Under the pieces are notes generated by a model, which did not search any database, was not told the DNA's origin, and was given only the letters and a program-made list of their open reading frames with translations. Positions 1 to 64,000 of a stretch of 64,000 bases of DNA are shown in pieces. Position numbers and translations under genes: made by a program. Positions within the stretch are counted from its first letter, which is position 1, and each line of letters begins with the position of its first letter. This DNA comes from Sphingomonas xanthus (GTDB taxonomy: Bacteria > Pseudomonadota > Alphaproteobacteria > Sphingomonadales > Sphingomonadaceae): the NCBI RefSeq assembly GCF_007998985.1, contig NZ_CP041659.1, positions 124,001 through 188,000 on the forward strand, read 5' to 3'.

Positions 1-1
1 T

Positions 2-451
2 TTCAAGGCCGAGGAAGACGCCGTCGACGCCGATCAGTGGTTCGACACGGGCGATGTGGCAGCGCTCCACCCGGATGGCACCGTCCAGATCACCGACCGG
101 TCGAAGGACGTGATCAAGTCGGGCGGCGAATGGATCAGTTCGATCGATCTTGAGAATGCCGCCGTCGGTTGTGCCGGCATTGCCGAAGCGGCTGCGATCG
201 GCATCCCCCATCCCAAATGGGACGAACGGCCCTTGCTCGTTTGCGTCAAAACGCCCGGAAGCGACGTTTGCGCGGTCAAGGTGCGCGATCATTTGAGCGG
301 CCAGGTAGCCAAATGGTGGCTACCGGACGCGATCGAATTCGTCGACGAACTGCCGCACACCGCAACAGGCAAGCTCAGCAAGAAGACACTGCGCGAGCAA
401 TTCCGCGATTATCGGTTCGCCAACGCCGCTGACATGGTCGGCCGCGACTAG
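2..451 (+). CDS. Acyl-CoA ligase (AMP-forming), C-terminal part
   Basis: This is the C-terminal 149 residues of an adenylate-forming acyl-CoA synthetase, whose 5' end lies outside the window. Enzymes of this family activate a fatty acid with ATP and load it onto CoA. The visible part has the conserved WFDTGDVA motif (residues 13-20 of the fragment), the hinge and lid region with [10 protein letters not shown], and the C-terminal TATGKLSKK motif that carries the catalytic lysine (K124). The reading frame is open from base 2. It ends about 70 bases before ettA on the same strand. The acid substrate cannot be judged from this fragment; medium- or long-chain fatty acids are the usual guess. Confidence 0.88.
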
Positions 452-522
452 ACGGGACGGCCCGGGCATCCTATCTGCCCAGCCAAATCCCTGATCCATC
501 AATTCCGGAGCTTCGCGACCCC

Positions 523-2191
<1,669 letters not shown>

Positions 2192-2202
<11 letters not shown>

Positions 2203-2761
2203 CGGCTGCCAGTGCCTCGGCATTGCGGTCGCAGCCGTCCGCCATTCGGCGAATCATGGCGGCCGCTTCTCGGTCGCTGATGGCATCCGCAACCTTGCGG
2301 TAATGGCTGGCCTGGGCGGCCAGGGCAGGGATTTGCTCCTCGCTCACGTCGACCAACATGTTGATCCCGCCGATCAACTTGCCGTTGGCGTCGTACAAGG
2401 GTGTCGGATAGGGTTGGAAAGCGCGACGACGCCCATCGGGGCGCAGCGCGATCGCGATCTCGCCGCGAACTTCCCGGCGCTCCTTGAGCGCGACGGCCAT
2501 CGGACAGGAATCGTGCGGTAGGTGGTCGTCGGCCACCGTATGCAGGCGCCATGTAACGCACCACTGGTCGCGGCCCGTTGCCGGCGTACGGCCGGCAAAG
2601 TCTGCACAGGCCTTGTTCCAATAGCGCAGAACGCCGTCGGCATCGGTCATGTAAGCGGGGTAGGGGAGCGAATCGATCGCCTCCTGGCAATCGACGGCCT
2701 CACCCTGCAGGGCCGCGATAACCCTGTCATATAAAGAGGCAATCTCGTCTGCCGCGGACAT
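2192..2761 (-). CDS. PAS-domain protein, stand-alone
   Basis: This 189-residue protein holds one PAS-like sensor domain (about residues 25-145). It begins with the typical pattern of a proline-rich turn and YMTDADGVLRYWNKA, and ends in a PAC-like segment (PLYDANGKLIGGINMLVDVSE). A C-terminal helical region follows, with no histidine kinase, GGDEF or DNA-binding part. In the family such domains bind small ligands or act as docking modules, and the partner here is unknown. Cysteines within the domain (C82 and C106 on this reading) could matter for redox or metal sensing, but that is a guess. It lies convergent with ettA. No neighbour hints at the signalling output. Confidence 0.75.
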
Positions 2762-2864
2762 CAGGGCTTAGCCGTACATCTCACCGTGGACAAACACCCA
2801 GACTCCATTCCAGTTCCTCCGGCCGGTTTTTTGCTTCGCGAGTGTGGCCCGCCCACCACTGCGG

Positions 2865-3599
2865 TCATCGCAGCCGCTTCACCATCATTCGGCCGTCCTC
2901 ACCCATCTTGGTCCCGAAGTTGGGGACTGCCTTGATAAGGTCGCTAAGCCGATTGAAGCCGTAATTGCGGACCGCAAAGCTCGATACCGCCTTGGCCCGC
3001 TGTCCCATTTCGGACAGCGACGCATAGCCTTCGTCGTCCCGTTTCGAAGCCTTGAATGCCGCGCCAAGCACTTGCAGCAGCTCGGAATCGATCGCCCGCT
3101 GCCCTTCGGCGGGAGGAAAGGCCTCCAGCGCATCCTCCTTGTCGTTGGTCAGCGCAGCGACGTCGAAAAACCGGGTGCATGCCTGCTTGAAGCTGGCGGG
3201 GGTCTTGGCGGTTCCGAACCCGTAGACGGGGAGGCCGTCCTCGCGAATCCGCTGTGCCAGCGGGAGAAAGTCCGAGTCCGACGACATGATCCCGAAGCCG
3301 TCGACATGGCCGCGATAGAGAAGGTCCATGGCGTCGATGGTCATTCGCATATCGGTCGAGCTCTTGCCCTTCACGACGTCGAATTGCTGCATCGGCACGA
3401 TCGAATGAAGGCCGGTCAGCGCGCCCCAGCCTTTCAGCGAGGTCTTGGCCCAGTTGCCATATGCGCGGCGGATGTTGATCGTGCCAAGCTCACCCAACAC
3501 CAGGAGCACCTCGTCGAGGTGATCGGGTGACGCATTATCGGCATCGATCAACAACGCGATGTTCAGTTCCGTTTCAATGTCATCATTGCGGCTCGTCAT
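2865..3599 (-). CDS. NYN-domain (LabA/DUF88-type) ribonuclease-like protein with C-terminal OST-HTH/LOTUS domain
   Basis: This 244-residue protein has a PIN-like NYN nuclease domain. It carries the acidic residues expected of a metal site: LLIDADNAS (residues 16-24), the KGKSSTD segment with D83, and SSDSDF (106-111). From about residue 172 to the end it resembles an OST-HTH/LOTUS fold (LLQVLGAAFKASKRDD... GFNRLSDLIKAVPNF), a module that binds RNA or G-quadruplexes. NYN-LOTUS proteins are widespread in bacteria but poorly characterised, and an RNA-processing role is inferred. No Cys or other extra domains are seen. It is divergently oriented from the glycine-zipper lipoprotein gene, with a 111-base spacer. 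Confidence 0.85.
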   Translation of the reverse strand: MTSRNDDIETELNIALLIDADNASPDHLDEVLLVLGELGTINIRRAYGNWAKTSLKGWGALTGLHSIVPMQQFDVVKGKSSTDMRMTIDAMDLLYRGHVDGFGIMSSDSDFLPLAQRIREDGLPVYGFGTAKTPASFKQACTRFFDVAALTNDKEDALEAFPPAEGQRAIDSELLQVLGAAFKASKRDDEGYASLSEMGQRAKAVSSFAVRNYGFNRLSDLIKAVPNFGTKMGEDGRMMVKRLR

Positions 3600-3641
3600 C
3601 GACTATTGGCTCCCGTTGGCCGCATCTTCCGCAACGGGAAC

Positions 3642-3666
3642 GGAACGAATTCGGCTTTAACTCGTC
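3642..3666 (+). promoter_or_regulatory. Possible EcfG-type (general stress) promoter
   Basis: GGAAC at 3642-3646 is followed after 16 bases by CGTC at 3663-3666. The alphaproteobacterial EcfG consensus is GGAAC, 16-17 bases, CGTT, so the -10 has one mismatch. It sits 45 bases before the ATG of the glycine-zipper lipoprotein. Nothing else supports it. Confidence 0.35.
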
Positions 3667-3710
3667 ATACCCTTACTTGGGCGGGGATGTGTACAGGAGG
3701 AACGGAAGTT

Positions 3711-4037
3711 ATGAAACGCATTGTACTGGCCTCGACCCTTGCGGCGAGCCTTTCGCTGGGAGCCTGCGCGAGCAATCCCTACGGCTACAACGATCGCTAC
3801 AATAACCAGACCAACCGCGCTGTTACAGGTGCGGCGATCGGTGGCGCTGCCGGCGCTGTGGCCGGTGCCGTTCTTCCTGGCGTCAATCCGGTAACCGGTG
3901 CCGTTGTCGGCGCGGTTCTGGGCGGCGTGGCCGGCGCGGTCATCAAGGGTAAGCAATATTACCGCGATACCCGCGGCTATTGCTACTACGTCGATCAGAA
4001 CGGAAACCCGATCTACGACTATAACGTTCGCTGCTAG
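3711..4037 (+). CDS. Glycine-zipper outer-membrane lipoprotein (17 kDa antigen-like)
   Basis: This is a 108-residue lipoprotein. The start is the ATG preceded by AGGAGGAACGGAAGTT, a strong ribosome binding site; an in-frame upstream extension is much less likely. The signal peptide (residues 1-18) ends in the lipobox LGAC, giving lipidation at C19. Residues 38-80 form a Gly/Ala-rich double hairpin (AAIGGAAGAVAGAVLPG and GAVVGAVLGGVAGAVIKG), typical of glycine-zipper 2TM proteins related to rickettsial 17 kDa antigen and OsmB/SlyB. The C-terminal region is Tyr-rich and ends in Cys. Such proteins sit in the outer membrane and often respond to envelope or osmotic stress. The exact function is unknown. 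Confidence 0.85.
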   Translation: MKRIVLASTLAASLSLGACASNPYGYNDRYNNQTNRAVTGAAIGGAAGAVAGAVLPGVNPVTGAVVGAVLGGVAGAVIKGKQYYRDTRGYCYYVDQNGNPIYDYNVRC

Positions 4038-4055
4038 CCGCCTGGCAGCATCGGC

Positions 4056-4694
4056 TTAGACGGGGCGGAAGCGATCTTCCGCCTCGTCGAGCAGCCAAAG
4101 TTCGCCATCCCGAATGGAAAAGTGACAGCCGAGGACCTTGAGGGTCCCGGCTTTTTCGCGTTCTGCCACGAACGGGAAGGTCCTGAGGTTGGCAAGACTC
4201 TGCCGGATGCCGACTTCTTCAAGGATCCGCTGGGCGTCGTCACCCGTGCCATGTTCGCGAGCGATTTCGGCTGCTGGACCATCGATCTGGCTCATCCACC
4301 GATGAACGAATCCGCCTTCGCCGGCCGGCGCGCCGTGGAAACAGCCGGTCAACGCCGCGGTGATGCCACCGCACCGCTCGTGCCCCATGACGATGACTTC
4401 CGGTACCTTGAGCTGGGTCACCGCAAATTCCAGCGCCGCGGAGACACCATGCCTGCCCGCGCCGGTTTCATAGGGCGGGACCAGGTTGGCCACGTTGCGG
4501 ACAACGAAGATCTCGCCGGGATCGGTGTCGAAGATGGTCGCCGGGTCAGCCCGGCTGTCGCAGCAAGCGATAATGATTGCGCGGGGCGACTGGCCGGTTG
4601 CCAATTCTTGCCAGCGGTCTCGGGCCGTTTCGAACTTGTTCGAACGAAACCGCCGGTACCCTTCCAAAAGATTGCCAAAGCCCTTCATCGACAT
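4056..4694 (-). CDS. can: Beta-class carbonic anhydrase
   Basis: This 212-residue cytoplasmic zinc enzyme interconverts CO2 and bicarbonate. The zinc ligands of beta-carbonic anhydrases are visible: the CxDxR motif at C44-D46-R48 (ACCDSRAD), then H105 and C108 in GHERCGG. The conserved VRNVANLVPPY and GVSAALEFAV segments are also intact. Length is normal for the class. It converges with the glycine-zipper gene (18-base gap) and diverges from lipA (75-base gap). Bicarbonate supply for acyl-CoA carboxylation is the general role; nothing nearby points to a specialised carbon-concentrating function. Confidence 0.95.
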   Translation of the reverse strand: MSMKGFGNLLEGYRRFRSNKFETARDRWQELATGQSPRAIIIACCDSRADPATIFDTDPGEIFVVRNVANLVPPYETGAGRHGVSAALEFAVTQLKVPEVIVMGHERCGGITAALTGCFHGAPAGEGGFVHRWMSQIDGPAAEIAREHGTGDDAQRILEEVGIRQSLANLRTFPFVAEREKAGTLKVLGCHFSIRDGELWLLDEAEDRFRPV

Positions 4695-4769
4695 CCCCTT
4701 TCTGCTCCAGCGCGTTAGTCAGCAAGGGCAGGGGTGGCAAGGACGAGTTCAAATCGCTATCTGGCCGCC

Positions 4770-5699
4770 ATGAACGCACCGCTTCCCACCCCGCCACGGC
4801 AGCGCAAACCCGACTGGATTCGGGTCAAGGCCCCGGTAAGCGAGGGCTATTCCGAGACGCGCAAGCTGATGCGTGAGCTGAACCTGGCGACCGTCTGCGA
4901 GGAAGCGGCTTGCCCGAATATCGGGGAATGCTGGACCAAGAAGCACGCCACGGTGATGATCCTCGGCGATACCTGCACCCGGGCCTGCGCATTCTGCAAC
5001 GTCAAGACCGGGATGCCGCGCGCGGTTGATCCGCTGGAGCCCGAGCATGTCGCGATCGCCGCGGCCAAGCTGGGGCTGGAGCATATCGTCGTGACGTCGG
5101 TCGATCGTGACGACCTTCCTGACGGCGGAGCATCGCAGTTCGTCAAGGTGATCGAGGCCTTGCGCCGCGAAACGCCGAATACGACAATCGAGATCCTGAC
5201 GCCTGACTTCCGCAACAAGCATGAAGCGGCGGTCGAGGCGATCGTCTCGGCCCGGCCCGATGTCTATAATCACAATCTTGAGACGGTGCCGAGGCTTTAC
5301 CCGACCATCCGTCCCGGCGCCCGCTACTACGCCTCGCTGCGCCTGCTCGAACAGGTCAAGAAACTCGACCCGTCGATCTTCACCAAGTCGGGGATCATGG
5401 TCGGACTTGGCGAGCAGCGGCTCGAAGTTCACCAGGTAATGGACGACATGCGGTCGGCAGGAATCGATTTCCTGACCATGGGTCAATATCTCCAGCCGAC
5501 ACCCAAGCATGCGACGGTCGAGGAATTCGTCACGCCCGACGCGTTCAAGGCTTATGCGTCAATCGCCCGTGCCAAGGGATTTCTGCTGGTCGCGGCGTCG
5601 CCGCTGACCCGGTCGAGCTATCATGCCGGCGACGATTTCCAGAAGATGCAGGCCGCTCGCCATGCGCAGCTGGCGCGGGCAGGGGCCGTCCGCGCCTGA
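4770..5699 (+). CDS. lipA: Lipoyl synthase
   Basis: LipA is a radical SAM enzyme that inserts two sulfurs into protein-bound octanoyl groups to make lipoyl cofactor. The 309-residue reading starts at MNAPLPT. An in-frame GTG at 4734 adds 12 residues and follows a G-rich stretch, so the start is not certain. Auxiliary cluster cysteines are at C43, C48 and C54, and the radical SAM motif CTRACAFC supplies C69, C73 and C76. The C-terminal LTRSSYHAG, which carries the serine that ligates the auxiliary cluster, is present. Its TGA overlaps the ATG of the next gene by one base, so the two are cotranscribed. No lipB is present in the window. Confidence 0.97.
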
Positions 5700-6157
5700 T
5701 GCCTCGGCACAGCGAGACGCGTTTCCTGCCTTATACGCCCGAACAATTGTTCGAGCTGGTAGCCGACGTCGGCCGCTATGACGAATTTCTGCCTTGGGTC
5801 AGCGCGGTACGCATCCGCTCCAACAGCGAGACGGAGATGGTCGCGGACCTGATCGTCGGTTTCAACGCCTTCAAGGAGCGCTTCACCAGCCGGGTGACCA
5901 AGCAACGGCCAAGCCAGGTCTGCGTCGATTATATCGAAGGTCCGCTCAAATATCTGAAGAACGAGTGGCGGTTCGACCCGGCCGAAGGCGGCACCAACGT
6001 CTATTTCTCGGTAGATTTTGCATTCCGCTCGCGGCTGTTCGAGACGCTGGCCGGCCAGATGTTCGACCGTGCGCTGCGCCGGATGACCGGTGCATTTGAA
6101 CAGCGCGCCGCGGCGCTTTACGGCATCAACAGCTCCAGCGCACAAAGCGCCGCCTGA
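5699..6157 (+). CDS. RatA/Coq10-family START-domain protein
   Basis: This 152-residue protein is a single START/SRPBCC domain (polyketide cyclase/dehydrase type). It has the family's opening pattern ([21 protein letters not shown]) and the mid-region [20 protein letters not shown]. In alphaproteobacteria this family is the Coq10 equivalent, binding ubiquinone or its precursors and helping respiration. The RatA name comes from an E. coli homologue reported to block ribosome association, and that role should not be assumed here. It overlaps lipA by one base. Its 3' end overlaps the convergent pncC gene by 40 bases. There is no RatB partner next to it, which favours the Coq10 role. Confidence 0.88.
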
Positions 6158-6624
6158 CGGCGAATTCCCGACCGGCCCTCGGCTGCATCGAAGAGTTTTT
6201 GGTCGGCAATGACCTCGTCGGGGCTCGACGCCCGGTCCGCACGGGCGAATACCACCGTCCCGACTGGCTTCTGCTCGGTGCCGCCGTCCGGTCCCGCAAT
6301 TCCGGTTATCGCGACCGCGACGTCCGCACCCGAGACCTCTAACGCGCCCTGCGCCATTGCCCAGGCTGTGGCGACGCTGACAGCGCCAAATGTTTCGACG
6401 ACGTCCAGGCTGACCTTGAGTTCGCTCATCTTGGCCGAGTTGGAATAGGTGACGTAACCCGCCTCGAACACTTCCGAAGACCCGGCAATTTCGGTCAGGG
6501 CCGCGCTCACCAGTCCACCCGTGCAGCTTTCCGCTACTGCGATCCGCCGGCCCGCCTTGCGATTGGCCTCGATGACCTGGCGCGCCTGGTCGACCAGCTC
6601 GGCGGGAAGAAGATATTGGGTCAT
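6118..6624 (-). CDS. pncC: CinA C-terminal-type nicotinamide-nucleotide amidase
   Basis: This 168-residue protein corresponds to the C-terminal CinA domain only, as a stand-alone gene. PncC deamidates nicotinamide mononucleotide to nicotinate mononucleotide in NAD salvage. The family motifs are visible: [16 protein letters not shown] near residue 30, [11 protein letters not shown], and the glycine-rich [20 protein letters not shown]. The N-terminal MoCF-like domain of full CinA is absent, which is common in proteobacteria. It overlaps the ispDF stop by 4 bases (ATGA) and follows it on the minus strand. Confidence 0.93.
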
Positions 6625-7763
6625 GGCTTGGCGCCTAGCCGGACGGTCGCAACAGCCTGCGCCGCAACACCCTCGCGCCGCCCCGTGAAGCCAAGCATCT
6701 CAGTCGTCGTGGCCTTGATGCTGACGCAGGACGGATCGAGGTCGAGGATCTCGGCGATCTTTGATCGCATCGCCTCGCGATGCGGCCCGAGCTTGGGTTC
6801 CTCACAGATCAGCGTGCAGTCGATGAAATCGATGATGCCGCCGTCTGCGCGGATCAACGACGCGGCATGAGCGAGGAAAATGTCGCTGCTGGCGCCTTTC
6901 CATTGCGGGTCGGATGGCGGGAAATGCTGGCCGATATCGCCCAATGCTGCAGCGCCCAGCAGGGCATCGGTAATGGCATGAAGAACGACATCGGCATCGC
7001 TGTGCCCGGCGAGGCCTCGGGGGTGCGCAATGGCAATCCCGCCAATCATGACCGGGCCTTCTCCGCCAAAGGCGTGAACATCGAAACCTAGCCCGGTCCT
7101 GCTGATCATCTGTGCTGCCTGCAATGCCTCCGCCCGTCGCCAATCCGCGTCCGTCGTCAATTTTTCCAGTGATGGATCGCCCTCCACCGTTAGCACCTTT
7201 AGCCCCGCCGCGACCATCACCGAGCTTTCGTCAGTCGCCGCCGCGCCGCCGGCTTCGTCCATCGCATAGCGCAAATCCTCGGCATGAAAGGCTTGCGGGG
7301 TCTGGACGCGGAGCATCCCGCTGCGCTCGACCATGGCATCAAGACGCCCTCGGCCGCGGGCCAGCGTGTCCGCCAAGGGCAGTACCGGGACAGCGCCGTC
7401 GCCCTGGCGGAGGGCATCGAGCAGCCGGTCAACAACTTCGGGCGGGCAGAAGGGGCGGGCGGCATCGTGAACGAGGACAATCCCTTCCGCGACAGCGTCC
7501 AGTCCCGCACGAACGCTGTCCGCCCGGTCGGCTCCTCCGACGATCAATTCGCCGCAGTCACGTCCCGCAAGGGCTTCACGGGCCAATTCGAGCTGGTCGG
7601 GCGCAACAATCACCCGGACCGATGTCACGCGCGGGTGTGACGCCAGTGCGTCAAAGGCGTGCGCGAGGACTGTTTTTCCTCCAATCCGCCGAAATTGTTT
7701 GGGCACATCGCCGCCCATCCGGGTACCGCTCCCGGCGGCGACAATCAGGGCTGTAACGGTCAT
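6621..7763 (-). CDS. ispDF: Bifunctional IspD/IspF (MEP pathway)
   Basis: This 380-residue fusion carries two non-consecutive steps of the non-mevalonate isoprenoid pathway. Residues 1 to about 225 are IspD, which makes CDP-methylerythritol; the nucleotide-binding motif is [20 protein letters not shown]. From about 226 on is IspF, which forms methylerythritol cyclodiphosphate; it has GLGFDVHAF and the metal-binding HSDADV. The start chosen is MTVTALIV. The frame stays open 53 codons upstream, but that region lies over the dusB leader and does not look like IspD. Fusion of D and F is common in alphaproteobacteria. The downstream product path includes uppS and dxr, which lie further along this window. 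Confidence 0.96.
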
Positions 7764-7815
7764 GGTGAGCGCGCCTTGCCGCAACCGCGATGCTCCTGTA
7801 AAGGCGCGCCTTCCC

Positions 7816-8814
7816 ATGAGCCTTGTAAAGCCCATCTCGGTCGGACCGGTGACCATCGACGCGCCCGTCATCCTGGCGCCGATGACTGGCGTCACCGACC
7901 TGCCGTTCCGAAAGATCGTCAAGCGCTACGGTGCGGGACTAACGGTCAGCGAGATGATCGCCAGCCAGGCGATGATCCGCGAGACCCGCCAGTCGCTGCA
8001 GAAGGCTACGTGGGATCCCAGCGAAGAGCCGGTCTCGCTGCAGCTGGCCGGCTGCGCGCCCCGGGAGATGGCCGAGGCGGCGAAGCTCAATGAGCAACGG
8101 GGCGCAGCCATCATCGACATCAACATGGGCTGCCCGGTGAAGAAGGTCGTCAACGGCGATGCCGGCTCGGCGCTGATGCGAGACTTGCCCCTGGCCGCAT
8201 CGATCATCGAGGCAACGGTGAAGGCGGTGAAGGTGCCCGTCACGCTGAAAATGCGGATGGGCTGGTGCCATGATAGCCTCAACGCACCAGAGCTGGCGCG
8301 GATTGCCGAAGAGCTGGGCATTCACATGATCACCGTCCACGGCCGTACCCGCAACCAGATGTACAAGGGATCGGCTGACTGGGCCTTCGTCCGCCGGGTC
8401 AAGGATGCAACGCGCCTGCCGGTGATCGTCAACGGCGACATTTGCAGCCGTGAGGACGCGCGGACCGCGCTTGAGCAGTCCGGCGCCGACGGGGTGATGA
8501 TCGGGCGCGGGGCCTATGGCAAGCCATGGCTTCTTGGCCAGGTGATGGCCGACCTCACAGCGCAAGGAGACCGTCCCAGCCCGTCGATGGACGAGCAACT
8601 GGCGACCATCCTCGAACAATATGATGCGATGCAGTCGCTGTACGGGGTCCAGACCGGCGTCAACCTCGCTCGCAAACATATCGGCTGGTACACCAAGGGC
8701 ATCCCAGGTTCCGCCGAATTTCGAAACAAGGTCAACACGCAAGACGATCCGAACACCGTCAAAGCGATGCTGAAGGACTTCTACGCGCCCTGGCTCGCGC
8801 GGTCTGCGGCCTGA
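7816..8814 (+). CDS. dusB: tRNA-dihydrouridine synthase B (NifR3)
   Basis: This 332-residue flavoenzyme reduces uridines in the tRNA D-loop to dihydrouridine using NADPH. The active-site cysteine is C106 in DINMGCPVKKVVNGDAGSA, and the FMN-barrel motifs VNGDICSREDA and GVMIGRGAYGKPW follow. The chosen start, MSLVKPISVG, matches the family; the open frame continues further upstream but over the ispDF 5' region. It heads a plus-strand set with ntrY and ntrX 52 bases downstream. In many alphaproteobacteria nifR3 is followed by ntrB and ntrC, and these are missing here. Confidence 0.96.
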   Translation: MSLVKPISVGPVTIDAPVILAPMTGVTDLPFRKIVKRYGAGLTVSEMIASQAMIRETRQSLQKATWDPSEEPVSLQLAGCAPREMAEAAKLNEQRGAAIIDINMGCPVKKVVNGDAGSALMRDLPLAASIIEATVKAVKVPVTLKMRMGWCHDSLNAPELARIAEELGIHMITVHGRTRNQMYKGSADWAFVRRVKDATRLPVIVNGDICSREDARTALEQSGADGVMIGRGAYGKPWLLGQVMADLTAQGDRPSPSMDEQLATILEQYDAMQSLYGVQTGVNLARKHIGWYTKGIPGSAEFRNKVNTQDDPNTVKAMLKDFYAPWLARSAA

Positions 8815-8866
8815 CCCGATAAACTGTGTTCTTTATGCAACGCGACCATGCTACGCCGAGCGGAGC

Positions 8867-11143
8867 ATGGATGCGCAAGTGGCCGATTCCGATCTGACAG
8901 ATCCCCCCCGACTACGCTGGCTGGCGAAGGAAATCGCAAGCGGCCGCGTCTACGACTGGGCGACAATCGCCAGCGGTGTAGTGTTGGCCGGGATGCTGAT
9001 CCTCAGCATCAACATTCTCAACCGCGACGCCGCCCCGGGATCGATGCTGACGCCGCCGCAAATCGCGCTGCTGCTCATCGCCAACCTCATCCCCGCCATT
9101 GCCCTGATGGTCTTGCTGTCCCGGCGCATTGCCCGCGCCCGGGTTGCTGCCCGCGCGATCGGCACCGGCCAGCTTCATACAAGGCTGGTCGCGTTGTTCT
9201 CGGTCATCGCGGCAGTGCCGACGGTGATCGTCGCCATCTTCGCGTCATTGCTGCTGCAATCGGGCCTTGAATTCTGGTTCAGCGACCGAGCCAAGGGCAT
9301 GTTGGAAAACACCGTCCAGCTGGCGCAATCGACCTATGACCGGGAGGTGGGGCGCGTGGCCGAACAAGCCCTGCCGATGGCCGCCGACATCGGCCGGGAG
9401 ATCGTCGCACTACCGCAGGATTCCCCGCGGCTTGAAGAGTTCATTGCCTACAACACCTATTTGCGAAGCCTCAATGAGGCGGCGCTGATCACGGTCGGCC
9501 AGAACGGGCAGATGACCGTGCTGCGGGGGGTGAATTATTACGATGGTCTGATCGACCCGTCGCAGGTTGCGGCGGCCCTGGCGCAGCTCAAGGGCAGTGC
9601 CGAAGCAGCGGAAGTGCTCACGCCGGGGCGGATCGCGGTGCTGACGCCGGTCGATCCATCGCGCGGTATCTATTTGTTCGTCGCGCGCCAGGTCGATGAC
9701 GATTTCCGCGACCAGATCAAAAGCGCGAACGACGTACTAACCGATTATCGCGAGTTGCTGGAGCGTAGCCGGGCTAACCAGCTCAAATTCAACGCGGCGC
9801 TGCTGGCCGGCGCCCTGCTGATCGTTGCACTGGCGATTTTCACGGCGCTGAAGCTGGCTGACCGGCTGCTTCGCCCGGTCGAGGATCTTGTTGAGGCTGC
9901 CGGAAGGATCGAGGGAGGCGATTTCACCGCCCGCGTCGCTTCCACCGGGCCGGCCAATGACGAAATCGCGATGCTGGGTACAGCCTTCAACCGAATGACA
10001 GGTCGCCTCCAGGAGCAAACGGGCGCCCTGCTGGCGGCAAATGAGCAGCTTGATACTCGCCGTGCCTTCATCGAGGCCGTGCTGTCCAGCGTGACTGCTG
10101 GCGTGATTGCGGTCGACGCGGGTGGCAGGGTGCTTTTGACCAACCGATCGGCCGAAACGCTGCTGCGCCACGGCGACGAGGGCATCGAGGGGAAGGAACT
10201 TGGCGATGTATCGAGCGAACTCGCCGAATTCCTGGTCGGCGACGCGCGCGATGCCAATGTCTTGGTCAATTCTTCCGAGGGTCAGCGGACCCTGGCGGTG
10301 AAGCGGATGCGCTACGCCGACGGGTCGGTGCTGACGTTCGATGACATTACCGAACAGTTGAGCGACCAGCGCCGGGCAGCATGGTCCGACATCGCCCGTC
10401 GGATCGCCCACGAGATCAAGAATCCGCTAACTCCGATCCAGCTCGCCGCGGAGCGACTCCAGCGTCGCTATGGCACGGAAGTGACATCAGACCCCGAAAC
10501 CTTCGGCCGCCTGACCGACACGATCGTTCGGCAGGTCGGCGACTTGCGGCGCATGGTCGACGAATTCTCCAACTTCGCGCGGATGCCCAAGCCGGTGTTC
10601 CGCGAGGAAAATATTCACGACATTGCGCGTGCGGCCTTGTTCCTGCACGAAGTGGCGCATCCCGGGATCAACTTCAGCCTCGTGCCCCCGACGGGCGACA
10701 TTCGCCTTGTCTGCGATCGTCGCCAGCTTGGCCAGGCGCTTACAAACATCGTGAAGAACGCCGTCGAAGCGATTGAATCGCGCCGTAATCGTGGCGAACA
10801 GAATGATGATGGCGATCGTATCGAACTGACGCTTTGCCGGGATACCGAGCAGCTGGTTATCGAACTGACCGACACAGGCATTGGCTTGCCCCAGGAGCGC
10901 GAGCGGCTGACCGAGCCATATATGACGACCAGGGTGCGAGGTACCGGGCTCGGATTGGCGATCGTCAAGAAGATTGTCGAGGAACATCTCGGCGAGATCG
11001 CGTTTCTGGATAGGCCGGGTGGGGGGACGCGCGTTCGAATCGCGCTCGACGCCGACCGCTTGGCCGCAATGGCGACCGAAGAACCCCGTCCGGCTGCACG
11101 GCCGGGTGACGATTTTGAGTATGATGAGGAGGAGCCGGGCTGA
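8867..11143 (+). CDS. ntrY: Sensor histidine kinase NtrY
   Basis: NtrY is the membrane-bound kinase partner of NtrX, tied to nitrogen, redox and envelope regulation in alphaproteobacteria. The 758-residue protein has three N-terminal membrane segments (near residues 29-49, 63-83 and 107-131), a periplasmic loop, and a fourth segment near 310-330. HAMP and PAS domains follow. The phosphoacceptor H515 lies in RIAHEIKNPLTPIQLAAERL. The ATPase has NIVKNAVEA (N box), DTGIGLPQE (G1) and GTGLGLAIVKKI (G2). The C-terminal tail is acidic (YDEEEPG). Its stop overlaps the ntrX start (TGATG), so the pair is translationally coupled. The input signal is unknown. Confidence 0.95.
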   Translation: MDAQVADSDLTDPPRLRWLAKEIASGRVYDWATIASGVVLAGMLILSINILNRDAAPGSMLTPPQIALLLIANLIPAIALMVLLSRRIARARVAARAIGTGQLHTRLVALFSVIAAVPTVIVAIFASLLLQSGLEFWFSDRAKGMLENTVQLAQSTYDREVGRVAEQALPMAADIGREIVALPQDSPRLEEFIAYNTYLRSLNEAALITVGQNGQMTVLRGVNYYDGLIDPSQVAAALAQLKGSAEAAEVLTPGRIAVLTPVDPSRGIYLFVARQVDDDFRDQIKSANDVLTDYRELLERSRANQLKFNAALLAGALLIVALAIFTALKLADRLLRPVEDLVEAAGRIEGGDFTARVASTGPANDEIAMLGTAFNRMTGRLQEQTGALLAANEQLDTRRAFIEAVLSSVTAGVIAVDAGGRVLLTNRSAETLLRHGDEGIEGKELGDVSSELAEFLVGDARDANVLVNSSEGQRTLAVKRMRYADGSVLTFDDITEQLSDQRRAAWSDIARRIAHEIKNPLTPIQLAAERLQRRYGTEVTSDPETFGRLTDTIVRQVGDLRRMVDEFSNFARMPKPVFREENIHDIARAALFLHEVAHPGINFSLVPPTGDIRLVCDRRQLGQALTNIVKNAVEAIESRRNRGEQNDDGDRIELTLCRDTEQLVIELTDTGIGLPQERERLTEPYMTTRVRGTGLGLAIVKKIVEEHLGEIAFLDRPGGGTRVRIALDADRLAAMATEEPRPAARPGDDFEYDEEEPG

Positions 11144-12522
11144 TGGCGCTCGAAGTGCTGGTAGTCGATGACGAAGCCGATATCCGCGAACTTGTCGCGG
11201 GTGTGCTGGAGGACGAAGGCTACTCGGTCCGATCGGCAGCCGATAGCAGCAGTGCGATCGAGGCAATTGACGACCGGCGGCCGAGCCTCGTTTTGCTCGA
11301 CGTCTGGTTGCAGGGCTCGAAGCTGGACGGGTTGCAATTGCTCGAACAGATCAAGCGGCGGGATCCGACTTTACCGGTGCTGATGATTTCCGGACATGGC
11401 AATCTCGACACGGCAGTGGCGGCGATCCGTGAAGGCGCGGTCGATTTCATCGAAAAGCCGTTCAAGGCAGACCGCTTGCTCCATTTGGTAGGAAGGGCGA
11501 CCGAGACTGATCGGTTGCGCCGGGAAGTGGCCAACCTTCGCCATCAGTTGGGACCGGATGACCAGCTCGATGGCACCTCGGTCGCGATCAACACCGTTCG
11601 CGCGACATTGAAGCGGGTGGCGCCGACGGGAAGCAGGGTGATGATCACTGGCCCCGCTGGTGTCGGCAAGGAAATCGCCGCCAGGATGATCCATAACTGG
11701 AGCCCGCGCGCCAACGCGCCATTTATCGTCGTATCCGCGGCGATGATGAGCCCGGAGCGGGTCGAAGAGGAATTGTTCGGAAGCGAGCAGAATGGCGTTT
11801 CCCGCCCCGGCCTGCTGGAGCAGGCGCACGGCGGCACGCTATTCCTCGATGAAATCGCCGACATGCCGATTACCACCCAGGGCAAGATCCTGCGGGTCCT
11901 GACCGACCAGAGTTACACTCGGGTCGGCGGCCAGCGGGCGGTCAAAGTCGATGTCCGGGTTTTGTCGGCGACCTCGCGCGAATTGGCCGACGAGATCGCA
12001 GCGGGCCGGTTCCGCGAAGATCTTTATTACCGGCTCAACGTCGTACCCGTGCGTATCCCGGCACTTCGGGACCGGCGGGAGGACATTCCGGAGCTCGTCG
12101 ATCATTTCCTGGCGCGCTTTGCGGCCGAACGCCGCATCCAGACGCCTGAATTGTCGAAAGACGCGCTGGCTGCGCTGCAAGCCCATGACTGGCCCGGCAA
12201 TGTCCGCCAGCTGCGGAATATCATCGAGCGGACGCTGATTTTGGCGCCGGGCGACCGGGTTGGCTGCATCGAGGTCGACCTCCTTCCGTCCGAAGTCATC
12301 GAATCGCAGGGTGCGGCGGGACTTGGCACGGCTTCTATGACGATCATGGGCTCGCCCCTTCGGGAGGCCCGCGAAAGTTTCGAACGCGAGTATCTCAAGG
12401 TCCAGATCCGGCGGTTCTCCGGTAATATTTCGCGAACCGCCTCCTTCATCGGCATGGAACGATCGGCGTTGCACCGGAAGCTCAAGGCGCTCGGCCTTGG
12501 CGATAAGCGGGACGAGGACTAG
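11143..12522 (+). CDS. ntrX: Response regulator NtrX
   Basis: This 459-residue protein has an N-terminal receiver with acidic pocket VDDEAD and phospho-acceptor D53, an AAA+ central domain and a Fis-like helix-turn-helix at the C terminus (about 415-455). Walker A reads GPAGVGKE (residues 170-177). The loop where sigma-54 activators carry GAFTGA reads ELFGSEQNGVSRPGLLEQA, so that motif is absent. Absence of GAFTGA is known for alphaproteobacterial NtrX proteins, which are thought to act without classic sigma-54 contact. It is coupled to ntrY and lies 10 bases before hfq. Confidence 0.94.
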   Translation: MALEVLVVDDEADIRELVAGVLEDEGYSVRSAADSSSAIEAIDDRRPSLVLLDVWLQGSKLDGLQLLEQIKRRDPTLPVLMISGHGNLDTAVAAIREGAVDFIEKPFKADRLLHLVGRATETDRLRREVANLRHQLGPDDQLDGTSVAINTVRATLKRVAPTGSRVMITGPAGVGKEIAARMIHNWSPRANAPFIVVSAAMMSPERVEEELFGSEQNGVSRPGLLEQAHGGTLFLDEIADMPITTQGKILRVLTDQSYTRVGGQRAVKVDVRVLSATSRELADEIAAGRFREDLYYRLNVVPVRIPALRDRREDIPELVDHFLARFAAERRIQTPELSKDALAALQAHDWPGNVRQLRNIIERTLILAPGDRVGCIEVDLLPSEVIESQGAAGLGTASMTIMGSPLREARESFEREYLKVQIRRFSGNISRTASFIGMERSALHRKLKALGLGDKRDED

Positions 12523-12531
12523 GCGAACCGA

Positions 12532-13023
12532 ATGGCCGAAAAGACGATCAGCCTGCAGGACCAGTTTCTCAACTCGATCCGCAAGGCCAAAACCCCCGCG
12601 ACGATTTTCCTCGTCAAGGGCGTGAAGCTGCAGGGGATCGTAACCTGGTTCGATTCCTTTTCGCTGCTGCTGCGCCGCGATGGCAATTCGCAGCTGGTCT
12701 ACAAGCACGGCATTTCGACCATCATGCCGGCTCAGCCGCCGGCGGATCTAAATCTCGAGGGGGAAGGGGGCAGCCAGTCCCAACGGCGACCGGTATTGCA
12801 GGACCTGTTTCTCAATGCGGCAAAGCGCGAGCATGAACCGATGACGATGTTCTTGGTTAATGGCGTGATGCTGCAGGGATCCGTCGCCGCGTTCGATCAA
12901 TTCTCGCTGCTCCTGGAGCGCGGCGGCCAGGTCCAGCTGGTCTACAAACATGCCATTTCCACAATGCAGCCGACGCAGCCGCTGCAATTGGGCGGTCAGG
13001 ACAGCCGGGAGGAAGAAGACTGA
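12532..13023 (+). CDS. hfq: Two-domain (tandem-fused) RNA chaperone Hfq
   Basis: Hfq binds small RNAs and A-rich mRNA tails as a hexamer of single Sm domains of about 65-100 residues. This gene encodes 163 residues with two full Sm domains: about 7-70 and 87-150. Each has the QD proximal-face pair (Q9-D10, Q90-D91), an FLN helix, an FD.FSLLL strand and the YKH motif (57-59, 138-140). Domain 1 keeps K32, equivalent to E. coli K31, and a basic rim RKAK. Domain 2 has M113 at that place and rim KREH. The linker (about 71-87) is Gly/Ser/Glu-rich. Two-domain Hfq is known from sphingomonads such as Zymomonas. It may assemble as a trimer of double subunits (inference). Confidence 0.95.
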
Positions 13024-14318
13024 GCGTTTTTAATCGCGGCGACGACGGCGGTATCGGCCGGGGCGAACGCGCCCTGCTGATTGTTCCCGATCGCGCCGGC
13101 CATGCCGGACTGAGGTCCATCGAAGCACGGATCGAAGAAGCCGCAGGGCTGGCGATGGCAATCGGAATCGATGTCGTCGCGCGGCGGTCCTACCGTGTCC
13201 GCCAGCCGCGGCCTTCGAGCCTGCTTGGTAAAGGTCAGGTCGAAGAGATCGCCGAAATCGCCGAGCAGCATGAGGCCCGGTTGCTGATCGTCGACGCAGC
13301 GCTGAGCCCCGTCCAGCAAAAGACGCTGGAGGAAGAGACCAAATGCAAGGTGATCGACCGAACCGGACTGATCCTCGAGATCTTCGGCGAACGGGCAGCG
13401 ACCGCAGAAGGCCGCCTGCAGGTAGAACTCGCACACCTCGATTACCAGGCTGGCCGCCTGGTGCGAAGCTGGACCCACCTTGAGCGCCAGCGAGGCGGTT
13501 TCGGTTTCCTCGGCGGCCCCGGCGAAACACAGATTGAAGCCGACCGCCGAATGATCCGCGATCGCATGGCGCGAATCCGCCGAGAACTTGAGCAAGTGCG
13601 GCGCACTCGCGGGTTGCATCGTGATCGCCGGCAAAAGGCGCCCTGGCCCGTCATCGCCTTGGTCGGCTACACAAACGCCGGCAAATCGACGCTGTTCAAC
13701 CGCATGACCCAGGCGTCGGTGATGGCCGAAGACCTGCTGTTCGCAACGCTCGACCCGACCATGCGCCAGGTGAAAATCCCGGGGTTCGACCGGGCCATCC
13801 TGTCGGACACGGTGGGATTTGTATCGGATTTGCCAACCGAGCTGGTGGCGGCCTTTCGAGCGACATTGGAAGAAGTGTCCGCGGCGGATCTCATTCTCCA
13901 TGTCCGGGACATCGCCCATGAAGACAGCGACGCCCAGGCTGCCGATGTCGAAGCGGTCCTGGCCGCGCTTGGCCTCGGCGAAGAGGACTCTCCTCCGAGG
14001 ATCGAAGTCTGGAACAAGCTCGACCTTATCGAACAGCCAGAACGTGGCGAGATCCTCGGCGAAGCACAGCGCCGCATTGACGTCATTGCCATTTCGGCTC
14101 TGACCGGCGAGGGGATCGATCAATTGCGCGAGGCGGTCGCGGCCGAGCTCCACGCCGGAGGGCAGACTCGCCGAATCCGGCTAAATGCAGGTGACGGGCC
14201 AAGGATCGCCTGGCTCCATGCGCGCGGCGAAATCCTTGAGCAGCAAATGGACGGCGACCAGCTACACCTTGCGGTAAAGCTGAGCCCCGAGAACTGGGCC
14301 CGGTTCGATCGGCTTTAA
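13020..14318 (+). CDS. hflX: GTPase HflX, apparent CTG start
   Basis: HflX is a ribosome-associated GTPase that splits stalled or stressed 70S ribosomes. Read from CTG at 13020 it has 432 residues. The N-terminal substrate domain begins [13 protein letters not shown] and includes the glycine-rich [13 protein letters not shown]. The G1 motif GYTNAGKS lies at 216-223, G3 is [10 protein letters not shown] and G4 is NKLD. No ATG, GTG or TTG is in frame between the hfq stop and ATG 13155, and starting at 13155 would drop 45 residues of the conserved N-terminal domain. GGGAGG at 13007-13012 sits 7 bases before the CTG, which overlaps the hfq stop as CTGA. The start is therefore probably non-canonical. 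Confidence 0.9.
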
Positions 14319-15046
14319 GCCTTCTTGGCGGCCTGCCAGCGCTCTTCCATCTCCATCAGGTTCAGTTCGGAAAAGCCCGGTTCCTGCTCAATCATTCGGA
14401 ACCGTCGCTCAAATTTCTTATTGGCTTTGCGAAGAGCTTCTTCCGGCTCGATCTTCAGATGACGTGCGAAGTTCACAACCGCGAATAGAAGGTCACCAAC
14501 TTCTTCTTCGATCTGATCGACGGGCGCCTGGGCAATTTCCTCCAGTTCCTCGAGGATCTTCGCCTTTGGCCCTTCGATGTCGGGCCAATCAAAACCGACC
14601 CTCGCTGCCCGTTTCTGCAACTTTGCGGCCCGCTCCAATGCGGGGAGGGCGCTCGCAACGCCCGCAAGCGCGCTTTTATCGGCGCTACCGGCACGTTCCT
14701 CGGCCTTGATCGCCTCCCACAAGTGATGACCGCCATCCTTGGCATCGCCAAAGATGTGGGGATGACGGCGTTCCAGCTTGTCCGAAATGCGGTCCAGCAC
14801 GTCCTTGAGGCTGAAATGCCCGGCTTCCTCGGCCATCTGGGCATGGAAGACGACCTGCAGCTGCAGATCGCCAAGCTCGTCGACAAGCGCGTCCATATCG
14901 CCGCGATCGATCGCGTCAGCGACCTCGTAAGCCTCTTCGATCGTGAACGGCGCGATGGTCGCGAAATTCTGGGCGCGATCCCATTCGCAGCCATTCTGGG
15001 GATCGCGCAGCCTGGCCATGATCGTCGAAAGGCGTTCAAGATTCAT
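14315..15046 (-). CDS. mazG: Nucleoside triphosphate pyrophosphohydrolase MazG
   Basis: MazG hydrolyses NTPs and dNTPs to monophosphates and pyrophosphate, clearing damaged nucleotides and modulating the stringent signal. The 243-residue protein has two MazG-type all-alpha domains. The N-terminal one contains CEWDRAQ(N)F and the metal-binding EEAYEVADAID and DELGDLQLQVVFHA. The C-terminal one has EELEEIAQ and EEEVGDLLFAVVNFARHL. Length is normal for the long MazG family. It converges with hflX, overlapping by 4 bases. Upstream lies the low-GC accessory stretch. Confidence 0.95.
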   Translation of the reverse strand: MNLERLSTIMARLRDPQNGCEWDRAQNFATIAPFTIEEAYEVADAIDRGDMDALVDELGDLQLQVVFHAQMAEEAGHFSLKDVLDRISDKLERRHPHIFGDAKDGGHHLWEAIKAEERAGSADKSALAGVASALPALERAAKLQKRAARVGFDWPDIEGPKAKILEELEEIAQAPVDQIEEEVGDLLFAVVNFARHLKIEPEEALRKANKKFERRFRMIEQEPGFSELNLMEMEERWQAAKKA

Positions 15047-15169
15047 CGGGCATCCATTCCTTCACGCGAAAAGCTCGTTGGGGGGCCTCATCGATGACTT
15101 GGTGAGAGATATCACCTGACCATATCTGTTGGCGCAAAGCTGTGAAGTCCCATTTTGCGCAAAGTTCAA

Positions 15170-15403
15170 ATGTCACTCGGACGGCCACTTTTCTCCTCGA
15201 CGTCGGAGGCCAGTGCCTGTGCCAAAGAAGCACTCAAAGCTTTCCGCAACGACAAGAACTTCAGTGCTTATTTCCACAGGTGGAAACAAAAGAGTGGACT
15301 GGCTGGAGATGGCGCGGGGCGGAGAAACGGTGATTTGGGAGACGAGGACATGCTAGAGGCGTACGAAGATTGGATCGCAGACGGGAGGCCAGCTCGGAAA
15401 TAG
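15170..15403 (+). CDS. Small unknown ORF (accessory stretch)
   Basis: This weak call is a 77-residue reading with no recognised family. It could begin at a TTG 15 bases earlier. The C-terminal half is rich in charged residues and ends LEAYEDWIADGRPARK. Its TAG is directly followed by the ATG of the next small ORF, which suggests the two are read together. There is no clear ribosome binding site. Base composition is less GC-rich than in flanking genes, and other frames here are open too, so the frame choice is uncertain. Confidence 0.35.
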   Translation: MSLGRPLFSSTSEASACAKEALKAFRNDKNFSAYFHRWKQKSGLAGDGAGRRNGDLGDEDMLEAYEDWIADGRPARK

Positions 15404-15655
15404 ATGGCTGATATTGTGTACCTTGATCAGGATGATCCGCGGCCCGAAGGCGGCGAGGAAGAACCGTGGCTATTTATCGATGAGCGAGAAGGGAAATATT
15501 TCGGTTCTGGTGGCGCATGGAGAGAATCTGGGGAGTGGGTTGGTTACGGCTCACTTGAGGAGAATGATGTGAGCTTGGAGCGCGCTCTGCAAGCGGCGCA
15601 GCGGTGGGCAGGACGCTTTAATGTCGAAACAATTTACGTATTTTTGAAAAGATAG
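15404..15655 (+). CDS. Small acidic hypothetical protein
   Basis: This 83-residue protein belongs to no family that can be named from sequence alone. It is acidic at the N terminus (DQDDPRPEGGEEE) with aromatic and glycine-rich middle segments (GKYFGSGGAWRESGEWVGYG) and a C-terminal helix-strand pair (LERALQAAQRWAGRFNVETIYVF). It starts straight after the stop of the preceding small ORF. Its last 38 bases overlap, on the other strand, the end of the truncated phage replication gene. Codon use is plausible for a real gene. It could be a passenger of the mobile element whose remnants lie next to it. Confidence 0.5.
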   Translation: MADIVYLDQDDPRPEGGEEEPWLFIDEREGKYFGSGGAWRESGEWVGYGSLEENDVSLERALQAAQRWAGRFNVETIYVFLKR

Positions 15656-15860
15656 ACTGCGCGTTTTCCATCTCATAACCGATCAGCTTGTAGTTGCTGG
15701 AATACGATCCTTCGACAGACAGTCGCGCCGGGGTGGTCCATTCGACCTCGCCGAGGCGGCTAATGCGCATCACTTGGCCGGAGTTGACGGGGATACCGAC
15801 AGGGTCAGGGGTCTCTACGCTGAGCCAATCAACCATGATGCTCGGGCGCTCCGTGGTCAT
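15618..15860 (-). pseudogene. Truncated filamentous-phage (II/X-type) replication initiator
   Basis: The 80-residue reading resembles the N terminus of inovirus or plasmid replication initiators of the gene II/X family. The clues are the opening MVDWLSVETP (start at 15836), the GQVMRISRLGEVEW strand pair and RLSVEGSYSSN. These proteins are normally some 300-400 residues and nick the phage origin. Here the similarity stops after about 55-60 residues and the rest (NAQSIFSKIRKLFRH) looks like a random junction tail. The catalytic part is missing, so the fragment cannot initiate replication. Identification is from memory of the family pattern. A homology search would settle it. Confidence 0.6.
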
Positions 15861-15947
15861 TTTTGGCCAACATTCGCATGGTTATTATCCCTGCGAATTC
15901 CAAAGGCTCGTCGATCATTCAGAGGGGAATAGCACGAAACTCCCCGT

Positions 15948-15975
15948 GAGTATGATAATAAGTATTATGTAAAAC
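15948..15975. other. dif-like XerC/XerD recombination site
   Basis: A 28-base stretch holds ATAA (15955-15958), six bases, then TTATGTAAAAC (15965-15975). The bacterial dif core is ATAA-N6-TTATGT, with the TTATGT side being the XerD arm. The XerC-side outer bases match poorly. It lies about 90 bases upstream of the phage replication fragment. Filamentous phages that use host XerC/D integrate at dif-type sites, so this may be an attachment site or scar. No second copy was seen nearby. Confidence 0.45.
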
Positions 15976-16004
15976 AGTGGCTGGGTCGATCGGTCTAGGC
16001 CCCC

Positions 16005-16595
16005 CTAGCTTTCCAGGATCAGCCAACGCCCTTCGACCCCCCACCGGCGCAAGGTAGACAGATAGTTCATCCCAAGAACGTTCAGATCCTCGTGATCCGA
16101 AATATGCAGTCCGACATCGGCGCGGCTGATGTCCCCGATGGCAAGGCTGTCGGCTCTTCCGGTCGCTACGCGAAGCATCCCGTTGCCGGTCCGCACGACC
16201 TGGTCGCGGTTGGGATTGACCGATACCCCCGCCGCAGCGGCCGTTCCGCGGCCGACCGTCGTCATCGTGGCACCGCTATCGACCAGGAATTTGACGGGTT
16301 GGCCATTCAACCGGCCCTCGACCCAGAAATGGCCGTCGATCGCCATGGGTATGCGAAGTTCTCCACTTTCGACGACTACTGGCGCGCCGGTGGCTTCTGC
16401 CTTGATCCGCTGTGCGACATAGCCAAGGTCGTCCCGGAATGTGAACAATATGAAGCCGGCGCCGAAAATCAGAACCCACGCCAAGGCAATCGTTGCGAGC
16501 TTTGCGAACCGTTCCCGCCGGGCAATCAGCGAACCGCCAACCAGCATCAGCGCGATCATGATGTAGAGGCTGCCCAGCATCCAGTCGTTGGTCAC
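16005..16595 (-). CDS. Membrane-anchored retropepsin-like aspartic protease (clan AA)
   Basis: This 196-residue protein has two N-terminal membrane segments (about residues 5-23 and 34-52), then a periplasmic-side single-lobe aspartic protease fold. The active-site motif FLVDSGATMTTVG places the catalytic aspartate at D106. A second lobe is absent, so a homodimer would be needed as in retropepsins. The layout matches the proteobacterial family of TIGR02281-type proteases. Substrates are unknown; envelope proteins are likely. It overlaps the MBL hydrolase gene upstream by 4 bases and is the last gene of the dacA-like-to-protease chain. Confidence 0.88.
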   Translation of the reverse strand: MTNDWMLGSLYIMIALMLVGGSLIARRERFAKLATIALAWVLIFGAGFILFTFRDDLGYVAQRIKAEATGAPVVVESGELRIPMAIDGHFWVEGRLNGQPVKFLVDSGATMTTVGRGTAAAAGVSVNPNRDQVVRTGNGMLRVATGRADSLAIGDISRADVGLHISDHEDLNVLGMNYLSTLRRWGVEGRWLILES

Positions 16596-17356
16596 AAGTT
16601 CAGCTCCTGGCCGTCAAAGGCTGGCGCCGCCCAGTCCGGCAGTTCGGCTGCGAGGGTCGCATAATCCATGCTATTGTCGAGATGGGTCAGCAGCAACTGG
16701 CCGACCCCAAGGTCCCGCGCCCAGCCCAGCACGGCATCGAGGTGCGCGTGCGTCGGGTGCGGCGTCCGCCGCAAACAGTCGCACAACCAGATGTCGAGAC
16801 CATCATATATGCTTGCCATGTCGGGGGTTAAGGCATGAAAATCAATAGCATAGCCGAACGACTTGCCATGTTGATCGACGCGCATCCCGAGTGACGTGAT
16901 CCCCCCATGGGGCTGGTCGACAAACATGATCAGCGCATCCTCGACCGGCAGGGCCTGGTCGATTTCGACGGCATCAAGCACCGAGGGATAAAGCGGGTTT
17001 CCATTGAATGCATAGGCAAAGCGGTTGCGAAGCCGTCTCAAGGTCTCGGCCCGTGCATGAAGCGGGACCTGGCGCCCAAGCGTCTGTGACACCACCCGCA
17101 ATTCATCGATCCCGTGGCAATGATCGGCATGATCGTGGGTAACGATAACCCGGTCGATCGTCGCGACGTCGGCATCGAGCAATTGTTGCCTGAGGTCCGG
17201 CCCGCAATCGACCAGTACATGTTCGCTCCCCGTGTCCAGCAAGATGGACGAGCGCGTTCGGCGATTGCGCGGGTCGGCCGGATCGCACCGCCCCCAGTCA
17301 TTGCCGATCCTCGGGACGCCGGTCGAAGTCCCACAGCCGAGGACCCTGATCTTCAT
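16592..17356 (-). CDS. MBL-fold metallo-hydrolase (PhnP/RNase Z-like)
   Basis: This 254-residue protein has a metallo-beta-lactamase fold. The metal motif THDHADHCHG is at residues 73-82, followed by further His and Asp ligands (YAIDFHALT and THLDNS). The N terminus MKIRVLGCGTSTGVPRIG and cysteines of the GRCDPADPRNRRTRSS segment match the PhnP-like subfamily that acts on cyclic phosphodiesters. No phosphonate genes lie nearby, so the substrate is open. It overlaps tatD (upstream) and the protease gene (downstream) by 4 bases each, a common arrangement next to tatD. Confidence 0.9.
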   Translation of the reverse strand: MKIRVLGCGTSTGVPRIGNDWGRCDPADPRNRRTRSSILLDTGSEHVLVDCGPDLRQQLLDADVATIDRVIVTHDHADHCHGIDELRVVSQTLGRQVPLHARAETLRRLRNRFAYAFNGNPLYPSVLDAVEIDQALPVEDALIMFVDQPHGGITSLGMRVDQHGKSFGYAIDFHALTPDMASIYDGLDIWLCDCLRRTPHPTHAHLDAVLGWARDLGVGQLLLTHLDNSMDYATLAAELPDWAAPAFDGQELNL

Positions 17357-18129
17357 GCGGCCTTGGCGAAGAGCTTGAAGAAATTTGCGGACGTCGCCGC
17401 CGCCAGCTCGTCGAGCGGCTCATCGCGGAGATCGGACAGAAATGCCGCCGTATCAGCGACAAAGGCCGGCTCGCACGCCTTTCCGCGATGCGGAACCGGC
17501 GCCAGGAAGGGAGAATCGGTTTCGACCAGCAAGCGGTCCTGCGGGATCAGTTTCGCGGTTTCCTGGAGATCGCGGGCATTCTTGAAGGTCACGATACCCG
17601 AGATCGAGATGTAGAAACCGAGATCGAGCGCGCTACGGGCAAGCGTTTCGCTACCGGTGAAGCAATGGAGAACGCCCGTAACGCCTCCCTTCCCCACTTC
17701 TCGAGTCAGCATCTGCGTCGTGTCATCCTCGGCATCGCGGGTATGGACGACCAGTGGCAGACCAGTGGCCCGCGCCGCCTCGATATGTGCCTGGAACCGT
17801 TCGCGTTGCGCCACGCGATCGGACTTGTCGTAGTAATAATCGAGGCCGCATTCGCCGATGGCTACCACCCGTGGGTGGGAAGCTGCCTCGACCAGCATCG
17901 CGGCACCAAGATCGGGGTGGGCATCGGCCTCATGGGGATGAACACCCACGGTCGCCCAGACGTCATCATTGTGCTCGGCGGCGCTGATCACCGCACCCCA
18001 CTCCTTCTGACGGGTCGAAATGTTGAGAAATCCGCGAACACCGCGTTGGCGGGCGGCCGCCAGCACCTCGTCCTGGCGCTCGACGAGACCCTCGTAATTC
18101 AGGTGGCAGTGGCTGTCGATCAGGGTCAT
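17353..18129 (-). CDS. TatD-family metal-dependent hydrolase (YcfH-like)
   Basis: This 258-residue TIM-barrel hydrolase belongs to the TatD family of 3'-5' DNA/RNA exonucleases and related enzymes. The metal site opens with DSHCHLN (residues 4-10). Then come IGECGLDYYYDKSDR, PLVVHTRDAEDD, GVLHCFTGS and VETDSPFLAP, all diagnostic of the family. The start is MTLIDSHCHL; the open frame continues upstream into metG but that part is not family sequence. The 4-base overlaps with metG and the MBL gene indicate translational coupling, as is usual for metG-tatD-MBL sets. Confidence 0.95.
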   Translation of the reverse strand: MTLIDSHCHLNYEGLVERQDEVLAAARQRGVRGFLNISTRQKEWGAVISAAEHNDDVWATVGVHPHEADAHPDLGAAMLVEAASHPRVVAIGECGLDYYYDKSDRVAQRERFQAHIEAARATGLPLVVHTRDAEDDTTQMLTREVGKGGVTGVLHCFTGSETLARSALDLGFYISISGIVTFKNARDLQETAKLIPQDRLLVETDSPFLAPVPHRGKACEPAFVADTAAFLSDLRDEPLDELAAATSANFFKLFAKAA

Positions 18130-19634
18130 CCCGCGGCCTCTCCTTCGATGTCGAGCTCCAGCCTCGGAAAGATCGGCATTGGCTGCTCGATGGGCGTTCC
18201 GTCTCCTCCACAATCAATCAGGGCAATCAGGCGGGCCGCAGAAGCCGGGATAACGGGCTCCACCGCCGCGGCGAGCGTGCGAACCGCCTTGATCAGGGTA
18301 CCGAGCACGGCGGCCATCCGCTTCGGATCGCTCTTCTTGAGCGCCCATGGTGCCTGCACGTCGACGTACGCGTTGCAGGCGAATACCGCACCCATCCAGG
18401 CCTCTAGGCCGGTCGAAAAGGAAAAACGGTCGAATTCCTCCTCGAGTGTTGCACAGGCAGCGTCGACCTGATCGAGAAGCGCGCGGTCCTCGGGCGCTTC
18501 GCCTGCTGGCGGAATAACCCCGTCCAGGTTCTTGAAAACCATGGACAAGCTGCGCTGAGCGAGGTTGCCGAAGCTGTTTGCTAATTCGCTGTTGGCGCGA
18601 TTGACGATGGCCTCCGGCGAATAGCTCCCGTCCTGGCCGAAACTGATCTCGCGAAGCAGGAAATAGCGGAGCTGGTCGACCCCGAAACGGCCGGCAAGCT
18701 CCATCGGGTCGACGACATTGCCAAGCGATTTCGACATTTTCTCGCCGCGCGCGAGGAGGAATCCGTGACCGAACACCTGTTTTGGCAGCGGCAGCTTCGC
18801 CGACATCAGGAAGGCGGGCCAATATACGGTGTGGAAGCGAACGATATCTTTCCCGATCAGGTGGACATCGGCTGGCCAGTATCGCGCCCAATCCCCTTCC
18901 CGGTCGGGGAAACCCACACCGGTCATGTAGGTCGTCAGCGCGTCGACCCAGACATACATGACATGTCCATCGCTACCTGGCACCGGCACCCCCCAATCGA
19001 AACTGGTGCGCGACACGCTCAGGTCCTTGAGCCCGCCCTCGACGAAGCGGATCACTTCGTTGCGACGGCTTTCAGGACGGATGAAGTCGGGATTTTCCCG
19101 GTAGAGCTCAAGCAGCTGGTCCTGATATTTTGAAAGGCGGAAGAACCAGGTTTCCTCCTTGGTCCATTCGACTGGCGTTCCTTGCGGCGAAAGCTTCGTC
19201 CCGCCTTCCCCCTCGACCAGCTCGCTTTCATCGTAAAAGGCTTCGTCGCGGATGGAATACCAGCCCTCGTACCGGTCGAGATACAGGTCATCCGCCGCTT
19301 CCATCGCCTGCCACATGACCTTGCTGGCTTCGTAATGGCGCGGTTCCGTGGTTCGGACGAATGCGTCATAACTGATATTAAGGCCGTCACACATCCTACG
19401 GAAATAACCGGACATTTCATCGGCATATTCCAAAGTCTCTCGGCCATGCCCACGGGCAGTCTGGACCATCTTGAGCCCATGTTCATCGGTGCCGGTCACC
19501 AGCCGGACGTCGCGCCCCTGGCCGCGGCGGAAACGGGCCATGGCATCGGCGGCAATCGCTTCATAGGCGTGGCCGATATGCGGTTTACCGTTGGGATAGC
19601 TGATGGCGGTGGTGATATAATAGGGTTCGGACAT
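18126..19634 (-). CDS. metG: Methionyl-tRNA synthetase
   Basis: This 502-residue class I aminoacyl-tRNA synthetase charges tRNA-Met. The HIGH motif is at residues 19-22 (KPHIGHAYEA), and the KMSKS motif is near residue 298 in GEKMSKSLGNVV. The signature FGHGFLLARG precedes the latter. It lacks the C-terminal tRNA-binding extension found in E. coli MetG, making it the short form common in alphaproteobacteria. The start is MSEPYYITTA; the reading upstream overlaps holB and is not family-like. It lies 25 bases after holB and overlaps tatD by 4. Confidence 0.96.
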   Translation of the reverse strand: MSEPYYITTAISYPNGKPHIGHAYEAIAADAMARFRRGQGRDVRLVTGTDEHGLKMVQTARGHGRETLEYADEMSGYFRRMCDGLNISYDAFVRTTEPRHYEASKVMWQAMEAADDLYLDRYEGWYSIRDEAFYDESELVEGEGGTKLSPQGTPVEWTKEETWFFRLSKYQDQLLELYRENPDFIRPESRRNEVIRFVEGGLKDLSVSRTSFDWGVPVPGSDGHVMYVWVDALTTYMTGVGFPDREGDWARYWPADVHLIGKDIVRFHTVYWPAFLMSAKLPLPKQVFGHGFLLARGEKMSKSLGNVVDPMELAGRFGVDQLRYFLLREISFGQDGSYSPEAIVNRANSELANSFGNLAQRSLSMVFKNLDGVIPPAGEAPEDRALLDQVDAACATLEEEFDRFSFSTGLEAWMGAVFACNAYVDVQAPWALKKSDPKRMAAVLGTLIKAVRTLAAAVEPVIPASAARLIALIDCGGDGTPIEQPMPIFPRLELDIEGEAAG

Positions 19635-19659
19635 CGTCCTAGCCCCTAGCGAGCCGCCC

Positions 19660-20625
19660 TTAGCGGGGCAAGGCGACCGAGGAGAGGATCGTGCCGAGCT
19701 GGAAAATGGTCGCGCCTGGATCAAGCGACAGCCGGGGCGCCAGCACAGCGGTCTCGCGCGCCTTGGCGTATGCGTCCAGGGCCCGGCCGCGCTGTTCGCC
19801 AGTCATCGCCAATGCTTCGCGCGCAATCACCGAAGGCACGAGGTCGAGAAATGCGGCATAGCGGTCGGCGGCGCCCTTGCCGCCTAGACTGGTCGCAAGT
19901 TTGGCCCGCCGCATATTGTCCGCATCGCCTTGCCTGAGGATCGCCTCGATTTCTGCTTCTAGCGGCGCGAGATCGAGCTCGGCAATCGCCAGGGCGCGAC
20001 CGACCGACCCCCCTGCAAGCTGCGCCATGCGCTGGATGTCGGCGATATTTTTCTCGGGACAACAACGACTTAACAATGACGTCATGGCGTCATCGGCAAT
20101 GGCTGCAAAATCGAGCCTGCGGCACCGCGACCGGATCGTCGGCAGCAACCTGCCCGGAGCATGGCTGACCAGGAAAAAGACGGTATTAGCCGGCGGCTCC
20201 TCCAGCATCTTGAGCAGGGCGTTGGCGGCCGAGGCTTCAAGGTCGTCAGCCGCATCAATAACGATGGCGCGCCATGGGCTCATCGAGGGTGTGACGGACA
20301 GGAGATCCCCGAGTGAGCGGATCTGGTCGACGCTGATGTTACGCGCGAGGCCGCCAGCAGGCCTTTCAAGCCGCTGCAGCCAGCGAAAGTCGGGATGACT
20401 GCCCGCGGCGAGAAGCCGGGCAATCGGATGTTCTGTCGGGGTTAGCGGCATCGGCTGGTCGACTAGCGGGCCGGCAGCATCGGCGAGTACCCGCGTTGCC
20501 GCCATTCGTGCGAAACAGGCCTTGCCCACGCCGCGCGGCCCGGCAAGCAGCCAGGCATGGTGCAGGCGGCGATGCTCCCATGCGGCTGCGAAGCGGTCGA
20601 CCGCGCGGTCCTGTCCGATGATCAT
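19660..20625 (-). CDS. holB: DNA polymerase III delta-prime subunit
   Basis: This 321-residue AAA+ clamp-loader subunit works with delta and tau/gamma to load the sliding clamp. The P-loop-like GPRGVGKACFAR is at about 29-40, and there is a VIDAADDLEASAANALLKMLEEPPA sensor/Walker B region. SRCRRLDF matches the SRC motif of the family. A zinc-finger module typical of some loaders is not obvious. It overlaps tmk by 4 bases upstream, the classic tmk-holB pairing. Length is normal for alphaproteobacteria. Confidence 0.92.
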   Translation of the reverse strand: MIIGQDRAVDRFAAAWEHRRLHHAWLLAGPRGVGKACFARMAATRVLADAAGPLVDQPMPLTPTEHPIARLLAAGSHPDFRWLQRLERPAGGLARNISVDQIRSLGDLLSVTPSMSPWRAIVIDAADDLEASAANALLKMLEEPPANTVFFLVSHAPGRLLPTIRSRCRRLDFAAIADDAMTSLLSRCCPEKNIADIQRMAQLAGGSVGRALAIAELDLAPLEAEIEAILRQGDADNMRRAKLATSLGGKGAADRYAAFLDLVPSVIAREALAMTGEQRGRALDAYAKARETAVLAPRLSLDPGATIFQLGTILSSVALPR

Positions 20626-21251
20626 GATATGAGGTCGCCCAGCGTGTAGAGCAGGCGGGCGGTGACAGTGGCTGCCGACCCGCTGGCGTCGACCAGCTTT
20701 ACGCGGTCTCCCTCGCGCTCGGCCATGGCCCGGAACCCCGCCTCGACCGCGGCATGATAACTGGGCGGGCGCGAACCGATCCGATCGCCGAGATGGCCGT
20801 CGCGCGCCCTTGCCCGCAGCGCACCTTCGGATTCGTCGAGGACCAACACCAGCGTCCGGTCCGGCAGAAAGTCGAGGCTGCCGAACCGATGCAAATCGCG
20901 CACCGCCTCGATCCCCAGCCCGCCGGCCTCGCCTTGATAGGCAAGACTGCTGTCGAGGAACCTGTCACTCAACACCCACTCGCCCTTTTCAAGCGCCGGC
21001 TTGATCGTCTTCTCGACATGGTCGCTGCGCGCGGCCGCAAAGAGCAAGGCCTCAGCGCGCGGATTCCAGCGGGTTTCCTCGCCTTCCAGAAGCAGGCGGC
21101 GGATGGCCTCTGCGCCAGGGCTGCCGCCTGGCTCGCGCGTGACCAACGCCGTCAGCCCTCGCCCACGTAGCGCTTCGGCCAACGCGGCGAGCTGGGTCGA
21201 CTTGCCGACCCCTTCCCCACCTTCGAGACTGATGAAGCGCCCCCGCGCCAT
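20622..21251 (-). CDS. tmk: Thymidylate kinase
   Basis: This 209-residue kinase phosphorylates dTMP to dTDP. Its P-loop is EGGEGVGKSTQ at residues 10-20. TREPGGSPGAEAIR follows, with the substrate-binding DRFLDSSLAYQGEAGG, then the lid region with RARDGHLGDRI. The gene lies 3 bases after the PBP gene and overlaps holB by 4. All catalytic motifs are intact. Confidence 0.96.
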   Translation of the reverse strand: MARGRFISLEGGEGVGKSTQLAALAEALRGRGLTALVTREPGGSPGAEAIRRLLLEGEETRWNPRAEALLFAAARSDHVEKTIKPALEKGEWVLSDRFLDSSLAYQGEAGGLGIEAVRDLHRFGSLDFLPDRTLVLVLDESEGALRARARDGHLGDRIGSRPPSYHAAVEAGFRAMAEREGDRVKLVDASGSAATVTARLLYTLGDLIS

Positions 21252-21254
21252 GTG

Positions 21255-22430
21255 CTAGGCCATGCCCAGCATTTGCTTGAGGCCGATCCATGCCCGCGTG
21301 AAGAAGCCGGCTTCCTCGACCGCGTCGGCTGCCACAAGCGGCATGACCTGTTCGCCGTCAGGCATGGCCACAACCAGGTCGGCGATATGCTGGCCCTTGG
21401 CGATCGGCGCCTTGACCGGCCCCTGATAACGGATCTTCATTGCCCCGACCTTGGACAAAATGCCGGCCGGGATGGTCAGTGCCAGGTCGCGCGGCGCGAC
21501 CAGGGCAACCTCGTCATCCCCACCCAGCTGGACCTTGGCGGTGCCGACATTGGTTCCAGCCTTGAACAGCGGCTTTAGCTGCCAAGCGTTGAAACCCCAT
21601 TGCATCAACCGAACCGATTCCTCGATCCGCTGGTTGAAACTCGTCAGGCCCGCGACCACCATCACGAGACGGCGGCCGTTCTGTTCGGCCGAGCCGGTGA
21701 AGCCATAACCCGCCTCCTCGGTGTGGCCGGTCTTCAGTCCATCCGCTCCAGGGACCCGGCCGAGGAGCGGATTGCGATTGCCCTGGGTGATCGCCTGCCC
21801 CGATCCCAGGGTCTTGCCCCAGGTGAAGCTGGGCTGGCCATAGAATTGCTTGTAGAGCTTGGGATGGTTGAGGATTTCCGCGCGGGCCAGAGTCGCCAGG
21901 TCGCGGGCGGTGACATAGGTCCGTCCCTCGTCCGGCCAGCCGTTGCTATTGCCAAAGCGGCTATTGCTCAGTCCCAGCCGGCGCGCGTGATCGTTCATCA
22001 CCGCGACGAACGCCTCTTCGGTCCCGGCGATGCATTCGGCCAGCACCACCGAGGCATCGTTGCCCGATAGCGTCACGATGCCATGCAGCAGATTCTCGAC
22101 GCTGACCTGCTCTCCGGGCGACAGGAACATCGTCGACCCGGCCTTCGGCCCGTGCCAGCGCTGCCATGTCTCCGGCCGTACAGTGCACATCTTGTCGAGT
22201 GCCAGGTCGCCCTTCTTGATCAACTCAAAAGCGACATTCGTCGTCATCATCTTGGCCATCGACGCCGGCGGCATGCGGCGGTCGGCGTCCTTCGACAACA
22301 GCACCGCACCGCTGTTCAGGTCGATCAGAAATGCGACCGGAGCGGGAGTATCGAACGGGGGAGCCTTGGCCGGTGCCGCGGAGGCAAGCATCAGGGACGA
22401 GGCGGTGAGCAGCAGGCCGGCGCGAATCAT
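21255..22430 (-). CDS. D-alanyl-D-alanine carboxypeptidase (PBP5/6 family)
   Basis: This 391-residue low-molecular-mass penicillin-binding protein trims the terminal D-Ala of peptidoglycan stem peptides in the periplasm. A signal peptide covers about residues 1-22 (MIRAGLLLTASSLMLASAAPAKA). The three active-site motifs are S57-M-A-K60, S122-G-N and K233-T-G. A C-terminal beta domain follows. The final residues (FFTRAWIGLKQMLGMA) form the amphipathic membrane anchor typical of PBP5. It is the first gene of the chain to tmk, holB and metG. Confidence 0.95.
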   Translation of the reverse strand: MIRAGLLLTASSLMLASAAPAKAPPFDTPAPVAFLIDLNSGAVLLSKDADRRMPPASMAKMMTTNVAFELIKKGDLALDKMCTVRPETWQRWHGPKAGSTMFLSPGEQVSVENLLHGIVTLSGNDASVVLAECIAGTEEAFVAVMNDHARRLGLSNSRFGNSNGWPDEGRTYVTARDLATLARAEILNHPKLYKQFYGQPSFTWGKTLGSGQAITQGNRNPLLGRVPGADGLKTGHTEEAGYGFTGSAEQNGRRLVMVVAGLTSFNQRIEESVRLMQWGFNAWQLKPLFKAGTNVGTAKVQLGGDDEVALVAPRDLALTIPAGILSKVGAMKIRYQGPVKAPIAKGQHIADLVVAMPDGEQVMPLVAADAVEEAGFFTRAWIGLKQMLGMA

Positions 22431-22492
22431 GGGACTAACTGTAACTCCGGATGAGAGGGTAAACGCAGCGCTTCGTCTAACGCGGTCGGGAC

Positions 22493-23614
22493 CTAATCGC
22501 CAGCGATCGCGTCACCCAGCAGGCCGACCGATAGCGCGTAGAAATTCGAACAGTTATAATCGAGGATCGCCCGGTAGTTGGTGGTCAGCAGATAGGCCGT
22601 CGCATTCGGCCCGTCGGGCTCGATCAACGTCGCCATTTCATGATCAGGCAGGCTACGCCGCGTCGGCATGACGCCAAGCGCTCTCCACTCGCGAACCGTC
22701 TTCCACTGGCTATGCCTGCGGTACACCGCTTCGCAGCGCGGGGCCTTCAGCCGACTGACGATAGCTGCCCGGTTGAGGGTCGATGGCACGCGCACCGGGA
22801 TGCCCCAGTGAAGATCCGGCTTCCAGCCGGCATCGCGCAGGTAATTGGCGATCGATGCCAGACCGTCGAGTTCGTTCGACCAGATGTTGGCATAGCCGTC
22901 GCCGTCGCCGTCGACCGCCAGGCGCAAGACATTGGTGGGCATGAACTGCGGATATCCGGTTGCACCCGCCCAGCTACCCTTGAGGCGCGAGCGCGAAGTC
23001 CCGCGATCCAGCAGCTTCAGGGCCGCAACGAACTCCTCTTCAAAAAATTCGCGGCGGCGGCCCTCATAGGCAAGGGTTGCGAGCACATCGACCAGGTCGA
23101 AATTGCCAGTCACCGAACCATAGCTGGTCTCATGACCGTAAATCGCCATCAGGATCTGGGGCTCGACGCCAAACCTTCGCTCAATCTGCAAAAGGCGCGC
23201 ATAATGGGAGCGATACCGGGTACGCCCGCGCTGGATCAGTGCCGAGTTGACATGTTTGGCCTTGTAGGGGGCGAACGGCGGGATCGCATTGGGATTGCTC
23301 GCTCCACCCGGCTGGGCACGGTCGAGCCGGATCGCCGTGCTGTTGAGGCGAAGGTAGGGAATGGTCGCCTGGATGGTGGCTTCGCGAACGCCGGCAAGCC
23401 GGGCCTTGTAGGCCAAGGTCTCCCGATAGCCGTCGAACCCGCTCGCAGCCTGCTGGACTGGTGCGCGCAGGACTTGCTGGGCAGGCGCACTGGCGGCCTG
23501 CTGCGCCGGCGCGCCGGTAGGCTGCTGGGCCGGCAAGGGAGCCAGCGGGTCGGACTGGGCGCTCGCAGGCGTCGCAAGTGCTCCCGTCAGAATGAATGCC
23601 CAGCCTAGTCTCAT
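22493..23614 (-). CDS. mltB: Lytic murein transglycosylase, MltB family
   Basis: This 373-residue periplasmic enzyme cuts peptidoglycan between MurNAc and GlcNAc, leaving anhydro ends. The start chosen has GAGGAG 5 bases upstream on the minus strand and gives the signal peptide MRLGWAFILTGALATPASAQ. A low-complexity Pro/Ala/Gln stretch with repeated APAQQ or APVQQ units follows, then the catalytic domain. The likely catalytic glutamate is in IYGHETSYGSVTG. GATGYPQFMPTNVLRLAVDGDGDG and NYRAILDYN complete the family pattern. No lipobox is present, so it is soluble rather than lipid-anchored. Confidence 0.92.
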   Translation of the reverse strand: MRLGWAFILTGALATPASAQSDPLAPLPAQQPTGAPAQQAASAPAQQVLRAPVQQAASGFDGYRETLAYKARLAGVREATIQATIPYLRLNSTAIRLDRAQPGGASNPNAIPPFAPYKAKHVNSALIQRGRTRYRSHYARLLQIERRFGVEPQILMAIYGHETSYGSVTGNFDLVDVLATLAYEGRRREFFEEEFVAALKLLDRGTSRSRLKGSWAGATGYPQFMPTNVLRLAVDGDGDGYANIWSNELDGLASIANYLRDAGWKPDLHWGIPVRVPSTLNRAAIVSRLKAPRCEAVYRRHSQWKTVREWRALGVMPTRRSLPDHEMATLIEPDGPNATAYLLTTNYRAILDYNCSNFYALSVGLLGDAIAGD

Positions 23615-23746
23615 GCCTGCTCCTCGTTGATCCGGCATGAAGCTAGCCGTCTTGTGCCAGTCAGCCCAATAGGTTCATCCCGCCGCTTGCACAGCCCATC
23701 GTCGTCGCTTAGGCGACCCAAGGTGAAGCTCGCATGACTGACATGC

Positions 23747-23836
<90 letters not shown>

Positions 23837-23958
23837 CTTTCCTCCCCCTTCCCCCATTCGTCGCTCAATCGAAACGTTCGTCGATTGATCGAACGCTGCT
23901 CCCCACCGGGTCGATCCCGTCGCAAGGGCCGAGCGTGTCAAGAAAAGGGAAAATCATC

Positions 23959-26082
23959 ATGCGCTGCGGCCTGACCGTATCCAGCCTGCTCGCCCTGTCG
24001 AGTGCGATTGCCATGCCGGCGCAAGCCCAGCAAACCGATGCCGCTGCGGCCGCGCTTGTCACCCAATCGGGGCGCAACACCAGCTACAGCACTGCCTTCT
24101 TTGCCCAATATGCGCCCCGCACCGCGCTTGATATCGCCGGACGTGTCCCAGGCTTTGTGCTCGATCTTGGCAACCTCGACACGCGCGGCTTCGCGGGTGC
24201 CGCCGGCAATGTGGTCATCAATGGCGCGCGGCCCAGCTCGAAGGCTGAAACTCTCGAGACAACCCTCGCGCGCATTCCCGCAAATCGCGTGGTGCGTGTC
24301 GATGTTGGTCCCGGCGACCTTTACGGTGCGGAATATGCCACCAAGAGCCAGGTGCTGAACGTGGTCCTTTCGGCCGAAGGCGGGATCGACGGCAATGTCA
24401 CCGTCTCGGCTCGACGTCTCTACACCGGCGATGTGATCCCCGACATCGCGGCCTCGGCCCTGATCCGCCGCGGGGCTTCGACGATCAACCTGTCCGCCGG
24501 CACGGGCAACCGCCTCAATCGCGAAGAAGGCACCGATACGCTGACCGACCCGGCAACCGGCGAACTGCTGGAATTCCGCCGCAAGCACAACAGTTACAAG
24601 GACTTCAATCCTTATGTCTCGGCGAGTTGGGCGCTTGAGCGTGCCAATGACAACGCCATCCGGCTGAACGGGCGCTGGTCGCCCGGCTCCTTTTACCTGA
24701 CACAGCGCAATCATGTGGTGCCGGCAACTGGCCCGGAACGCGACGATGACCTGCTGCAGGATTTCAAGAATCCCGTGTTCGAGCTTGGCGGCGACATCAC
24801 GCGCCCGCTTGCCGGCGGCGCCATCAAGCTGGTCGGCCTCGCCACCCGGCGTCAGCGCGACTGGCTCGAACGCTATCGCTTCCGCAGCGAGGGTGGGTCC
24901 GAGATCCTGGGCGGGTTCGAACAGTTCCAGGATGCCCAGCGTAATGAGACCATCTTGCGGCTGAACTGGACCCGGCAGAACTTAGCGGGATTCTCGTTCG
25001 AAGCAGGCGCGGAAGGCGCGCTCAACACGCTCGACCACAAGGTCCAGCTATTCGCATTCCTGGCTGGAGGTGAGCCGGTTCGGGTCGATCTTCCGGTCGA
25101 CGAGGCGACCGTCAAGGAAAAGCGCGGTGAAGCCTATGTCAGGGTGGGCCGCCAGCTTTCGAGCGCGATCCGCCTCGATGCCGGTCTGAATTACGAGCGG
25201 TCCACACTCACGGTCCGCGGTGACACCATCGCCGACAGGACTCTGCAGTTTTGGAAGCCCAGCCTTACCCTGGACTGGCGCGGCAAGGGCGGCTGGCACG
25301 GCCAGCTTTCGGTCGAGCGCACGGTCGCGCAGCTCGATTTCTACGACTTCATCAGCGCCGCTGAGCTGTCCACCGACCGGATCAATGCCGGTAATCCCAA
25401 TCTCATGCCCCAGCAGACCTGGCAGTTTCGGGCGATGCTTGAACATCCGATCCTGGGTGACGGCGTGGCGCGCGTGAACCTTGGCTATGACCGGGTCAAC
25501 GATGTCCAGGACCGAATCCTGATCTTCGACGACGAGGGCAATGGCTATGATGCGCCGGGCAACCTCGGCACGGGCCAGCGCTATTTCGCGCGGCTGACCC
25601 TCGATGCACCGTTGGCAAAACTGGGCCTCAAGGGGATGCGTCTGAAGTTCAATGGCCAGCTTCAGCGCACCCGCGTCGAAGACCCTATCAGTGGAGAAAA
25701 GCGCGATTTTTCGGGGTTTTTTACTGACTGGGAATGGAACGGCGAGTTCCGCCACGACCTGGGAAAACTCTCCTACGGATTCGGAATTTCCGATCGCGAT
25801 CGATTCACCTTTTACCGGACCGACGAATTTGACATCAATTTCAACGGCGGGCCTTACGCGACGGCTTTCGTGGAATATCGCCCAAGGGGCGGAACAACGA
25901 TCACGCTCGATGTCGACAACGCCCTGGAAACAGCCGGTAAGCGGCATCGCCAGCTGTTCATCCCCAATCGGGCAAACACCATTCGGCGAATTGATGAATT
26001 TCGTGAGCGCAACCGCCACCTCAACATCGGACTGACCGTTCGGCATGCCTTTGGCGGCGGCGGGGTGGCGCGCGCCGGATAG
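23959..26082 (+). CDS. TonB-dependent receptor-like outer-membrane protein
   Basis: This 707-residue outer-membrane beta-barrel protein is related to TonB-dependent transporters. The start at 23959 follows AGGGAAAATCATC and gives a clear signal peptide ending MPAQAQ (about residue 25). The plug domain is visible (ALDIAGRVPGFVLDLGN, GNVVINGARPSSKAE, RVVRVDVGPGDLYGAEYATK), followed by a barrel of alternating aromatic and polar strands. The C terminus (TVRHAFGGGGVARAG) lacks the usual terminal Phe. The frame is also open further upstream, but across the tRNA. Substrate is unknown. This plug type is frequent in sphingomonads, which carry many such receptors. No transporter partner lies beside it. 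Confidence 0.85.
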   Translation: MRCGLTVSSLLALSSAIAMPAQAQQTDAAAAALVTQSGRNTSYSTAFFAQYAPRTALDIAGRVPGFVLDLGNLDTRGFAGAAGNVVINGARPSSKAETLETTLARIPANRVVRVDVGPGDLYGAEYATKSQVLNVVLSAEGGIDGNVTVSARRLYTGDVIPDIAASALIRRGASTINLSAGTGNRLNREEGTDTLTDPATGELLEFRRKHNSYKDFNPYVSASWALERANDNAIRLNGRWSPGSFYLTQRNHVVPATGPERDDDLLQDFKNPVFELGGDITRPLAGGAIKLVGLATRRQRDWLERYRFRSEGGSEILGGFEQFQDAQRNETILRLNWTRQNLAGFSFEAGAEGALNTLDHKVQLFAFLAGGEPVRVDLPVDEATVKEKRGEAYVRVGRQLSSAIRLDAGLNYERSTLTVRGDTIADRTLQFWKPSLTLDWRGKGGWHGQLSVERTVAQLDFYDFISAAELSTDRINAGNPNLMPQQTWQFRAMLEHPILGDGVARVNLGYDRVNDVQDRILIFDDEGNGYDAPGNLGTGQRYFARLTLDAPLAKLGLKGMRLKFNGQLQRTRVEDPISGEKRDFSGFFTDWEWNGEFRHDLGKLSYGFGISDRDRFTFYRTDEFDINFNGGPYATAFVEYRPRGGTTITLDVDNALETAGKRHRQLFIPNRANTIRRIDEFRERNRHLNIGLTVRHAFGGGGVARAG

Positions 26083-26127
26083 CAAGGCTAAAGGCGCCCA
26101 AGACGCATCCTTTTCCCGGAGAGTGAC

Positions 26128-27318
26128 TTGGGCGAGCCTGCCATCCTGCCGTTCGATTGGGCCGATCCGTTCGACCTTGACCACCAGCTGACCGATGAAG
26201 AGCGGATGGTCCGCGACACCGCCGAGGCCTATGCGCAGGACAGCCTCCAGCCGCGCGTGACCGAAGCCTATCTCAATGAGAATTTCGATCGAGAAATCCT
26301 CAGGGAAATGGGCAGTCTCGGACTGATCGGCGCAACTATCCCGCAGGAATTTGGCGGAGCAGGGCTCGGCTATGTGAGCTACGGCCTGATCGCCCGCGCC
26401 GTGGAACGGGTCGACAGCGGCTATCGCTCCGCGATGTCAGTGCAAAGCTCGCTCGTGATGCACCCGATCAACGCATATGGTTCGGACGAACAGCGCCGGA
26501 AGTATCTGCCCGGCCTTGCCTCTGGCGAACTGGTCGGCTGTTTCGGCCTGACCGAGCCCGACGCTGGCTCGGACCCCGACGGTATGCGTACCAAGGCGGT
26601 CAAGACGCCGGACGGCTACAAGCTCAGCGGCAGCAAGATGTGGATCACCAATTCGCCGATTGCCGATGTCTTTGTCGTTTGGGCAAAGTCGGAAGCGCAT
26701 GGCGGCGCGATCCGCGGCTTCGTGCTCGAGAAGGGAATGAAGGGGCTGACCGCGCCCAAGATCAAGGAAAAGCTCAGTCTGCGCGCCTCGATCACCGGTG
26801 AAATCGTGATGGATGAGGTCGAGGTCGGCGAAGACGCCTTGCTGCCGAATGTCCAAGGCCTGAAGGGCCCGTTCGGTTGTCTTAACCGGGCCCGCTACGG
26901 AATCGGCTGGGGCGCGATGGGTGCTGCCGAAGCCTGTTACGCCGCAGCCCGCCAATATACGCTCGACCGCAAACAGTTCGGCCGCCCCCTCGCCGCCAAC
27001 CAGCTGGTCCAGCTGAAACTGGCCAACATGGTGACCGAGATCAGCCTGGGGCTCCAGGCGGCGCTTCGTGTCGGACGCCGGATGGAAGAAGGGACCATGA
27101 TCCCCGAGACCATCAGTCTCATCAAGCGCAACAACTGCGGCAAGGCGCTCGATATCGCCCGGATCGCGCGCGACATGCATGGCGGCAATGGGATCAGCGC
27201 GGAATTCCACGTGATGCGCCACTCGGCCAACCTTGAAACGGTCAATACCTATGAGGGCACGCATGACGTTCATGCGCTGATCCTGGGCCGGGCAATTACC
27301 GGCATTCCGGCCTTCTAG
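26128..27318 (+). CDS. gcdH: Acyl-CoA dehydrogenase, glutaryl-CoA dehydrogenase type
   Basis: This 396-residue FAD enzyme is most similar by motif to glutaryl-CoA dehydrogenase, which oxidatively decarboxylates glutaryl-CoA in lysine and tryptophan breakdown. Its pattern includes [48 protein letters not shown] and [19 protein letters not shown]. The catalytic base is E376 in [13 protein letters not shown]. It uses a TTG start at 26128, preceded by CCGGAGAGTGAC, and no better start exists before the conserved N terminus. It follows the receptor gene by 45 bases and overlaps the convergent GNAT gene by 4. Confidence 0.9.
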
Positions 27319-27878
27319 GCCTTGGCCGGACGCTTCAGCACAAGAGTTGGCTCTTGGTGGTAAGAAGATTCGGTAACCCGCTGGAATCCCAAACGGTCTG
27401 CCAGCGCCAGTGACGGTGCATTGGACGGATCGATGATCGCCCAGATGGGTGTCGGTTGCAGATGATCGTCCGCCCATGCCAGCACTGCGCGGCAGGCTTC
27501 ACTTGCCATGCCCGTGCCATGGACTTCCGTGGCGAAAATCCAGCCCATCTCGGGCTCCTCGCCAAAGCGAGGCTCCAGCGCCCTCCAGGCATTGAACAGG
27601 CTAACCGTTCCAACGAGCCGGTGGTCGGCTTTGCGGACCACGGCCCAGCCGCCGAAACCCAGCAGGTCCCACATGCCTACGGACGCGGCAAGGCGGCGCC
27701 AGCAATCTTCTTCGGAGATACCTCGGCCGCCGACGAAGCGCATGACCTGGTCATCGCCTACGATCGCCATATGTGGCCGGAAATCTTGCTTGCGGTAGTG
27801 CCGAAGCAGCAATCGCTCGGTCTCCAGCGTCGGAGCCGAGCGATTCCTGGACCGGTTTGGCTGCCATGCCTCGGGCAT
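27315..27878 (-). CDS. GNAT acetyltransferase, RimJ/RimL type
   Basis: This 187-residue acetyltransferase fits the RimJ/RimL branch of the GNAT superfamily. It opens with [17 protein letters not shown], then [18 protein letters not shown], and the acetyl-CoA region [19 protein letters not shown]. The late helix [16 protein letters not shown] is typical. The acceptor is unknown; ribosomal proteins, amines or small metabolites are all possible. It begins 12 bases after rpmE on the same strand and probably shares its transcript. The start codon lies inside a perfect hairpin (see that entry). Confidence 0.88.
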
Positions 27879-27881
27879 GGC
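27863..27881 (-). promoter_or_regulatory. Perfect hairpin spanning the GNAT start codon
   Basis: GCCATGCC, three loop bases, then GGCATGGC give an 8-base-pair stem. The ATG of the GNAT gene (27876-27878) is inside one arm. It lies between rpmE and the GNAT gene and could be an rpmE terminator hairpin or limit GNAT translation. No U-tract follows on the minus strand. Confidence 0.4.
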
Positions 27882-27889
27882 GGCGGGCT

Positions 27890-28120
27890 TTACTTCTTGC
27901 CCAGCGAAAGGCCGCCAAAGCGCTTGTTAAAGCGCGCGACCTGGCCACCGGTGTCGAGCAGACGGCTGTTGCCGCCAGTCCATGCCGGGTGCGCCGTCGG
28001 GTCGATTTCCAACTGCAGCGTGTCACCTTCGCTGCCCCAGGTGGAGCGCGTCTGGTAGGTGGTGCCGTCGGTCATCTGGACGGTGATGAAGTGATAATCG
28101 GGGTGAGTCCCGCTCTTCAT
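27890..28120 (-). CDS. rpmE: Ribosomal protein L31
   Basis: This 76-residue large-subunit ribosomal protein has the L31 pattern: [41 protein letters not shown] and [12 protein letters not shown]. No cysteine is present, so it is the zinc-independent (C-minus) form, which is usual in alphaproteobacteria. It is divergent from the cobalamin operon and precedes the GNAT gene. Confidence 0.96.
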
Positions 28121-28236
28121 GGCAATTTCCTTTGTCGTGGCTGGTTCCGACCAGCCTGAAAATGAGCCGCGCCCCTAGCCGATGCCAGGCTGCTTGACAA
28201 GGCGCCGGGACGGGTCGCAGTAGCAGCCTGCGACCA

Positions 28237-28345
28237 GGGTCCGGCGGTGTAATGCTGCCGGCGAAGGGGGAAGCCGGCGAATATCCGGCACTGTGCCCGC
28301 AACTGTGAGCCGCGCGAAGCGGCAAGTCAGATACCCGCCCCGGTC
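28237..28345 (+). ncRNA. Cobalamin (adenosylcobalamin/B12) riboswitch
   Basis: The leader upstream of btuB carries the conserved core of the cobalamin riboswitch: GAAGGGGGAAGCCGGCGAA, TATCCGGCACTGTGCCCGC, AACTGTGA and a 3' element AGTCAGATACCCGCC. The 5' helix begins near GGGTCCGGCGG. Ends are approximate. About 110 bases separate it from the btuB ATG, enough for an expression platform that hides the ribosome binding site or terminates transcription. It should repress the operon when B12 is plentiful. Confidence 0.9.
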
Positions 28346-28454
28346 CGTCGTCCGTTTCCAAGGCCGGGACCAGCCATGGGACGTGGGCGGCACCGCGCTT
28401 GCCGCGTGCCTTCCCTCCGTGACGACCCGTCATGGACTTTGGGAAGGATATTCG

Positions 28455-30287
28455 ATGTTGAGTTTGCCGCCGGTTGATGCCCCTTCGATCGTCGTGACCG
28501 CGTCCCGCGCGGAGCAGGAAGCCGCACAGACAGCGGCCAGTGTCAGCCTGATCGACCAGCAGCGTATCGACCGTCTGGGCCTGCCCTTGGTCCCCGATCT
28601 GCTCAGGCTGCTGCCCTCGACCAGCGTTGCGTCCAGTGGCCCGGCAGGGTCGCAGGTGCAGGTTCGAATCCGCGGTGCGGAGGCCAATCATAGCCTTCTC
28701 TACATTGAGGGAATCCGCGCCAATGATCCCGCCGCGGGCAATGAGGCGCGGTTCGAGCTTCTCAATGCCGACCTCGCCAGCCGGATCGAAATGGTCCGCG
28801 GCCCTCAGTCCGCGCTATGGGGTTCGGAGGCGATCGGCGGCGTCATCGCGGTCGATGGAACCCCGCTGGGGACCGGCGGCACCCATGCGCTTGTCGAATA
28901 TGGCAGTCGCGACAGCTGGCGGGCAGCGGCCCGGACCGAAATCGGCAATGCCGACGGCGGCCTGTCGCTTGGCGTCGCCGGCCAGGGCAGCGACGGGATC
29001 GATTCCTATTTGGGCGGAGGCGAGCGCGACGGCTATCACAACCTCGCGTTCCGCGGCGCCGGGCGGCTTGAGCTTGCCGCCGGGGTCACGCTCGGCGTGT
29101 CAGGCTTCGCCCTTCGCGGAACAAGCGAGTTCGATGGCTATGACGCGGATTTCCGCCGCGCGGATACGCTTGACCAAACCCGCAACAATCTGGCCGCCGG
29201 GCGCATCTACGCGCAGCTTGGGGAACGGGATGCCGCCTATCTCCTGGCTTCTTCCAGTCTGCTCGGCTCTTCGAACCGCAACGCGGTCGCGGACATCGTG
29301 ATTAATCGCACGGAGGCGCGGCGCCGGATATTGGCGATCGAGGGCGGTGTTCCGCTGGGTCCCGGGCAGCTCGCTTCGGCGCTGCAAGACGAATTCGAGC
29401 GTTTCGAGGCCCGCGACGTCGCCTATGGCGGCGCCACCGACCAGCGCAGGTCCCGGCGGCACCGGTCTTTTGCCCTGGAATGGAGCGGGCAATGGATCAA
29501 AGGTCTCACGACCGGCATTGCGGTGCGGCATGACGGCTTTTCCCGCTTCAAGGATGCCACGAGCTTAAGAGCCTCATTGCTCGCGGACCTCGGTCGCGGA
29601 TTTGCGCTGGCGGCCAGCTACGGCGAAGGCATCGCCCAGCCCAGCTTCTTCGACCTGTATGGCTTCTTTCCGGGCAGTTTCGTCGGCAACCCCGACCTCA
29701 AGCCGGAATCGAGCCGCGGTGGCGAGCTCTCGCTGCGCTACGGCTCCCCTACCCTCACGGCCGGGATCACGCTCTATCGCCAGCGGCTCCGGGATGAAAT
29801 CATCGGCACTTTCGACCCCGGCACATTTCTGTCCTCGACCGCAAATGCATCGGGACGAAGCAGGCGCAGCGGAGCGGAACTGGAGCTCGGGTGGAAGCCT
29901 GCTGCCAACCTCAACCTGACCGCCGTCTACGCCTATGCGAAGGCCAGCGAGCCCGGCGCTGCGGGACTACAGGTCAAGGAGCCGCGCCGGCCGAGGCATA
30001 GCGGCAGCATTGCCGCCGACGGCGTTGTTGGCAAGTTCACCTATGGCGTGGCCGTCGCCTTTACCGGTGAGCGCGGCGATACCGATTTCGATCGTTTTCC
30101 CGCTCTCGCAGTTAGACTCGATCCCTATTGGCTGGCCAGCGGGCAAGCAGCCTATGCCCTGTCGCGCAACATCCAGGCTCACGTCCGGGTCTCCAACGCC
30201 TTCGGCAGCCGCTACCAGGATGCCATCGGCTATCGAACGGAAGGGAGGAGCCTCCATGTCGGTTTCCGTTTTGCTGCTGGCAGCTAG
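28455..30287 (+). CDS. btuB: TonB-dependent cobalamin receptor BtuB
   Basis: This 610-residue outer-membrane transporter imports cobalamin with TonB energy. The start at 28455 follows GGGAAGGATATTCG. The N terminus reads MLSLPPVDAPSIVVTASRAE, in which SIVVTASR matches the TonB box of BtuB proteins. The plug follows (QVRIRGAEANHSLLYIEG, RIEMVRGPQSALWGSEAIGG) and then the barrel. The final segment (SLHVGFRFAAGS) resembles the last strand. A signal peptide is not visible, although export requires one; the open frame goes further upstream but crosses the riboswitch and is not signal-like. The riboswitch and the btuF-btuC-btuD genes downstream make the assignment firm. The btuF start overlaps its end by 32 bases. 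Confidence 0.9.
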   Translation: MLSLPPVDAPSIVVTASRAEQEAAQTAASVSLIDQQRIDRLGLPLVPDLLRLLPSTSVASSGPAGSQVQVRIRGAEANHSLLYIEGIRANDPAAGNEARFELLNADLASRIEMVRGPQSALWGSEAIGGVIAVDGTPLGTGGTHALVEYGSRDSWRAAARTEIGNADGGLSLGVAGQGSDGIDSYLGGGERDGYHNLAFRGAGRLELAAGVTLGVSGFALRGTSEFDGYDADFRRADTLDQTRNNLAAGRIYAQLGERDAAYLLASSSLLGSSNRNAVADIVINRTEARRRILAIEGGVPLGPGQLASALQDEFERFEARDVAYGGATDQRRSRRHRSFALEWSGQWIKGLTTGIAVRHDGFSRFKDATSLRASLLADLGRGFALAASYGEGIAQPSFFDLYGFFPGSFVGNPDLKPESSRGGELSLRYGSPTLTAGITLYRQRLRDEIIGTFDPGTFLSSTANASGRSRRSGAELELGWKPAANLNLTAVYAYAKASEPGAAGLQVKEPRRPRHSGSIAADGVVGKFTYGVAVAFTGERGDTDFDRFPALAVRLDPYWLASGQAAYALSRNIQAHVRVSNAFGSRYQDAIGYRTEGRSLHVGFRFAAGS

Positions 30288-31008
30288 CACTGCGGTCCGC
30301 GCCGCGTCGCTGAACCTGTGCACGGATGAATATCTGCTGCTGCTCGCCGGGCCCGGGCAGGTCGCCAGCGTCAGCCGGCTGTCACAGGACCCCGCCGATA
30401 GCGCGCTGTGGAAGATCGCAAGGCGCTACCCGGCCAACCGCGGGAGCCTGGAGGATGCGCTGTCGACGCGTCCAACTCTGCTCCTCACCATGGGCGGGGG
30501 CGGCCGCGCCACCTCCGAGATCGCCCGCCGGTTGCAGATCGCTACCCTGGACCTTCCGTTCCCAGCCAATGTCACGGATGTGGAACGCAACATGATTCGT
30601 GTCGCCTCGGCGCTGGGAGGTCCCTCCCTCGCCCGTCCCTGGCAACAAAGGCTCGCAGCATTACGGCGAGCGCCGAGCCCGTCACCGATCGACACGATCT
30701 TCCTTGCGGGTAGCGGATTGAGTCTGTCGCCCGGCTCCCCTGGAGCGGAATGGATGGACCTGGCGGGCTTCCGGCAACGCCGGCTTGCCGGCGGGAGAGC
30801 GACGCTGGAGAGTCTGACCATGACCCCGCCCGCTATTCTCCTGCGGTCCTCCTATCGCCGGGCGCAGCGGTCCCAGGGCCGGGCGTGGCTCGACCATCCC
30901 CTCGCCCGTCCGCGCGGCTCGCGGCTGATCGAAACCGATGGACGCCCATGGACCTGCGCCGGTCCGCTAATGCTTGCGGAAATCGAACGATTGAAGGGCC
31001 TGCGGTGA
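30256..31008 (+). CDS. btuF: Periplasmic cobalamin-binding protein BtuF-like
   Basis: This 250-residue protein is the likely substrate-binding component of the B12 ABC importer. The start at 30256 follows GGGAGGAGCCTCC, and gives the signal peptide MSVSVLLLAASTAVRA. The mature part begins SLNLCTDEYLLLLAGPG and has the helical-backbone lobes of type III binding proteins. It overlaps the end of btuB by 32 bases and the start of btuC as GTGA. Binding-protein sequences diverge strongly, so the assignment rests on the riboswitch and the gene set as much as on the sequence. Confidence 0.85.
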   Translation: MSVSVLLLAASTAVRAASLNLCTDEYLLLLAGPGQVASVSRLSQDPADSALWKIARRYPANRGSLEDALSTRPTLLLTMGGGGRATSEIARRLQIATLDLPFPANVTDVERNMIRVASALGGPSLARPWQQRLAALRRAPSPSPIDTIFLAGSGLSLSPGSPGAEWMDLAGFRQRRLAGGRATLESLTMTPPAILLRSSYRRAQRSQGRAWLDHPLARPRGSRLIETDGRPWTCAGPLMLAEIERLKGLR

Positions 31009-31964
31009 AGCTCTGGGCTGCTCTTCTCCTCCTTCTTTGCATCGCGGCGGCGCATCTTGTCCTGCCGATAGCAACGCTACGGGAGGCCGCAGGCATCGAT
31101 CCCGGCCTTGCCCAGCTGTTACTCCTGGAGCTGCGCATGCCACGAACGCTGCTGGCTGCGGGCTACGGGGCCGTGCTTGGTATCGCGGGTGCGGCGCTGC
31201 AGGCGATGTTTGCTAACCCCCTGGCCTCCCCGGATATCAGCGGCGCCTCGAGCGGGGCGGCACTCGGGGCCGTGCTTGGCGGCTATTGGTTGGGACTTAC
31301 CCAGCCCCTCGCCCTTGCCGCGAGCGGGGCAGCGGGCGCGCTACTGATGCTGGTGCTGTTGATCGTACTGGCCGGTCGTCGTTCCGACACGGCAACCCTG
31401 CTGCTCGCAGGCCTCGCAATCTCCCTCGCCGCCGGGGCCGCAACCAGCCTTGCGCTTGCGCTCGCGCCCTCGCCTTTCGCTTTTTATGACGCCTTTGACT
31501 GGCTGATGGGCAGCTTCGTCGACCGCAGCATCTCTCAAGCTGGCGCCGCCCTGATTCCCGCTTCACTTGCCGTCCTGCTGTTGATGCGACGCAGCTCTGC
31601 GCTCGATCAGCTCGCCTTGGGAGAAGATATTGCCGCCTCGCTCGGGATCCGGCCCACAGCGCTTTCTCGCGAGGTCATAGCTCTTTCCGCGGTCGCGGTC
31701 GGAGCCTGTGTGTCCGTCGCCGGGGCGATCGGCTTTGTTGGCCTTGTGGCACCCTATTTTGGTCGCCAAGTAAGCCGAGGCTATCCAGGTTCGGCGATGG
31801 TTCCCGCGGGAGTCATTGGCGCAGCATTGCTCCTTCTCGCCGACTTGCTGGTGCGGGCCGTTCCGCTCGACCGGTCGATTCCGGTTGGGGTGGTCACCGC
31901 CTTGTTCGGCACCCCGCTCTTTCTCTGGCTGGTCGTTACGATGCGGCGCAGGGTGGCGGCATGA
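31005..31964 (+). CDS. btuC: Cobalamin ABC transporter permease BtuC-like
   Basis: This 319-residue inner-membrane permease has the FecCD/BtuC architecture of about ten membrane segments. Conserved segments include LRMPRTLLAAGYGAVLGIAG, AALQAMFANPLASPDISG and GFVGLVAPYFGRQV. It starts at GTG 31005, overlapping the btuF stop. An earlier in-frame extension runs over btuF and is not family-like. It ends overlapping btuD by 4 bases (ATGA). Confidence 0.93.
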   Translation: MKLWAALLLLLCIAAAHLVLPIATLREAAGIDPGLAQLLLLELRMPRTLLAAGYGAVLGIAGAALQAMFANPLASPDISGASSGAALGAVLGGYWLGLTQPLALAASGAAGALLMLVLLIVLAGRRSDTATLLLAGLAISLAAGAATSLALALAPSPFAFYDAFDWLMGSFVDRSISQAGAALIPASLAVLLLMRRSSALDQLALGEDIAASLGIRPTALSREVIALSAVAVGACVSVAGAIGFVGLVAPYFGRQVSRGYPGSAMVPAGVIGAALLLLADLLVRAVPLDRSIPVGVVTALFGTPLFLWLVVTMRRRVAA

Positions 31965-32689
31965 CGTCACTTTCCGCCCATGGGATCGCGATCGCAGGTC
32001 GTTTGGAACCGACCGACCTGGCCATCGAAAAAGGGCAGATGGTCGCGGTCGTCGGACCGAACGGCGGCGGGAAAACCAGCCTGCTTCGGGGCTTGGCCCA
32101 AGTTGAACATGCCAAGGGCTGCGTCACCGTCGATGGCGAGCAGGTCGACCTCGCGCAACCCGCACGGCGGCGCCAACTCCTGTCATTCATGCCCGCGTCC
32201 CGGGACCTCAACTGGCCGATCGCGGTCCGCGACGTCATCGCGCTAGGTCAGGAACAGCGCGATGATGATCGGATCGATCAGCTTCTCGATTCACTGGAGT
32301 TAGGGCAGTTGGCGGATCGACCGGTGAACCAGCTCTCGACTGGCGAGCGCACAAGAGTGCTGATGGCGCGCGCTTGGGCAGCTAATCCCAAACTCCTATT
32401 GCTCGACGAGCCCCTGTCCAACCTCGATCCCTATTGGGTCCTTCGGTTCCTGACTATCTTCCGAAGCGCGGCCGAGGCTGGACAGTCCCTGCTCGTCGCG
32501 GTCCATGACCTTGCGCTTTTACCCGAATTCGACCGCGTATTGCTGGTTGCCGATGGGAAGGTGCAAATGGACGAAACGCCCGCAGACCTCCTGGCCGGCG
32601 AGCGTTTCCTCGATATCTTTCGGCTCGCAAGCGGCTCCGACGGCCGCTGGATCATCAGTCCTTCGGCGGTTCCGCGATCATTGCCGTGA
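31961..32689 (+). CDS. btuD: Cobalamin ABC transporter ATP-binding protein BtuD-like
   Basis: This 242-residue ATPase powers the B12 importer. The Walker A motif GPNGGGKTS is at residues 32-40, the signature is [14 protein letters not shown], and Walker B is [26 protein letters not shown] contains the H-loop. It is the last gene of the riboswitch-controlled operon, and its end overlaps the convergent fabZ by 35 bases. Confidence 0.93.
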
Positions 32690-33131
32690 ACTGTGCCTCG
32701 GCGGCCAGCTTGCCGTTGACCGAGGCGCGCCCGGCAAACTTGCAAACGCTCGCGCGCTTCTGGACAAATTCGACGTCCAGTTGAAGCAGACAGCCTGGCT
32801 CGACCGGCGTCCGGAACTTGGCGCCCTCGATCGCCATGAAATAGACCAGCTTCCCGCTGTTCGCGAGCCCGAGACTCTCGACCGCGAGCACACCCGCCGC
32901 CTGGGCCAATGCCTCGACGATCAGCACACCGGGCATGATCGGGCGGCCCGGGAAATGCCCCTGGAAGAATTGCTCGTTCATGCTCACCGCCTTGATCGCG
33001 GTGATCGACTGGTCGGGGACGAGGGTTTCGACCCGATCGACGAGCAGAAGTGGATAACGGTGGGGCAGTGCCGCCATCACCCGCCGGATATCCAGCGGGC
33101 CGATGGCGGCACCCGAACTCAGGTCGCTCAC
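32655..33131 (-). CDS. fabZ: 3-hydroxyacyl-ACP dehydratase FabZ
   Basis: This 158-residue hotdog-fold enzyme dehydrates beta-hydroxyacyl-ACP in fatty acid synthesis. The motifs are [13 protein letters not shown], the catalytic-histidine motif [14 protein letters not shown] and the glutamate-bearing helix [12 protein letters not shown]. It is the last gene of the rpsB cluster. In LPS-making proteobacteria it would sit between lpxD and lpxA, and neither is here. Confidence 0.96.
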
Positions 33132-33715
33132 CGGCCCTGGGTGGCCTGCGGCTGCTGCTGCTGCGGCAGCGGGGTCAGGCTGACCGACGGAAGGGTCTGG
33201 TTGACCGCGGCGAGGACTTCATTGGTGACGTTGATCGCCTGGCCATGGGCCAGGGTGGCATCAACGTCGACCGCCACATTGGCGCCCTTCTGCGTCATGA
33301 CAGTGTTAATGGCCGGACGCAGGCGGTCGTTGATCTGGCGAAGGACATTGGCCTGGATCGACTGGATGTTCTGCTGGGTACGGGCCAGTTCCTCATTCGC
33401 CTGCTGCTGCCGCTGCTGGAACGTCTGCGCGCGGGTGCGAAGCGCGGCGTCGGGTTCCTTACCCTTCAGCGCCTCGACCGCGGTGCGGATCGCCTCGCCT
33501 TCTGGACGGAGCTGGTTGGCAAGCGTCTGCTGGCGGGTCTGCAAAGCCGTAACCTGGCTCTGCAGCTGAGTCTGCGCAGTGCGGCAAGCGGTGCACTCGC
33601 GGTAAATGCGGTCGGTATCGACGACGACTACGACTGCCGCGGGAGTGCGCTGTGCAATGGCGGGGGTTGCGATGGCGGTGGCCGCAAGCAGGGCGGCGGT
33701 AAGACGGTACATCAT
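33128..33715 (-). CDS. OmpH/Skp-family periplasmic chaperone
   Basis: This 195-residue periplasmic protein has a signal peptide of about 22 residues ([22 protein letters not shown]) followed by a long glutamine-rich helical segment ([20 protein letters not shown]) typical of Skp tentacles. Skp-type trimers carry unfolded outer-membrane proteins to BamA, encoded directly upstream. The C-terminal tail is Pro/Gln-rich. It overlaps fabZ by 4 bases and touches the bamA stop by 1 base. A predicted coiled-coil region is seen by eye only. Confidence 0.88.
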
Positions 33716-36414
33716 CAGAATTGAGTCCCTACGTTAAAGGAGAAGAGTTTCGTGTCGTCGCCTTCCTGCGTCAGCAGGGCTTTGGCGAGATCGATGCGCA
33801 GCGGGCCAAAGGGCGACACCCAGTTGACGCCTACGCCGACCGAAAGGCGCGGCTTGGGCGAATTGCCCCGGAAAAATTCCTTGAACCCCGAACCCTGGAC
33901 ATAGGTGAAGCCGGTCGGGCAAGTCTCGCCCGGTTCCAGCACCACGGCGTCGCCGGGAAGCTCGCCCGGAGGCGGCGCCGGCGCGGCGCAGCGGCCAGGG
34001 AAGTCCGTGAGAATCGGCTTCTTGAGGCCCCAGACCGAGCCCACGTCGACAAAGGCGGACGGACGCAGGCCAAGGCTGCGCATGCCGGAACTGGTCGGGA
34101 ACTCGACTTCGATCCTGCCCATATAATAGGCCCGGCCACCGAGGGAATCGCTGAACAATTCCTTGGCGTCCTCATCCAGTTCCGTGGCGCTAGCGTAACG
34201 CTGGCGGACGATCCTCGGCCCGATCCCGCGGACATCGAAGCCGCGCAGCTGGGCGCCGTAGAAACGGTCGTTCAGGCGAATGGCGTCGCGTCCCGCGCCC
34301 TTCGACGCCTCGAGCGGATGGATATAGCCGCCTTCCGCGTGCGCCGACAGGATGAACCCGGCCGGAAGCTGCCAATATTTCGTCCCATCGAGCCGGGTGC
34401 GCAGATATTTGGTATCGCCGCCAAGGCCCGCGAAATCCTGGCTCAGCACCAGCCGCTGCCCGCGGGTGGCGCGAATGCCATTCGTGTTGTCGAACGCCAC
34501 GGTATAGCCGACCGACGAGGTCACGCGCGTTCCCAACTCGTCGCAAAGATATCGCCCTGCGATGGATGGGTTACAAACGGGGCCGAGTGGGCCGTTGGTC
34601 GGCGGCAGCGGGCCCGGCCCGTCGGGATCGACGAGGTCGGGATCGAAAAAGAAGACATCCTTGTCGAGCGTGATTTCGTCGAACACGAGCGAATAGCGGG
34701 TTCCGAATGACACGAACTCGGTTACCGGGAAGCCAAGGCGCACGGCGCCGCCGATCTGCCGCTGCCCGTAGGTCCGGTCACGCCGGTTGTCCTCGTCGAA
34801 CCGGAAGCTGCTGTAGTCGCGAATGAACAGGTCGCCGCCGAGCAGGATGCTCTTGTCGAACAGGTAGGGCTCGGTGAAGCCCAGCTGGACCGACTTGGAA
34901 TAGCGAGAATAGTTCACGCCGGCCTGAAGCTGTTGCCCCTTGCCCATGAAATTACGCTGCGCGATCGAGCTTGAGATGACGAACCGTTCAAGGCTCGAAT
35001 AGCCGGCGGAAAGCTGCAGCTCACCGGTCGACTTTTCCTCAAGATCGACGTTCAGGACAACCCGGTCGTCGGCCGACCCCCGCTCCTGCTTGATCTCGAG
35101 ATTTTCCTGGAAGAAGCCGAGACTTTGAATGCGATCCTGGCTCCGCTTCACCTTCAGCGCATTGAATGCATCGCCTTCATTGAGGCGGAATTCGCGCCGG
35201 ACGACCTTGTCGCGAGTGACGGTGTTGCCCTGGATGTTGATCCGCTCGACGTAGACGCGCGGGGTTTCCGCAACGCGGAAGGTGATCCCCATCTCCTTCT
35301 TCTCGGCGTCGCGATTATAGTCCGGCTGGACATCCGCAAAGGCATAGCCCGCGGAGCCGGCAATTTCGTTGAGGCCGGTGACGGTGTCCTCGACCGCCTT
35401 GGCGTCGAACCATTCGCCCGGCTTGATCTTGATCAGCCCCTTGAGGAATTCGGCGCTGAGATCGCGTACTTCGCTTTCAGCCTCGATCGCGCCGAACTTG
35501 TACCGGTCGCCTTCCTCGACGACATAGGTGATGACGAAATCGCGGCGATCGGGGGTCAGCTCCGCCAACGCCGACACGACGCGGAAGTCGGCATAACCTT
35601 CGGTCAAGTAGAAAGCGCGAAGCTTCTGCTGGTCGGCCGCAAGGCGATCGGGATCGTAGCTATCGTTCGACTTGATGAAACCGAGGAGCCCGCCCGCTTC
35701 CTTGGTAAACATCTCCTTGCGGAGCCGGCCGTCCGAATATTGCTCGTTTCCGATAATATTGATCGCCCGCACCTTCGACACTGCGCCTTCATTGATTTCG
35801 AAGACGAGGTCGACGCGGTTCTGGTCGAGCTGCACGACCTTGGGCTCAACGGTCGCTGCAAACCGGCCCTGGCGACGATAAAGCTCAATGATCCGGTCAA
35901 CGTCGGCGCGGACCTTGGAACGCGTGAAAATCTGTCGCGGCGTCAGGCGGATTTCGGGTTGGATCTTGTCATTCTTGATCCGCTTGTTCCCCTCGAGGAC
36001 GATGCGGTTGATGACCGGATTTTCGCGGACGGTGATGACCAGGTTGCCGGTTTCGGCTCCGGTGATCACGACATCGGCGAACAGTTCGGTAGCGTAAAGA
36101 TCCTTCAGGGCCTGATCGAGCGTCTCCGCGTTATATTCGACGCCCGGGGAAAGATTGGAGTAGCTGCGGACCGTCTCAGGCTCGATGCGCTCGGCACCGA
36201 CGACGCGGATCGACCGGATCATGCCCGAGGTCGGCGCGGCGACAGGAGCGGGCTGGGCGGCAGCCGCCGGAGGCGATTGGACGTCCTGTGCCAGGACAGG
36301 AGAGGCTCCGCCGCCGAGGATCGTCCCTACCAGGAGAATGCTGCACAACCGCTGGGTTGATGTAGTGCTGTTGGAAATCACGCGTCCCCGCCCTGAGTTG
36401 CTGGGCGGCGCCAT
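33715..36414 (-). CDS. bamA: Outer-membrane protein assembly factor BamA
   Basis: This 899-residue essential core of the BAM complex folds and inserts beta-barrel proteins into the outer membrane. After a signal peptide ending SPVLAQ (about residue 42) and a short Pro/Ala linker, POTRA repeats run from about 65 to 440, and the barrel runs to the C terminus. The terminal residues KLFSFNVGTQF end in aromatic Phe, the beta-signal. A conserved GIGPR-containing loop (RGFDVRGIGPRIVRQ) resembles the VRGF region of loop 6. A GTG 11 codons in could also be the start. It is cotranscribed with rseP upstream and ompH downstream. Confidence 0.95.
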   Translation of the reverse strand: MAPPSNSGRGRVISNSTTSTQRLCSILLVGTILGGGASPVLAQDVQSPPAAAAQPAPVAAPTSGMIRSIRVVGAERIEPETVRSYSNLSPGVEYNAETLDQALKDLYATELFADVVITGAETGNLVITVRENPVINRIVLEGNKRIKNDKIQPEIRLTPRQIFTRSKVRADVDRIIELYRRQGRFAATVEPKVVQLDQNRVDLVFEINEGAVSKVRAINIIGNEQYSDGRLRKEMFTKEAGGLLGFIKSNDSYDPDRLAADQQKLRAFYLTEGYADFRVVSALAELTPDRRDFVITYVVEEGDRYKFGAIEAESEVRDLSAEFLKGLIKIKPGEWFDAKAVEDTVTGLNEIAGSAGYAFADVQPDYNRDAEKKEMGITFRVAETPRVYVERINIQGNTVTRDKVVRREFRLNEGDAFNALKVKRSQDRIQSLGFFQENLEIKQERGSADDRVVLNVDLEEKSTGELQLSAGYSSLERFVISSSIAQRNFMGKGQQLQAGVNYSRYSKSVQLGFTEPYLFDKSILLGGDLFIRDYSSFRFDEDNRRDRTYGQRQIGGAVRLGFPVTEFVSFGTRYSLVFDEITLDKDVFFFDPDLVDPDGPGPLPPTNGPLGPVCNPSIAGRYLCDELGTRVTSSVGYTVAFDNTNGIRATRGQRLVLSQDFAGLGGDTKYLRTRLDGTKYWQLPAGFILSAHAEGGYIHPLEASKGAGRDAIRLNDRFYGAQLRGFDVRGIGPRIVRQRYASATELDEDAKELFSDSLGGRAYYMGRIEVEFPTSSGMRSLGLRPSAFVDVGSVWGLKKPILTDFPGRCAAPAPPPGELPGDAVVLEPGETCPTGFTYVQGSGFKEFFRGNSPKPRLSVGVGVNWVSPFGPLRIDLAKALLTQEGDDTKLFSFNVGTQF

Positions 36415-36459
36415 GGGCTTACGGCGCCGCAGATGATGTGTAGCCCTGCCCCAACCATG

Positions 36460-37590
36460 TCAGCCAATCAAGCTTCCAAGTCGTTCGAACAGGCCAAAAG
36501 AAGCCAAGTCGTTGACCGTGGTGAATATGAGCAAAGCCATCAGCAATGCCAGTCCGCCACGAAATGCCCATTCCTGCGCCCGCTCACTGACCGGACGTCG
36601 CCGCAATCCCTCCGCAGCATAGAAGACCAGATGTCCGCCATCGAGCATAGGAACTGGCAAGAGGTTGATGAACCCGAGATTTATGGAGAAAAGCGCGATC
36701 AGCTGGAAAAACTCAAATGCGCCCAGACTCGCTTGCTGGCCAGCTATCTGAGCCATCTTCAGCGGACCCCCCAAATCTTCGGTCGAACGTTGCCCAGTTA
36801 TGATCTGGCCAAGGCCGTCGATCATCGACCTGGTGAGCGCGACCGTATAACCGGCGGCTGCGGGCACGATCTCGAGGGCAGGCAGCCGCTCCAGGGTCCG
36901 CTGGCTGCCCAGCACGCCAAGCAAGCCGATGCGATATTCCTGGCCAAAGTCGTCGGAGATAACCTGTTCGCCTAGCCGGGCCTGGAAGCTGCGTTGCGCG
37001 CCGCCGCGCTGGACGACGATGGTCACGTCCTCGCCGGGACGAAGTGAGACGATCCGCCGCATGTCCTCGAAAGATTCGGTTTCCTGACCGGCCACGGCCT
37101 CGATCCGGTCGCCGGGCTGGAGGCCGATGGATTGCGCGACACTGCCGGGCTGCACCTGCCCGACAATCGCCGGCGTCCGGGGCATTCCGAAGACAGCGAA
37201 GAAGCCAGCAAAAATCGCGATCGCCAGCAGGAAATTGGCCATCGGGCCGGCAAGGACGATCAGGAACCTTTGCCACCAGGGCTTGAGGTGAAACGCGGTC
37301 GATCTAAGCGCGTCAGGGACGTCTGCGGCTGGGTCCGGCTGGCTTGCCGGGTTCATATCGCCGACGAAACGCACGTAGCCGCCAAGAGGAAGCCAGCCAA
37401 TCTTCCAGCGCGTTCCGCGCTTGTCGGTCCAGCCGCCGATTTCACGTCCGAATCCGATGGAAAATTGCTCGGCGCCGACCCCGAACCAGCGCGCCACCCA
37501 ATAATGACCGAGCTCGTGGAAAAAGACGAGCGGACCGATCGCCAGCAGGAACGCAATGGCGATGAACCAGAGGGGCGGTTGTTCGAACAT
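36460..37590 (-). CDS. rseP: Site-2 protease RseP (M50 zinc metalloprotease)
   Basis: This 376-residue intramembrane protease cleaves anti-sigma factors or signal-peptide remnants. The zinc motif H25-E-L-G-H29 lies in the first membrane segment (LVFFHELGHYWVARWFGV). One PDZ domain follows (about 130-205, with LQPGDRIEAVAGQ). The third zinc ligand is in INLLPVPMLDGGHLVFY. Four membrane helices can be recognised. Its start codon shares one base with the dxr stop (TGATG), and bamA follows 45 bases downstream. Confidence 0.95.
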   Translation of the reverse strand: MFEQPPLWFIAIAFLLAIGPLVFFHELGHYWVARWFGVGAEQFSIGFGREIGGWTDKRGTRWKIGWLPLGGYVRFVGDMNPASQPDPAADVPDALRSTAFHLKPWWQRFLIVLAGPMANFLLAIAIFAGFFAVFGMPRTPAIVGQVQPGSVAQSIGLQPGDRIEAVAGQETESFEDMRRIVSLRPGEDVTIVVQRGGAQRSFQARLGEQVISDDFGQEYRIGLLGVLGSQRTLERLPALEIVPAAAGYTVALTRSMIDGLGQIITGQRSTEDLGGPLKMAQIAGQQASLGAFEFFQLIALFSINLGFINLLPVPMLDGGHLVFYAAEGLRRRPVSERAQEWAFRGGLALLMALLIFTTVNDLASFGLFERLGSLIG

Positions 37591-38750
37591 CAGGCGGCGA
37601 GCTCGCTCATCAGTCGGTTGGCCATTGCCCTTGCTTGGCGGTCAATGTCGATAACCTCGGCGATGGACTGGGGCGCACCCACGCCCATCCGAGCCAAAGC
37701 CTCCTCTACCGTCGCGACGATGTCGAGAAAGCCGATCCGCCGCCCGAGAAAGGCAGCGACCGCTTCCTCGTTGGCGGCATTCAGGATCACCGGAGCGGCG
37801 CCACCGGCCTTGAGCGCGTCGCGGGCGACCCGAAGTGCCGGGAAGCGCGTCACATCGGGCGCTTCGAAGGTCAATTGGCCAATCTTCTGAAGATCGAGCC
37901 GCTCTGAAGGAGTGGTCATCCGCTCCGGCCAAGCCAGCGCCGAGGCGATCGGAATACGCATGTCCGGGCTGCCCAACTGGGCCAAAACCGAGCCGTCGAC
38001 ATATTCGACCATGGAATGAATGACCGACTGGGGGTGAACGAGGATGTCGATGCGGTTCTCGGGTAAGCGGAAAAGGTGATGAGCCTCGATCAGCTCGAGT
38101 CCCTTGTTCATCATCGTCGCGGAATCGACGCTGATCTTGGCGCCCATCGTCCAATTGGGGTGAGCGACGGCCTGCTCGGGCGTAATGCCGCCCATGTCGC
38201 TCCGCGCCCAGGATCGGAAAGGCCCGCCGCTGGCGGTCAGAACCAGCCTTGCGACATCTTCTTCACGATTTCCCGCAAGGCACTGAAATATAGCATTATG
38301 TTCGCTATCAACAGGCAGGATTCTGGCATTCGACCGGCGTGCCGCCTTGGTCATCAGTTCGCCCGCCGTGACCAAAGCTTCCTTATTGGCAAGCGCCACC
38401 GTTCGGCCCGAGGAAATGGCCGCCATCACCGGTTCCAGCCCCGCGCAACCGACAATCGCCGCCATGACGAAGTCGGCCTCAGCAGCGGCCTGGCAAAGCG
38501 CCTCGCGCCCAGTCGCAGCCCGGCAACCCGAACCGGACAGCCGTTCTTCCAACTCGGGAAGCAGCCCGGGGTCGGCGATCACCGCAAGTCTGGCCCTCGT
38601 CCGAACCGCAGCATCTGCCAGCTTCGCGACATTGCGCGCTGCAGTGAGGGCGCCGACTTCGAACCGCTCCGGATTACGATCGATCAAGTCGAGCGTCGAG
38701 CCGCCGACTGAACCCGTGGCGCCAAGGATGGAGATTTTTTTGCGAGTCAC
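37590..38750 (-). CDS. dxr: 1-deoxy-D-xylulose-5-phosphate reductoisomerase
   Basis: This 386-residue enzyme performs the first committed MEP-pathway step, using NADPH. The start is GTG at 38750, giving VTRKKISILGATGSVGGST; no ATG is in place, and the reading further upstream belongs to cdsA in another frame. The NADPH site is GATGSVGGS, ALANKEALVTAGE is the family signature, and VDSEHNAIFQCLAG and SGGPFRSW follow. It overlaps cdsA as GTGA. IspDF, needed two steps later, is also in this window. Confidence 0.96.
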   Translation of the reverse strand: MTRKKISILGATGSVGGSTLDLIDRNPERFEVGALTAARNVAKLADAAVRTRARLAVIADPGLLPELEERLSGSGCRAATGREALCQAAAEADFVMAAIVGCAGLEPVMAAISSGRTVALANKEALVTAGELMTKAARRSNARILPVDSEHNAIFQCLAGNREEDVARLVLTASGGPFRSWARSDMGGITPEQAVAHPNWTMGAKISVDSATMMNKGLELIEAHHLFRLPENRIDILVHPQSVIHSMVEYVDGSVLAQLGSPDMRIPIASALAWPERMTTPSERLDLQKIGQLTFEAPDVTRFPALRVARDALKAGGAAPVILNAANEEAVAAFLGRRIGFLDIVATVEEALARMGVGAPQSIAEVIDIDRQARAMANRLMSELAA

Positions 38751-39394
38751 AGCCAACCTGCCAACAGCAAGCTGGCGGTCAGCACGGCTACGGGGACCAA
38801 CCCGTCGAGCCGGTCGAGCAGGCCGCCGTGACCGGGAAGCCATGTCCCGCTGTCCTTGACCCCTGCCCGCCGTTTCAAGCCGCTCTCGAACAGGTCGCCC
38901 ATTTGCGACGCAATGGCAAAAGGCGCCGCCAACCAAAGCAGCGCGCCCGGCAGGCTCGCGGCAAGCGCCCAGGATCCCGCCGCCAGCGTTGCCGCGGCGA
39001 CGCCGCCGGCAAGCCCTGCAATCGTCTTGTTGGGGCTGATCGAAGGCGCCAGCTTCGGTCCGCCGATCGCTCGACCCGCGAAATAGGCACCGATATCTGT
39101 CGCCCACGTCACCAGGAAGACCCAGATGAGGAGGTCGAAGCCGGAGCCCACCCCATCGAACTCCGCCCGCTCGCGCACCCAGAGCAGGGCAAGGGCTGGC
39201 AGCAGGCAATAGACGAAGCCCAGGACTTTCCAGCCCAGCCCCCAGCCGGTCACGATCCGCGACCATTCGACGTACATGATCGTCGCCCCGGTCGCGGCCA
39301 GGATCGCAAATGGCCAGCCGCCCAGCAGTGCCGCGACCAGCGCGACGGCAATCATCATGACGCCGACCAGGCTTCGCTTTGAAAGATCGCTCAT
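38747..39394 (-). CDS. cdsA: Phosphatidate cytidylyltransferase
   Basis: This 215-residue integral membrane enzyme makes CDP-diacylglycerol, the precursor used by pssA in the same window. Several membrane segments are obvious. The C-terminal signature SQMGDLFESGLKRRAGVKDSG, with the following PGHGGLLDRLDG, is complete. It is shorter than E. coli CdsA (about 285), lacking extra N-terminal helices, which is usual in this group. The start [10 protein letters not shown] overlaps the uppS stop (ATGA). Confidence 0.94.
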   Translation of the reverse strand: MSDLSKRSLVGVMMIAVALVAALLGGWPFAILAATGATIMYVEWSRIVTGWGLGWKVLGFVYCLLPALALLWVRERAEFDGVGSGFDLLIWVFLVTWATDIGAYFAGRAIGGPKLAPSISPNKTIAGLAGGVAAATLAAGSWALAASLPGALLWLAAPFAIASQMGDLFESGLKRRAGVKDSGTWLPGHGGLLDRLDGLVPVAVLTASLLLAGWL

Positions 39395-40140
39395 CGTCCG
39401 CCGAATCTGCGCTGGCGGGCGGCGAATTCCCCAAGTGCCGCCTCGAACCCGGCTTCGTCGAAATCCGGCCACAGCGTATCGACGAAGACCAGCTCTGCGT
39501 AAGCGGCCTGCCACAACAGGAAGTTCGACAGGCGCTTCTCGCCCGAGGTCCGGATCAAGAGGTCGAGCTCAGGCCATTGCGCCGTATGAAGTTCCTTGGC
39601 CAGGTCTGATTCATCGATCATCGCTGGATCTAGTTCGCCCGCGCTGGCGGCTTGCGCGAGCCGCCTCGCTGCACCGGCAATCTCGGCCCTCGAACCATAG
39701 TTCAGCGCCACCACCAGGGTCAGCCGGTCATTGGCGGCGGTCCGCTCGACCGCGCTCTTTAACCGCTTGACCAGCCCCTCCCCGAAGGGTGTCGGATCGC
39801 CGATCAGTTCGAGCCGCACGCCCTCTCGGGCGAGTTCGTCCAATTCCCGCTCGAGGTAAAAGCCGAGTAGACCCTTAAGGTCGCTGACTTCTTCTTCAGG
39901 CCGCCGCCAATTTTCCGAAGAAAAAGCGTAAAGTGTAAGTACTTGAACGCCGTTCTTCACGGCTGCGCGCAAAACTTTCCGGACCGCCTCGGCACCGGCC
40001 CGATGGCCAGCGACCCGCGGAAGGCCGCGGCGCGCCGCCCAACGGCCATTGCCGTCCATGATGATCGCGACATGCTGCGGGGCGCCGCCGCCGTCGGCGT
40101 GCGGACTGCCCCCTTCCATCGCGGCCGGCCTAGGCGTCAC
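39391..40140 (-). CDS. uppS: Isoprenyl transferase (undecaprenyl diphosphate synthase)
   Basis: This 249-residue cis-prenyltransferase makes the C55 lipid carrier for peptidoglycan. The catalytic D29 lies in [20 protein letters not shown], and [11 protein letters not shown] follows. [24 protein letters not shown] is a complete C-terminal signature. An N-terminal extension of about 20 residues precedes the core. It overlaps frr and cdsA by 4 bases each. Confidence 0.96.
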
Positions 40141-40694
40141 TTACCGAGGATTTCCTGTTCCTTGGCATGAGCCGTTGCGTCGATCTCCTTGATCGTGTCG
40201 TCGGTCATCTTCTGAACTTCGGTGTCGAGCCGCTTATGCTCGTCCTCGCTGATTTCCTTCTTTTTCTCGTCGTTCTTCAGCGCGTCCATGCCATCACGGC
40301 GGACATTGCGGACTGCGATCCGGGCCTTTTCGGCATATTGGCCCGCCAATTTGGCCAATTCCTTGCGCCGCTCCTCGGTCAGGTCGGGAATCGGCAGGCG
40401 GATCATCTGCCCGTCGACGATCGGATTGATCCCCAGGCCGGCGTTGCGGATCGCCTTTTCGACCGACGACAAATTGCCCTTGTCCCATACCTGCACCGAA
40501 ATCAGCCGCGGTTCGGGCACAGACACGGTGGCGACCTGGTTGATCGGCATGTTCGCACCGTAGACTTCGACCTGGACCGGATCGAGCAAGGCGGTCGACG
40601 CGCGGCCGGTACGGAGACCGGCCAGGTCGTGCTTCAACGATTCCAGTGCGCCATGCATGCGGCGCTGGATGTCGTTCTTGTCATAGGCGGGCAT
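40137..40694 (-). CDS. frr: Ribosome recycling factor
   Basis: This 185-residue factor splits post-termination ribosomes together with EF-G. The three-helix bundle pattern is plain: [21 protein letters not shown], then [36 protein letters not shown] and [11 protein letters not shown]. It lies 3 bases after pyrH and overlaps uppS by 4. Confidence 0.97.
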
Positions 40695-40697
40695 CGC

Positions 40698-41420
40698 TTA
40701 CTCCTCGTTTCTGACGACCGTGGCAGTTCCGCGTCCGGCCAGCACTTCGGCAAGATTGCCCGGCTGGCGGATGTTGAACACAACGATCGGGATGTTGTTG
40801 TCTCGGCAAAGGGCCACGGCGCTGGCGTCCATGACCTTCAAATCATCGGCCAGCACGCGATCGAAGCCGATCGTGTCATAGCGCCTGGCTCCGGCTTTTT
40901 TCTTGGGATCGGCGTCGTAAACGCCGTCGACGCTGGTGCCCTTGAACAGCGCGTCGCACTTCATTTCGGCGGCCCGCAGCGCGGCGCCGGTGTCCGTGGT
41001 GAAATAGGGGCTTCCGACACCAGCGGCGAAAATCACCACCCGGCCCTTGGCGAGATGGCGCTCCGCGCGGCGGCGGATGACCGGTTCGCAAACCTGGTCC
41101 ATCTTGATTGCCGACTGGACCCGAGTCTCCACGCCCATCTGTTCCAGTGCATTCTGGACAGCGAGCGCGTTCATCACCGTGGCCAGCATGCCCATATAGT
41201 CGGCCTGGGCCCGGTCCATGCCCTTGGCAGCGCCGGCCATGCCGCGAAAGATATTCCCGCCGCCGATGACCAGGCAGATCTCCAGGCCCTGCTCTTTGGC
41301 GGCCTTTACCTCGGCTGCCATGTTGGCGACCGTGTCGGGGTCGATCCCGAACTGTCCCGCCCCCATCAACGCCTCACCCGACAACTTCAGCAGGATTCGG
41401 TTAAAGCGGGGTCGGGTCAT
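40698..41420 (-). CDS. pyrH: UMP kinase
   Basis: This 240-residue amino-acid-kinase-fold enzyme phosphorylates UMP to UDP. Recognisable are [23 protein letters not shown], the uridylate-binding [17 protein letters not shown] and [20 protein letters not shown]. The spacing from tsf holds a hairpin. It precedes frr by 3 bases. Confidence 0.97.
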
Positions 41421-41456
41421 GGAAAGGTCGTTCCTCGTCTGGGCCAGATACGCGAA

Positions 41457-41487
41457 GGGCGGATGCGCTCTTACGGCGCACCCGCCC
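41457..41487 (-). terminator. Strong hairpin between tsf and pyrH
   Basis: GGGCGG and TGCGC pair with GCGCA and CCGCCC, an 11-base-pair stem with one mismatch and a 7-base loop (41469-41475). A second smaller inverted repeat (CCGCC/GGCGG) lies at 41497-41512. No U-tract follows on the minus strand, so it is more likely an attenuator or RNA-stability element than a full terminator. Confidence 0.45.
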
Positions 41488-41524
41488 TGATGCCAACCGC
41501 CTATGATGGCGGCAAGCGGCGCGT

Positions 41525-42469
41525 TCAGGCGACCGGCTCGTCCTTTTTCACGCCGGCGGCGGCGGCGACTTCGGCGGCGAAGTCGCTTTCCGCCTTCTCA
41601 ATGCCCTCACCCAGCTGGAAACGCTCGAAGGCCTTCAGCGTGATCGACGAACCCGCATCCTTGCCCGCCTGGGCAACGACGTCGGCGACCGGAGTCTTGT
41701 TGTCCATCACGAACAGCTGGCTGAGCAGTGCGTTTTCCTTGCGGAACTTGGCCATCGAGCCTTCGACCATCTTTTCGACGATGTTGGCCGGCTTGCCGCT
41801 CTCGTTGGCCTTTTCGATGGCAATTGCCCGCTCGCGCTCCATCAGCGCGGCGTCGAGGCCGTCGGCATCCAGGGCCAGCGGGTTGGCGGCCGCGATGTGC
41901 ATCGCGATCTGCTTGCCAAGCGCCTGAAGCGTGTCGGCCGGAGCCGCGCTTTCGAGCGCGACCAGCACGCCGATCTTGCCCATGCCGGTTGCAACCGCAT
42001 TGTGGACATAGCTGACGACGGCGCCTTCGCGCACTTCGAGCAGCGCAGCGCGGCGCAGCGACTGATTCTCGCCGATCGTCGCGATATTATCGGTAAGCTT
42101 TTCCTCGACCGTTCCGCCACCCGGATAGGCAGCCGTCTTGAGCGCGTCGACGTCGCCGTTAGCGGCAAGCGCCAGTTCGGACACGTTGCGAACAAATTCC
42201 TGGAACTGCTCGTTCTTGGCTACGAAGTCGGTTTCCGAATTGACTTCGACCACCGCGCCCTTGGTCCCGGCGACAGCAACGCCGACCAGGCCTTCGGCTG
42301 CGGTGCGGCCAGCCTTCTTGGCGGCGGCTGCCAGGCCCTTGGCACGCAGCCAATCGACCGCGGCCTCCATCTCGCCGTTGTTCTCGGCAAGCGCCTTCTT
42401 GCAGTCCATCATGCCGGCGCCCGTGCGCTCGCGCAGTTCCTTCACCGAAGCGGCGGTGATTTCAGCCAT
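41525..42469 (-). CDS. tsf: Elongation factor Ts
   Basis: This 314-residue guanine-nucleotide exchange factor serves EF-Tu. The N-terminal UBA-like domain reads [20 protein letters not shown], followed by KKAL and a coiled region. [20 protein letters not shown] is the family signature. The C terminus carries an Ala-rich tail. The start is MAEITAASV. The frame opens 17 codons upstream but the extension lies in the attenuator region. Confidence 0.97.
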
Positions 42470-42496
42470 GTTTCTATCCTCCGAAAATGGGAAAAT

Positions 42497-42536
42497 GGGG
42501 CGCGCCGCGGGATATTCCACCCCCGCGACGCGCCCC
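42497..42536 (-). terminator. Hairpin with T-tract between rpsB and tsf
   Basis: GGGGCGCG pairs with CGCGCCCC and inner CGCGGG pairs with CCCGCG, a near-perfect stem of 14 base pairs. Read on the minus strand it is followed by CATTTTCCCATTTTC. This looks like an intrinsic terminator or attenuator that lowers tsf and downstream expression relative to rpsB. Confidence 0.65.
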
Positions 42537-42559
42537 CGATTGTCAGGTCGCGAAGGGCT

Positions 42560-43315
42560 TTAAGCCTCGAGCGCGGCTTCCGCCGGCGGCTCGGCCATCG
42601 CGCCGATATCTTCACCGCGCGACTGGGCGCCACCGGTCTTGCCGGCACTGGCCGCACCGGCCACTGCTTCGCAATAAAGGCGGATGGCGCGGCTCGCGTC
42701 ATCATTGCCCGGGACGGGGAAAGCGATGCCCTGCGGGTTCGAATTGCTGTCGAGGACGGCAATGACCGGAATTCCCAGCACATTGGCTTCCTTGATCGCC
42801 AGCTCTTCCTTGTTCGTGTCGATCACGAACATCACGTCGGGCAGGCCGCCCATGTCGCGGATGCCGCCTAGCGAATTCTCGAGCTTGTCCCGCTCGCGGG
42901 TCAGCTGCAGCACTTCCTTCTTGGTGAGGCCGGCGGTGTCACCCGACAGCTGCTCTTCCAGGCTCTTGAAGCGCTTGATCGAGTTGGAGATGGTTTTCCA
43001 GTTGGTCAGCATGCCGCCGAGCCAGCGGTGGTTGACGAAATGTTGCCCGCTCGAACGGGCCGCTTCCGCTACCGCGTCCTGAGCCTGGCGCTTGGTGCCG
43101 ACGAACAGGACCTTGCCGCCGCGGGCGACGGTCTGCTGCACGAAATCGAGTGCGCGGGCGAACAGCGGAACGCTCTGCGACAGATCGATGATGTGCACGC
43201 CGTTGCGGTCGCCGAAGATGTACGGCTTCATCCGCGGGTTCCAGCGATGGGTCTGGTGGCCGAAGTGCGCTCCGGCTTCGAGCAATTGCTGCATGGTGAC
43301 GACATTGGTCGCCAT
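42560..43315 (-). CDS. rpsB: Ribosomal protein S2
   Basis: This 251-residue small-subunit protein starts at [20 protein letters not shown], preceded by GGAAGGAGACTATCCCT on the minus strand. [33 protein letters not shown] and [18 protein letters not shown] follow. The C-terminal tail is Ala/Glu-rich and ends EAALEA. It opens the minus-strand cluster through fabZ. Confidence 0.97.
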
Positions 43316-43470
43316 AGGGATAGTCTCCTTCCGGTTATGCCTCGGTGGAACCGTGTCACCGGCCAATGGCCGGCACCGGTATGGGAGTTCCACCTGTGGG
43401 ATGGCGGCGCCCCTAGCCCAAGCGCTCCGTCATTTCAAGCGCTGGTCGTGGCGGGGCGACGCTCAGAGTA

Positions 43471-43485
43471 GAACGAAAAAGGAAC
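43471..43485. promoter_or_regulatory. LexA-type operator, box 1
   Basis: GAAC-GAAAAAG-GAAC, matching the alphaproteobacterial SOS box (GTTC-N7-GTTC, here read as its complement). It lies just upstream of a TTGACA -35 element at 43493. See boxes 2 and 3. Confidence 0.65.
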
Positions 43486-43492
43486 ATTGGCC

Positions 43493-43521
43493 TTGACAAG
43501 GTCAGAACATTACGGGAACAT
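43493..43521 (+). promoter_or_regulatory. Sigma-70 type promoter under LexA box 2
   Basis: A perfect TTGACA -35 (43493-43498) is followed after 17 bases by GAACAT (43516-43521), a weak -10. LexA box 2 covers part of the spacer and the -10, a layout suited to repression. The start codon of the small membrane protein is 82 bases downstream of the -10. Confidence 0.45.
43505..43519. promoter_or_regulatory. LexA-type operator, box 2
   Basis: GAAC-ATTACGG-GAAC, a direct repeat of GAAC with 7-base spacing. It overlaps the -10 element of the candidate promoter. Confidence 0.65.
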
Positions 43522-43564
43522 CACTCAAATCAGTGCCGCTGACGGCTGGTTTGGAACCCACCGT

Positions 43565-43579
43565 GTTCCTCAACTGTTC
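43565..43579. promoter_or_regulatory. LexA-type operator, box 3
   Basis: GTTC-CTCAACT-GTTC. A further inverted half-site GAAC at 43554-43557 is again 11 bases away from its neighbour, so three half-sites are in helical phase. The site lies 24 bases before the start codon, inside the leader. Confidence 0.65.
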
Positions 43580-43603
43580 AGCGCAAAACGAGAGGAACTG
43601 CCA

Positions 43604-43825
43604 ATGTTTGCCATGCTCGCCTCGGTCGTCGCTCTAGGGCTTGTCTTGGGATTGCTGGCCGGCATGGCGCGTCAGGACGGGGCGAAGGTCCTCGCTGCAC
43701 TTGCCGGTAATAGCTGGCTTGCAAATCCGCCTCAGGCCGCCCGGCCAATCACTGTCAGGCTCAGTTCGCGCCTTCAGGTGCAGCAGCCGCTGCGGGCAAA
43801 GCCCCGGCTGCGCGCCGCCGCTTGA
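43604..43825 (+). CDS. Small single-span membrane protein, probably SOS-induced
   Basis: This 73-residue protein begins MFAMLASVVALGLVLGLLAG, one hydrophobic membrane segment, followed by a soluble basic tail rich in Arg, Ala and Gln. The ATG at 43604 has AGAGGA about 9 bases upstream. Three LexA-type boxes precede it within 134 bases. Small single-span proteins under LexA control are known division inhibitors in Caulobacter (SidA), but no sequence similarity to SidA can be claimed. A division-inhibitor role is inferred. Its last 65 bases overlap the convergent pssA. Confidence 0.65.
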   Translation: MFAMLASVVALGLVLGLLAGMARQDGAKVLAALAGNSWLANPPQAARPITVRLSSRLQVQQPLRAKPRLRAAA

Positions 43826-44555
43826 CCCTGGCATAGCTGGCCATGCTGAACGGCAGCATCGCAAGATAGGCCAGCGATAGGATCAGCAACGTCGCCCAGG
43901 GCGCATTGAGCAACGCCGCGCCCAGCAGCGCGACACCGGCAAGCGCAAAAAGCCTCCACCCGCGACGGATGCGGATCGAGGTCCAGCTATAGGTCGGGAC
44001 GCTCGAAATCATCAGCAAGGCGATAAACAGCGTCCAGGGAAGCACCAGCACCCAGCTGCGAAACAGATCGTTCCCGCTGATCAGCCACACATAAATGGGC
44101 ATGAAGGCCAGTCCCGCGCCCGCCGGCGCCGGGACCCCGGTATTGAACCCGGCGGACTTGTGCGGCTGGTCACCGGAATCGATCCGGGCGTTGAAGCGCG
44201 CAAGTCGCAAGGCGCAGCACACCGCCAGCGCCAAAGCGGCAATCCAGCCGAATCGCGGAGCATCCTGCAGCGACCAAAGGAAGACGATCAGCGCGGGCGC
44301 CGTACCGAAGGCAATATTGTCCGACAGGCTGTCGAGTTCCGCGCCGAACCGGCTTTGGGCCTTGAGCAAACGGGCGATGCGGCCGTCAAAACCGTCAAGC
44401 ACCCCCGCCAGCACAATGGAGGCCAGCGCCTGCGGCCAGTCGCCAGTGATCGCGAAGCGCACGCCCGTCAGGCCGAAACACAGCGCCAGCACCGTAATCG
44501 CGTTGGGCGCGAACGCCCGAAGCGGGATGCCCCGCTGGTCGGACAGCTCGCTCAC
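43761..44555 (-). CDS. pssA: CDP-diacylglycerol-serine O-phosphatidyltransferase
   Basis: This 264-residue membrane enzyme makes phosphatidylserine. The CDP-alcohol phosphotransferase motif is seen in full: [20 protein letters not shown], then LDSLSD. Eight or so membrane segments follow. It uses the CDP-diacylglycerol made by CdsA, encoded 4 kb away. It overlaps psd by 4 bases; psd uses its product. Confidence 0.95.
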
Positions 44556-45283
44556 TGGCTGATGCCGCCACGCTGGGGATCGATGCCGAGCTCGCCGAGG
44601 ATCGTCTCGCCGGCGATCGTGCGCTGGCCGAGGATCACGGCCGGACCGGTGCCCGCCGGAAGGAACACGTCGACCCGGCTCCCAAAGCGGATGAGACCGA
44701 TCCGCTCGCCAGCGGCTACGCGGTCACCTTCCTTTACGAAGGACATGATCCGCCGGGCGACAAGACCTGCGATCTGGGTAAATCCGATTGCAACGCCATC
44801 CTCGCGCTCGACCAAGAAATGCTGGCGCTCATTGTCCTCGCTGGCCTTGTCCAAGTCCGCGTTGAGGAACTTGCCGGGCACATAGGCGATGCGTTTGACC
44901 GTTCCGGCGATCGGCGAGCGATTGATGTGTACGTCAAACACGCTCATGAAAATCGAAACACGGGTGAACTCGCCCGAAAGCCCGCTCTCTCCCGCCAGCT
45001 CCAGCGGCGCGCGCACGCGGCTGATCATGGTCACCAGCCCGTCGGCCGGGGCAACGATTAGACTGGGATTCTGCGGTGTTGTCCGAACCGGATCCCGGAA
45101 GAAAGCCGCCACCCAGATGGTCAGGCCAACCAGCAGCCAGCCGAAGATGTCCGGCAGCGCGGTGAATCCGATCAGTGCGAGGAAGGCGGAGATCAGGGTG
45201 AATTTGCGACCCTCGGGATGGACCGAAGGAAAACGCCATTTGACTGCGGTCAGCTGGCTGTCGGGCTTGTCGATTGCAGGCAT
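44552..45283 (-). CDS. psd: Phosphatidylserine decarboxylase, short (PSD-A) type
   Basis: This 243-residue proenzyme makes phosphatidylethanolamine. Self-cleavage in this family occurs at a Gly-Ser bond; here it is RFGSRVD, with S202 as the likely pyruvoyl precursor. The N terminus carries a membrane segment pair ([20 protein letters not shown] and [13 protein letters not shown]). [25 protein letters not shown] and PGKF are also typical. The short form, without the long N-terminal domain of E. coli Psd, is usual in alphaproteobacteria. It overlaps pssA by 4 bases. Confidence 0.94.
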
Positions 45284-45397
45284 GGCCCCTCCTTAGACAG
45301 GCCGATGCGGCTGCACAATGGAGTGCGGTTGCCATGCCCGGCACGACTGCCTAAGGCCCGCGACAACCTCAGAACGAACGAAAGCAGGGCCTGCGCA

Positions 45398-46633
45398 ATG
45401 ACGAAGATCAAGGTGAAGAACCCGATCGTCGAACTCGACGGCGATGAGATGACCCGGATCATCTGGGAATGGATTCGCGAACGGCTGATCCTTCCCTATC
45501 TCGACGTCGACCTGCTCTATTATGACCTTTCGGTCCAGAAGCGCGACGAGACCGACGATCGGATCACGGTGGAGGCCGCCGAGGCGATCAAGACGCACGG
45601 CGTCGGCGTCAAATGCGCGACGATCACGCCGGACGAGCAGCGCGTCGAGGAATTTGGGCTCAAGAAGATGTGGCGTTCGCCCAATGGCACGATTCGCAAC
45701 ATCCTTGGCGGCGTCGTCTTTCGTGAGCCGATCGTCATCCAGAATGTGCCCCGGCTGATCCCCGGCTGGACCGATCCGATCGTCGTCGGCCGCCATGCCT
45801 TCGGCGACCAGTACAAGGCCACGGACTTCAAAGTACCCGGTCCGGGCAAGCTGACCATCAAGTTCGTCGGCGAAGACGGACAGACGATCGAGCATGAAGT
45901 GTTCGACTTCCCCTCTGCCGGCGTTGCCATGGGCATGTACAACCTCGACGAGTCGATCCGCGACTTTGCCCGGGCTTGCATGAATTATGGCCTTCAGCGG
46001 CAGTGGCCGGTCTATCTGTCGACCAAGAACACCATCCTCAAGGCCTATGACGGCCGCTTCAAGGACATCTTCCAGGAGATTTACGAAGCCGAGTTCAAGG
46101 CGGCATTCGAGAAGGCCGGGATCGAATATCAGCACCGCCTGATCGACGACATGGTCGCGTCCGCGCTCAAATGGAGCGGAAAATTCATCTGGGCCTGCAA
46201 GAATTACGATGGCGACGTCCAGTCTGACCAGGTCGCCCAGGGCTTCGGCTCGCTTGGCCTGATGACCTCGGTGCTGATGACCCCGGACGGCAAAACGGTC
46301 GAAGCCGAGGCCGCGCATGGCACCGTGACCCGTCACTATCGCCAACACCAGCAAGGCAAGGCGACGTCGACGAACCCGATCGCATCGATCTTCGCCTGGA
46401 CCGGCGGCCTCAAGTTCCGCGGCAAGTTCGACGAAACCCCCGAAGTGGTCCGGTTCGCGGAAACGCTGGAGCGGGTTTGCATTGAAACCGTCGAAAGCGG
46501 CAAGATGACCAAGGATCTCGCGCTTCTCGTCGGGCCCGAACAGGCCTGGATGACCACCGAACAATTCTTCGAGGCCATCCGCCAGAACCTGGAGAAGGCC
46601 ATGGCTTCGCCGGAAACGGCCGCGGCGCTTTAA
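45398..46633 (+). CDS. icd: NADP-dependent isocitrate dehydrogenase
   Basis: This 411-residue TCA-cycle enzyme oxidises isocitrate to 2-oxoglutarate. It is of the eukaryote-like homodimeric subfamily, not the E. coli type. Typical segments are [47 protein letters not shown] and the NADP-binding [12 protein letters not shown]. The start MTKIKVKNP is favoured over an open upstream extension. It is followed 1 base later by the GNAT-nitrilase gene. Confidence 0.96.
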
Positions 46634-46634
46634 G

Positions 46635-48251
46635 GTGGTTCGGCAGAACTCGAAAGCGCGCCTCGAAATCAGGGCAGCGACACCGGACGACGTTCCCGGC
46701 ATCGTTGCGCTGGTCAAGCGCTGCTACAAGGACCTGCCGACCTACACGCCCGGCGAAGTCCGCGGCCAGATCAACAATTATCCCGAGGGCTGCTTCGTTG
46801 CCGTCCTCGACGATCAATATGTCGGATATTGCGCCTCGATGCGGATTGCCGGCGCGCTGGCGATGACGCAGCATAGCTGGCGGGAAATCACGGGCGCCGG
46901 CTATGGCTCGCGTCACGACCCCAACGGCGAATGGCTTTATGGGTACGAAATGTGCGTCGACCCCGAAGTGCGGGGCAGCCGGATCGGCCGGCGCATCTAT
47001 GCCGAGCGCCGTTCTCTGGTCGAACGGCTCGACCTTTCCGGCATCATCTTCGCCGGCCGGATGCCGAATTACGCCAAATATCGGAAAAAATTCGCGGATC
47101 CTCGCGCCTACCTGGCCGCTGTCGCCGCCGGGGAGATTCACGATCCGGTGATCCGTTTCCAGCTGGCCAACGGGTTCGAAGCGGTCGACGTGATGGAGGA
47201 TTACCTGCCCTCCGACGCCAAGTCGTTGGGCAATGCCGCGCTGATGGTGTGGCGCAATCCCTACGTCGATCACGACCAGCCCAAGAAATTCCGTGTCCCA
47301 AGGGGCGTTGAAAGCGTCCGCATTGCAACCTGTCAGCTGCAGGCCCGCGCCGTCGCGAACTTCGAAGAATTTATTTCCAATATCGAATATTTCGTTGATG
47401 TTGCAGCGGGTTATCAGTCGGACTTCGTAGTTTTTCCAGAATTGTTCACGCTGCAGCTCCTGTCTTACGAGCCGCAGGAATTGAGCCCGGTCGACGCAAT
47501 CGCCCGCCTCACCACTTACACGCCGGAAATCCGCAAGGCGCTGGCGGACATGGCGATGCGCTACAATATCAACATCATCGGCGGGTCCCATCCGACGCTT
47601 GCCGACGACGGTGACGTTCAGAACGTATCCTACATCTGCCTTCGCAACGGTGCGGTCCACGAGCAGGAAAAGATCCACCCGACCCCTAACGAGCGCTACT
47701 GGTGGAACATCAAGGGCGGTGACAGCATCGACGCCATCCAGACCGACTGCGGTCCGATTGGAGTTCTGATCTGCTACGACAGCGAGTTCCCCGAGCTTGC
47801 CCGCCGATTGGTCGACCAAGGTGCGCGGATCATCTTCACGCCGTTCTGCACGGACAGCCGCCAAGGCTATTTGCGGGTGCGCTACTGCTGCCAGGCGCGG
47901 GCCATCGAAAATCAGTGTTTCGTCGTCATGTCGGGGAATGTCGGCAACCTCCCCAACGTTCACAACATGGACGTCCAATATGCGCAAAGCTGCATCCTGA
48001 CTCCGTGCGACTTCCCCTTCGCGCGTGACGGCATTGCCGCCGAGGCGACCGAGAACGTCGAAACCATGACCATTAGCGAGGTTAACCTCGCCGATCTGAG
48101 TTGGGCGCGCGCGGAGGGGACCGTGCGCAATCTCGCCGATCGCCGCTTTGACCTCTACAACGTCAATTGGAACCGCCATCCGGTGCAGCATCGCCGGGAA
48201 TTGGCGATCGCCCCGACGTCCGCCGGAAAACATGGGCCTGGCGGCGGTTAA
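46635..48251 (+). CDS. GNAT acetyltransferase-nitrilase fusion protein
   Basis: This 538-residue protein joins an N-terminal GNAT domain (about 10-215) to a C-terminal carbon-nitrogen hydrolase (about 230-520). The GNAT part has RAATPDDVPGIVALVKRCYK and GSRIGRRIYAERRSL, an acetyl-CoA loop. The hydrolase keeps the full Glu-Lys-Cys triad: E269 (FPELFTL), K346 (EKIHP) and C380 (LICYDSEFPEL). The fusion is a known bacterial architecture whose substrate is not firmly established. It uses GTG at 46635, 1 base after the icd stop, so translation is coupled. Confidence 0.93.
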   Translation: MVRQNSKARLEIRAATPDDVPGIVALVKRCYKDLPTYTPGEVRGQINNYPEGCFVAVLDDQYVGYCASMRIAGALAMTQHSWREITGAGYGSRHDPNGEWLYGYEMCVDPEVRGSRIGRRIYAERRSLVERLDLSGIIFAGRMPNYAKYRKKFADPRAYLAAVAAGEIHDPVIRFQLANGFEAVDVMEDYLPSDAKSLGNAALMVWRNPYVDHDQPKKFRVPRGVESVRIATCQLQARAVANFEEFISNIEYFVDVAAGYQSDFVVFPELFTLQLLSYEPQELSPVDAIARLTTYTPEIRKALADMAMRYNINIIGGSHPTLADDGDVQNVSYICLRNGAVHEQEKIHPTPNERYWWNIKGGDSIDAIQTDCGPIGVLICYDSEFPELARRLVDQGARIIFTPFCTDSRQGYLRVRYCCQARAIENQCFVVMSGNVGNLPNVHNMDVQYAQSCILTPCDFPFARDGIAAEATENVETMTISEVNLADLSWARAEGTVRNLADRRFDLYNVNWNRHPVQHRRELAIAPTSAGKHGPGGG

Positions 48252-49462
48252 GCCATCGGAGAGCGAACCCGCTCGCGCCTTATTCCCAGACCGATCATCC
48301 GCCCGGGAATGCGTCGCAGCAACGGATAGCGATCGAGCAACCGCACAATTCGCGGCGGGCGCACTGATCCTCCGGCCAGTACCCGGCCAATAATCCCGTT
48401 CTGCGCAGCGACTTGCCCGCTCTGGATGAGGCGCGTCGGGAAGAGGCGGCGCCGTTCAACCTGCGCCAGCAGGGCATCGACCTCCCTCCCCTCTCTCACT
48501 GGCCGGGCCAGGGCGTTGGCGGCGGCCACCGCGTCCTGGATCGCGAGATTTATGCCGATGCCGCCAATTGGGCTCATCGCATGGGCCGCATCGCCGATCG
48601 CCAGCAATCCCGGCCTGGCCCAGCGGTCGAGACGGTCGACGCTGACCGACAAAAGCTTGATGTCGTCCTGTCTGGCCGGAAGGTCGCCCTCTAACCGGAC
48701 GTCGGGAAAGGCGCCGCGCACCTCGTCCAGCAGCCATTCGATACCCTTGGCCCTCACCTTGGCCTCCTCGCCCTTGGCGATGAGGAATGCGGTCTGCCAA
48801 TAATCGCCGCGGTCAATCAGGACGACCATCCGACCCGGCCTGACCGACCCGCGCAGCGAATCGCCCCCTTCATCGATCTTGGGCAGACGGAACCACAGCA
48901 CGTCCATCGGCGCGCCCAGCACCGTGAGCGGGAGGATCCGGAGCGAACGCACCAGCGATGATCGGCCGTCGGCGGCAATCACCAGCTTTCCGGCCCGCTC
49001 TTCCCGTCCGGACATATAGCGAATGCCAACGATCCTACCGCCTTCCTCGAGAAAGTCTGCGACGGGTTCGTTCATCGCCAGCGAGAAGGTCGGGAATGCC
49101 GCGGCCTCGTCACGGAGGAAATCGAGGAAATCCCATTGCGGCATCATCGCGATAAATGGCGCCGGCGTGTCGAGATGGGAGAGGTCACCGATAGTGAACT
49201 CCTCGTCCCCGATCCGAATCCTCGCCTTGTCGATACGGTCGTGTGGGCGCGTCAGAAAGCGTCGCAGCATGCCCAGCTGATCGAGGATTTCCATTGTCGA
49301 CGGATGAACCGTGTCCCCCCGGAAATCGCGGTAGAAGTCGGGATGTTTTTCCACCACTCGTACCGAAATGCCGGCCCGGGCGAACAGCAGGCCCGCCATC
49401 ATGCCCGCAGGCCCGCCTCCCACAATCAGCACATCGGTCATTGCGCGATTGGACGACGCCAT
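48248..49462 (-). CDS. FAD-dependent monooxygenase (UbiH/PHBH-like)
   Basis: This 404-residue flavoprotein is of the aromatic hydroxylase family. The N terminus carries the dinucleotide-binding DVLIVGGGPAGMMAGLLFAR, and the FAD motif GLLAIGDAAHAMSPIGGIGI is near residue 280. A DG motif is present at AADGRSSLVR. Residues 33 to 45 (RVVEKHPDFYRDF) bind the adenosine ribose. Starts at 49510 and 49441 are also possible; 49462 is a compromise. It could hydroxylate a quinone precursor or an aromatic compound; nothing nearby decides. It converges with the GNAT-nitrilase gene, overlapping by 4 bases. Confidence 0.85.
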   Translation of the reverse strand: MASSNRAMTDVLIVGGGPAGMMAGLLFARAGISVRVVEKHPDFYRDFRGDTVHPSTMEILDQLGMLRRFLTRPHDRIDKARIRIGDEEFTIGDLSHLDTPAPFIAMMPQWDFLDFLRDEAAAFPTFSLAMNEPVADFLEEGGRIVGIRYMSGREERAGKLVIAADGRSSLVRSLRILPLTVLGAPMDVLWFRLPKIDEGGDSLRGSVRPGRMVVLIDRGDYWQTAFLIAKGEEAKVRAKGIEWLLDEVRGAFPDVRLEGDLPARQDDIKLLSVSVDRLDRWARPGLLAIGDAAHAMSPIGGIGINLAIQDAVAAANALARPVREGREVDALLAQVERRRLFPTRLIQSGQVAAQNGIIGRVLAGGSVRPPRIVRLLDRYPLLRRIPGRMIGLGIRRERVRSPMA

Positions 49463-49563
49463 GACGTCAATTTCAAGCCCCGCCGCGCCGCCCTCGATCC
49501 GCAACGCCACGAGATTGGACCGGGATGCGGTGACAGCGCGGGCCGGGCGTGCTTCAAGGGCGA

Positions 49564-51336
49564 ATGGCCAGCGAACTGACGATCACGCCCGCGCTGAGCG
49601 ATGCGCTCACCATTCTCGGTGCGGCCGGGATCGTTATTCCCACCTTTGCCCGGTTCCGGATCAACCCCGTCATTGGGTTCATCCTGGTTGGAATCATCGC
49701 CGGCCCCTTCGGACTTGGTGCGCTAACCGGCCAATACCCTTGGCTGTCATGGGTTTCGATCACAGACCCTGAGGGCATTGCCCCGTTTGCCGAACTGGGT
49801 ATCGTCCTGTTGCTGTTCTCAATCGGGCTAGAGCTGAGTTTCCGCCGGCTTATCGCGATGCGCCGGATGGTGTTCGGAATCGGCGCTGCGGAAATGCTGC
49901 TGACCGCGATGCTGATCGGCGCGTTCCTGATCGCTATCGATTGGCAGACGCAGAGCGCGCTTTGGCTTGCGCTGGCACTCGCGATGTCTTCCACCGCGCT
50001 TGTCCTGCCAATCTCCGGGACCAGGAGCCCGGTTGGCAGGGCCGCATTGGCGATGCTGCTGTTCGAGGACCTCGCGCTGGTCCCCATGTTGTTCCTGATC
50101 GGCGCGACCGGCAGCGCGGCGGCCGCAGAAACGACGACGCTCAGTCGCGTGGCCATCGAAGGTTCGTTGGTCATCCTCGCGATCCTGGTTCTCGGCCGGT
50201 TCGTGCTGCCCGGCCTATTCGCCCAGGCCGCCCGGTCGAAGAAGCCCGAACTGTTCCTGGCAATTTCCCTGCTCGTCGTGATCCTCGCGGCGGCGGCGAC
50301 CGCCTCAGTCGGGCTATCGCCGATCATGGGCGCGTTGGTCGCGGGGCTTGTGATCGCCGAAACGGACTATCGCAGCGAAGTCGAGGTGGTAACAGAACCG
50401 TTCAAGGGACTGGCATTAGGCGTATTCCTGATCACGGTCGGCATGCGCATCGATGTCGGCGCCCTCATCAGCGACTGGCCAATGCTGCTAGGCGCGCTAG
50501 CGGCCGTGCTTGTCGTCAAGGCGCTGGTCACGGGCCTGCTTTTGCGGATGGTCGGGGCGCGCAGCGGCGTTGCGGCGGAGACCGGCGTGCTGATGGCCAG
50601 CCCGTCTGAAACCACGCTCATCGTCCTTGGCGCTGCGGGTGTTGCCGGCATCTTGCGCAGCGAAACAGTAGCATTCTGGTCAGCGGCAACCGCGATCGGC
50701 CTCACCATCACGCCATTGCTGGCCAGCCTTGGCCGGCGCATGGGCCGGCGCGTCGATCGCAGCGCGCTGACGGTTACCGATCTCGGCCCGACCGCGGGAA
50801 TGACGATCATTTTCGGCTTCGGACGGGTCGGCAGGATGATTGCCGACATGTTGCAGGAACATAAGCGGCCGTATCTAGCGATCGACAGCGACATCGACGG
50901 TTTCACCGAATCAAGAAGTCAAGGATATTCCGTTGTTTACGGTGACATCTCGAGACAGGAACTGATCGAAAAATTGCACTTGGAGGAGGCCAAGGCCGTG
51001 GTCCTGACGATGGACGACCCGGTCCTTACCGCGCGGATTGCCAAGCGGCTGCGCGACGATCATCCCGAATTGCCGATCATTGCTCGCGCCCGCGATACCG
51101 ATCATGCTGCCGCCCTTTATCGGGCCGGGGTAACAGACGCCGTACCCGAGGCGCTTGAAGCGTCGCTGCAATTGTCGGAAGCGGTGCTGGTCGATATCGG
51201 CGTCGCGATGGGGCCGGTGATCGCCTCGATCCATGAAAAGCGCAGCGTGCTGCGGGCCGAAATCATGGAAGCCGGCGACCTTGACGTCGAACCGACACTG
51301 GGCCGGCGCCGCCTGGACGCCGATCGAGCCACTTAG
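49564..51336 (+). CDS. KefB-type monovalent cation:proton antiporter (CPA2) with TrkA-N domain
   Basis: This 590-residue protein has about eleven membrane segments in the first 390 residues, of the CPA2 antiporter type, including the conserved [21 protein letters not shown] TrkA-N nucleotide-binding domain follows (about 405-525, [17 protein letters not shown]). KefB- and KefC-type proteins export potassium in exchange for protons and can respond to glutathione adducts. No ancillary KefF/KefG gene is adjacent, so glutathione gating is unproven. The TrkA-C domain is missing. It overlaps alaS by 4 bases at the convergent end. Confidence 0.9.
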
Positions 51337-53987
51337 GCGGATACCGATTGCAGCGCGTCGCGCACAGCCTGCAGCGCTTCATCCGCCTTCGATCCGTCGG
51401 GTCCGCCTCCCTGCGCCATGTCCGGACGTCCGCCGCCGCCCTGCCCGCCTAGCGCCGCGACCGCGGCCCGCAGCAAGTCTACGGCATTTACGGTCCCGGC
51501 CAGGTCATTGGTGACCCCCACGGCAACGCTCGCGCGGCCGTCATTTACGGCGATAAGGGCAGCGATGCCGCTGCCGAGCTGCTGCTTCATTCCGTCGACT
51601 TCGCCGCGCAATCCCTTGGGATCGAGCCCTTCCACGACCTTACCGAGAAACGCATAACCCGCGACCTGCTCGGGGCCGGTCGCGGCCGACGAACCTCCGC
51701 CTCCCATCGCCAGCGCCTTCTTGGCGTCGGCCAGCTCGCGCTCGAGCCTGCGGCGTTCATCGACGAGGGCAGCGACGCGCGCCGGCACTTCGTCAGGCGA
51801 CGCCTTGAGGCTGGACGCGGCATCGCGCAGCCGCTGGTCGCGAGCGTTGAGCCAGGCAAGGGCGCCCGCGCCGGTCAACGCCTCGATCCGCCGAACGCCC
51901 GACGATACTGCAGTTTCGCCGATGATCTTGAACAGGGCGATGTCCCCCGTCGCGTTAACATGCGTGCCGCCGCACAACTCGACCGAATAATGACGATCGC
52001 TGGCGCGCCCCATGCTGAGCACACGCACCTCGTCGCCATATTTTTCGCCGAATAACGCAAGCGCGCCGGACTCGACCGCTTCGTCCGGGGTCATCAGCCG
52101 GGTGAGCACTGGCTCGTTGGCCCGGATTTCTTCATTCACATCCGCTTCGACCTGCGCGATCTCCTCAAGGGTCAGTGCCTTGGGATGCGAAAAGTCGAAC
52201 CGAAGCCGATCGGGGGCGACCAGGCTGCCTTTCTGGGTGACATGCCCGCCAAGGCGATTGCGCAGCGCCGCGTGGAGCAAATGGGTGGCGCTGTGGTTTG
52301 CGCGCGTCGCGGACCGCCGCTCGGCATCGACTTGCTGCTGGACAGTATCGCCGACTTTCAGCGAACCGGCGACAATGCGCGTCTTCAAGGCGTGGAGCCT
52401 GCCAAGGGGCTTGGAAGTATCCTCGACTTCCGCAGCAAGACCGTTGAGCGACGACAATGTGCCTGCATCGCCCACCTGGCCGCCGCTTTCGGCGTAGAAG
52501 GGCGTCTGGTTGAGCAGCACCGTCACCTCGTCGCCCGCGCTGGCCGTTTCGACCTTGGATCCGTCCTTAACGATCGCCAGGACGACGCCCTCGCCTTCAT
52601 GGCCGGCATAGCCGGTGAACTCGGTGGAGCCATGCTGTTCGGCAAGGTCATACCAGAGCTCCTCGGACGCCTTGTCGCCCGAGCCCTTCCACGCCGCCCG
52701 CGCAGCGGCCTTCTGCTCGGCCATCGCTGCATCGAAACCGGCGCGGTCTACCGTCAGGCCCCGCGCCCGCAGCGCATCCTCGGTCAGGTCGTAGGGAAAA
52801 CCAAAGGTGTCATAGAGTTTGAATGCAGTCTCTCCCGGCAGCGTTCCGCCGGCCGGCATGTCGCCCGTCGCCTCGTCGAGCAGCTTTAGGCCATTGGCGA
52901 GCGTCTGGCGGAACCTGGTTTCCTCCTGCAGCAGCGTCGCCTCGACCAGCGGCTGCGCGCGGATCAGTTCGGGATAGGCGCTCCCCATTTCCGCCACCAG
53001 CTCGGGCACCAGGCGATGCATCAGCGGTTCCTTGGCGCCGAGCAGGTGGGCGTGGCGCATGGCCCGGCGCATGATCCGACGCAGGACATAGCCACGGCCT
53101 TCGTTCGCCGGAAGAACACCATCGGCGACGAGGAAACCCGCGGCGCGCAGATGGTCGGCGATCACCCGGTGGGATGCCTGCTGTTCGCCCTCGGCGCGGG
53201 TCCTCGTCAGTTCCTCCGACGCCGCGATTAACGCCTTGAACGTGTCGGTGTCATAATTGTCGTGGACCCCCTGCATCACCGCGGCAATGCGTTCGAGGCC
53301 CATGCCGGTGTCGATCGACTTGTTCGGCAGTTCGCCGACGATTTCGTCGTTGGCCTGCTCGAACTGCATGAAAACAAGGTTCCATATCTCGACGAAGCGG
53401 TCGCCATCCTCGTCCGGGCTGCCGGGAGGACCGCCATGGATGTGGTCGCCATGGTCGAAGAATATCTCGGAACAGGGCCCACAAGGCCCGTCCGAACCCA
53501 TTGCCCAGAAATTGTCCTTGGTCGGGATGCGGATGATCTTCCGGTCTTCGAAGCCGCTAATCTTCTTCCACAGATCGAAGGCTTCATCATCGGTGTGGTA
53601 AACCGTGACAGTCAGCCGTTCGGGGCTAAGCCCCCACTCCTTGGTCAGCAGCGACCAGGCGTGATGGATCGCCTGTTCCTTGAAATAGTCGCCGAAGGAA
53701 AAATTCCCGAGCATTTCAAAGAAGGTGTGATGGCGCGCCGTATATCCGACATTGTCGAGGTCGTTATGCTTACCCCCGGCGCGAACGCATTTCTGGCTGC
53801 TGCTGGCGGTCGAATAGGGTCGAGATTCAAGACCCGTGAATACATTCTTGAACGGCACCATACCGGCGTTGACGAACATCAGCGTCGGATCGTTGTGCGG
53901 GACCAACGGCGCCGATTGGACACGGGCATGTCCCTCCTTCTCGAAAAAATCGAGGAAACCGCGGCGGATGTCATTGGTCGATGTCAT
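51333..53987 (-). CDS. alaS: Alanyl-tRNA synthetase
   Basis: This 884-residue class II synthetase charges tRNA-Ala and edits mischarged Ser/Gly. The start is [20 protein letters not shown]. The aminoacylation core and [13 protein letters not shown] motif 3 lie in the first 460 residues. The editing domain has [12 protein letters not shown] and [13 protein letters not shown] with the zinc-binding histidines and cysteine. A C-Ala domain follows. Length is normal. Confidence 0.97.
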
Positions 53988-54032
53988 GCAGCGCCAAATA
54001 TGGAAGTTGCTGCAATGCGGCAAGCCACGCGT

Positions 54033-54884
54033 TCAACCGGCGGGCGCAGGGTCCCAATCCCCCGCCAGACATGCCGCCATTCCGAACCGAGGGGAAAAGC
54101 CAAGCGCCTGCACGGCGAGGCGGCTGTCATAGACCCGGTCTATCGACTGCGGCACCGGCCATCCCGCGCTTTGCGCCGGACCGATCAGGTCGGGACAACG
54201 CTTGGCGATCACGTTCGGCGCGGCGGACAGCAGTTCGCTGCAGTCCTCCGGCTGGAACGGGGAGTTACCGCTGATCACATAAATGGCCGGGGCGCCCGAA
54301 CGTCCCAGCGCCAGCGCGTGCGCCTGCGCGACGTCGCGCCGGTCTATCCCCCGGTAGAGCCGGTACCAGGCCATCGCAGCAGCAGGCTCCCGAAAGCAGC
54401 GCGACATGCGCAGGATGGTCGTCGTCATCGAACCTCCCGCCGAAGCAACCAGCGCCTCGGCGGCAAGCTTGGTCTCGTCATAAATGTCACGTGGTTGCGG
54501 CTGCAGGCTTTCATCGACCCAGACCGCCTGATTTCGCGCCTCGAGCGCATGACCGTAAAGCGAGGTCGTGCTCGTGTAGATGAAGTGCTCCGCTCCGCGA
54601 TCGAGCGCGAAGTCGATCAAACCCCGGGTCGCGTCCACATTGATCTCGCGGAATGCCGTGTCCGACCGATGGCCGACATGCGGTGCATGAAGAGCCGCGC
54701 TGTGGACGACGGCGTCGATGCGGCCGATGCCTCGGCCCCATTCCGTCACGCTTCGGCAATCGCCGACAATATCCACCTTCGCTCCGGGAAGGATATCGAT
54801 GCCGATAACGTCATGGTCGGCGGCCAGGCGCTGTGCAATTGCGCTGCCAACAAGGCCGGCTGCTCCGGTGACCAAAATCCGCAT
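54033..54884 (-). CDS. NAD(P)-dependent epimerase/dehydratase
   Basis: This 283-residue short-chain dehydrogenase of the extended type has the Rossmann motif MRILVTGAAGLVGSAIAQRL at the start. The catalytic YxxxK is seen in IYDETKLAAEA, preceded by IYTSTTSLYGH. Sugar nucleotides are the typical substrates of the family, but no specific substrate can be given. The open frame upstream is not family-like. It precedes alaS on the opposite side of a 45-base gap and could be coregulated with it. Confidence 0.88.
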   Translation of the reverse strand: MRILVTGAAGLVGSAIAQRLAADHDVIGIDILPGAKVDIVGDCRSVTEWGRGIGRIDAVVHSAALHAPHVGHRSDTAFREINVDATRGLIDFALDRGAEHFIYTSTTSLYGHALEARNQAVWVDESLQPQPRDIYDETKLAAEALVASAGGSMTTTILRMSRCFREPAAAMAWYRLYRGIDRRDVAQAHALALGRSGAPAIYVISGNSPFQPEDCSELLSAAPNVIAKRCPDLIGPAQSAGWPVPQSIDRVYDSRLAVQALGFSPRFGMAACLAGDWDPAPAG

Positions 54885-54979
54885 CGCCCGCTGGTTAAGA
54901 CAGTCGGGCGCGGCCCTCAACCGGATTGGACAGCGGCGAGCCTCGCTCACCACTGTCCAAACTGTCACTGCAATCGGGG

Positions 54980-56614
54980 TCAGGCGTAGATCGGGATAGC
55001 CTGTTCGATGAGGCCATTGCGTGCATTGACCTCGTAAATCACGCCATCGTCATACCGAAACCAGCGGTCGGGCGAATCATAGTAGCGGTCGCGATAGGCG
55101 CTGGGCACATTGTAGATGTCATAGCCCAACGGCATTGGCTGCCCGACCGCGAACTGGTTGCCGGTCACCAGCGCCACCAGCGCCTGGATAAGCCGGGTGT
55201 CCGGATCGACCTGGTAAATGGCGCCGTTGGCGTAGCGGTAATCCCACGCCTGCGTGTCGCCGTAAAGGTCGCGGTAGCCATAGGGGACATTATAGTCCGG
55301 ATAGGCAACCGGCCACGGGTCTCCGACCATATAGCTGTCGCCGTAGATCGGATAACTGGCCGAAATCCGCCGCGAATAAGGATCGACCTGGTAGATGTTG
55401 CCGTCGCCATAGCGATACCAGGCGTCCTGCGTATCGTAATAGCGGTCACGATACTGGAACGGCACATTATAGACGTCGTAGCTCGCAGGCAGCATCTGCC
55501 CGATCCCCAGGTTTTGCCCGGTAAGAAGCGCGGCAAGTCCCATGATCAGCTGCGACGTCGGATCGACCTGATAGATCGCCCCGCCGGCATGGCGGTAATA
55601 GGAGTCCGGCGTATCGTAATAGAGGCTCTGGTAGCCATAGGGCACGTAGCCGCTGCGATAAGCGTAAGGCATTGCCTGCCCAACGCCATAATATCCGCTG
55701 GACATGGTCCCTCCCAACAGCGGGATCAGCGCGGAGACGATGTCATTGTCGCGATCTATCCGATAGACATAGCCGTCATCATTGTAACGGTAATAATAAT
55801 CGGGCGTGTCGACATAACGCGTCCGATAACTGAGCGGCATGTAACTGTCGTACCAGTTTCGATCGACCTGTTGGCCGACCAGCAAGGCTTGCACCACCGA
55901 CGGCTTGCGATGCTGGCGAATTCGATCGCGTACGACATCGCGGTCCCACCGAATACGATCCGCGCGGCGGTCACCTAGCGCCTGCCAGCGGATTGCCTGT
56001 CTGTCATCGCGCGCAAAGTAGCGGTCGTCGCGCAGGATTCGGCGCTCGGCACGGTCGATGCGCTTGTCTGCCTTTCGAGCCTCGCGCTGCTGGCGCTCAA
56101 ATCCCTTGCGCAGGTCGCGGTCGATCCGCTTGTCCGCCTTGCGAGCCTCGCGCTGCTGGTGCTCGAATCCCTTGCGGATGTCCCGGTCGATCCGGTTGTC
56201 CGCCTTGCGAACTTCGCGCTGCTGACGCTGCATTGCCTTGCGCATTTCCCGATCGAACCGTTCGGGACGCTCAGCCCGGCGAACCTGCTGGCGTTCGGCA
56301 CGCTGGATTCGGCGATCCTTGCGCTGCTCGACGCGCTGGGGACGCTCAACACGGCGCTCCTGAACCCGCTGACTGCGGTCTACCCGGTCCGCACGCCGCT
56401 CCTTGCGGACTTCGGCGGGCCTGGCCTCGCGTGCTTCCTTACGCACCTGTTGGCGCTCGACGCGCTGCGGACGTTGACGCTCGACACGCTGCTGCCGTTC
56501 GGCTTTGCGCTCCGAGGCCGCTTCGCGCCCCTTGCCTTCGCCGCGATCCTTCGCGGCCGCCGGGGCCGTGACGGCCAGCGCGGCGGCACTCAGCATCCAA
56601 ATCATCCGGGTCAT
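54980..56614 (-). CDS. Secreted two-part repeat protein (basic coiled coil plus five Tyr-rich repeats)
   Basis: This 544-residue protein belongs to no family I can name. A signal peptide ends near residue 22 (TAPAAAKD). Residues about 25-210 are extremely rich in Arg, Gln, Glu and Lys. They contain imperfect repeats of about 21 residues built on RKGFERQQREARKADKRIDR, the pattern of a long charged helix. Residues about 256-544 hold five repeats of some 60 residues, starting near 256, 317, 377, 436 and 496. Each has a Y.VP.GYRDLYYDT core, a YRY.DG.IYQVDP strand pair and a GQ.MP end. The layout suggests a periplasmic or surface protein related in style to RcnB-like and Tyr-rich repeat proteins. 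It may bind metal, cell wall or matrix. Confidence 0.75.
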   Translation of the reverse strand: MTRMIWMLSAAALAVTAPAAAKDRGEGKGREAASERKAERQQRVERQRPQRVERQQVRKEAREARPAEVRKERRADRVDRSQRVQERRVERPQRVEQRKDRRIQRAERQQVRRAERPERFDREMRKAMQRQQREVRKADNRIDRDIRKGFEHQQREARKADKRIDRDLRKGFERQQREARKADKRIDRAERRILRDDRYFARDDRQAIRWQALGDRRADRIRWDRDVVRDRIRQHRKPSVVQALLVGQQVDRNWYDSYMPLSYRTRYVDTPDYYYRYNDDGYVYRIDRDNDIVSALIPLLGGTMSSGYYGVGQAMPYAYRSGYVPYGYQSLYYDTPDSYYRHAGGAIYQVDPTSQLIMGLAALLTGQNLGIGQMLPASYDVYNVPFQYRDRYYDTQDAWYRYGDGNIYQVDPYSRRISASYPIYGDSYMVGDPWPVAYPDYNVPYGYRDLYGDTQAWDYRYANGAIYQVDPDTRLIQALVALVTGNQFAVGQPMPLGYDIYNVPSAYRDRYYDSPDRWFRYDDGVIYEVNARNGLIEQAIPIYA

Positions 56615-56643
56615 AGAGACCTCCCATAAATTCTTTTCTGATC

Positions 56644-56669
56644 AACGGTATAAGATAGGGTTTGGATCC
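56644..56669 (-). promoter_or_regulatory. Possible EcfG-type promoter of the repeat protein
   Basis: On the minus strand GGATC (one mismatch to GGAAC) is followed by 17 bases and CGTT. The -10 lies about 30 bases before the repeat-protein ATG. Weak evidence alone. Confidence 0.3.
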
Positions 56670-56809
56670 TGTTCCGACGCTGAACCCGGCGCCTTTGCCG
56701 CTCGGGCTGCCCCGTTTACTGCCCGAAACAACGGGAGATTTATCGCGCGTTCAGCTTCACGCCGACTTCGCCTCTCGACGACTCCCCGTCATTCTGGCTA
56801 GCAAGCCCC

Positions 56810-57820
56810 ATGGCCAAATCTTCTCGCGCAACCATTCCGACCTATCGGCGCCGCAAAAAAGGGCGCGGCTTCTTCGGATGGCTAGTCCGGATTTTCTTCG
56901 GCGCGATCCTGCTCAGTGTCCTGTGGGTCCTGCTTTACCGCTTCGTGCCGCCGCCGTTGACGCTGACGATGGCCGGCGACCTCGTCTCGGGCCGGGGCGT
57001 GACCAAGGATTGGATGAGCCTTGATGAGATGGACCGCGACATGGTGCGAGCAGCCATCGCCGCAGAAGATGGCAAATTCTGCCAGCATGGAGGTTTTGAC
57101 TGGGACGCGATCAGCGACGCGGCTCGGCGCAATGCCAGCGGCGGCCGAATCCGCGGAGGCTCGACGATCAGCCAGCAGACCGCCAAGAACGCCTTTCTCT
57201 GGCAGGGCGGCGGTTATCCGCGCAAAGTGGCGGAGGCATATTTCACTTTCCTCATCGAAAAACTGTGGGGGAAGCGCCGGATCATGGAGGTCTATCTCAA
57301 CATCGCGGAGACCGGGATCGGCACGTACGGCACCAACGCCGCGTCAGAGCGCTACTTCGGCCATGACGCCAGCGCCATGAGCGCGACCGAGGCAGCGCGG
57401 ATTGCCGCGGTCCTGCCACTCCCCAAGAAGCGCGGCGCGATCACTCCGCAGGGCTTCACCCGGCGCTACGGCAACACGATCAATGCCCGGATCGGCCAGG
57501 TCCGGCGCGACGGCCTCGATGCCTGCGTCTATCGCGGCGTCGCGGCACCGCGCGACAAGACGCCGCCGCCGAGCCGCCAGCGCGAGCTTCCGGGCACGGA
57601 TTATGAAACGGCAACACCGCCGCCGCCCGAATCCTCTGTCGATGATCCGCCGATGGAAGGAACGTCGGACGACTTCGGTGCCGCCACCACACCGTCGGAT
57701 GCGGAGCTAGCGCCTGACTTCGGCGCACCTTCGCAAGACACCCCTGCTTCGCAACCACCACCCGCCCAGGCGCCATCCTCCACGCAGCCGCCGCCGTCCC
57801 AGCCTCCCGGGGTCAGCTGA
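56810..57820 (+). CDS. mtgA: Monofunctional peptidoglycan transglycosylase MtgA with Pro-rich tail
   Basis: This 336-residue GT51 enzyme polymerises lipid II into glycan strands at the inner membrane. A single N-terminal membrane anchor (about 24-46, following RRRKKGRGF) precedes the catalytic domain, with the catalytic glutamate E86 in AAIAAEDGKFCQHGGFDW. GGSTISQQTAKNAFLW and RRIMEVYLNIAETGIGTYG complete it. About 95 residues after the domain form a low-complexity Pro, Ser, Thr and Asp-rich tail. That is longer than usual for MtgA (some 230-240 residues). The tail overlaps the dnaE end by 8 bases. Confidence 0.93.
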   Translation: MAKSSRATIPTYRRRKKGRGFFGWLVRIFFGAILLSVLWVLLYRFVPPPLTLTMAGDLVSGRGVTKDWMSLDEMDRDMVRAAIAAEDGKFCQHGGFDWDAISDAARRNASGGRIRGGSTISQQTAKNAFLWQGGGYPRKVAEAYFTFLIEKLWGKRRIMEVYLNIAETGIGTYGTNAASERYFGHDASAMSATEAARIAAVLPLPKKRGAITPQGFTRRYGNTINARIGQVRRDGLDACVYRGVAAPRDKTPPPSRQRELPGTDYETATPPPPESSVDDPPMEGTSDDFGAATTPSDAELAPDFGAPSQDTPASQPPPAQAPSSTQPPPSQPPGVS

Positions 57821-60800
57821 CCAAGGCCAGCCTCGGCGGCTCCTGCGCGCTCAGCTCCACTGCCCCTTCGCCGAGGATCCGGCTGAGGCGAGCCGCCAGG
57901 TCCGCGTCCAGTGCGAAGTCACGACCAAGCGCTAATATCGCCTGGCGTCCTTCGCTGATCGACAGCACGGCACGGACCAAGCCCGTTCCGCCGCGTGCCT
58001 TTTCCAGTTCGCGGGCCACTTCGGCAATGCGCCCGGCATCGGCCAGGTGCAGCGTAAGCGCCAGGCGGGTCTTGCTGGCGAGACTGTCGAGGGACTGAAA
58101 CCGCTTCACGGTCACGCGCGGCGTGTCATCCCCCGGCCGCCGGTCGAGTTCTACCGTCATCAACCCGCAGACGCCTGACTTGGCCGCGTCTTCCAGCGCC
58201 GCGGAGGGTTCCTCGTCGAAGGCGGTCGCCTCATATTGGCAGCTTGCGTCGGAAATTGTCGCCGTCAGGAAGCGGCGGCCTTTCGCCGAGACGCGCCAGC
58301 GCGCGCTCTCTACCAGGCCGGCGAGCATGGAACTGGATCGGCCGCCGTCCGCGGGTGCGGGAAGCGCCGCGACCTCGGCAAAGCTTCTGACCTTGTGGGC
58401 ATTCAGCAGGTGGCGCTGGGCATCGACTGGATGGGCAGAAAAGAAGAAACCGAAAGCTTCACGCTCCGCCGCCATCCGTTCGGCCAGCGTCCACTGGACA
58501 TCCTTCGGCAGCCGGATTGCGGTAGCCGACTCCTCGGATGGTCCGCCGAACAGGCCGTGCTGGCCGCTGGTCCGCTGGTCGTGGGCGGCCGAAGCGTGCG
58601 CCAGGATGATTTCCGCGCCGGCGTGGACGGTCGGCCGGTCCGGGTTCAGCTCATCGAACGCCCCCGCGGCTGCCAAGCTCTCCAATTGCCGACGATTGAG
58701 GATCTTGGGGTCAATCCGTGCGGCGAAATCGTCCAGGCTGCGATATGGCCCCTTGTCCTCCCGCTCCTTGACCAGCGACTCCATCGCCTTCTCGCCGACG
58801 CCCTTGAGCGCGCCCAAGGCATAGCGCACTGCTGTTGCCTCGCTCTGGACCTCGACCGAGAAGTCGGCCCGCGACGTGTTGACGTCGGGCGGCAGGCATT
58901 CGATCCCACTGCGCCGCATGTCCTCTGCAAACAGCGCCAGTTTGTCGGTCTGGGCCATGTCGTAGCTCATCGACGCAGCGAAAAACTCGGCTGGATGGTG
59001 CGCCTTCAGCCAGGCCGTGTGATAGGCAACGAGCGCATAGGCCGCGGCGTGGCTCTTGTTGAAGCCATAGCCCGCGAACTTGTCGATCAAGTCGAACAGT
59101 TCATTGGCCTTGGCAGCCGAGATCGCGTTTTTCGCGGCGCCCTCGACGAAGCGGGCGCGCTGCGCGTCCATCTCGCTCTGGATTTTCTTGCCCATCGCGC
59201 GTCGAAGCAGGTCGGCGTCGCCGAGACTGTAACCGGCTAGCACCTGCGCCGCTTCCATCACCTGTTCCTGGTAGACGAAAATGCCGTAGGTTTCCTTGAG
59301 CACTCCTTCGAGCATCGGGTGCGGATAGGCGATCGGAACGCGGCCATTCTTACGGTCGCCGAACAGGGGAATGTTGTCCATCGGGCCAGGCCGATAGAGT
59401 GAGACAAGCGCGATAATATCCCCGAAATTGGACGGCCTGACCTGCGCCAGCGTCCGCCGCATACCTTCGGATTCGAGCTGGAATACGCCGACCGTGTCGC
59501 CACGCTGCAGCAACTCATAAACCGCCGGGTCGTCCCACGGCAGCGCGGCATAATCGACCTCGATGCCTCGCTGGGCGAGCAGGCGCTGCCCTTCCTTCAG
59601 GACGGACAGGGTCTTGAGTCCGAGGAAGTCGAACTTCACCAGGCCGGCCCCCTCGACATATTTCATGTCGAACTGGGTCACCGGCATGTCCGATCGGGGA
59701 TCGCGGTAAAGCGGGACCAGCTCGGCCAGCGGCCGGTCGCCGATCACCACGCCAGCGGCATGGGTCGAACTGTGGCGCGGCAGGCCCTCTAGCTTCATGG
59801 CCAGGTCGAACAGCCGCTTGACGTCGGAATCCGAACGATACTCCTTTTCCAGCTCCGACACGCCGTTGAGGCTTCGTTCGAGGGTCCAGGGATCCGTGGG
59901 GTGGTTTGGAACGAGCTTCGCCAGGCGATCGACCTGACCATAGCTCATCTGCAGCACGCGCCCGGTATCCTTCAGCACCGCGCGCGCCTTGAGGCGGCCG
60001 AATGTGATGATCTGCGCCACCCGGTCGCGCCCATATTTCGCCTGGACGTAGCTGATCACCTTGTCGCGGTGGGTTTCGCAAAAATCGATGTCGAAGTCGG
60101 GCATCGACACGCGTTCCGGATTGAGGAAGCGTTCGAACAGCAAGTTCAGTTCGATCGGGTCTAGGTCGGTAATGGTGAGCGCCCAGGCGACCGCGCTGCC
60201 TGCGCCCGATCCGCGGCCCGGACCGACCGGGATATCGTTGGCCTTGGCCCATTTGATAAAGTCGGCGACGATCAGGAAGTAGCCGGCGAAACCCATCCGG
60301 GTAATGACATCGAGCTCGAATTCGAGCCGTTCGCGATAACTTTGCTGGTCGGGTTCGGGCTTGCCGGCAATGCGCTGGTCAAGGCCGGCATGCGCCTCCC
60401 GCCGCAGGGTCTCGTCCTCGTCATCGCTGAGGCGCGGCAAAATTGGCCGCCGCTTCGGCGCTGCGACTGCACAGCGCCGGGCTACGACCGAGGTATTGGC
60501 GATCGCTTCGGGAAGGTCTGCGAACAACGCTTCCATCGCGGAGGCGGGCTTCAACCAAGCTTCGGCCGAGCTCGTCGACCGGTCATTGTTCTCGACATAG
60601 GTGGATCCGGCGATGCACAACATTGCGTCATGTGCCGCATGAAAGTGTGGCTCCGCATATTGGGCCGGATTGGTCGCTACGAGCGGAACCTCGAGGGCAT
60701 AGGCAAGGTCGATCAGCGCAGCTTCAGCAGCTTGCTCGGCAACGTCGCCGCGGCGCGATACTTCGACATAGAGCCGGTCCGGGAACAAGGCATTGAGGCG

Positions 60801-61274
60801 CCGGGCATAGCCCGCAGCCTTGCTTGCTTGCCCATCGGCAAGCAGGCGCACGATGGCACCCTCGCTGCCTGCGGTGAGCGCGATCAACCCGTCCGTTGCG
60901 CCTTCAAGCGCAGCAAGCGCGACATGGGGCGCCTCGTGCGCCGGGCGGTCGAGGTGGGCCTGGCTGACCAGCCGGCAAAGATTTGCGTAGCCCTGTTCAT
61001 CCTGCGCCAGCAGGACCAGCCAGTCGATCGCGCCCGACGGGCCGATGTCGGCTGGACGCGCCACTGCCAGCATGGCCCCAACCACCGGCTGAACGCCTGC
61101 TTCGATGCAGGCATCCCCGAACGGCATTGCGGCATAAAGGCCGTTGCGGTCGTTGATGGCAATGGCGGGAAATCCCAGCCGTGCCGCATGTTTGGCGATC
61201 GCCTTGGGCTCGATCGCCCCTTCCAGCATTGTGAAGGAGGAAAACACGCGGAGTGGGACATAGGGCGCGGACAT
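57813..61274 (-). CDS. dnaE: DNA polymerase III alpha subunit
   Basis: This 1153-residue replicative polymerase has an N-terminal PHP domain (VPLRVFSSFTMLEGA and AINDRNGLYAA), and a C-family polymerase core. The catalytic aspartates fall in the segment RVSMPDFDIDFCETHRDKVI. GPGRGSGAGSAVAWALTITD is the usual palm signature, and GYGFNKSHAAAYALVAYHTA is the conserved later motif. An HhH region and OB-fold (about 960-1070) follow. This is the main DnaE, not the error-prone DnaE2, judged by length and by the lack of an imuA/imuB pair. The start is MSAPYVPLRV, and a start 6 codons earlier is also possible. Confidence 0.95.
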   Translation of the reverse strand: MSAPYVPLRVFSSFTMLEGAIEPKAIAKHAARLGFPAIAINDRNGLYAAMPFGDACIEAGVQPVVGAMLAVARPADIGPSGAIDWLVLLAQDEQGYANLCRLVSQAHLDRPAHEAPHVALAALEGATDGLIALTAGSEGAIVRLLADGQASKAAGYARRLNALFPDRLYVEVSRRGDVAEQAAEAALIDLAYALEVPLVATNPAQYAEPHFHAAHDAMLCIAGSTYVENNDRSTSSAEAWLKPASAMEALFADLPEAIANTSVVARRCAVAAPKRRPILPRLSDDEDETLRREAHAGLDQRIAGKPEPDQQSYRERLEFELDVITRMGFAGYFLIVADFIKWAKANDIPVGPGRGSGAGSAVAWALTITDLDPIELNLLFERFLNPERVSMPDFDIDFCETHRDKVISYVQAKYGRDRVAQIITFGRLKARAVLKDTGRVLQMSYGQVDRLAKLVPNHPTDPWTLERSLNGVSELEKEYRSDSDVKRLFDLAMKLEGLPRHSSTHAAGVVIGDRPLAELVPLYRDPRSDMPVTQFDMKYVEGAGLVKFDFLGLKTLSVLKEGQRLLAQRGIEVDYAALPWDDPAVYELLQRGDTVGVFQLESEGMRRTLAQVRPSNFGDIIALVSLYRPGPMDNIPLFGDRKNGRVPIAYPHPMLEGVLKETYGIFVYQEQVMEAAQVLAGYSLGDADLLRRAMGKKIQSEMDAQRARFVEGAAKNAISAAKANELFDLIDKFAGYGFNKSHAAAYALVAYHTAWLKAHHPAEFFAASMSYDMAQTDKLALFAEDMRRSGIECLPPDVNTSRADFSVEVQSEATAVRYALGALKGVGEKAMESLVKEREDKGPYRSLDDFAARIDPKILNRRQLESLAAAGAFDELNPDRPTVHAGAEIILAHASAAHDQRTSGQHGLFGGPSEESATAIRLPKDVQWTLAERMAAEREAFGFFFSAHPVDAQRHLLNAHKVRSFAEVAALPAPADGGRSSSMLAGLVESARWRVSAKGRRFLTATISDASCQYEATAFDEEPSAALEDAAKSGVCGLMTVELDRRPGDDTPRVTVKRFQSLDSLASKTRLALTLHLADAGRIAEVARELEKARGGTGLVRAVLSISEGRQAILALGRDFALDADLAARLSRILGEGAVELSAQEPPRLALVS

Positions 61275-61336
61275 CGTTGCCACTATGGCCAAGCGCTCAT
61301 CAATTCTCCACCCGGCGAACAGGAATTATTCGGCGC

Positions 61337-61822
61337 TTATCGATCCTTGGGCCGATAGGTGAAATCGAAGCTGGTCGACCAGCTATGGCCATGGTCGGTG
61401 GACTGCTCGCCATGCTGGCGAACGGACCCGTCACTTCCTTGCGTGTAGGTCATGCGGATCAATGCATCCTTGCCGGGGCCGTTCACCCCTTTCCAATAGC
61501 CGAGTAGCACCATCCGGCCGTCGACGAACCCGCCGCTGAACTCGACCCGCGAATTCGCCGAGTCGACCCAGGTCTGATGCCAGCGGCCGTCGATAAAATT
61601 GTTGAGGCTGCCGCCCGGCGTTCCCGTGAGCGGCATCCAGTTTTCACGAATGACGCAGCCGCCATAAAGCTTCTCGATCAGGCTTTCGGCAACGACATTC
61701 ATCTTGCCCGTCGGAGTGACGCTCCAGCGGCCTACCCAGAAGTCGAACTGGCGATGCTCGGGCGCGGTGCACGCCGCGGGCTGCGCGGCCTGCAGCAGGA
61801 CCGGAAGTATCGCGGTGAACAT
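61337..61822 (-). CDS. DUF1579-like secreted protein
   Basis: This 161-residue protein is of a DUF1579-like family with unknown function. The start at 61822 has GGAGGA at good spacing; a start 2 codons earlier would sit on it. A weak signal peptide ends near residue 14-18 (LLQAAQPAA). The mature part has the fingerprint HRQFDFWVGRWSVTPTGK and IRENWMPLTGTPGGSLN. Many such proteins have been seen near stress genes, but nothing here links it to a pathway. Confidence 0.75.
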   Translation of the reverse strand: MFTAILPVLLQAAQPAACTAPEHRQFDFWVGRWSVTPTGKMNVVAESLIEKLYGGCVIRENWMPLTGTPGGSLNNFIDGRWHQTWVDSANSRVEFSGGFVDGRMVLLGYWKGVNGPGKDALIRMTYTQGSDGSVRQHGEQSTDHGHSWSTSFDFTYRPKDR

Positions 61823-61876
61823 GGGCATTCCTCCGAGGGACCGACATTCACGGTCAATTCTGCACTGCCCGCCTCG

Positions 61877-62356
61877 CTAGAGCAACGCCTCGATGTCCCC
61901 GGCGAGCCGCTCGGGCTTGGTTTGCGGGGCGTAGCGCGCGACGACCTTGCCCGACCGGTCGACCAGGAACTTGGTGAAATTCCACTTGATCGCCTTGCTC
62001 CCAAGCAAGCCCGGCGCCTCGTCTTTCAAATGGCGGTAGAGCGGCGCCGCATTGTCACCATTGACATCAATCTTGCCATAAACCGGGAAGCTGACGTCGT
62101 ATGTGAGCTTGCAGAAATTGGCGATCTCGTCGGCATTGCCCGGTTCCTGCTCGCCGAACTGGTTGCAGGGAAATCCGACGACGGTGAAGCCCTGCGGCCC
62201 ATAGCGGCGCTGCAGCGCTTCCAATCCAGCATATTGCGGCGTGAAGCCGCACTTGGACGCGACGTTCACGACCAGCAAGACCTTGCCGGAATGGGCCGAT
62301 AGGTCGGCCCTGCTGCCGTCGGCCGTAACAATGGGGATTTGCGTGACTGGCGTCAC
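61877..62356 (-). CDS. Glutathione peroxidase (thiol-dependent)
   Basis: This 159-residue peroxidase reduces hydroperoxides. The peroxidatic cysteine is C36 in [12 protein letters not shown]. The tetrad region is complete, with [14 protein letters not shown] and [11 protein letters not shown]. The enzyme has Cys and not selenocysteine, so thioredoxin is the likely reductant. It overlaps lolD by 4 bases (ATGA). Confidence 0.94.
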
Positions 62357-63027
62357 GTCAGCACGCCTTCGTGCAGGCGTACAATTCGGTCCATCTTTGC
62401 CGCCAGCCGCTCGTTATGCGTTGCCACCAGGGCCGCGCTGCCCTCACCGCGGACGAGCGACAGGAATTCACCGAGCACCCGGTCAGCAGTCGCCTCGTCC
62501 AGATTTCCGGTGGGTTCATCGGCAAGGACCAGTGGCGGGCGGTTCGCCAGGGCCCGCGCGACGGCAACCCGCTGCTGTTCGCCGCCTGACAGTTTGGACG
62601 GACGGTGGTCCAGTCGCGCGGCGAGTCCAAGCTTGGTCAGCAGCGCCTCGGCGCGTTCCCGTGCAGCGGCCGGATCCGCGCCGTGAATGATCTGCGGCAG
62701 CAACACATTTTCCAGCGCGTCGAAATCCGGCAGCAGATGATGGAATTGATAGACGAAACCCAGCGCGTCGCGGCGCAGCTCCGTCCGGCCGTCGTCATCG
62801 AGGCTCGCGGCCTCCCTACCGGCGATACGGATCGAACCTTCAAATCCGCCCTCGAGCAGCCCGACCGCCTGCAACAGCGTCGACTTGCCCGACCCGGAGG
62901 GTCCAAGGAGCGCGACGATTTCGCCCGGCTGGACGTCAAGATCGACCCCGCGCAGCACCTCGATGGTGACGTCGCCCTGCGTGAACTTGCGGCAGAGCCC
63001 ACGCGTCTGGAGGACCGCCTCACTCAT
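62353..63027 (-). CDS. lolD: Lipoprotein-releasing ABC transporter ATPase LolD
   Basis: This 224-residue ATPase drives LolCE, which extracts lipoproteins from the inner membrane. The Walker A motif is [14 protein letters not shown], the signature [14 protein letters not shown] and Walker [17 protein letters not shown]. It overlaps the permease gene upstream by 8 bases and the peroxidase gene by 4. The MacB/FtsE family is the near alternative, but the adjoining permease supports Lol. Confidence 0.93.
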
Positions 63028-64000
63028 AGCGGAGCACCTGCACCGGGTCGGTCGCGGCAGCGCCGCGGGCCGGGAATAGCGTGGCGAAATAGGTCAGGAC
63101 CAGCGTGACCGCGACAATAGCCGCGACCTCTAATGGGTCGGTCCGTGATGGCAGTTCGGTCAGGAAACGCACCGACGGATCCCACAGATTCTGGCCGGTA
63201 AGCAGTTGGATGACATTGACGACGCCTTGGCGGAAGAAGAGGAAAATTGCACCCAGCGCCAGGCCGATGACGATACCGAACGTCCCGATCGTCAGGCCGA
63301 CGGTCATGAAGATCTTGAGCATCGAGCCGCGGCTCGCACCCATGGTCCGCAGGATGGCGATGTCGCGGGTCTTGGCGCGAACCAGCATGATCAGCGACGA
63401 GGCTATGTTGAACGCAGCAACAAGGATGATGATGCACAGCACGACGAACATAGCGACGCGCTCGATCTCCAGCGCTTCGAACAGGGCGGAATTCATCTGC
63501 CTCCAGTCGACGATCACGCCCTTGCCGTTCACCAGCGGCTGCAGCGGGGCAAGGATTTCCCGGACATTGTCGGGATCGTCGGTCTGGACCTCGACCATCC
63601 CCACCAGGTCACCGAGCATCAGCAGGGTCTGGGCATCCTCCATCGGCATGATGACGAACGCCTTGTCATATTCGAAGATGCCAACCTCGAACACGGCGCC
63701 GACCTCATAGGTGACGATGCGCGGGACGGTGCCCACCGGGGTGGCCCGCCCCTCCGGACTGATCAGTGAAATTTCGCTGCCGGGGAACGCACCCAGCGTT
63801 TCAGCAAGCCGAACGCCGATCGCCACCCGGTTGCTTCCCGGCGTGATATTCTTGAGGTCGCCGGACAAAACTTTTCCGTTAAGCACTGGATTTGAACGAA
63901 TATCTTCGATCCTATTGCCGCGAACCAGGACTCCTTCGACGCGCCCGTTGGCGGACGCCATCAGCGGCTGTTCGATCAGCGGGGTCGCCGACTGGATGCC
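63020..64000 (-). CDS. Lipoprotein-releasing permease LolC/LolE, C-terminal part
   Basis: The 326 visible residues of the permease run to the window edge, and the N terminus lies beyond it. The periplasmic domain is followed by a FtsX-type membrane segment set ([20 protein letters not shown], then [19 protein letters not shown]). The C terminus ends [22 protein letters not shown], with [18 protein letters not shown] read here, a family hallmark. Whether it is LolC, LolE or the fused single form of some alphaproteobacteria cannot be told. It overlaps lolD by 8 bases. Confidence 0.9.

Follow-up and report, generated by a model that had tools for sequence, protein, structure and literature searches.

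Between rpsB and pssA of Sphingomonas xanthus lies a small gene whose product is a 73-residue membrane protein. Conserved boxes and a reading frame conserved together with them strongly support its control by LexA. Our preferred reading of the whole arrangement, on balance slightly favoured, is that of a LexA-repressed, short-lived division inhibitor and a functional analogue of SidA, YneA and SosA. Its support at the level of sequence consists of conserved boxes around the promoter, a selected ORF, an N-terminal span, a basic tail and a mostly Ala-Ala end. Since small one-span SOS proteins of Caulobacter and Staphylococcus are described as blocking division (PMC4211646, PMC6851548), we lean by analogy, if only by a little, towards the same role for the protein presented here.

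Table 1. Positions (numbered from the first letter of the window) of the boxes, the putative promoter, the small gene and its neighbours
Feature	Position	Strand	Description
LexA-type box 1	43471-43485	-	GAACGAAAAAGGAAC; minus strand reads GTTCCTTTTTCGTTC; 5' of the -35 hexamer
-35-like hexamer TTGACA	43493-43498	+	read from sequence
LexA-type box 2	43505-43519	-	GAACATTACGGGAAC; within the promoter; core conserved box of the family
-10-like hexamer GAACAT	43516-43521	+	17 bp after TTGACA; its bases 1-4 form the right half-site of box 2
LexA-type box 3	43565-43579	+	GTTCCTCAACTGTTC; in the predicted 5' leader
Small ORF, 73 residues	43604-43825 (incl. stop)	+	one membrane helix at the N-terminus followed by a short helix; tail basic and disordered; ends in RAAA
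Last three Ala codons GCC GCC GCT and stop TGA	43814-43825	+	antisense to PssA Val-Lys-Arg-Arg-Arg; candidate ClpXP-type degron
pssA	43761-44555	-	convergent neighbour, adjoins psd; 3' end overlaps the last 65 nt of the small gene
rpsB (ribosomal protein S2)	42560-43315	-	divergent neighbour; in relatives adjacent often, not always

The window, i.e. the whole stretch of 64,000 nucleotides that was analysed, contains six GTTC-N7-GTTC boxes against 1.83 expected, a number reached in 2 of 100 shuffles. The first-pass annotation had placed three of them at 43471, 43505 and 43565, had assumed about two boxes per window by chance and had called the triple improbable. All of this was borne out: the motif scan of the window found the three boxes as exact matches 5' of the small ORF, and three boxes within 110 bp never arose when the window was shuffled 400 times with dinucleotides preserved, and arose in 13 of 20000 trials in which the genome's 71 boxes were placed at random. 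The genome-wide scan for clustering, suggested in the same annotation, returned this cluster as the sole triple in 2.23 Mb. The remaining boxes of the window (31789, 34088 and 50188) sit within long ORFs. Genome-wide, the motif is only weakly enriched (71 boxes vs 58 for a reversed-pattern control); thus, single boxes say little, and it is the cluster and its conservation that bear weight.

As for the promoter, box 2 had been thought to overlap TTGACA. This had to be corrected, as box 2 starts 6 bases after this hexamer and shares bases with GAACAT instead. With the right half-site of box 2 lying within GAACAT, bound LexA would lie over both the spacer and the -10 region. A strict sigma-70 scan of the window listed no promoter at TTGACA/GAACAT, because GAACAT matches TATAAT poorly.

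The genome encodes lexA itself, with the box GTTCCCTATTCGTTC just upstream, and the LexA motif described for Caulobacter (PMC12700426) equals the GTTC-N7-GTTC motif seen here. Box context was read around 20 places out of the 71 sites. Boxes precede recA, uvrA, the RadA gene (where the box falls inside another reading frame), a gene for a C-5 cytosine DNA methylase and two radical-SAM genes, and many other sites of the 71 lie within ORFs and look like chance occurrences. The radical-SAM genes, at G000:C1:103169 (L005) and G000:C1:854087 (L156), have the LexA-type box at most 60 bp from the start and encode, respectively, a PA0069-family protein and a 'putative DNA modification/repair radical SAM protein'; the box of the former, GTTCTTGTTATGTTC, is identical to that given for two early Caulobacter SOS genes (PMC12700426). 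The methylase gene (L163, G000:C1:1709656) has GTTCCTGTTATGTTC as its box, some 47 bp ahead of the start, and possibly encodes an SOS-controlled methyltransferase. The only other pair of boxes less than 300 bp apart in the genome (553820/553831) belongs to a tandem of three GTTC half-sites with 11 bp spacing at G000:C1:553820-553845. In the relative Sphingopyxis granuli, lexA, recA, radA and imuAB are described as induced in anoxia, and the authors think that division is arrested upon anoxia entry (PMC6472365).

Hydropathy and an AlphaFold2 model both support the earlier description of the product as a small protein that spans the membrane once and has a basic tail. In the model, helices occupy residues 2-24 and 26-33 while the remainder is unstructured (mean pLDDT 69.5; about 93 over the first 20 residues and about 51-63 in the tail). 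Across the set of 67 loci described below, with start codons picked by eye from the ribosome site and the alignment, the proteins are 67-98 residues long and have one strongly hydrophobic stretch, which starts 0-8 residues from the N-terminus and is preceded by no Lys or Arg in 66 of the 67. The tail contains 6-16 Lys and Arg residues, with a median net charge of +6, and is predicted to be cytoplasmic by the positive-inside rule. Alignments showed four parts to be conserved best, namely the span, the short stretch K-I-x-A-A-L-x-G, the motif R-P-V-x-V-R and the C-terminus. The small protein matched nothing in Pfam or NCBIfam above cut-off; the sole Pfam row was FUN14 (E 0.053, below cut-off), so that the LysM domain looked for with YneA and ChiZ in mind did not appear. 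A protein search with the single sequence yielded 0 of 47 candidates at E 0.01, and a profile of 24 relatives was therefore needed. On the other strand, the pssA product is a CDP-alcohol phosphatidyltransferase (Pfam PF01066, above cut-off), for which the NCBIfam pssA model was the best match, although under its cut-off (95.3 of 107 bits), and the nearby psd encodes phosphatidylserine decarboxylase.

We examined the conservation of the gene at several levels. The window protein matched 25 of 61 genomes (37 of the same genus, own genome included, and 24 from other families of the order), none of the matches being in the latter 24. After weak matches elsewhere than at this locus (L032, L034 and L035) had been dropped, a homologue at this very locus was counted in 24 of the 37 same-genus genomes, again with the own genome included, and a strict box lay upstream of it in every one of the 24. 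Named members include Sphingomonas cremea and S. edaphi (search with a four-row alignment) as well as S. kaistensis and S. humi (profile search).

Within the family, profile A1 matched 40 of 298 genomes (15 of 96 genera). The wider profile A2 matched 122 of 298 (52 of 96 genera) at E 0.01 and, in the genus, added the members G002, G006, G013, G018 and G023; the A2 tallies for family and genus at E 0.01 contain weak matches inside long ORFs. After removal of duplicate genus loci (L038, L039 and L041) and of ten matches without locus sequence from the A1 search, 27 further family loci remained, in which pssA adjoins the gene in 27 and a strict box is present in 26. When 5.8 billion proteins were searched with a profile, 2224 relatives were retrieved at E 0.001. 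Among the 120 of these that were listed, none had a Pfam domain, and the names were 'hypothetical' or 'uncharacterized', with one 'involved in response to NO'. A diverged branch of nine proteins was named in Erythrobacteraceae (Altericroceibacterium, Altererythrobacter and Alteripontixanthobacter). Class-wide, matches were obtained in 3 of 289 genomes, namely the own genome and two weak ones (E 8.2e-4 with an internal stop, and E 9.6e-4) which we judged to be noise.

A draw independent of the protein was made by following rpsB in one genome from each of 29 genera of the family and in 24 genomes from outside the family but within the order. Of these 24, 22 yielded a locus, which in two cases is short and extends 441 and 727 nt past rpsB. 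A strict box was found beyond rpsB in 20 of the 29 family genera vs 0 of the 22 other-family loci (Fisher p 1.7e-7), and all 20 box-bearing loci have a one-span ORF. In three further genera (G063, G065 and G080) the gene with its boxes is absent at rpsB and sits at pssA, and in two (G072 and G082) the rpsB locus ends at a contig end and the gene is present at pssA. When pssA was followed as well, 26 of the 29 genera had a box and 25 had both a strict box and a one-span ORF. Two genera (L105 and L113) have the ORF with a box carrying one mismatch, bringing the ORF to 27 of 29 genera, and in one (G085) the gene is absent at rpsB and pssA gave no match. In another (G067, locus L197), there is a LexA-type box at a distance of 324 bp past pssA, and no clear small membrane ORF comes after it, possibly owing to gene loss or a start-codon problem. 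On the pssA side of other families, 21 loci were read, and in the 19 with more than 1 kb beyond pssA no box and no ORF of this kind occurred within the stretch checked.

The 24 genus loci, 27 loci from the family search and 16 loci from the rpsB draw make up the set of 67. A strict box lies at most 260 bp upstream in 64 of them (all except L046, L105 and L113), against 0.8% expected per 260 bp. The proposals that the boxes reflect LexA control and that homologues in other sphingomonads would carry the same boxes thus passed the conservation test, boxes and ORF being kept together in genus and family. TTGAC begins 9-12 nt ahead of the box in 54 of the 67 loci, and in 41 of these 54 GAACAT is present as well. 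Twelve loci have two boxes and ten have three, the third being in the leader; several relatives in the genus also have a box 34-35 bp upstream of the one in the promoter. These multiple boxes suggest tight repression.

With regard to the neighbourhood, the gene had been described as standing alone between rpsB and pssA. This holds for the window; in relatives, however, the constant partner is pssA (23 of the 24 genus loci, the remaining one lying at a contig end) and not rpsB. As the gene stays with pssA where rpsB lies elsewhere, we dropped the idea of the gene as a partner of rpsB.

The C-terminus of the small protein is AA in 64 of the 67 proteins and VA in three, though for the 16 loci of the rpsB draw this count is circular, as a C-terminal [AV]A filter had been used to select them. 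Among the 20 box-bearing rpsB-side loci taken unfiltered, 17 end in AA, and with pssA-side loci added 21 of 25 do so, the exceptions among these 25 genera being LFAV, DNLA, CVHA and LIRA. The tmRNA tag of the genome itself is ANDNEALAIAA, which the -AA end resembles. ClpX recognises ssrA-like C-terminal Ala ends. SsrA-tagged proteins are described as ClpXP substrates in Caulobacter (PMC5422525), and it can be inferred, with support from the sequence, that the C-terminal -AA is a ClpXP-type degron.

Because the C-terminus is encoded antisense to PssA, its conservation is partly confounded with that of PssA, and we therefore tested codon choice. All 64 loci with an overlap have the 3' end of the small gene antisense to pssA in the same phase (for a few of them the overlap length is overestimated because the PssA alignment continued past a stop, which leaves the phase unaffected). 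The PssA codon opposite the stop of the small gene is AAG in 36, AGG in 27 and ACG in one of these. Hence, where Arg stands opposite the stop, it is encoded in every case (27 of 27, each with confirmed pssA) by AGG, a codon that makes up 4.4% of PssA Arg codons elsewhere; a count over 66 loci (AGG 28 of 28) included L025 and L125, in whose loci no pssA was seen and which were excluded. Any CGN codon at this position would destroy the stop of the small gene, so the usage of AGG points to selection on the stop. The loci are related and p-values on codons overstate the evidence; with one locus per genus, a safer figure, Arg is AGG in seven of seven and the other eight genera have AAG. The next two PssA positions vary between Arg/Gln and Arg/Gln/Leu and are mostly CGG, CAG and CTG, all of them synonymous (Ala) for the small gene, and Arg at these positions is mostly encoded by CGG (47 of 50 cases at the first and 34 of 43 at the second, against a background of 31%; 66 loci). 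From these antisense codons, both the stop and the Ala end of the small gene appear to be selected. In one locus (L051) the overlap with pssA is absent and the C-terminus is still RLAA. Genome G066 (locus L125) has no pssA match at E 1e-10, whereas box and ORF, the latter ending in LRAAA, remain; here the small gene and a psd-like frame converge directly, which looks as though a pssA between them had been lost, and such a loss, if recent, would weaken this genome as evidence for independent selection on the C-terminus. Outside the overlap, pN/pS was 0.07-0.68 in the 24 closest pairs. Over all pairs pN nearly equals pS (medians 0.46 vs 0.63 within the genus and 0.55 vs 0.65 outside), which may mean either fast evolution or saturation.

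A mechanism combining these features might be as follows. Upon DNA damage, LexA would undergo RecA-stimulated self-cleavage and the promoter would be freed. The protein would then insert with its N-terminus outside and, in line with the positive-inside rule, its basic tail in the cytoplasm, and could hold back a late, membrane-bound step of division, the most plausible candidate target being the FtsW/FtsI/FtsN complex. After LexA recovers, ClpXP or a similar protease might clear the protein via its ssrA-like C-terminus, and division would resume.

Comparison with known inhibitors gives both likenesses and differences. By description, SidA of Caulobacter crescentus is likewise a small inner-membrane protein of the SOS-induced type, from the same class and with a GTTC-N7-GTTC box. 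However, SidA, for which FtsW is given as the target, has 29 residues vs 67-98 here and no room for a long basic tail (PMC4211646), and Caulobacter SOS promoters, as surveyed in PMC12700426, mostly carry a single box (about 97%) vs three at the small gene. DidA of Caulobacter, also likened by description, is small (71 residues) with one span and short flanking domains and is described as blocking division through FtsN/FtsW, but its induction is SOS-independent (DriD) whereas the small gene has conserved LexA boxes (PMC4211646). SosA of Staphylococcus, in the account of PMC6851548, shares the size (77 aa), the single N-terminal span, SOS induction, a conserved chromosomal place and a C-terminal end that bears on turnover. 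Its tail is extracellular, though, while the tail in the small protein is predicted to be cytoplasmic with an ssrA-like end, and the protease proposed for SosA, and described as clearing YneA too, is CtpA (PMC6851548), whereas the candidate route here is the ssrA-like end; we count this difference against our reading. YneA of Bacillus is SOS-inducible and reported to bind FtsW (PMC13396833), but bears a LysM domain (PMC6851548), to which the small protein has no match. Both SosA and YneA also differ in place, the small gene being convergent with pssA.

Several other explanations have to be weighed against a division inhibitor. TisB and DinQ of E. coli are small one-span SOS proteins too, and the gene might encode a LexA-controlled peptide of this type, which would lower membrane potential and slow metabolism (tolerance) while leaving the divisome untouched. 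TisB is a shorter toxin of 29 aa with antisense RNA control. DinQ is described as a toxic one-span SOS-regulated peptide, likewise shorter and under antisense RNA control (PMC3567139). The logic of the regulon would be the same, an SOS-type promoter driving a small hydrophobic protein with a single span, and the presence of two or three boxes in 22 of the 67 loci suggests that leakage is harmful; the small protein is, however, longer than TisB, and its conserved basic tail of about 45 residues meets no obvious need in a depolariser. We consider this explanation unlikely. The same holds, to a similar degree, for another SOS role at the membrane, for instance in remodelling motility, secretion or envelope enzymes or in anchoring a repair factor. 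Anionic lipid, nucleic acid and protein are all conceivable ligands of the basic tail, and the computed data fix no target; against this, the small one-span SOS proteins SidA and SosA are described as inhibitors of division (PMC4211646, PMC6851548).

A somewhat more doubtful possibility is SOS control of phospholipid synthesis, in which the protein, or an antisense transcript into pssA, would lower PssA activity and thereby slow envelope growth and division. The constancy of pssA as a neighbour in genus and in the 27 further loci, also in the three genera where rpsB is not adjacent, speaks in its favour, as do the constant phase of the overlap and a plus-strand terminator scan that lists no terminator before 45400. 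Yet selection acts on the small protein itself, as judged from pN/pS and codon choice, G066 keeps box and ORF with no match to pssA, and the gene in L051 does not overlap pssA. Finally, the boxes could have arisen by chance ahead of a spurious ORF. The weak genome-wide enrichment of the motif, the lack of any Pfam or NCBIfam model over cut-off and the empty single-sequence search would fit, but ORF and box are conserved family-wide, the codons are locked in pssA and the profile retrieved its 2224 homologues; genus and family conservation, the PssA codons and the statistics of the triple refute this explanation, to which we assign almost no probability.

Sphingomonads are common bacteria of soil, water and biodegradation. 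Our literature search, with subscription papers largely outside its coverage, found no description of the small gene and no SOS division inhibitor for sphingomonads, and where a source names the protein, it is nearly always 'hypothetical protein'. A division inhibitor, if confirmed, would provide sphingomonads with an SOS inhibitor whose ORF is present in 27 of the 29 sampled genera. A broader and rather improbable extension would make it a checkpoint protein of the SOS response throughout the family, in sphingomonads as well as Erythrobacteraceae, with an Ala-Ala off-switch for cytoplasmic ClpXP encoded antisense within the phosphatidylserine synthase gene pssA, mutual codon constraint between the two genes and a division block possibly coupled to phospholipid synthesis. 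Boxes, stop and C-terminus are held while the rest drifts fast, which offers a natural alignment for locating residues of target contact and turnover.

What appears to be new here is the mostly -AA C-terminus resembling the tmRNA tag, together with PssA antisense codons indicative of a selected stop and Ala end. The overlap as such (43761-43825 in the window), convergent and constant in phase, with the rare AGG fixed by the opposite stop, is a clean and countable case of selection in overlapping genes.
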